This document shows positions 1 through 22,720 of a stretch of 22,720 bases of DNA, piece after piece; within the stretch, counting starts at the first letter, position 1; every line of letters begins with the position of its first letter. The stretch lies in the IMG/VR virus record IMGVR_UViG_3300042522_000927, positions 1-22,720 of that record; one strand, 5' to 3'. The notes below the pieces were generated by a model. It saw nothing but the letters and a program-made list of their open reading frames with translations. It was not told the origin of the DNA and did not search any database. The position numbers were made by a program, and so were the translations under genes. The stretch is from a virus.

Positions 1-372
1 GGAGATACCACATCTTATGTTTCCCAAATTGAAGCCCTAGAAGACTACGGGGTTAAAGCTGAGTTTCTCCAGAAGGGCTCGTGGAGCGACATCGACTCTC
101 AGCTGGAAAAGGGCATTGCCGTTCCCATCGGAATCCTCCATAAAGGCCCAGTGACGAATCCGACTGGAGGTGGCCACTGGATTTGCGTGATTGGACGCTC
201 TGAAGATGACAAAAGCTACATTGTGAACGATCCGTTTGGGGATCTCGATCTCGTCAACGGAGGTTATGTCAGTGCTAATGGTGCTAGCCTGAGCTACTCT
301 AAAGCTAACCTCGGCCCTCGTTGGATGGTCGAAGGTAAAAATTCGGGCTGGTTTATTAAGGGGTTCAAATGA
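1..372 (+). CDS. C39-type peptidase domain, C-terminal part (partial gene)
   Basis: The reading frame is open from the first base of the window, so the 5' part of this gene is missing; 123 residues are visible. They match the C-terminal half of a C39-like cysteine peptidase. A GGGHWICVIG segment holds the likely catalytic His (residue 59 of the visible part), followed by YIVNDPFG with the likely catalytic Asp at residue 77. The catalytic Cys should lie upstream of the window. In phages such domains occur in lysins or virion-associated murein enzymes, so a role in cell-wall breakdown or virion processing is an inference. A GTG at 151 could start a shorter frame, but it would cut through the domain, so the gene is taken as continuing from upstream. 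The stop overlaps the next start (ATGA), indicating translational coupling. Confidence 0.6.
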   Translation, partial: GDTTSYVSQIEALEDYGVKAEFLQKGSWSDIDSQLEKGIAVPIGILHKGPVTNPTGGGHWICVIGRSEDDKSYIVNDPFGDLDLVNGGYVSANGASLSYSKANLGPRWMVEGKNSGWFIKGFK

Positions 373-527
373 CAAGCAAAAAAAAGCTAGTCAAAAAAGC
401 CATCAAGAATTCCGAGCAGTACACTGCAGCGGAGCTTGCTTATTTCCGCCTGTGGCTCAGTAACAAAAAGAAACACAGGCAGGACCGTAAAAAACAACAA
501 CTAAATAATGACAATCAAGCTTGTTGA
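369..527 (+). CDS. Small basic protein, 52 aa
   Basis: This short frame begins with an ATG that overlaps the stop codon of the peptidase gene (ATGA). The product is strongly basic: Lys-rich stretches at both ends (KKKLVKKAIK near the start, NKKKHRQDRKKQ near residue 40) flank a short amphipathic centre. No domain is recognisable. The tight coupling to both neighbours and the normal-looking codons support a real gene. The charge suggests binding to nucleic acid or an anionic surface, but that is only inference. Confidence 0.55.
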   Translation: MTSKKKLVKKAIKNSEQYTAAELAYFRLWLSNKKKHRQDRKKQQLNNDNQAC

Positions 528-681
528 CTGGCAGAATGTGGAACGTTGCGCTCAGCTTCGGGCTGACGAAAAGACGTTTAACTGGGACGAAGATTCCAAT
601 CCTCTTGGCGATCTTGAAACCAGGGAAATGGCCCGAATGATGGCGTATAGAACTGCGCTTATTTCGGCACTTCGTCGCTAA
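508..681 (+). CDS. Small protein of unknown function, 57 aa
   Basis: The ATG at 508 lies inside the end of the preceding gene, giving a 20-base overlap in another frame. The product is acidic in the middle (WDEDSNPLGDLETRE) and ends in a Met/Ala/Arg-rich helix (MARMMAYRTALISALRR). No family is recognised. Overlapping start and same-strand clustering with other tiny genes argue for a real gene. The stop codon sits at the edge of a 7-bp hairpin at 680-696. Confidence 0.5.
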   Translation: MTIKLVDWQNVERCAQLRADEKTFNWDEDSNPLGDLETREMARMMAYRTALISALRR

Positions 682-696
682 GGCTGAGCCAGCCTT
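680..696 (+). terminator. Hairpin after the 57-aa gene, weak terminator candidate
   Basis: A perfect 7-bp inverted repeat (AAGGCTG and CAGCCTT, 3-base loop) overlaps the stop codon of the gene ending at 681. It is followed only by AAACTAACTTTT, a poor T-run, so it may be an attenuator or mRNA-stabilising hairpin rather than a full terminator. Confidence 0.3.
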
Positions 697-723
697 AAAC
701 TAACTTTTCATACAAAATCCACC

Positions 724-960
724 GTGGGCTTTAATTGGCAAGGCGTTCTTGACTCCTGGAGCGTAACCTGGGAGCAGAATAAAGCTGATTTCATGGAAGA
801 GCTTTATGAGTTTTATTGCCCCACAAGCTACGGTTATACAGGCTTGTTTCAGCAGTACGAAAAAGACCTTGCTGAATTTGTTCGTGACTACACGCGAATT
901 CCTTCAGAGGATCCCCGACACGGTAAGCCTTGGCTTTTTCCAGCTCCTACAATGAGCTAA
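724..960 (+). CDS. Small acidic protein of unknown function, 78 aa
   Basis: The frame has no ATG; an in-frame TGA at 685 limits the start, and the only usual start codon after it is the GTG at 724. The product is rich in aromatic and acidic residues (NKADFMEELYEFY, QQYEKDLAEFVRDY) and ends in a Pro-rich tail (KPWLFPAPTMS). No transmembrane segment or known domain is visible. The GTG lies inside a CCGTGGG word that recurs across the window. No clear Shine-Dalgarno sequence precedes it. Confidence 0.5.
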   Translation: MGFNWQGVLDSWSVTWEQNKADFMEELYEFYCPTSYGYTGLFQQYEKDLAEFVRDYTRIPSEDPRHGKPWLFPAPTMS

Positions 961-978
961 GGAAAGTAGCTTAGTTGT

Positions 979-1203
979 ATGGCGGACCGAGATTATCAAA
1001 AAGAGTACGACGATTATCACGGTTCGCCAGAGCAAATAAAACGTCGCGCAGCGCGTAATAAAGCTCGCCGACGTTTAGAAAAACAAGGCCGTGTCAGTAA
1101 AGGCGACGGCAACGATGTTGATCACCGCGATCACAATCCTTTAAATAACAGCCCTGCTAATATACGTGTAAGGTCAAAATCTGCTAATCGGAGCGACCAA
1201 TAG
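979..1203 (+). CDS. Small HNH endonuclease-like protein, 74 aa
   Basis: The C-terminal half carries a compact HNH signature: DVDHRDHNPLNNSPANIRV followed by RSKSANRSDQ. The His of DVDH is the expected general base, the Asn of PLNN is the structural residue, and the final Asn-Arg is as in small phage HNH proteins. The N-terminal half is very basic (KRRAARNKARRRLEKQGR), suited to DNA contact. Small HNH proteins like this occur in many marine phages, either as nicking enzymes that assist packaging or as free-standing homing-type nucleases; which applies here cannot be told. AAGGAA upstream may be a ribosome site, though the spacing is long. The stop overlaps the GTG start of the next gene. Confidence 0.7.
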   Translation: MADRDYQKEYDDYHGSPEQIKRRAARNKARRRLEKQGRVSKGDGNDVDHRDHNPLNNSPANIRVRSKSANRSDQ

Positions 1204-1697
1204 TGGCAATTCTCCCTAATTTTGGTGGCGGCAAAGCTCCGGAGCTGACAGGGGGTCTGATGTTCCCTCCTGGTTTGGGAGGAATTAATAAGGAGCCCGA
1301 GCTAGGCGTTCGCCGTGTCATGCAGCTGGATAACGGCAGCCGGATAGCTGCACAGATCGAGCATAATCGAGGCGCTTACAGCCGTCCCCCCGTGGGACCA
1401 GTCGAGTACGCCGAAGGGAATATCAAAAAAAGCACGGAAATTACGGGAGTTGCAGGTTATAACCAGCGGAATATCCCCATCAAAGACAGTCCCGATGACA
1501 TGAGTCAGGCGGACTTTATGCTGTCGTTGCAGCAAGAAACTGCACCTCAGCGGATGCGTATGCGGACAGCTCTGTCAGTCCCTGTTCAAAACTTTTTAAA
1601 CACGCGAACTGTAAACCCTGAGTATCCTTTAAATACTCACAATATGATGAATAATCTCTTATCCTTAGCAAAGGCTAAAATTCAGAAAGGAAAATGA
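1203..1697 (+). CDS. Hypothetical phage protein, 164 aa
   Basis: It starts with a GTG that shares its first base with the stop codon of the HNH gene (TAGTG), so it is probably translationally coupled. The N-terminal 45 residues are Gly/Pro-rich and low in complexity (PNFGGGKAPELTGGLMFPPG). The middle is polar and the C-terminus is Met/Asn/Lys-rich. No catalytic motif, transmembrane helix or known family is seen. Its place beside small late-type genes might suggest a minor virion or assembly role, but nothing in the sequence proves that. Confidence 0.6.
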   Translation: MAILPNFGGGKAPELTGGLMFPPGLGGINKEPELGVRRVMQLDNGSRIAAQIEHNRGAYSRPPVGPVEYAEGNIKKSTEITGVAGYNQRNIPIKDSPDDMSQADFMLSLQQETAPQRMRMRTALSVPVQNFLNTRTVNPEYPLNTHNMMNNLLSLAKAKIQKGK

Positions 1698-1825
1698 GGG
1701 ACTCCGATTTTCCCGTCCGTATGGCCGGTCAGCGTCTTGGATTACAGGCGTACAAATTAACCGGCATTACACCGACTGAAATCACTCGTCGGTTACGTTA
1801 CCAAGAAGCCAACCCCAGCACTTAA
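1694..1825 (+). CDS. Small protein, 43 aa
   Basis: The ATG at 1694 overlaps the TGA of the preceding gene (ATGA) and is preceded by AGAAAGGA, a good ribosome-binding sequence. The product reads MRDSDFPVRMAGQRLGLQA, then an LTGITPTEITRRLRYQ segment that resembles the recognition part of a helix-turn-helix, although the protein is too short to call. Coupling and the ribosome site are the main support. Confidence 0.5.
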   Translation: MRDSDFPVRMAGQRLGLQAYKLTGITPTEITRRLRYQEANPST

Positions 1826-1827
1826 TC

Positions 1828-2007
1828 ATGCGATTCGCCGGTCCTCAGATCCTCACTGATCCTGCCTCCATGCCCCCCACTGCAAACCGTTTTGCAGGCC
1901 GCGTAGCAAAAGAAAATCCGGGGTTGGTTGAGCGAATCACTAACGCTATTATTCCTGGGCACGGTGCAACCAAGTCCAGTGAGCAGCGATCTTCTGCACA
2001 AGGCTGA
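1828..2007 (+). CDS. Small protein, 59 aa, overlapping thyX
   Basis: It begins two bases after the previous stop, with ATG at 1828, and ends at TGA 2005-2007, inside the 5' end of thyX in a different frame. The product is MRFAGPQILTDPASMPPTAN followed by a basic segment and a Ser/Gln-rich tail. No domain is recognised. The end-to-start packing with the 43-aa gene supports it. The overlap with thyX is 29 bases if thyX starts at 1979. Confidence 0.45.
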   Translation: MRFAGPQILTDPASMPPTANRFAGRVAKENPGLVERITNAIIPGHGATKSSEQRSSAQG

Positions 2008-2683
2008 TCTCGATTGGATTACGCCTGACGCGGAGCGCTTGATCGCTAAGCACGCTCGCGTCTCCGCAAAAAAACCAGACAAAGGCGAATCAGTTCGCCT
2101 TTTAAAGTACTGCATCAAACACGGGCACTGGAGTGTGTTTGAGCAGGTTTGCGCTTCGTATGAAATTATTACGACGCGGGCAATCTCTCCGCAGATACTT
2201 CGTCACAGGAGTTTTACATTTCAGGAAACGAGTCAACGCTATTGTGATCCTCTAGACGTTTTAGAACAAGCCACGCAGGATTGCAGTAAGTTCGAGCTTC
2301 GCGCTCAGGACAAAACCAACAGACAGAATAGTTTTGAATTTGAAAATGATACCGTCGAACAGGAGTTCAGAACTCGTATAGATAGTCTTTTCGAGCAGTC
2401 GCAGGAACTTTACAAGGACCTGCTTCAAGCTGACGTGGCGAAAGAGTGCGCACGTAACGTTCTTCTTATGTGTGTGCCCACCCGTCTTCACATGATGGGG
2501 ACTCTGAGGAGCTGGATTTTCTACGTCGGCCTGCGCGGCAATAGGGGAACCCAAGCTGAGCATAGAAAAGTTGCGCTTCAGATTGGGAAAAACTTGTACG
2601 ACCAGTTACCGATTGTAGGGCAGGCTGTTATCGAAGCTGCCTATGCTAATACCAATGGACTGGAGGGCTGGCAGTTCGTCTGA
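1979..2683 (+). CDS. thyX: Flavin-dependent thymidylate synthase ThyX
   Basis: ThyX converts dUMP to dTMP using methylenetetrahydrofolate, FAD and NADPH, supplying thymidylate for phage DNA synthesis. The signature RHR-x7-S is intact: RHRSFTFQETSQRY at residues 75-88, counted from the GTG at 1979. Upstream are the family's ITPDAERLIAKHARVS and the LLKYCIKHGHWSVFEQV segment; downstream are VAKECARNVLLMCVPTR and LRSWIFYVGLR. At 234 aa the length is normal. The start is uncertain: the frame is open back to a TTG at 1928, with another GTG at 1964, but homologous sequence begins just before ADLDWITPDAE, which favours 1979. No clear Shine-Dalgarno sequence is seen. Last gene of the plus-strand block, followed by a hairpin. 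Confidence 0.93.
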   Translation: MSSDLLHKADLDWITPDAERLIAKHARVSAKKPDKGESVRLLKYCIKHGHWSVFEQVCASYEIITTRAISPQILRHRSFTFQETSQRYCDPLDVLEQATQDCSKFELRAQDKTNRQNSFEFENDTVEQEFRTRIDSLFEQSQELYKDLLQADVAKECARNVLLMCVPTRLHMMGTLRSWIFYVGLRGNRGTQAEHRKVALQIGKNLYDQLPIVGQAVIEAAYANTNGLEGWQFV

Positions 2684-2700
2684 CGCCAGACAAAGCGAAA

Positions 2701-2722
2701 GCCGGGCTTGATTAGGCCCGGC
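2701..2722. terminator. Hairpin between convergent genes, likely bidirectional terminator
   Basis: GCCGGGC and GCCCGGC form a 7-bp GC-rich stem with an 8-base loop. Outer bases (GCGAA upstream, TTCGC downstream) can extend it with bulges. It lies between the 3' ends of thyX (plus) and the hydrophobic protein gene (minus). The T-rich side is better on the minus strand (CTTTCGCTTTG) than on the plus strand, but the convergent setting suggests it serves both. Confidence 0.6.
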
Positions 2723-2750
2723 CTTAAGTTCGCCTTCGCGCGTTTCTTTA

Positions 2751-3356
2751 TTATAAAAGATTAGACCAGGGGTCAACCCTCTCTTCAGGATTATTTAATA
2801 CTCCAGGAGGCGCCGTATTCGGCACGGGGGGATTGGATGCTACAGAGGGGACACGTTGCTGGCTAATAGCTGCAGCACGGATAAGACTCAACTGCTGCTT
2901 TAGAGCCATATTCTCTTGCTCTAGTGGCTGCCGTTGGCTTGTAGCCCATGCGTTTGCGTTAGTTGTGAGCTGCTCCAACACATTCTGTGGGTGGGGGAAG
3001 TTGAATACAATCCCCTGCTCAGTTTGAATTTTTTGACCGCCCTGTGAGTCAGCTAAAGCATCGAGAAAGATCTCGGCTTTGGCTACCGGGATGTCAGCAG
3101 TAAATCCCAGTTGCTGAGGGTTAACTAAGCCTTTGTTCACTTCGTAGTAATGGCTGAAGCTCTTTGCAACTTTCGCAGATTCCACCGCAGAAGCCTCCCG
3201 CTTTCGCCCATATTCAAGCGCCGTGGAAGCTCCTGCAAGAGCAGCGCCTACCGAGAGCAGTGCAGTCGGAAGCTGCGCCGGGGCAACCACTGCGGTTGCT
3301 ATGCCTGCGGCAGCCCCAGCTCCCAGGAGACCCCCAAAGAATTTGTTGTTACTCAT
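2751..3356 (-). CDS. Hydrophobic N-terminus, Pro-rich tail protein, 201 aa
   Basis: The first 45 residues form two Gly/Ala-rich hydrophobic stretches (FFGGLLGAGAAAGIATAVVA and LLSVGAALAGASTAL) able to insert into a membrane as a hairpin. A polar domain, a Gln-rich predicted helix (RQPLEQENMALKQQLSLIRAAAI) and a Pro/Asn-rich end follow. No family is recognised. Chosen start: ATG at 3356, overlapping the primase stop by 8 bases; a TTG at 3368 would add four residues. It is the last gene before the hairpin at 2.7 kb. A membrane-associated phage protein is plausible, but a holin role cannot be claimed. Confidence 0.6.
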   Translation of the reverse strand: MSNNKFFGGLLGAGAAAGIATAVVAPAQLPTALLSVGAALAGASTALEYGRKREASAVESAKVAKSFSHYYEVNKGLVNPQQLGFTADIPVAKAEIFLDALADSQGGQKIQTEQGIVFNFPHPQNVLEQLTTNANAWATSQRQPLEQENMALKQQLSLIRAAAISQQRVPSVASNPPVPNTAPPGVLNNPEERVDPWSNLL

Positions 3357-6144
3357 CTGATTTTTCAATGGTGTTGGATTCCTTAGCTTTGTCGTGTGCT
3401 TTAAAAGCCGAATCCCATACGGTCGGATTCGAGGCGTATTCTATAGGTGAAGGCAAGCGCGTGTCACCGCTAGCTGCGCGGTCCGTCGAAGGGTCGTAAG
3501 GCTTCAACCTAAGCCCTTTAACTACGGCTTTACCGTTAATAAACTTAGGCTCGATGTGTGGGACCTTAAGAACGTTGTTAACAGTTTCTTTCAAACGATC
3601 CACAAAACGAGGTTTGGCGCTCGCTTTATAACCGTTTGATTTTGCAAAGTTAACGTAAGAAGCATAGAGCTCTGAGTAAGCGTTTTTTACGTAGAGTCCG
3701 CGCTCTTGCTCGTCGATATTCGGACGGAAAGCCCCTCCCCCAAGTACAGCCTGAGAGTTAGGAGCATACAAAGTACACTCTGCCAACCAAGCACAAATAG
3801 GGTTGTTGAAAACTAGAGCTTCCAGGTTAGTCGCGTTCAGTTGTGGGCAGAACTTGACTGGATTAGCCATCACTTCCCGCATTTGATCAAAACTCATCTC
3901 CAGAGCCCATGCGGCAACCCCCGGCAGTTCCGGCGCCAGTTCGCCCTCGACCCTGTCGTTGTAAACGCTGATTAAATTTCGACGTTGCGAAGCAGGAACA
4001 ACGTTGTTCATCACAATCGTCAGCCTCCGACGCTCTAGACCAGAACTGATATCTGACGAACTGATGTGTTCGTTAGACGCAATCGACACCAAAAGCTCTG
4101 GCTTAAAGTTAATTACCTGTGTGCCATACTTGCGTTCAGCCCGGAGAGTATCAGAAGCGGATGTAAGTTTCTTTAGCGTGTCCAGGCGCTTACTAAAGGA
4201 GGCTTCGTCAGTCAGCAGCAGTAACCGCTTACCGATAAGACTGTGTGCTTCAAATCGATTAGTTTCAATCGTCTCCAAATCGCTTGTATGAGTGCCGCTA
4301 AAACCAGCAAGAGCAATCAAAATCTGCTGCAGCGTGGACTTACCAGAACCACCCGCACCGATAAGGTGTAAAAACTTTTCACCCGTTGTGTATCCCGTTA
4401 GGACAGCTCTACAGAAAGCCCTGATAAGAACTACTTTGTCTGGTTCGACCGCCCAGGTAAGCCATTTAATAAACTCTGGACAGCTTGCGCTCGGGTCGTA
4501 GTCGTAAGCGAGCTTCGTTTGGAAGAATAAATCCTTTTGATTTCCCGCTGTAAACGTCTGAGTTTTTGTGTTGTAAACTCCGTTTTTGAAGGCGATCAAA
4601 CCCCTACCTGCTTGCCAGATTGAGTTTCTGCCTCCGTTAATGGATTTGAGCAGCTTTGCTTTAAGGATGTGGAATACGGAGCTTACAGTCGCTGAGTTAT
4701 AGCGAGGCAGCACGCCGGCAGTAACGAAAGTATCGAGAGTTTTTACAATACGCCGTTTAATATGCTGTTCATCATTTATGTACCAAACACCCTCATCTTC
4801 GTCGTAAGCAAAGAACTCATCAAGACTTGAATCAAATAAGAATTTGTCGCCGTAATTGTTGACAATTACATCGGCAATATCATTCTCTGAAAATTGACGG
4901 TTGTTTGATTGGATCTGAATAAGTTGCGCTGGTGTTGTCGGCGTGGGGTTAGGCATCGATGCAGTTTTGGACGAAGGTGATGTTGATGTGGATGTTGAAG
5001 CTGAAGGAGCCGTAGGGTCTTCGAACGTAAAAATTGAATTAATTGGCTTTGGTTTTTTCAGAGCCAGCTCTTCTCGAATACTCTCAGGGCAGTGCGCATC
5101 AAATAAATCTTTATTTAAAGTTTTTACCTTTTTCCAAACTGCACAGTCGCCGTCTTCAGATGCGATAGCTAAAGCTGGCTGCAGCCCAGTGGGCTCCGTA
5201 ATGCTGCTTAGAATCCGGTCAAATTTTCCGTCGAGTTCAGGGGCGTACTCGTAGATATTCTCGAACACTTGGTTCGCTGTGTCAAGGGGGGCCTTCCTCA
5301 AAGGGACGCCCTCAGCGTTCAACCAGTTACACCAACCGATTATCTCCTTGAAGGCAGCCGCCATCGCAAACGACCTGTCAGCTACCTCCTCGCCCTCCAG
5401 GATTGATCGGACGGAAGCACTGACTAGCCGCCCTAGGTCCAACCCCGTGGGATCCACACGGGCCACCAGGGCATCAAAGGCGGCTTCTTTCGATACGGAC
5501 TCTTTAGGTAACTTTAAATAAACTTGATAAGCTTCGTCGATTTTATTCGACGGAATAAAATTTTCGGAGATGTAAATAAGCTCAGATTCTTTTTTAGCTC
5601 CGTAAAAAAGGTTAGGTACTTGTGTAGCACGAATATCTGAGCCAGGTATTTGTTGAGATATCTGCCGTGTAAACCACTGATAAAAATCAGGTTCAATAAT
5701 CGGTTTTTCTAAACCGAATACCAAACGAAATCGAGGCCAGTCTTCTGTATGACTTGGAGAGTAGTAAGCAAAACTAAGATATTTTTGACAGATATCTAAC
5801 TTTTTTGCTTGCTCAACAGTTAACTGTTGATCTTGAATTTTGTTCCCTTCGCTGTCTTTTCCGTCTGCTTGATTATCAATGTCGATAATCAACAAACCTG
5901 CTTGTATACAGCCGGTTTCATTCTTGCTTCTTTTACCGTCAACTAAATGCCATGCGCACAAACCGTAGCCGTGCTGTACGTTCTCAGCGATTGAGGTTAT
6001 ATTTTCTGTTAGTTTTTCCCAGTTCTCATTGAACGCTTTGAAGTTCCCACCAGCAGAAATCTTTCCTGTTTTTGGGTGTACGTGATTGCGTACTTCCTGA
6101 TTCCGGCTGAAGTGAAACTGCATTGCTCGATCCCGTCCAGACAT
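3349..6144 (-). CDS. Primase-helicase fusion (AEP-like primase, SF3/D5 helicase), 931 aa
   Basis: The N-terminal third looks like an archaeo-eukaryotic-type primase/PrimPol. LLIIDIDN supplies the metal-binding acid pair (D88, D90), and YYSPSHTEDWPRFRLVFGL near 127-145 fits the second conserved block. A Ser/Thr/Pro linker (about 380-405) leads to a D5/P4-type region and an SF3-like helicase: Walker A GAGGSGKST at 596-604, Walker B LLLLTDEA with D646/E647, a sensor Asn at 691 (IASNEH) and arginines 705-707 (ERRR). A C-terminal domain of about 200 residues follows. It would unwind the origin or fork and make primers, working with the polymerase at 12.5-14.4 kb. The gene shares an 8-base overlap with the downstream gene. 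A hairpin lies immediately upstream of its start with GGGGAGA in the loop. Confidence 0.88.
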   Translation of the reverse strand: MSGRDRAMQFHFSRNQEVRNHVHPKTGKISAGGNFKAFNENWEKLTENITSIAENVQHGYGLCAWHLVDGKRSKNETGCIQAGLLIIDIDNQADGKDSEGNKIQDQQLTVEQAKKLDICQKYLSFAYYSPSHTEDWPRFRLVFGLEKPIIEPDFYQWFTRQISQQIPGSDIRATQVPNLFYGAKKESELIYISENFIPSNKIDEAYQVYLKLPKESVSKEAAFDALVARVDPTGLDLGRLVSASVRSILEGEEVADRSFAMAAAFKEIIGWCNWLNAEGVPLRKAPLDTANQVFENIYEYAPELDGKFDRILSSITEPTGLQPALAIASEDGDCAVWKKVKTLNKDLFDAHCPESIREELALKKPKPINSIFTFEDPTAPSASTSTSTSPSSKTASMPNPTPTTPAQLIQIQSNNRQFSENDIADVIVNNYGDKFLFDSSLDEFFAYDEDEGVWYINDEQHIKRRIVKTLDTFVTAGVLPRYNSATVSSVFHILKAKLLKSINGGRNSIWQAGRGLIAFKNGVYNTKTQTFTAGNQKDLFFQTKLAYDYDPSASCPEFIKWLTWAVEPDKVVLIRAFCRAVLTGYTTGEKFLHLIGAGGSGKSTLQQILIALAGFSGTHTSDLETIETNRFEAHSLIGKRLLLLTDEASFSKRLDTLKKLTSASDTLRAERKYGTQVINFKPELLVSIASNEHISSSDISSGLERRRLTIVMNNVVPASQRRNLISVYNDRVEGELAPELPGVAAWALEMSFDQMREVMANPVKFCPQLNATNLEALVFNNPICAWLAECTLYAPNSQAVLGGGAFRPNIDEQERGLYVKNAYSELYASYVNFAKSNGYKASAKPRFVDRLKETVNNVLKVPHIEPKFINGKAVVKGLRLKPYDPSTDRAASGDTRLPSPIEYASNPTVWDSAFKAHDKAKESNTIEKSDE

Positions 6145-6147
6145 TGT

Positions 6148-6169
6148 GCCACGCTCTCCCCGGCGTGGC
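6148..6169 (-). promoter_or_regulatory. Hairpin presenting the ribosome site of the primase-helicase gene
   Basis: GCCACGC and GCGTGGC form a 7-bp stem with an 8-base loop. On the minus strand the loop reads CGGGGAGA, a good Shine-Dalgarno core about 10-11 bases before the ATG at 6144. The ribosome site therefore sits exposed at the tip of a GC-rich stem. This could aid or tune initiation; the function is inferred from position only. Confidence 0.4.
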
Positions 6170-6183
6170 CACCGAAGAAACCC

Positions 6184-6963
6184 TTAATTCTGCTCCTGAA
6201 GACTATAGAACTTTTTAACTATTTCCAACCACTGAACTTCGTGTTTTTCAACGTCGTTTTTGGAAAAAGTAAAAACCTGAACTGAGAACTCAGGGACAGC
6301 TGTAGATACAATTATCTGTGTTTTATCGATCTTAATCCCTAAGCATCGTTCAGCCGCGAGTTTATAAGCTGCTAGCTGTAACTGTGTTTTTTTAAGTTTG
6401 AATACCCCAGAGATCAGGGCTTTTTTTAGTTTATCGTCGATGTTAGCTGAAGCTCTAGGGAACTTGTAGCTGTAGGGACCCACGGAAGTTTTAAAGTCCC
6501 CTAGTATTGTTTCTCCATTTTGATCTACATAAATTATGTCGCAACATCCTGCGTATCCATGACCCGTAGCTTCGTCATAGTAATGTATTCGTCCGACACC
6601 ATCCTCCCCTGTATATTTAGACCACTGAGGTTGGTTGTACGGTTTCTCAGACCACAGGACTTTTCCGTTGCCTAGAAGTTCTTCTAGTTTTTCCGGCATG
6701 TCGTCCCAGTAGGGTTGGTAGTCCTTGGGCGGTGCTACCTGCAACCCTCGAATCCAGTTTTCAACAGCATTGTGGATCCAAGTTCCCCTTTCGGCTGCTT
6801 TATCAGCAACCCCTGGGTTCATGACATTCCAGTGAGCAAGCTTAGCCCGAGTTTCTTCAGTCTGCGTGGCAGATAGAACGCTAGTTACGGAAGGTAACGG
6901 CCTAGGAACTCCTGCGCAATTGTAGTGCCGTAGGCCGTTAAGCGTTAATCGTGTTTGAGACAC
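6184..6963 (-). CDS. PD-(D/E)XK nuclease, RecB/Cas4-type, 259 aa
   Basis: The motifs of this nuclease superfamily appear in order: GTWIHNAVENW (H64, E68), GYAGCCDIIYV (D142), ILGDFKTS (D156, K158) and QLQLAAY, the RecB-type QxxxY (Q196, Y200). In phages these proteins act as exonucleases that degrade host DNA for nucleotides or process ends for recombination and replication. No Cas4 four-cysteine iron-sulphur cluster is evident, so RecB-like exonuclease is the better label. The only reasonable start is the GTG at 6963, which lies inside a 16-base inverted repeat. It is upstream of the primase-helicase in the same transcript. Confidence 0.85.
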   Translation of the reverse strand: MSQTRLTLNGLRHYNCAGVPRPLPSVTSVLSATQTEETRAKLAHWNVMNPGVADKAAERGTWIHNAVENWIRGLQVAPPKDYQPYWDDMPEKLEELLGNGKVLWSEKPYNQPQWSKYTGEDGVGRIHYYDEATGHGYAGCCDIIYVDQNGETILGDFKTSVGPYSYKFPRASANIDDKLKKALISGVFKLKKTQLQLAAYKLAAERCLGIKIDKTQIIVSTAVPEFSVQVFTFSKNDVEKHEVQWLEIVKKFYSLQEQN

Positions 6964-6974
6964 AATTTTGTGTC
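6959..6974 (-). promoter_or_regulatory. Inverted repeat spanning the nuclease start codon
   Basis: GACACAA and TTGTGTC, separated by TT, form a perfect 7-bp inverted repeat that contains the GTG start codon at 6963-6961. As RNA it could hide the start codon; as DNA it could be a dimeric operator. Which, if either, is not shown. Confidence 0.4.
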
Positions 6975-7002
6975 GAATTAAACAGATATTAGCGCCTTTT
7001 AC

Positions 7003-7356
7003 TCAAAACTTCAGCGCAGGATGCCTGTAAGGGGGAAGGTCATCACCCTCATCATCTTCCTCTTCTTCCTCGTCCTCCTCATCCTCATCTAAAAAGAACT
7101 CACTTTTCTGATACTCAAACTCTTTACTACGTATATTTAATTCTTCTCCGAGGCACATGCCTGCGCAAAAACTTTCACTAACAATCTCCGCGCACTCGGA
7201 GGCAGAGCGTACGGTCCCCTCGGGGGAGACGCACTCTTGTAAGAGTTGATTGGAAACCAGAAGAGCACAGATTTTGTCGAGTTTTGCATTTGTTTGTGTA
7301 AGTTGCTCAAGAATTGATTTCTGGAAAGATTCAAACTTCTGTGATTTAGATGTCAT
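7003..7356 (-). CDS. Small protein with a highly acidic C-terminal tract, 117 aa
   Basis: The N-terminal 35 residues look helical and may be coiled-coil (FQKSILEQLTQTNAKLDKIC). A Cys-containing middle follows, and then residues 90-106 are almost wholly Asp/Glu (DEDEEDEEEEEDDEGDD, 16 of 17 acidic) before a short PPYRHPALKF end. No family is recognised. Such tails occur in DNA mimics, histone-like antagonists and ssDNA-binding regulators, but this is only an analogy. The ATG overlaps the stop of the upstream gene (TAATG). The acidic tract is encoded by a purine-rich run on the minus strand, which may be prone to length changes. Confidence 0.65.
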   Translation of the reverse strand: MTSKSQKFESFQKSILEQLTQTNAKLDKICALLVSNQLLQECVSPEGTVRSASECAEIVSESFCAGMCLGEELNIRSKEFEYQKSEFFLDEDEEDEEEEEDDEGDDLPPYRHPALKF

Positions 7357-7895
7357 TATTCGAGCGGAGGCAACGGGTCAACGCGGTCCCAATCTAAGCC
7401 GAATGTTACCTGAGTGCCATCGCACCAATTTTCTGGGCGCTGGAAAACAAACCAACAGCTTGTGACCGAATCCTTGGTGGAGCCTATCGCACGAAATTTC
7501 GGGCGTGGGCTGAGGACGATCATATTCGCAAGCTTATTTGCGAGCAGAAAGTTCCTTCTGCGAGCGACAGGTTCAATAAAAGACAAACGATCCAGAACCG
7601 CTATGCCCTTTGTAGCTATCTGCATACCGTATTCAAGTATGTACTCGCTGTACTCAGAGAGCCCCATTGTGCTAGCCACAACCCAGTCGTAAGCTTTCTG
7701 TTTTTCTGACACCCACCAGATGGGATCTGTAAGATTTTCTTCCTTTTCATTTCTAGTAACGGAAAAGTTATGAGATCGAAGTTGATCACTCAGAATCCCT
7801 AAGGGATCGTGAGGCACTAGTATCGATCCAGTGATGTAAGAATGCTTGATGAGCGCGTGAGTGACGCCTTTCGGGATACTGTAAAAATCCGACAA
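7356..7895 (-). CDS. Degenerate phage-type adenine methyltransferase-like protein, 179 aa
   Basis: Overall order and key phrases resemble phage class I N6-adenine methyltransferases. GVTHALIKH is near the start, an ILVPHDPLGILSDQL segment lies where the family has its Glu-Pro-x-x-Gly-x-Gly SAM-binding motif I, and AYDWVVASTM lies where the family has Asp-x-hydrophobic-Asn-Pro-Pro-Phe/Tyr. GIAVLDRLSFIEPVARRRNF and KDSVTSCWFVFQRPENW complete the fold. The motif I glycines and the catalytic NPPF/Y are not present, so it is probably inactive as a methyltransferase. The TTG at 7895 is the best available start; an in-frame stop lies shortly upstream. Divergent from the nblA-like gene. An unrelated fold remains possible. 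Confidence 0.6.
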   Translation of the reverse strand: MSDFYSIPKGVTHALIKHSYITGSILVPHDPLGILSDQLRSHNFSVTRNEKEENLTDPIWWVSEKQKAYDWVVASTMGLSEYSEYILEYGMQIATKGIAVLDRLSFIEPVARRRNFLLANKLANMIVLSPRPKFRAIGSTKDSVTSCWFVFQRPENWCDGTQVTFGLDWDRVDPLPPLE

Positions 7896-7992
7896 AGTAA
7901 ACAGGGGGCGTCAGGGTTTGATGAGCGTAGCGGCTCTTTTGAAGCTTGTCCAGTGTTTAGTGAGTATATTGAACACGTGCGTCCTAAAGATT

Positions 7993-8238
7993 ATGTTAAA
8001 TCTTGAGTGGCTGACCCAGGAACAGGAGTTCACGCACCATCAGGTCATGATGGACGCCAAAAAGCTAAACCGCGAACAGCTTTTACAGATTTTTGAATCA
8101 GTCCATCAGCAATATCAAATACAGCATCGTTTGTTTTCTCGTTTAGCTAGTTGGTGTGCTCGTAACGGTACTGAACTTCCTTCCTTCGCTGAGCTGTTAA
8201 AACCCAAAACGACAGACCATCCTGTTTCTGAGGCATAA
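7993..8238 (+). CDS. nblA: NblA-like phycobilisome degradation adaptor, 81 aa
   Basis: NblA proteins are small helical adaptors that bind phycobiliproteins and deliver them to the Clp protease, dismantling phycobilisomes. The core here, LTQEQEFTHHQVMMDAKKLN followed by REQLLQIFESVHQQYQIQHR and LFSRLASW, follows the NblA pattern: L-x-x-EQEF, a polar helix, then a REQ-L helix and an aromatic/Arg-rich end. The frame is open back to 7918, but the ATG at 7993 (MLNLEWLTQEQEF) best fits the family. At 81 aa it is slightly longer than usual (about 55-65), with a polar C-terminal extension. It is a lone plus-strand gene within a long minus-strand block and overlaps the end of the converging gene by 92 bases. 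Phage nblA is known from Microcystis and Planktothrix phages. Confidence 0.65.
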   Translation: MLNLEWLTQEQEFTHHQVMMDAKKLNREQLLQIFESVHQQYQIQHRLFSRLASWCARNGTELPSFAELLKPKTTDHPVSEA

Positions 8239-8560
8239 AGCCGAGACGTTCGATATACCGCGAGAGTGCGGCGCTTCTTATCGACTGTGGCTCTGTGTAA
8301 ATATGATGATTCTCTGGAACTTCTTTTAGAGCTGCTACTACGAGCCGAAGCGCCTCGCGTAAGTGTTTTAAAGAGCCCTTAGAGGGTTGTCTTTTCGCGC
8401 GTCTAGCTCTTTTATTTTTCCTGTTCCAGTACCAATCGTTTGTAGCTCGACGTGATTTGTTCATGATTAGAGCCAAGTTCCAGACCCCCGTGGAAATCTG
8501 CTCCAGGTAGATTGTGACCCACAAGCCCGCTACTTTTTTTCGTTTTGAAATGTACTTCAT
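8147..8560 (-). CDS. Hypothetical protein, 137 aa, converging on nblA
   Basis: The N-terminal 35 residues read as beta strands (GLWVTIYLEQISTGVWNLALIMNKS). A very basic loop (RKNKRARRAKRQ), a helix (LKHLREALRLVVAALKEVP) and a YIERLGFMPQ segment recalling the end of acetyltransferase-like folds follow. The resemblance to GNAT proteins is weak and no acetyl-CoA loop is seen. The last 30 or so codons overlap the nblA-like gene on the other strand. The ATG at 8560 lies only 8 bases after a terminator-type T-run on the same strand and has no good ribosome site, so its expression is puzzling. Confidence 0.55.
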   Translation of the reverse strand: MKYISKRKKVAGLWVTIYLEQISTGVWNLALIMNKSRRATNDWYWNRKNKRARRAKRQPSKGSLKHLREALRLVVAALKEVPENHHIYTEPQSIRSAALSRYIERLGFMPQKQDGLSFWVLTAQRRKEVQYRYEHTN

Positions 8561-8568
8561 AAGTCTGC

Positions 8569-8598
8569 AAAAAAAAGGGGCGACAGTACTGCCACCCC
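8569..8598 (-). terminator. Strong intrinsic terminator (minus strand)
   Basis: On the minus strand GGGGTGGCAG and CTGTCGCCCC pair through a 10-bp stem (two G-U pairs) round a very tight turn, followed directly by eight Ts. It lies downstream of the gene ending at 8644 and should end the transcript that carries the SSB candidate, unless antiterminated. Confidence 0.75.
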
Positions 8599-8643
8599 AG
8601 AGTCCCCTTTTTTACCCCGTTTCTGGAGCACCCGAAGCCTAGC

Positions 8644-9459
8644 TCAAAATTCGAGTCCTAGGGCTTTTGCTTGATCTTCAGTAAGCTGAACGGCTTTTTT
8701 TGGCTTAGGAGTATCAGCCTGTTCATCAACAACATCCACCACAGCAGGCTTAAGAGCCGCAACAGGAGCAGCAGCCGAAGCAAAGGTTCGCTCCTGACCC
8801 TGCGGTCTTGAAGCAGCAAATTGCGCTTTAATCTCCGAGTGGTCTGCGCCAAGTGGAAGCTCAACCAGATCCGATCCAGGAATGTGAGATTTGAGGGCGG
8901 CAGCGATGAGTCCTGCGCCCTTGTCCGGGATCCACGCATCAATGTCTCCAATGAGTTTTTTCTCCTCCTCTGTAGCCGAAGGTCGGTCAGAGAATTCAAG
9001 TGCGTTGAAATTGATTTTTGCTCCGTCAGCACCCGTCATAGGGTCCCGCTCGTTAAAACTCCGCGTCACAAACTTAGTTGCTGTGACAACGGAGGCACAG
9101 TTAATGCGGTTGTTATAAAGGGTTTGGAAGTAACTGATAAAGTTTTTCTGCGATGATTTACCGGAGATCATCGAAGTTGTTACGCAGCGAGGAGGAAGCA
9201 ACCTATGGTTAGGGCTAACTCCGATGTACGCAATTCGGAGGAATTCCTCCTGATTACGCATTCCAAGATTCCCGAAGTATGGAGTAAAACCTAGAAGGAT
9301 GAACTCAATCGGAATACCGTTATCATTACGATCAACAATTGCGCTGTCAGGATCAACGTCTGATTTCCACCTTCGAGCTTGGAGATCAATCCGTAGTGTA
9401 TGAGGAGGGACGTTGCACAGAATTTCGTCTTCGGAGAATTGGCCAGCAATGAACACCAT
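8644..9459 (-). CDS. Hypothetical protein with Ala/Pro linker and short C-terminal tail, 271 aa
   Basis: The first 185 residues look like a folded domain rich in beta strands and containing FILLGFTPYFGNLG and a Cys in PPRCVTTSMI. An Ala/Pro/Val-rich linker follows (about 218-250), then LTEDQAKALGLEF at the end. No catalytic motif is recognised. The arrangement of globular domain, flexible linker and short hydrophobic tail recalls ssDNA-binding proteins and their partners. The gene lies directly downstream of the OB-fold candidate, so it may take part in the same replication or recombination step; this is inference. A 12-base palindrome sits just before the ATG. Last gene before the terminator at 8569-8598. 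Confidence 0.65.
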   Translation of the reverse strand: MVFIAGQFSEDEILCNVPPHTLRIDLQARRWKSDVDPDSAIVDRNDNGIPIEFILLGFTPYFGNLGMRNQEEFLRIAYIGVSPNHRLLPPRCVTTSMISGKSSQKNFISYFQTLYNNRINCASVVTATKFVTRSFNERDPMTGADGAKINFNALEFSDRPSATEEEKKLIGDIDAWIPDKGAGLIAAALKSHIPGSDLVELPLGADHSEIKAQFAASRPQGQERTFASAAAPVAALKPAVVDVVDEQADTPKPKKAVQLTEDQAKALGLEF

Positions 9460-9471
9460 TAGGTTTACCTA
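9460..9471 (-). promoter_or_regulatory. Palindrome next to the start codon of the 271-aa gene
   Basis: TAGGT-TT-ACCTA forms 5-bp arms ending directly at the ATG (9459-9457), in the short gap after the SSB-candidate gene. On the minus strand the left arm holds AGGT, which would be the ribosome site. It is a possible start-site hairpin; no experimental meaning is implied. Confidence 0.3.
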
Positions 9472-9473
9472 AA

Positions 9474-10118
9474 TCAGAGAGAGAAATCGATTGAACCGAG
9501 AGCAGCTGCAGTCACTTTTCCTTTTTCAGGATCAGCGGCGGTTTTAGGCGCAGCTTTGGTGGACTTTGGCAGATACAGGATCTTGTCCACGTTGTAGTTT
9601 AAATAGGATTTATCGTCTTTCTCGCTAGTCGAAACCTTTCCTACAGCAATGGTTGGAGTTCCAGGAGCAAGCTCAGCCAACTGTTTGGATAGTTCCGCCC
9701 AGGCTGTAATTTTTGCCCAAGCCGTTTCGCTCGTTTCTGTCTGCCAGGCCAACGAACGGTTAGTTACTGTCGTGTCAGACAGTTCAACTTCATCAGACTT
9801 AGGACCCAGTCCCCCAGTCATGATGAAGAGATTAACCGCCAACAGATCGTTGAAGTTATCCTGACTCACAACCAACATCGGTTGCATCTGAAGAACACCA
9901 TCCAGCGTGGGTCGGGTAGGACCGATAGCTAAAACGGTATCGTTCACACTAAGTTTGCTCAGTAGCTTGCCAACGTAATGGTCCTTCTTCTGGAGAAGTT
10001 GGACTTTTGTCGGTACACGCTTGTCTGAGTTAGGAAGGACTTCAGCCAGGACGTTCAGAGTGCCTTCATCTTCCTGCACCGTGGATGTAATACGTACACC
10101 GATGATAAATACATTCAT
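9474..10118 (-). CDS. OB-fold single-stranded DNA-binding protein candidate, 214 aa
   Basis: Two beta-rich stretches look like OB folds. Residues 1-85 begin MNVFIIGVRITSTVQEDEGT and contain NDTVLAIGPTR. Residues 133-185 (TAWAKITAWAELSKQLAEL, APGTPTIAVGKVSTSEKDDK, YLNYNVDKILYLPK) follow the SSB pattern of W-x-x-hydrophobic, helix, G-x-x-x-x-V-G, then a closing strand. The end (GSIDFSL) is a short, acid-containing hydrophobic tail, less acidic than the usual SSB tip. It would coat ssDNA at the fork for the polymerase and primase-helicase. It is the first gene of a two-gene unit that ends at the strong terminator near 8.57 kb. The assignment rests on pattern only. Confidence 0.5.
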   Translation of the reverse strand: MNVFIIGVRITSTVQEDEGTLNVLAEVLPNSDKRVPTKVQLLQKKDHYVGKLLSKLSVNDTVLAIGPTRPTLDGVLQMQPMLVVSQDNFNDLLAVNLFIMTGGLGPKSDEVELSDTTVTNRSLAWQTETSETAWAKITAWAELSKQLAELAPGTPTIAVGKVSTSEKDDKSYLNYNVDKILYLPKSTKAAPKTAADPEKGKVTAAALGSIDFSL

Positions 10119-10241
10119 TTGAGGGACGTTAAGCGTTTGGGTATTTGCCAGAGCTTTCGGTGAACCGAATGCTTTAGGCGTCGTTATGCTATCAGTTTTT
10201 TGGACATCTGTCCCTTTGTCTCAAAAGTGGATTTTTAAGAC
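10119..10241 (-). promoter_or_regulatory. Leader of the SSB-candidate gene with two palindromes
   Basis: This 123-base gap has no gene. It holds TTCGGT-GA-ACCGAA (10156-10169) and GGACA-TC-TGTCC (10202-10213), the second flanked by a run of six A's on the minus strand. It separates the HTH/HNH-fold gene from the SSB-candidate gene. It is the most likely control region for the latter, and the HTH protein encoded next door is a natural candidate regulator. No clear sigma-70 promoter is visible. Confidence 0.4.
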
Positions 10242-10793
10242 TCACACACTCTCTGCTGCATTTAATTTTCTGTAAATGGTGGACCGATGCACATTGAAAG
10301 CTTTAGCTATTTGATTAACACCCGCACCTTGCTTTCGGTATGCCGTTAGAAGCTTCAAATCTCCGCTTGTCAGTTTTGAGTTTTTTGCATCTAGATACGT
10401 AAAGTGATAGGGATTAATACAATTTCTGCATTTGCAGGAAGGTCTGACAACAAAATCATTGGGAATATCCAAATATTTCAAAATCAAATATTTTACGTAT
10501 ATTCGTTTTCCTAGTACGTAGACGCATGGCGCCATGTTTGTGTACTTACCTCCCCAAACAACGCACTCATCGTGAGTAAAAGTATTGAAAGCTAGTTTTT
10601 CAAACAAATTGGACAGAGGGGCTGACCTGCCCTTTCCGTACGTCAGTTCAAACGCTGTTGCGTTTAAACTTCTGCAAATGTCAGAAGCCTGCGCTTGAGC
10701 GTGGTTACTGTCGTTTGCTTTTATGGTTATTGTTAGTTTTTTACTATTTTCTTCTAGTGTTAATTTGTAAGAATCGATAAAACCCTCTTTCAA
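10242..10793 (-). CDS. HTH protein with an inactivated HNH-type fold, 183 aa
   Basis: Residues 77-131 follow the zinc-bound HNH fold of phage homing-type nucleases: CVVWGG, then VKYLILKYLDIP, then VVRPSCKCRNCINPYHF. In active relatives the corresponding phrase reads about VVRHxCDNPxCINPxHL; here the catalytic His is Pro118, so nuclease activity is unlikely while the Cys framework (C120, C125, and H130) remains. Residues 142-178 (TSGDLKLLTAYRKQGAGVNQ, IAKAFNVHRSTIYRKLN) are a clear resolvase/homeodomain-like helix-turn-helix. It may therefore be a DNA-binding regulator derived from a homing nuclease. Only a TTG (10793) is available as a start. It lies between the DUF4214 gene and the SSB-candidate leader. 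Confidence 0.65.
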   Translation of the reverse strand: MKEGFIDSYKLTLEENSKKLTITIKANDSNHAQAQASDICRSLNATAFELTYGKGRSAPLSNLFEKLAFNTFTHDECVVWGGKYTNMAPCVYVLGKRIYVKYLILKYLDIPNDFVVRPSCKCRNCINPYHFTYLDAKNSKLTSGDLKLLTAYRKQGAGVNQIAKAFNVHRSTIYRKLNAAESV

Positions 10794-10808
10794 AATCGAT
10801 ACGCAAGT

Positions 10809-11879
10809 TTACTTTCTTCCGGCGGCAACCAGAAGTTGATTTTTTAAGGCTTCGTAGTCCGTCGCAGCGTTGCCGGCTGTAGACCAGTACTTTAAGCCTT
10901 CCACGTCGGGATCTTTGCCGAGAGTTTCCCGGTAAGCCAAACGTATACGATCTTCCCCCGTAGGCTGAGCTTTTGCTGAAGCTGTTAAAGCTTCTTTAAG
11001 ACCGCCCACCGTAGGTGCGTTGCCAACGGTAGACCAATACTTTAAGCCTTCAGGATCTGCTTCCCGCCCAAAAGCTTCTTTGTACGCTTGTTGTACTGTT
11101 TCTGTTTTGGGTCCTTGGGATGCCAGCGTTTTATATTCTTCAGATTGGCGGAAGGTCTGCTGCAGCTCTTTATATTCTTGAGGATCTACACCCCCGGACA
11201 TCCGTGGATCCTGTTTAGTCCAGTACTCAAACCCTGCCGTATCCGGAGTACGACCCAACTCTTCTTTATACAGTTTTTTGACGTTATATTCTGGTGATTG
11301 TTGGAAGGAAGTACGCATCTGTGCCTCCTCTTCAGGAGTTATTCCGCCCTGAGACAAGGGATCTTTATCAAGCCAATAGGAGAGACCCTCTTCGTCAGGA
11401 GTACGTCCTAAGACATCTTTATATAGATTTGTAATTACAGATGTAGCCTGTTGCCTTGGGGTTGGCGGCGTGGTGCCACCCGTTGATCCACCGGAACCCT
11501 CGGAACCGGCAGAGCTACCAGCACTTCCTCCTTTGTTTAACTGTCCTCGAAGCGCCGCTAATTCTTGAGATTGCGTCAAGATCTGTTGTTTAAGGTCATT
11601 AAACTGACTTGTGTAGTCTGGAACTTTTGGAGTCGAATCAACAGGAGCAGGAGTCTGCGCCTGCACCATTTCTTTAGGAGTGAATTTAACTTCCTGTTCG
11701 GCGGTTTGTTGCGAACGACCCAATCGCCCTCCTCGAGCCCCTTTTGCAGGTAGCCTCAGAGTCAACTCTGGAAAGTATTTTGTTAAGACTGATTCGCTCT
11801 GCTCACTCTCCGTGTCGGGCGAAAAGCCTAAGATATCCCCAGCGATTCGCTCTACTGCAGAGGTATTACGGCGAGCCAT
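10809..11879 (-). CDS. DUF4214-type repeat protein, 356 aa
   Basis: Four repeats share the phrase [LA]Y-[KR]-x-x-x-G-[RK]-x-x-D-x-x-G-[LF]-x-YW: near residues 152-171 (LYKDVLGRTPDEEGLSYW), 203-222, 265-284 and 315-333. This is the DUF4214 signature, common in cyanobacterial surface or linker-related proteins and in some phage structural proteins. Before the repeats are a possible coiled coil (SQFNDLKQQILTQSQELAAL) and a Gly/Ser-rich linker (about 116-136). There is no signal peptide. Repeats 3 and 4 are also alike in DNA sequence, suggesting a recent duplication. It is odd in a block of replication genes; a host-interaction or virion role is possible but unproven. Start: ATG at 11879. Confidence 0.7.
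   Translation of the reverse strand: MARRNTSAVERIAGDILGFSPDTESEQSESVLTKYFPELTLRLPAKGARGGRLGRSQQTAEQEVKFTPKEMVQAQTPAPVDSTPKVPDYTSQFNDLKQQILTQSQELAALRGQLNKGGSAGSSAGSEGSGGSTGGTTPPTPRQQATSVITNLYKDVLGRTPDEEGLSYWLDKDPLSQGGITPEEEAQMRTSFQQSPEYNVKKLYKEELGRTPDTAGFEYWTKQDPRMSGGVDPQEYKELQQTFRQSEEYKTLASQGPKTETVQQAYKEAFGREADPEGLKYWSTVGNAPTVGGLKEALTASAKAQPTGEDRIRLAYRETLGKDPDVEGLKYWSTAGNAATDYEALKNQLLVAAGRK
10867..11052 (-). repeat. Near-identical DNA repeats inside the DUF4214 gene
   Basis: About 36 bases starting GCGTTGCC and ending TACTTTAAGCCTTC occur at 10867-10902 and again 150 bases away at 11017-11052, with few differences. They encode the YW-containing core of repeats 4 and 3. The 150-base spacing is a whole number of codons. 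Confidence 0.7.
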
Positions 11880-11914
11880 TACACGTAGCTTAACTTAATT
11901 CAGTGTAGCAACAG

Positions 11915-12412
11915 TTAGTTAGCCTCGACAAAATACCGCCTTAGAGTGTGTCCTGCTTTTACCACCCGGTCAAGCGTTTTCTGATAATCCGAAGCTTCTT
12001 CGTAAGTTTTAAATGTTTTAGCTTGATCCTCTTTTTTGCAATAATCTACCACTGTGTTATCTGACAGAACTATTTTCACGTATTCACCCTTAGAGTTAAG
12101 GATAACCCAACTCTCTCGAAACCTTAGATGGGTTAATGAAGCCACTTCGGTTTCGGTGTAGAGCTTTTTGACTCTGCGTATTTTAGTCTGGATAGCCGTA
12201 TAAGTCACATCACTTTTTTTCTTAACAGTTTTGATAATTTTGTTTTCACGCTTTAATTTCCGCGCTGCGTTTGCGGCTACCAGAGGCGACGCGTAAGCTT
12301 CTGCAGTCACATACAGATTGTCGTCGCCCACCACCACACCGTGGTAGCCCTGGTTAATTTTGACTGTATAAACCTCTTTATCGTTGTTGGTTTCTAATTT
12401 TACAAGCGCCAT
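11915..12412 (-). CDS. Basic hypothetical protein, 165 aa
   Basis: A Lys-rich, beta/alpha mixed protein. The N-terminal part has strands (VYTVKINQGYHGVVVG), the centre a basic patch (KLKRENKIIKTVKKKSD and KIRRVKKLYT), and the C-terminus a helix followed by RRYFVEAN. The composition suits nucleic-acid binding, but no family is recognised. It sits directly downstream of the polymerase gene, separated by 60 bases with a GC hairpin that lacks a T-run, so the two are probably co-transcribed. ATG at 12412 is a clear start. Confidence 0.6.
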   Translation of the reverse strand: MALVKLETNNDKEVYTVKINQGYHGVVVGDDNLYVTAEAYASPLVAANAARKLKRENKIIKTVKKKSDVTYTAIQTKIRRVKKLYTETEVASLTHLRFRESWVILNSKGEYVKIVLSDNTVVDYCKKEDQAKTFKTYEEASDYQKTLDRVVKAGHTLRRYFVEAN

Positions 12413-12472
12413 TACGTTTAAAATATTCGCTGTAATACTAGCCGCCTTACCCCCTTTAGGGGCGACGTAATC

Positions 12473-14392
12473 TTATTTTGCAGCCCACGAGTCGCCCGCA
12501 CTCGCATCCGCAGACGCTGGCACAGTTTTTAAAACTGTCTCTGCTGCTTCTCTCATAATACTCTCGAGTTTGACCTTATAGTCTTCAGCCAGATCTTCCT
12601 TTACTTCGAGCACAATTTCATCATGCACACAAGCTATTAAATAAGCTTCTTCGTTCAGATACTTACTCAGTTTTGATATTGCTATCTTAAGTATATCCGC
12701 CCCAGAGCCTTGTATCAGCGTGTTCGCACTGCACATCATTGTAGCATCGTCGTAACTTAAAAGTCTTCTCCTCCCGCAAGCTGTTCGAGTGTATGTCCAA
12801 CCGTCCGCAACCAGGGCTGCCCGCTCTTTGTGCCAATGCCTCAGCTGAGGGTATGCCGCGTGGAAGGCAGCGTGGGCCACTTTTGCCTCAGAAAGGCTGA
12901 GTATTTTTCCACTCTGGGCTGCGTAAGTTTTATATTTCCTAAAGCCCATACCGTACAGCAACGCAAAATTCAACGTTTTACCATCTTGCCTTTCGTCTTT
13001 AGTAACTTCTTCGATATTTTTCTTGTAAATAAGACTTGCTGTAAGAGTGTGTAAATCTATATCTTTAATAAAAGCTTCCTTCATCTGAGGGATATTGATT
13101 AACTCAGCACCCAAGCGAAGTTCGATTTGAGCCCAGTCACAGATAACTAATTTGTAACCAGGGGAGGCTACAAAACACTCCCTGAAGTCTTTTGATCGTG
13201 GAATTTGTTGGATATTAACGCCGAAACTCGTTTTTTTCTTCGTTTTGGCGACACGAGGTGATCCACTGCTCGTGAAGCGTCCCGAGTTAGCGCCAAATTG
13301 ATTGTATCCTGAATGTATTCTATGAGATACAGGATTTATATTATCAAGTAGTTTATTAACGTGCTCTAATCTAGTTTCTATCTTTGCTCGCTCTCTGTAT
13401 GCACGCAATGTTAGATCATCGCTATCGAACTCAGATAGCGCTACTTGGTTCAGCGTGGGCCTGCCCGTGTTTGCATCGGCAGGCAGTTCAATTCCGCACG
13501 CTGTAAACGCTGCCACTACTTGGGCAGTTGACCCAGGATTAAATTCTTTATTGGCTTTTTTGCCAATCGCAATCTCACCGTTGATGTTTCTAGGAAGCTT
13601 CCTATCATCAGGCAAACGCGCATCCAAGGCAGATATAAATTCTGTTGTCTTAGACTCCAGCTCTTGTTCTGTTCTAACTTTTAAAACTTTTAATTTAGCT
13701 ACATCTACGTTAAAACCTCTGCGACACATAGACGCAACAGCTCTAATACACTGACTTTCTAGTGAGTAAATCTCCAGAAGATTTTCTTCCTTGAGCTCTT
13801 CGTACTGCTGCTTAGCTATTAGAGGCAGAATTTTTACGTCCTTGGCAGCGTAAGTAAGCTGCTCCTCTGTCAATACATCGGAACTCCAATCCGAAGTCTG
13901 CTGCTCTTTATCTACTTCTATATTTAATCGACGATTGGCGACCGCTTTTAATCCGCAGGAAACATCCGCGAAGTAAGGCTTCTTCGTCTGAGGGGCAATC
14001 CGCTTCTCTTTGAAACCTGCACGTAAGACTCTTTCCGCTATATAAGTGCAAAATATTTTGTTCTTGAAGTCACAACCTAGAGAGGACAGGAACTGAAGAT
14101 CGAAGTTGGCGTTATGCGCAACCAGCGTGGACCTAGTTTCTATATACTTACACAGCTCTTCTGTGTTTGTCTTAAATACATCAAAGACATACACTGGATC
14201 GTTCATATCCTCAACTGAGGCTGAACAAATTTGGATCAAACGGACTTTGCACACCCAGCTGTCAAGTCCTGTTGTCTCTGTGTCGAGAACAATCTTTTCG
14301 TACTTTTGCAGCTCTCGTAGAGCATCGACACATTTTTCATTCGTATCGACAAAAACCAAGTCCATTTTTTTAGGTAAAAAAATGTGCGCCAT
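12473..14392 (-). CDS. Family A DNA polymerase with 3'-5' exonuclease, 639 aa
   Basis: The replicative polymerase. Counting from the ATG at 14392, the exonuclease motifs are LDTETTG (D37, E39), AHNANFDLQFL (D98) and TYAAKDV (Y181, D185). The polymerase motifs are A, VICDWAQIELRLG (D419; Trp-Ala in place of the usual Tyr-Ser); B, RQDGKTLNFALLYG (R468, K472, F476, Y480); and C, CVHDEIVLEV (H590, D591). All catalytic residues are present and no 5' nuclease domain is fused. F476 corresponds to E. coli Phe762, a residue reported to correlate with phage lifestyle. Upstream TTG (14422) would add ten residues; a later ATG lies at 14365. Upstream is a winged-helix candidate, downstream a basic protein. 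Confidence 0.95.
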   Translation of the reverse strand: MAHIFLPKKMDLVFVDTNEKCVDALRELQKYEKIVLDTETTGLDSWVCKVRLIQICSASVEDMNDPVYVFDVFKTNTEELCKYIETRSTLVAHNANFDLQFLSSLGCDFKNKIFCTYIAERVLRAGFKEKRIAPQTKKPYFADVSCGLKAVANRRLNIEVDKEQQTSDWSSDVLTEEQLTYAAKDVKILPLIAKQQYEELKEENLLEIYSLESQCIRAVASMCRRGFNVDVAKLKVLKVRTEQELESKTTEFISALDARLPDDRKLPRNINGEIAIGKKANKEFNPGSTAQVVAAFTACGIELPADANTGRPTLNQVALSEFDSDDLTLRAYRERAKIETRLEHVNKLLDNINPVSHRIHSGYNQFGANSGRFTSSGSPRVAKTKKKTSFGVNIQQIPRSKDFRECFVASPGYKLVICDWAQIELRLGAELINIPQMKEAFIKDIDLHTLTASLIYKKNIEEVTKDERQDGKTLNFALLYGMGFRKYKTYAAQSGKILSLSEAKVAHAAFHAAYPQLRHWHKERAALVADGWTYTRTACGRRRLLSYDDATMMCSANTLIQGSGADILKIAISKLSKYLNEEAYLIACVHDEIVLEVKEDLAEDYKVKLESIMREAAETVLKTVPASADASAGDSWAAK

Positions 14393-14430
14393 CTCTCGAT
14401 GACGCACTCTACACGGATTCAAACCTTAAG

Positions 14431-15231
14431 TCAGCTTGCAACCTGATGAGAGAATTGCTGGGAAATGTAGAGATCCATATCTCCCCATTTATCGCACAGC
14501 TCCTGACCGCGGCCCGTCAGCTTGACCTTGTAGTACACCCGCTGCATTTTACTGACGTTGGAGGGCACAGGCTTCCCTTTCTTATTCACCGCCCCCGTGG
14601 AGAGCACCTTACGCTGCTCTACCAGACCTTCACGCAGGCAGAGCAGCAAGCCCTCCCTGAGCCCGATGTAGATAGGCGACACATGGAAGGTGTCCTTACG
14701 GGAAACACCGGTGCCCAGGTCCAGCGTCGTGAGCCCCTCCCGCGTGGGAATAAATCCACGGAAGAACTTAGAGTCCCTAGGAACTTCTTTATTGTCCCAC
14801 ATCGTATTTGCGAATAGCAGTGCAGTCTCTCGGATAGTCACCCACTCTTTCTGACTTGCTGCCTGCAGTAACATCGCAGCACCGGCATGGGAGTAAGTAT
14901 TGGACTTCACCAGTGTCTCTATGAGATTCTCAACATAGTTGAGTTTGCTTGGAGAGCTTACAACGCTCAGCTTTACTGGATCCCTACGAATGAACTTCGT
15001 CTGAGTTAGCCTCTGTTCGACAGAAACTTTCCATGCCACAGAAGCTAGCTCTTTGTTGTTGGTTTCGACAGCCAAGTCAAAGAGGCGCTTGCTGTCTACC
15101 TTTCCGAAGTCAATTAAATTAGTCAGCTCAATTGAAATAGGATTCTTGCGCCCGTTGCGGGTCGCGTCTATGAGTGCCGAAGCTTCGGAAGACTCAAGTG
15201 GGACTCCTTGGAGGCAAAACTGAAAGTTCAT
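14431..15231 (-). CDS. Hypothetical protein, possible C-terminal winged helix, 266 aa
   Basis: No whole-length family is recognised. The last 90 residues read as a winged-helix-like unit: IYIGLREGLLLCLREGLVEQ as helices, a basic hairpin, then VYYKVKLTGRGQELCDKWGD as strand and final helix, a pattern common in phage wHTH proteins. The N-terminal region is mostly helical. The ATG at 15231 (MNFQFCLQGVPL) is preferred over a TTG at 15255. The gene ends 8 bases before the first possible polymerase start, so the two are likely co-transcribed. A role in DNA binding or control of replication genes is plausible only. Confidence 0.55.
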   Translation of the reverse strand: MNFQFCLQGVPLESSEASALIDATRNGRKNPISIELTNLIDFGKVDSKRLFDLAVETNNKELASVAWKVSVEQRLTQTKFIRRDPVKLSVVSSPSKLNYVENLIETLVKSNTYSHAGAAMLLQAASQKEWVTIRETALLFANTMWDNKEVPRDSKFFRGFIPTREGLTTLDLGTGVSRKDTFHVSPIYIGLREGLLLCLREGLVEQRKVLSTGAVNKKGKPVPSNVSKMQRVYYKVKLTGRGQELCDKWGDMDLYISQQFSHQVAS

Positions 15232-15316
15232 GTCGAAGTGATGAGACCTGTCCAAGATAGAAAAGTTTCGAGGGAATGCAAGCCACTATACACGAATTTA
15301 AGCTTTGTGTGCTCTG

Positions 15317-15766
15317 CTAGCTCAATGCTTTAAATACGTCATCTATGTTTGTACACCATGTATCTATGTCTACGGCTACTGCATCGGAAACATCACGTAT
15401 ATCTGCATCTGTTAGAAATAATACGTGCCGAAGAAAATCCAAGTTAGGAGACCCAAAGATTTCTTTTAAGTAAACTTTTACACACAAAGAAATATCATAA
15501 AAACTACCTTGATGTACTCCTGTTAAGGGATCTAATCCGTCACTCTTGTAAATAGTGAAAATCATCAGTGTCGGTTGGTACTCAATAAGACAGTCCTTAT
15601 AGTATATTTCTCTTCGACTGACTATGTTCTTTTTATCTCTAGAGTCGGTAATATTAACAGAGACCCACTCACACATATCTCCATAAGCACTGCTCTTTCT
15701 AGCGTACTCTTCTTTTAATTTCTGTATTATTCTGGCGCACTCAACCCTCACGATATCTTTGTCCAC
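15317..15766 (-). CDS. Hypothetical protein, 149 aa
   Basis: A helical, charged N-terminus (RVECARIIQKLKEEYARKSS) is followed by a beta-rich middle (IYYKDCLIEYQPTLMIFTIY) and an acidic C-terminal part (LTDADIRDVSDAVAVDIDTW). It has four Cys residues but no zinc-type spacing. No family is recognised. The GTG start at 15766 overlaps the stop of the upstream 67-aa gene by 19 bases, suggesting coupling. The next 85 bases downstream hold no gene. Confidence 0.55.
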   Translation of the reverse strand: MDKDIVRVECARIIQKLKEEYARKSSAYGDMCEWVSVNITDSRDKKNIVSRREIYYKDCLIEYQPTLMIFTIYKSDGLDPLTGVHQGSFYDISLCVKVYLKEIFGSPNLDFLRHVLFLTDADIRDVSDAVAVDIDTWCTNIDDVFKALS

Positions 15767-15951
15767 TTATATACACCTTGTATTCGTCCGTTACATACAT
15801 AAAGAACATTCGCTATCCGGTCGTACCACACGTCGCCTAAATGCACACTGTTCTGCGGTTCCTGTGGAGAACCCTCGGGATCCTCCGCTGAGTCCTGATG
15901 AGCGTACTCATCTTTTACTCTAGAGATTTCGTGCTCAGGGTTAAGTGTCAT
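15748..15951 (-). CDS. Small acidic protein with a beta-sheet end, 67 aa
   Basis: The first half is acidic and rich in Pro, Glu and Asp (HQDSAEDPEGSPQEPQ). The second half, VHLGDVWYDRIANVLYVCNG followed by RIQGVYKWTKIS, resembles the short beta-strand modules (GDxWYD...LYV) found in phage tail-fibre and other virion proteins. That resemblance is weak. ATG at 15951; 31 bases separate it from the VWA gene upstream. Confidence 0.5.
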   Translation of the reverse strand: MTLNPEHEISRVKDEYAHQDSAEDPEGSPQEPQNSVHLGDVWYDRIANVLYVCNGRIQGVYKWTKIS

Positions 15952-15982
15952 GGGTCAGCGGGTTAAGTGAGTTAGTTAAAAG

Positions 15983-17533
15983 TTACCTGATACACTTCTG
16001 TATTGCGTCCATAGTATCCTCTGCGTTATAGAGATTAACAGAATACAGCTCATCACTGAACCTCTTACACACCTCTGGGATTGAGGAGTTAACGCATATC
16101 GTGTTCCATTGAATACCTGTCTGTTGCTTCAGGGTGTTCAGGCGTCGAATAAAGTTATCGTTCACATCGCTGTTCCCATCTGTGATCATGAGTACGTCTG
16201 CCTTGTCCCCGATCTTGGCGTGATCCAACGCGTGGGCGATTACGGCATTAAAGCTTGTACCGCCCCCCAGCACCCAGGTAGCCACGAAGTCCAGAAGCGA
16301 GCTGTTGTTCTTTCGCTCCGCTTTTAGCTCGACGCTACCTTCGATTCGAGTGTCGAACAAATGTATCTGGACTGTCCGGTTCTCTTTGAGTGCTTGCTCT
16401 GCAATAACGAAAGTAATTGCTTTGCTCCAGAGTTCGGGTTCTCCCCCCATTGAACCTGATACGTCTACGTACATAACAATCGGACCTTTACCTACATCTT
16501 TCCTGTGTGCTGTGTAATCTTTAGTTAACAAGGTTTTCTGAGAGTATTTCAGAGCGAACAGTGCGCGCCCCTCTGGGGTGTTAGCGAGAGCAACCTCAAC
16601 CGGGAATGCTTTTGTGACATCATCACCAAACTTAGCCCCGGTAATAGCTTCGTATTGATCTTGAATTTTCTTTGCTTTTTTGCGGTCGCTCCACAGGCGA
16701 CGCATCGCCCCCAGTTTTTTAGCAAGCTGACGGAGTTGTTTGTTGTAGCTAAGACGCTTTGCTAGTTCGCGTTTCTCCGCAATACCTCCTACATGAGATC
16801 CGAGACCAGCTTCACTGCCGTGGATAGAACCTATAGCATCATTTGTCTCATCGGATTGCTTTACCACAGTGTCAACAATTTTGTGTGATTGACTCTGAAG
16901 TTTATCGTGTGCTTCTTGGATTGCTTCTGTGATAGCTTGTCCTAAGGCTTTTCCTTCTTTCCTCGCCTTGTCGGCTGCCCGGTTGTCCCCCTTAGCCTGG
17001 GCTTCTCGAAACTGTTTTCTGAGTTCTTCTAATCGTTCTCCTGCGTTTGTCAAAAGCTGAACATCAAACTGCCCTTCCTGGATTGCTTCTTCGATTACTT
17101 TCGATAGCTCATTCAGAATGTTGACGGCATTGTTTCCTGCATTAAATTGATCCCCAACACTCCGCCGAATGAGCTCAGGCCAAGCAGCAGCCTGGCTGAG
17201 ATCGTTCATGATTGAATACCAGATACCGTTCTCAGGTTTGTATCCTTTGGGTGTTACTGTTGTGTCCCCGTCGCAGACTTTACGGAAGTAATCTTCGTAC
17301 GCATCTTCGGTCACAAGCCATTCGACATTATCCCCGTTATACAGACGCTCGAATACTTCCTTACCAAACCTAGACAATTGACGAATGTTATAAGTGTCGA
17401 TTAAATACGTAACAGAAGGGCGAACATCCCGAATAAAATCGGACCACAGAAAATCAGCCAGGGCAGAGCAAGCTAATGTCAGTGGTTCGTTATCGATTAT
17501 TCGAATAATCTCAGTGTGTTTTGTGAGGTTCAT
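15983..17533 (-). CDS. ViaA-like VWA-domain protein, 516 aa
   Basis: The C-terminal 170 residues form a von Willebrand factor A domain with a complete MIDAS: DVSGSMGG (D357, S359, S361), GGGTSFN (T426) and ITDGNSD (D452), binding a divalent metal. The N-terminal 345 residues are mainly helical, with a charged coiled-coil-like segment (about 150-220) and a basic region (265-290). Length and layout match ViaA, the partner of the AAA+ ATPase RavA in bacteria, and its gene lies directly downstream of a RavA-like gene. AAAGGA just before the ATG is one of the better ribosome sites in the block. A CobT/chelatase role is less likely because no chelatase large subunit is seen. Confidence 0.75.
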   Translation of the reverse strand: MNLTKHTEIIRIIDNEPLTLACSALADFLWSDFIRDVRPSVTYLIDTYNIRQLSRFGKEVFERLYNGDNVEWLVTEDAYEDYFRKVCDGDTTVTPKGYKPENGIWYSIMNDLSQAAAWPELIRRSVGDQFNAGNNAVNILNELSKVIEEAIQEGQFDVQLLTNAGERLEELRKQFREAQAKGDNRAADKARKEGKALGQAITEAIQEAHDKLQSQSHKIVDTVVKQSDETNDAIGSIHGSEAGLGSHVGGIAEKRELAKRLSYNKQLRQLAKKLGAMRRLWSDRKKAKKIQDQYEAITGAKFGDDVTKAFPVEVALANTPEGRALFALKYSQKTLLTKDYTAHRKDVGKGPIVMYVDVSGSMGGEPELWSKAITFVIAEQALKENRTVQIHLFDTRIEGSVELKAERKNNSSLLDFVATWVLGGGTSFNAVIAHALDHAKIGDKADVLMITDGNSDVNDNFIRRLNTLKQQTGIQWNTICVNSSIPEVCKRFSDELYSVNLYNAEDTMDAIQKCIR

Positions 17534-17568
17534 GTGTTTCCTTTGAGTGTCAGATAAAGGTAAATCTC

Positions 17569-18756
17569 TTACTTACTAATATCGCTAATGGCTCGAGTAA
17601 GTGTATTGCAGTTGTTCTGCAAATTCTGCTGCAGTTTAACACCAGCAGCTCTCGTGGTAACAGACATCCTGAATCTAGTCCCATCTAGAATCTCGTTTAC
17701 TTTATCGCGAACTGTGCTCATATCCTTGTAGTATTTGCGTAGGAGAATTACAAAGTCGTTTAGGTCACCTAGCCCCTTGGCTTGATACCTGTGTGAGTAC
17801 GTAGTGTACTCTGACATGATCCCTGCAGCTGCTCGTTTTGCGTCGTTAAACACACGATCCGCTGTGGGGATTTCTTGCTCTAGCACTTCATGAATAACTT
17901 CTTGATCTTCTCTTGTTTGGTAAACAATATGCACAAGGCTGTTGTGCATATGCTCTGCGTACAGTTCATCGTCACCTTGAACGACAGCCCATGCCTTAAG
18001 GAACTTAAGGATTTGTACGCGACGACGATCACTGATTACGATGCTTCGATTAGCCAGCATCTCCCAGACACTACTGAAACGATCAAGAAATTCATCTGAT
18101 ACTTTTATATCTGCAGCTGCTTCCTGCAACTCTTGTAGCTCCTTCAGTGTCAGGTGCTCACCGACATCCGGTCGTGAACTAATACCCAGTGCCCACTCGT
18201 CCAACCGACGCTTAGAAACAGGCTTACGCAGAAGATCCACCGTGGGACGGAAAAGGAATCTGTCGGCAAATGCTTGAAGAGATTCCTCATCCGGCCAGCT
18301 ATTTGTTGCGGCAACTATGGATTGGATCGGTGTGTCGAGCAGCTCTTTGCCGTTGTTAAATGTTCGTTCGTTAAGCAGGGTGAGAAGAGAGTTAAGGATC
18401 GCAGAGCTTCCACGAAATAGCTCATCAAGAAAACCGATGTGAGCACTCGGAAGATATCCAGTTACATCACGCGTGTACTCATCGTTGAGTAGCTTTGTTA
18501 CAGCCACTGGGCCAAAAACTTCAGAAGGATCTGTTGTTGGGGTGAGCAAGTAGCCGAAGTAATTAGCCCCCTTGATTCCTTTACAGATGTTCCTCACAAG
18601 ATCTGATTTCCCTGTGCCGGGGACACCAAGAAGGAAAGCGTTTTGTTTGCTCAGCAAGGTTGCAAGCAAACCGTCAATTACGTGCTCGCGTTCGAGCGTG
18701 GCATTGTTGAGAGCACCACGAAAGCTTTGCAGTTTAGTAAAGAGAGTGTCGTTCAT
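17569..18756 (-). CDS. RavA/MoxR-type AAA+ ATPase, 395 aa
   Basis: MoxR-family AAA+ proteins are chaperone-like machines that usually work with a VWA partner. Walker A is GVPGTGKS (44-51) and Walker B is IGFLDE (D111, E112). DPSEVFGPVAVTKLLNDEY and TSGYLP-like VTGYLPSAHIGF match RavA closely. LNSLLTLLNERTFNNG is the typical helix-sensor stretch, VAATN (148-152) is sensor 1, and SDRRR near 242-246 is the sensor 2 region. The C-terminal 150 residues are helical. The gene is shorter than E. coli RavA (about 500 aa), mostly at the C-terminus. Thirty-five bases separate it from the VWA gene; its own leader has two palindromes. No Shine-Dalgarno sequence is visible. Confidence 0.85.
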   Translation of the reverse strand: MNDTLFTKLQSFRGALNNATLEREHVIDGLLATLLSKQNAFLLGVPGTGKSDLVRNICKGIKGANYFGYLLTPTTDPSEVFGPVAVTKLLNDEYTRDVTGYLPSAHIGFLDELFRGSSAILNSLLTLLNERTFNNGKELLDTPIQSIVAATNSWPDEESLQAFADRFLFRPTVDLLRKPVSKRRLDEWALGISSRPDVGEHLTLKELQELQEAAADIKVSDEFLDRFSSVWEMLANRSIVISDRRRVQILKFLKAWAVVQGDDELYAEHMHNSLVHIVYQTREDQEVIHEVLEQEIPTADRVFNDAKRAAAGIMSEYTTYSHRYQAKGLGDLNDFVILLRKYYKDMSTVRDKVNEILDGTRFRMSVTTRAAGVKLQQNLQNNCNTLTRAISDISK

Positions 18757-18784
18757 TTTGAGTAAGCTTGAATGATTTGTTGAC

Positions 18785-18815
18785 CGTTTACGTTAAACGT
18801 GATCTCAGTTAACTG
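18785..18815 (-). promoter_or_regulatory. Paired palindromes in the leader of the RavA-like gene
   Basis: The 85-base gap before the ATPase gene holds CGTTTA-CGT-TAAACG (18785-18799) and the perfect 10-base palindrome CAGTTAACTG (18806-18815). Both are symmetric and AT-centred like operator sites. Together they suggest separate control of the ATPase/VWA pair within the longer block. Confidence 0.4.
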
Positions 18816-18841
18816 GAACCTAAAGTAATTTTCGTGTCATC

Positions 18842-19057
18842 TTAATCTTCCAGGACAAAAGGAACCGGACGTGGGAAAGGGACGTGTACTGCTCCAACCC
18901 AACAAGAGTTGCTCAGTACTCCACTAACTCCTGCCAGACGTTTACACGCTTGAGTAAAGTCAACAAAGGTTACAGCTTTCATTACATCATCTGTGTACTT
19001 TTCGATGTCATACAAGTACCCTTTGTCAGACTCAATAACATGTAGGACTCTATTCAT
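18842..19057 (-). CDS. Small protein between the 407-aa and ATPase genes, 71 aa
   Basis: The ATG overlaps the stop of the 407-aa gene (TGATG), so translation is probably coupled. The product has a charged N-terminal helix (VIESDKGYLYDIEKYTDDVM), a central helix (FVDFTQACKRLAGVSG) and a Pro-rich end (VHVPFPRPVPFVLED). No family is recognised. Its conserved-looking position inside the AAA+/VWA module suggests an accessory role, by position only. Confidence 0.55.
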   Translation of the reverse strand: MNRVLHVIESDKGYLYDIEKYTDDVMKAVTFVDFTQACKRLAGVSGVLSNSCWVGAVHVPFPRPVPFVLED

Positions 19058-20280
19058 CAGAAATCCAACTCCGTTTTAGATGTTGTAGCCTCCACGTCGG
19101 GCTCTACATTCTTGTCCACAACAGCGGAGATTAGATCTTCAAGGTTCTCACCAGCCGCACCAATGAGCTCCTTACGTTGGTTGATTAGTTTGTTCAGGTG
19201 CTTAGAACGCTGAGCGTAAACATTGAGTTCGAGGTTGGCATCTTTGATAAGGAGGTTTAAAGCACCTGCGTTTTCTGCGCCTTTAATTCGATCACACAGA
19301 GTCTTATAAGTGTTAGACAAAGACAGAGACTGTTTCAATACGTCTAAACCTTTTGAGGTTTCACGTTGCTGGCAGATGTTTTCCAGCTCTTCGCGAATCT
19401 CATCCTGAACTTTGTAGAAATCTTCCGTCCCTTGATTCCGCGTGGCCCTGTCGTTGGATTGAATATCGTGTCCAGCTTGCAGTAACTTTTCAGAGAGTTC
19501 TGCGAGATTATCGAAACCAGGCACACTGTCACTGATCAATTTAAGTTTCTGAGCAGTGATCTGCCAGCTCCCTCGTTTCTTGTCTCCGCCTGTTTGTTGT
19601 CGGCCTACTTTAGTAACGTTCCGCGCATCCAAATCGTCAAGCAGTTCTGCACTAATGACTAGTGCTCGGTCTGCAGCATTGTTACGTGCTGCCGCCAAAA
19701 CTTGTTGAGTATTGATTTGGTTTTCGTAAGCGATAAGAGAATCTAGATCACCCTCGATCGGTTTTGTTACTCTCTCCATTGATGTCGGCAGAGGGCCAAG
19801 CACCGAAACTCGAATTGGTGTTTTGTACTCCTCTTTCGTAGGAAAGAATTTCATGTATGCGTCGAAGGCCAGTTTAAATTCATCTGTGTCACTAAACAAA
19901 GGACGCAGAATACCTTCAGCTGTTTGTTGCCACGCTTCATACTCCGACTCCCACAGATCTTTAAGTTGATCGTTTGCTTCAGCTGCTGCAGTCCGAATCT
20001 CTTTAATCAGGTCGTTAGCCAGATAAAAGTAGGAAGAAGTGACAAAGTGAGCGTCACCAAAATGAATGCAATAGCCATCATACAATTCGCGCTGTAGCAT
20101 ACGAAGCGAATCAAGCTTTGCTTTAAGTGCATTTGAGAGATTAGGACGCAGACTGACTGTGTTATTGCGCTGAAGTGTTTCGATAACAGACGCAGGCAGT
20201 TTCAAATCATCAAACTTGATTTGAACGCTCTGCCTAACGTCAGCTGAGATCGAGCAGGAGAGCAGATAATGAGAAGTCAT
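19057..20280 (-). CDS. 407-aa partner of the AAA+/VWA module (DUF3150-like?)
   Basis: Largely helical. The first 150 residues have the order LKLPASVIETL, LKAKLDSLRMLQREL, YDGYCIHFGDAHFV and aromatic-rich helices up to YMKFFPTKEEY. The rest (about 250-390) is highly charged and coiled-coil-like. It recalls DUF3150 proteins, which I remember as encoded beside MoxR ATPase and VWA genes on plasmids and integrative elements; that match is from memory and must be tested. The ATG at 20280 lies just after a strong terminator, and the downstream gene is coupled, so this gene probably begins the module. Its substrate or partner is unknown; the long helices suit a scaffold. Confidence 0.5.
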   Translation of the reverse strand: MTSHYLLSCSISADVRQSVQIKFDDLKLPASVIETLQRNNTVSLRPNLSNALKAKLDSLRMLQRELYDGYCIHFGDAHFVTSSYFYLANDLIKEIRTAAAEANDQLKDLWESEYEAWQQTAEGILRPLFSDTDEFKLAFDAYMKFFPTKEEYKTPIRVSVLGPLPTSMERVTKPIEGDLDSLIAYENQINTQQVLAAARNNAADRALVISAELLDDLDARNVTKVGRQQTGGDKKRGSWQITAQKLKLISDSVPGFDNLAELSEKLLQAGHDIQSNDRATRNQGTEDFYKVQDEIREELENICQQRETSKGLDVLKQSLSLSNTYKTLCDRIKGAENAGALNLLIKDANLELNVYAQRSKHLNKLINQRKELIGAAGENLEDLISAVVDKNVEPDVEATTSKTELDF

Positions 20281-20316
20281 CTTGATTAGTTAAAGAGAAA
20301 GTACAGGTTTCCCTGA

Positions 20317-20343
20317 GAAAAATACCCCTCCAACAGGAGGGGT
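20317..20343 (-). terminator. Strong intrinsic terminator (minus strand)
   Basis: ACCCCTCC and GGAGGGGT form a perfect 8-bp stem with a 4-base loop, followed on the minus strand by ATTTTTC. It ends the transcript of the coiled-coil gene and its structured 3' region, only about 40 bases before the 407-aa gene starts. Confidence 0.8.
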
Positions 20344-20474
20344 GCAGCACTCACGCGGAGACCCGAGCAAGGTTACCATGTAAAGCATGGAATGGCAAGA
20401 CCTTAACGGTAATCTCAGAGTTTAGCTGTGCGTCACGATACAATCGTATCGTTCACGGTGAGTCTCGTATGAGA
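20344..20474 (-). ncRNA. Structured 3' region, candidate small RNA
   Basis: Between the stop of the coiled-coil gene and the terminator lie 131 non-coding bases with successive stem-loops. AGTCTC-GAGACT (20461-20476) touches the stop codon, ACGATAC-GTATCGT (20435-20452) has a 4-base loop, and a nested pair is formed by AAGGT/ACCTT (20369-20373 with 20400-20404) enclosing CCATG/CATGG (20376-20380 with 20386-20390). With the terminator hairpin this makes a compact folded RNA of about 150 nt. It shows no tRNA features. It could be a small RNA released from the 3' end, or protect the mRNA. Confidence 0.45.
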
Positions 20475-20900
20475 CTATTTGTGCAGACGGGTGAAAGCAA
20501 GCACAATCTTATCTGTAGTCTGGTCGCACTCTCCTGCCAGAAGCAGCTCTTCAGTAGCGTGCTTAAGCTTTGCTTTCGCTAGCTTGAGCTTCTTCTCGAG
20601 CTGCTCAACGTCGCCCGCAAGTTTCTCAAGCTTTACATGCAGCGTGGGCTTACGAGAGATTCGAACAACGATATTTGTGTTGTACTGAGGGAACTTGAAC
20701 CTGCTTGCCTCACCTGAAAAGATAGACAAATCCAAACCCTGTGATTCAGCGAGTGTTACATCGCGCAGTAGATTGTCTTTCGCGGAGTCATACACAACTC
20801 CGAAAGATTGATTCAGTTCACTTAGTGCAGTATCGCACTCATCGTAAGCCTCAGCCGCCGTGGCCCCCAGGGAGACCAGCTCTGTTGTTTTGATACGCAT
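20475..20900 (-). CDS. Coiled-coil protein, 141 aa
   Basis: The C-terminal half is a long charged heptad-like helix (LEKLAGDVEQLEKKLKLAKA and KLKHATEELL). The N-terminal half is a mixed helical domain (TAAEAYDECDTALSELNQS) followed by a short beta-rich segment (YNTNIVVRISRKPTLHVKLE). No family is recognised. It starts with ATG at 20900 and is followed by the structured RNA and terminator. Near position 20959-20964 a TATGAT hexamer on the minus strand could be a -10 box, with no good -35. Confidence 0.6.
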   Translation of the reverse strand: MRIKTTELVSLGATAAEAYDECDTALSELNQSFGVVYDSAKDNLLRDVTLAESQGLDLSIFSGEASRFKFPQYNTNIVVRISRKPTLHVKLEKLAGDVEQLEKKLKLAKAKLKHATEELLLAGECDQTTDKIVLAFTRLHK

Positions 20901-20909
20901 GGGAATTTG

Positions 20910-21119
20910 ATGTCAATAGGTTGCCCCACGTTGGTTCCGGTCGGTGCCACCGGTGCTCATCATAGCATATTGGGAGTTCTATCTAATCAGAAGGAGTCGG
21001 AGCCGAAGGAATCAAACCTCACCCGCGCTGCGCTCAAACTCCCACGTAAAAAACGCAGCGGTCGTCAGACGCTCCGAAGAAATCCTGTATTCATTATTAC
21101 AGGAACGGCTTCCCTGTAG
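20910..21119 (+). CDS. Possible small basic protein, 69 aa
   Basis: This plus-strand frame in the 223-base gap between minus-strand genes starts with ATG at 20910, preceded by GGGAA. The product ends in a basic region (LPRKKRSGRQTLRRNPVF). Codon choice looks natural, but the opposite strand here should carry the leader of the coiled-coil gene and there is no known homologue in mind. The same stretch also holds a hairpin (TCCTGTA/TACAGGA, 21083-21104) and a GC-rich inverted repeat near 20937-20953. It may be non-coding leader instead. Confidence 0.25.
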   Translation: MSIGCPTLVPVGATGAHHSILGVLSNQKESEPKESNLTRAALKLPRKKRSGRQTLRRNPVFIITGTASL

Positions 21120-21123
21120 TCGG

Positions 21124-21306
21124 TCACCGTTTAGGGTAAACCGCCAAAATCCGCCCCCTTAGCTCATCGTTTTCCTGTAAAGCCTTGATCTTGGCTTCCT
21201 CTGAGTTGCGGGCTTCCACCGAACAGTAGAAGCCCCAACCAGTTTTGCCTCTTTTCGCAAAAATATCAAATTGTTTAGCCGATGTCAAAGGAGAATTTGA
21301 AAGCAC
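21124..21306 (-). CDS. Small protein, 60 aa
   Basis: The frame starts with GTG at 21306 and reads QFDIFAKRGKTGWGFYCSVE, then ARNSEEAKIKALQENDELRG and RILAVYPKR. The strand-helix-strand pattern with an EEAK-A helix is common among small phage proteins that have no assigned role. The N-terminal eight residues are unconvincing and the true start may be a little inside. Preceded by a 230-base AT-rich gap that probably contains its promoter. Confidence 0.5.
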   Translation of the reverse strand: MLSNSPLTSAKQFDIFAKRGKTGWGFYCSVEARNSEEAKIKALQENDELRGRILAVYPKR

Positions 21307-21536
21307 GGGGAAACTTCATTCGGTTGACTTTAAGAAGTATATCTCCGACCCTGCGGGGTTCCCACAAATTATTTAAGGATTACGTTAATACGCGTATAGT
21401 TACTTTGTTTAAGTTTGTGCAATAGCTTAGAAGACTCAGGTTATATATAAATTTTCTATATTACCGAATCACTTAACGTAATTTTCGCTACGTTTGGCGG
21501 TGTTTACAGATTTGATGGTGTTGTTCAAGCCTCCTA
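21307..21536. other. AT-rich gene-free stretch, possible promoter or origin region
   Basis: No convincing gene on either strand. It contains ATTACGTTAA (21379-21388) and its exact reverse complement TTAACGTAAT (about 21474-21483), the palindrome ATACGCGTAT (21388-21397) between them, and a TA-rich tract (about 21440-21465). It is the longest gene-free stretch of the window. Promoter, operator or replication-origin roles are all possible; none can be chosen from sequence alone. Confidence 0.4.
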
Positions 21537-21722
21537 TCATGAGTCGAGCATCTCTATGTGGCGAGCGATAACCGCACCATCGTGCGTTAAAGCAAATGCC
21601 TCCGCAAACCCTTGTGTAAACAGCCGGATTTGATCTGGATCCGAGAAGCTTTGTTTCGTTTCCAGAGACATGAGATCTCCGTTGTGAGCTTCAATTTCAA
21701 CCTTAACCCTGTAGTTCTTCAT
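21537..21722 (-). CDS. Small protein, 61 aa
   Basis: ATG at 21722 gives MKNYRVKVEIEAHNGDLMSL, then a polar loop, a helix (IRLFTQGFAEAFALTHDG) and a closing strand. A TTG at 21767 would add an unconvincing 15-residue leader, so the ATG is preferred. The strand-helix-strand layout is like many small phage early proteins. No function is known. It follows the 75-aa gene after 45 bases with a small GC hairpin and no T-run. Confidence 0.55.
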   Translation of the reverse strand: MKNYRVKVEIEAHNGDLMSLETKQSFSDPDQIRLFTQGFAEAFALTHDGAVIARHIEMLDS

Positions 21723-21767
21723 GAGATTACATGCGTTGTATGATTCGGCCCCGCGAAGCGGCCCCAA

Positions 21768-21995
21768 TTAGCTCTGCTCCCTTTGAATAAACGCCACCTT
21801 ACAGATACCGCGTGGGACCAACTTTATGTAATCCCCACAGTCTTCGCGATCGCAACGAACACCGTTCCATCCGATCTCCCTCTTTGCTCTACGTACTGCT
21901 GTAACATCAGTTGCTTCGATGCAGTACTTTTCGACCCAGCTGTAGTTAGCTTCGCCCCCGAATGTATCGGTGACTTCGATGAAGTAGTACGACAT
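21768..21995 (-). CDS. Small protein, 75 aa
   Basis: ATG at 21995. The sequence MSYYFIEVTDTFGGEANYSW followed by VEKYCIEATDVTAVRRAKRE and RCDREDCGDYIKLV has the form of a small alpha/beta phage protein family often met in phage early regions (YxIxVxDTxGGEANYxW...). The family label is from memory and no function is known. It is tightly followed by the 61-aa gene and preceded by another small gene four bases away. Confidence 0.6.
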   Translation of the reverse strand: MSYYFIEVTDTFGGEANYSWVEKYCIEATDVTAVRRAKREIGWNGVRCDREDCGDYIKLVPRGICKVAFIQREQS

Positions 21996-21999
21996 TGGT

Positions 22000-22224
22000 T
22001 TAGTTAAATACGTTGTGATCAGGGTTTGGGTAGATCATCCAGCGCTCGAACGCTCGATCAATCGCGATAATGTCCCTCCGTTCGAGAGAAGTTGCGACGC
22101 GACGAGAGAGTGAATCTGTATCTATAGAGAAAGCTTTGCAGTGAGTGTGTCTGTAGAGATTTAGGTTGCTTCGAATGTAGCTAACCATTTGACGCTGGAG
22201 ATAACCGAGAGGACGAGTACTCAT
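22000..22224 (-). CDS. Small protein, 74 aa, divergent from plus-strand genes
   Basis: From ATG at 22224: MSTRPLGYLQRQMVSYIRSN, then an Arg-rich middle (SLSRRVATSLERRDIIAIDR) and a C-terminal AFERWMIYPNPDHNVFN. The frame is open further upstream to a TTG at 22281, but the ATG gives a more natural N-terminus. The ATG overlaps the plus-strand ATG at 22223 within a CATG. No function is recognised. It is the first gene of the minus-strand block seen here. Confidence 0.5.
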   Translation of the reverse strand: MSTRPLGYLQRQMVSYIRSNLNLYRHTHCKAFSIDTDSLSRRVATSLERRDIIAIDRAFERWMIYPNPDHNVFN

Positions 22225-22414
22225 GATGTTCAGCGTGGAATCAAAGTTTGGGGAAGATTTGGTCTCCATACAGGCATACAAAGCCCAGTATCAGAAACAC
22301 AAAATTCCACGGTGTTGTTGCCACCGTACATGTCAGGACAAAAAACATCGCCGCCAATCCGAGAAAGATGTTGAGTTTGTTCTTGGTAGACACGTTCAGT
22401 TCCGGTTTAGATGA
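22223..22414 (+). CDS. Small Cys/His-containing protein, 63 aa
   Basis: It starts ATGATG at 22223, with AGAGGA about 10 bases upstream as a plausible ribosome site. The product has an amphipathic N-terminal part (SVESKFGEDLVSIQAYKAQY) and then a Cys/His-rich basic patch (KIPRCCCHRTCQDKKHRRQS) that could bind zinc or nucleic acid. No known zinc-finger spacing is clear. A different frame (22248-22454, TTG start) ends in TAATG at the next gene and competes with this one; this frame has the better start. Confidence 0.4.
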   Translation: MMFSVESKFGEDLVSIQAYKAQYQKHKIPRCCCHRTCQDKKHRRQSEKDVEFVLGRHVQFRFR

Positions 22415-22453
22415 GGAGATGGTGAGTAGACTTGCTAGTAAAGCACAAGATTA

Positions 22454-22720
22454 ATGGCTTACTTAAACCATAACCTTCCTACATTTACTTGTTACATACG
22501 CAATGAGTTTCTGTACAACCACAAGAAAGGGTTTGGAGAGGTGACTCTGTGCGATGTTCACTCTGTAGCTTCGTTAGAGAAACGTGTTCCTTTGTTTGAA
22601 ACATTCTTAGAGAACGGTGTTAACTGGACGCGCAGACCCATCCACGCATTCTGTTGGAAACCGGACGCACCCAAACCTACACTTGAGGAGTGTATGTGGT
22701 GGGATTGTTTCTCACCCTAC
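22454..22720 (+). CDS. Hypothetical protein, N-terminal 89 aa (partial)
   Basis: ATG at 22454, with no stop before the end of the window. The visible part begins MAYLNHNLPTFTCYIRNEFL and continues with KGFGEVTLCDVHSVASLEKR, RRPIHAFCWKPDAP and EECMWWDCFSPY, rich in aromatic residues and Cys. It looks like a well-folded phage protein, but I do not recognise the family. It is in the plus orientation, divergent from the minus block, so a control region should lie between about 22.0 and 22.45 kb. Confidence 0.65.
   Translation, partial: MAYLNHNLPTFTCYIRNEFLYNHKKGFGEVTLCDVHSVASLEKRVPLFETFLENGVNWTRRPIHAFCWKPDAPKPTLEECMWWDCFSPY

Follow-up and report, generated by a model that had tools for sequence, protein, structure and literature searches.

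The stretch of DNA analysed here, hereafter the window, comprises positions 1 to 22,720 (22.7 kb) of the virus record IMGVR_UViG_3300042522_000927 in IMG/VR. Four genes on its minus strand are the subject of this study. The first encodes a mostly helical protein of 407 aa (19057..20280), referred to as H407, which ends in the residues DF. It is followed by a gene for a protein of 71 aa (18842..19057), a gene for a MoxR-type AAA+ ATPase of 395 aa with a RavA-related AAA core (17569..18756) and a gene for a VWA protein of 516 aa (15983..17533), which resembles the co-chaperone ViaA; its MIDAS is complete and its N-terminal region is helical. An earlier note, made from the sequence alone, had described these four open reading frames as a possible dedicated system for remodelling a host or virion complex, and all of them were found on the minus strand exactly where it had placed them. 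The coupling that it had proposed for the first two genes was confirmed as well: they share one base (TGATG), and this overlap recurs in nearly all relatives which have the 71-aa gene at this place.

The ATPase shows its best NCBIfam match to RavA (136 bits, E 1.8e-39, residues 7-265), and a sequence search of the PDB also returned RavA (E 6e-40), in the AAA core only. The match ends at position 272 of the 498 positions of the RavA model and its 136 bits compare with an equivalog cut-off of 681. As it stops at residue 265 of the protein, no LARA region is matched. In Pfam, the protein matches the bpMoxR family (PF20030) with E 1e-54. Walker A (GVPGTGKS), Walker B (DE) and sensor-1 (TN) are invariant in an alignment of 27 MoxR proteins, which agrees with the previous description of a MoxR/RavA-type ATPase with intact Walker motifs. 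For the VWA protein, the best NCBIfam match is ViaA (58.5 bits, E 6.7e-16), which covers the VWA region only and lies far below the equivalog cut-off. The MIDAS residues (DxSxS, GGGT, TDG) are invariant in 39 aligned VWA proteins, so that the MIDAS is complete, as had been claimed. All Pfam models that match the 516-aa protein above the cut-offs are of the VWA type, among them the CoxE-like VWA model. For the predicted structure of the VWA protein, the best fit is the MIDAS domain of Rea1 in its Ytm1-bound form (Z 15.4, rmsd 3.5, 198 aligned residues), with many other VWA domains tied within 1 Z.

A cobalt or magnesium chelatase set had been named as the finding that would speak against a RavA-ViaA-like pair. 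None of the chelatase models (CobS/CobT, ChlI/ChlD) is listed for the ATPase or the VWA protein in NCBIfam at E up to 0.1; RavA and ViaA are returned instead, and the chelatase reading was therefore rejected. By their sequences, the two proteins are of the RavA/ViaA type but are not RavA/ViaA orthologues, because LARA is unmatched and neither score comes near its equivalog cut-off. Compared with RavA-ViaA of E. coli, whose AAA core and VWA partner are homologous to the window proteins, the set in the window has a shorter ATPase and an extra third gene.

For the distribution of these genes, viral contigs were searched with the window MoxR and the window H407 as queries, which gave about 60 contigs with the same gene order, usually with polA downstream. 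A second search with a mixed phage-plasmid MoxR alignment led to 80 viral loci that were kept, and 75 of these carry H407, MoxR and VWA together. Among the five loci without the full trio, one lies on a contig of 45.8 kb (G016; locus L020), in which MoxR and VWA are present and H407 is found nowhere, and the others appear to be cut by contig ends. Upstream of MoxR, the G016 contig contains several copies of a gene for a small 'HPITPPPEL' protein. The 71-aa protein shows 32-62% identity in close relatives. Its gene is not located between H407 and MoxR in the loci L063, L064, L075 and L093-L096, and its profile found no match in plasmids, in Nostoc and in many divergent phages. The proposal of a four-gene system was therefore given up, since many relatives lack the 71-aa gene, and of the expectation that the genes stay together in other phages only the linkage of H407, MoxR and VWA was retained. 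The conserved unit is a set of three genes in the order H407 - MoxR - VWA, and the 71-aa gene is an accessory outside this core. In a subset of the phages (loci L024, L025, L027, L029-L035, L038, L041, L042 and L056), MoxR is preceded by a further gene for about 200-225 aa, which separates it from the 71-aa gene (or from H407).

The region ahead of H407 was compared between the relatives in the same way. A gene for a coiled-coil protein of 141 aa (20475..20900, minus strand) precedes H407 in the window and adjoins it in nearly all loci that reach that far. The protein shows 46-78% identity in relatives, and it is possibly a further partner of the trio. Between the two genes, a terminator-like hairpin with a T-tract (20324..20343, minus strand) is found, which in most close relatives is located 30-45 nt before the H407 start codon; the stems have many different sequences and the distance is nearly constant. 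The TAACTAA element TTAACTAA (20286..20293, minus strand) stands right after this hairpin and a few bases 5' of the H407 start codon. TAACTA is invariant in 19 aligned leaders and TAACTAA is present just 5' of the ATG in most relatives. No ribosome site and no known promoter box could be recognised in the element. As a general signal for gene starts it was rejected, as its counts exceed those expected by chance by a factor of about 2.5 at most and only a small number of its sites are located shortly before an ATG. In divergent relatives, the 141-aa gene abuts H407, and both the hairpin and TAACTAA are absent there. The terminator thought to set the unit off thus exists and is kept in most close relatives but is missing in the divergent ones. 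An operator-like leader had also been suggested. The palindrome in question is present in the window (20435..20452, minus strand) but is not conserved among relatives and was dismissed as a conserved operator; it is TAACTAA that is conserved instead.

H407 itself has no meaningful match in Pfam, PHROG, NCBIfam, the PDB or the phage collection. Its family was aligned with 39 relatives of 46-81% identity (40 sequences). An AlphaFold model with a mean pLDDT of 72 gave a DUF3150 protein as the top Foldseek match (E 2.1e-6, probability 1.00, TM 0.39/0.52). With a limit of E 10, PF11348 (DUF3150) does not appear among the 25 families listed for the 40 aligned H407 sequences, and in two phage genomes which carry H407 (G001 and G008) its profile gave nothing with E up to 1. 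Because the Pfam profile gave no match, we do not claim that H407 belongs to DUF3150. A relationship to DUF6744 was considered too and discarded, as the profile comparison shows no similarity. Against solved structures, both sequence and fold returned only common helical arrangements.

The most constant feature of H407 is its C-terminus. A terminal phenylalanine is found in 62 of 62 distinct tails of the family (57 DF, 5 GF), compared with 26 of 513 open reading frames in four of the genomes studied, and the acidity of the tails is variable. The tails end in DF in phages and in GF in plasmids, hence a single ligand residue is not fixed. Similar ends occur in single-strand DNA-binding proteins: the SSB of Synechococcus phage S-EIV1 ends in EPF and that of a Pseudanabaena plasmid in DDF. 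The tail of H407 may be a docking peptide. A protein of 271 aa encoded at 8644-9459 (minus strand) and conserved in the clade also has an SSB-like tip, with LEF, LDF or IDF at its end in most members checked; it has no match in PHROG.

It could be argued that the trio belongs to the auxiliary genes and acts as a chaperone for host metabolism or metalloproteins, similar to CbbQ-CbbO, CoxD-CoxE or the cobalt chelatase pairs. The match of the window VWA protein to the CoxE-like model fits to this, and the MoxR pair orf66/orf63 of Bacillus phage 0305phi8-36, in which MoxR and a partner gene lie close together according to the published description on which this comparison is based, was described as a metalloprotein chaperonin (PMC2147016). 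However, NCBIfam returns RavA and ViaA and not the chelatase or Rubisco-activase models, the trio is nearly constant across the whole phage clade with no metabolic genes adjoining it, and by sequence H407 cannot be assigned to any known family or solved structure. This role therefore seems very unlikely.

The window contains genes for polA, primase, exonuclease and ThyX. Nucleotide searches against phages and a search of Rfam gave no match for it. Longer relatives of 78-87 kb (G001, G003, G007 and G008) have the window genes in common. In G007, the terminase shows about 51% identity to the terminase of S-EIV1, and 68% identity was found for another protein, which belongs to the structural block. 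The phage of the window is thus a distant relative of S-EIV1, and judging from these similarities its host is likely a cyanobacterium. The earlier assignment to a cyanophage is in line with this, as the longer relatives carry S-EIV1-like genes. In the clade of uncultured viruses to which the window phage belongs, the trio forms one block with primase, exonuclease and polA and shares their strand, whereas terminase and portal are encoded on the opposite one. Across 50-79 shared genes, the conservation of MoxR is similar to that of polA and primase.

This location bears on the question of whether the trio is a chaperone for virion or tail assembly, which is the role proposed for other viral sets. 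The pair p618 (MoxR) and p892 (VWA) of Acidianus two-tailed virus (ATV), the one viral MoxR-VWA pair which has been studied experimentally, was assigned to tail development (PMC4124505), and for the MoxR-vWA set of group 2.2 jumbo phages, with the vWA fused to a peptidase, a role in virion assembly was proposed (PMC7824862). Like the window, these viruses encode a MoxR plus a VWA protein; an H407-type third gene is not reported in the available parts of these sources, and the ATV-type MoxR shows 28% identity to the window MoxR over 59% of the query. Yet the trio is clustered and co-oriented with the replication genes away from the structural block. Moreover, S-EIV1 has no match to H407, MoxR or VWA at E 0.01, although it shares the terminase and portal-type genes. 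The same trio is also found on conjugative plasmids, which build no virion. An assembly chaperone appears unlikely for these reasons, and the remodelling of a virion complex, as suggested before, is not favoured; the occurrence on plasmids makes it improbable as the main role.

In the plasmid collection, the closest MoxR proteins were found on Acaryochloris plasmids (43%), followed by those of Chroococcidiopsis (about 40%). The intact sets of both genera contain a gene for 442-469 aa, MoxR and VWA in the same order as in the phages. Comparison of the H407 profile with the plasmid gene upstream of MoxR by hhalign gave E values of 1.1e-11 and 8.9e-13 over about 350 residues. The VWA proteins are similar over nearly their full length (E 7.8e-33 for the window protein against that of an Acaryochloris plasmid). 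All three proteins encoded on pREC1 and pREC4 of Acaryochloris and on pCHRO.01 of Chroococcidiopsis are thus homologous to those of the window and the third protein also ends in phenylalanine, whereas it has a longer N-terminus and a GF instead of a DF tail. The plasmid genes are annotated as hypothetical protein, MoxR family or AAA family ATPase and VWA domain-containing protein. No obvious replication genes are located beside the Acaryochloris and Chroococcidiopsis modules. An alignment of H407 with its plasmid homologues contained no segment of sufficient conservation for a scan. No relatives came up when genomes were scanned with the phage-only MoxR alignment, whereas the mixed phage-plasmid alignment did find them. 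The trio was identified in two Nostoc genomes. Among 386 genomes from the phylum to which the Nostoc genome belongs, the H407 family was found in this genome alone, so that the trio belongs mainly to mobile DNA.

In a MoxR tree, the H407-linked proteins fall on one side of a branch with a support of 88/81 (0 of 500 shuffles as low), which is moderate support for a single origin; long branches meet here. Other mobile elements carry comparable sets. In the DUF6744-MoxR-VWA sets of Bacillota and Pseudanabaena plasmids and of the Moorella phage MTATph1, a gene for a third protein likewise precedes a RavA-type MoxR and a VWA gene, again on mobile DNA, but DUF6744 shows no detectable similarity to H407 and the MoxR proteins linked to it are found elsewhere in the tree. 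Some of these sets lie near dnaN, primase-type or SSB genes. MoxR-VWA sets in such a neighbourhood were observed on Alicyclobacillus and Pseudanabaena plasmids and in Aphanizomenon phage CL131. In the latter, MoxR and a partner gene (gp147/gp146) are close together as in the window and are followed by dnaN, but gp148, the protein encoded upstream, contains an LPD29 domain and is not similar to H407.

Ternary systems of MoxR, vWA and a third protein have been published from multicellular bacteria as conflict systems (PMC7159879). By analogy to this layout, the trio could be a device for conflict or counter-defence, with which host defences or targets of the takeover are disarmed or remodelled; phages and plasmids face the same host defences. 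We consider this rather unlikely. Effector, peptidase and propeller domains were not found by Pfam in any of the three proteins, PADLOC gave weak matches only (best E about 1e-4), and MoxR is conserved like polA, in contrast to the fast evolution expected of counter-defence genes. For the bpMoxR system with a beta-propeller, the PF20030-type MoxR is present in the window, but a propeller fused to the VWA protein was not found by Pfam above the cut-offs.

We favour a function of the trio in relation to DNA. H407, MoxR and VWA may form a three-subunit AAA+/MIDAS remodeller of mobile DNA that acts on replication or recombination complexes, a reading to which we assign a probability of about 0.5 and in which both the complex and its target are inferred. 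The arguments for a DNA-related target over virion assembly are the position in the replication block, the polA-like conservation of MoxR, the related sets near dnaN, primase-type or SSB genes and the conjugative plasmids without a virion. The trio would thus probably be used to copy or maintain mobile DNA and not to build virus particles. Neighbouring genes, however, are a weak indication of a target. The plasmid modules of Acaryochloris and Chroococcidiopsis, the ATV pair with its assignment to tail development and the G016 contig without H407 speak against this reading. In such a machine, MoxR would be the ATP-driven ring, the VWA protein would grip its partner via the metal site of the MIDAS, and H407 would be the adaptor that carries the machine to its target, possibly via the tail with its invariant phenylalanine. 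This tail is similar to the tips found in single-strand DNA-binding proteins. As a target, a complex for replication or recombination in the phage or plasmid would be most likely, and the machine could take it apart or reload it. More tentatively, H407 might found a new adaptor family whose tail docks MoxR-VWA on replication proteins, either by SSB mimicry or as a MIDAS ligand, and the trio might be a replisome remodeller common to cyanophages and cyanobacterial conjugative plasmids; this is conceivable but doubtful at present.

Viral MoxR-VWA pairs and ternary MoxR-vWA conflict systems are thus already known, and the pairs have so far been read as chaperones for virion assembly or metalloproteins. 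A trio with its own third protein, present in a widespread lineage of cyanophages and on conjugative plasmids without a virion, argues for a different, DNA-related job. No description of the H407 family or of the phage-plasmid trio was found in the literature searched, which leaves out most subscription journals, and no paper on DUF3150 or DUF6744 was found in this literature. H407-MoxR-VWA is a defined set of three proteins which is open to expression and testing.

Several copies of the genes deviate from the common arrangement. In the Chroococcidiopsis plasmids L192, L199 and L200, MoxR and VWA are separated by a gene for a HigA-type antitoxin on the opposite strand, and in two of the three a RelE/ParE toxin gene is annotated there as well. 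Acaryochloris 'Moss Beach' and Chroococcidiopsis pB (together L197, L198 and L200) contain split or cut H407-type genes, one of them without a following MoxR and VWA. The VWA gene of L290 / L034 consists of two overlapping frames, probably because of a sequencing frameshift or because the copy is broken.
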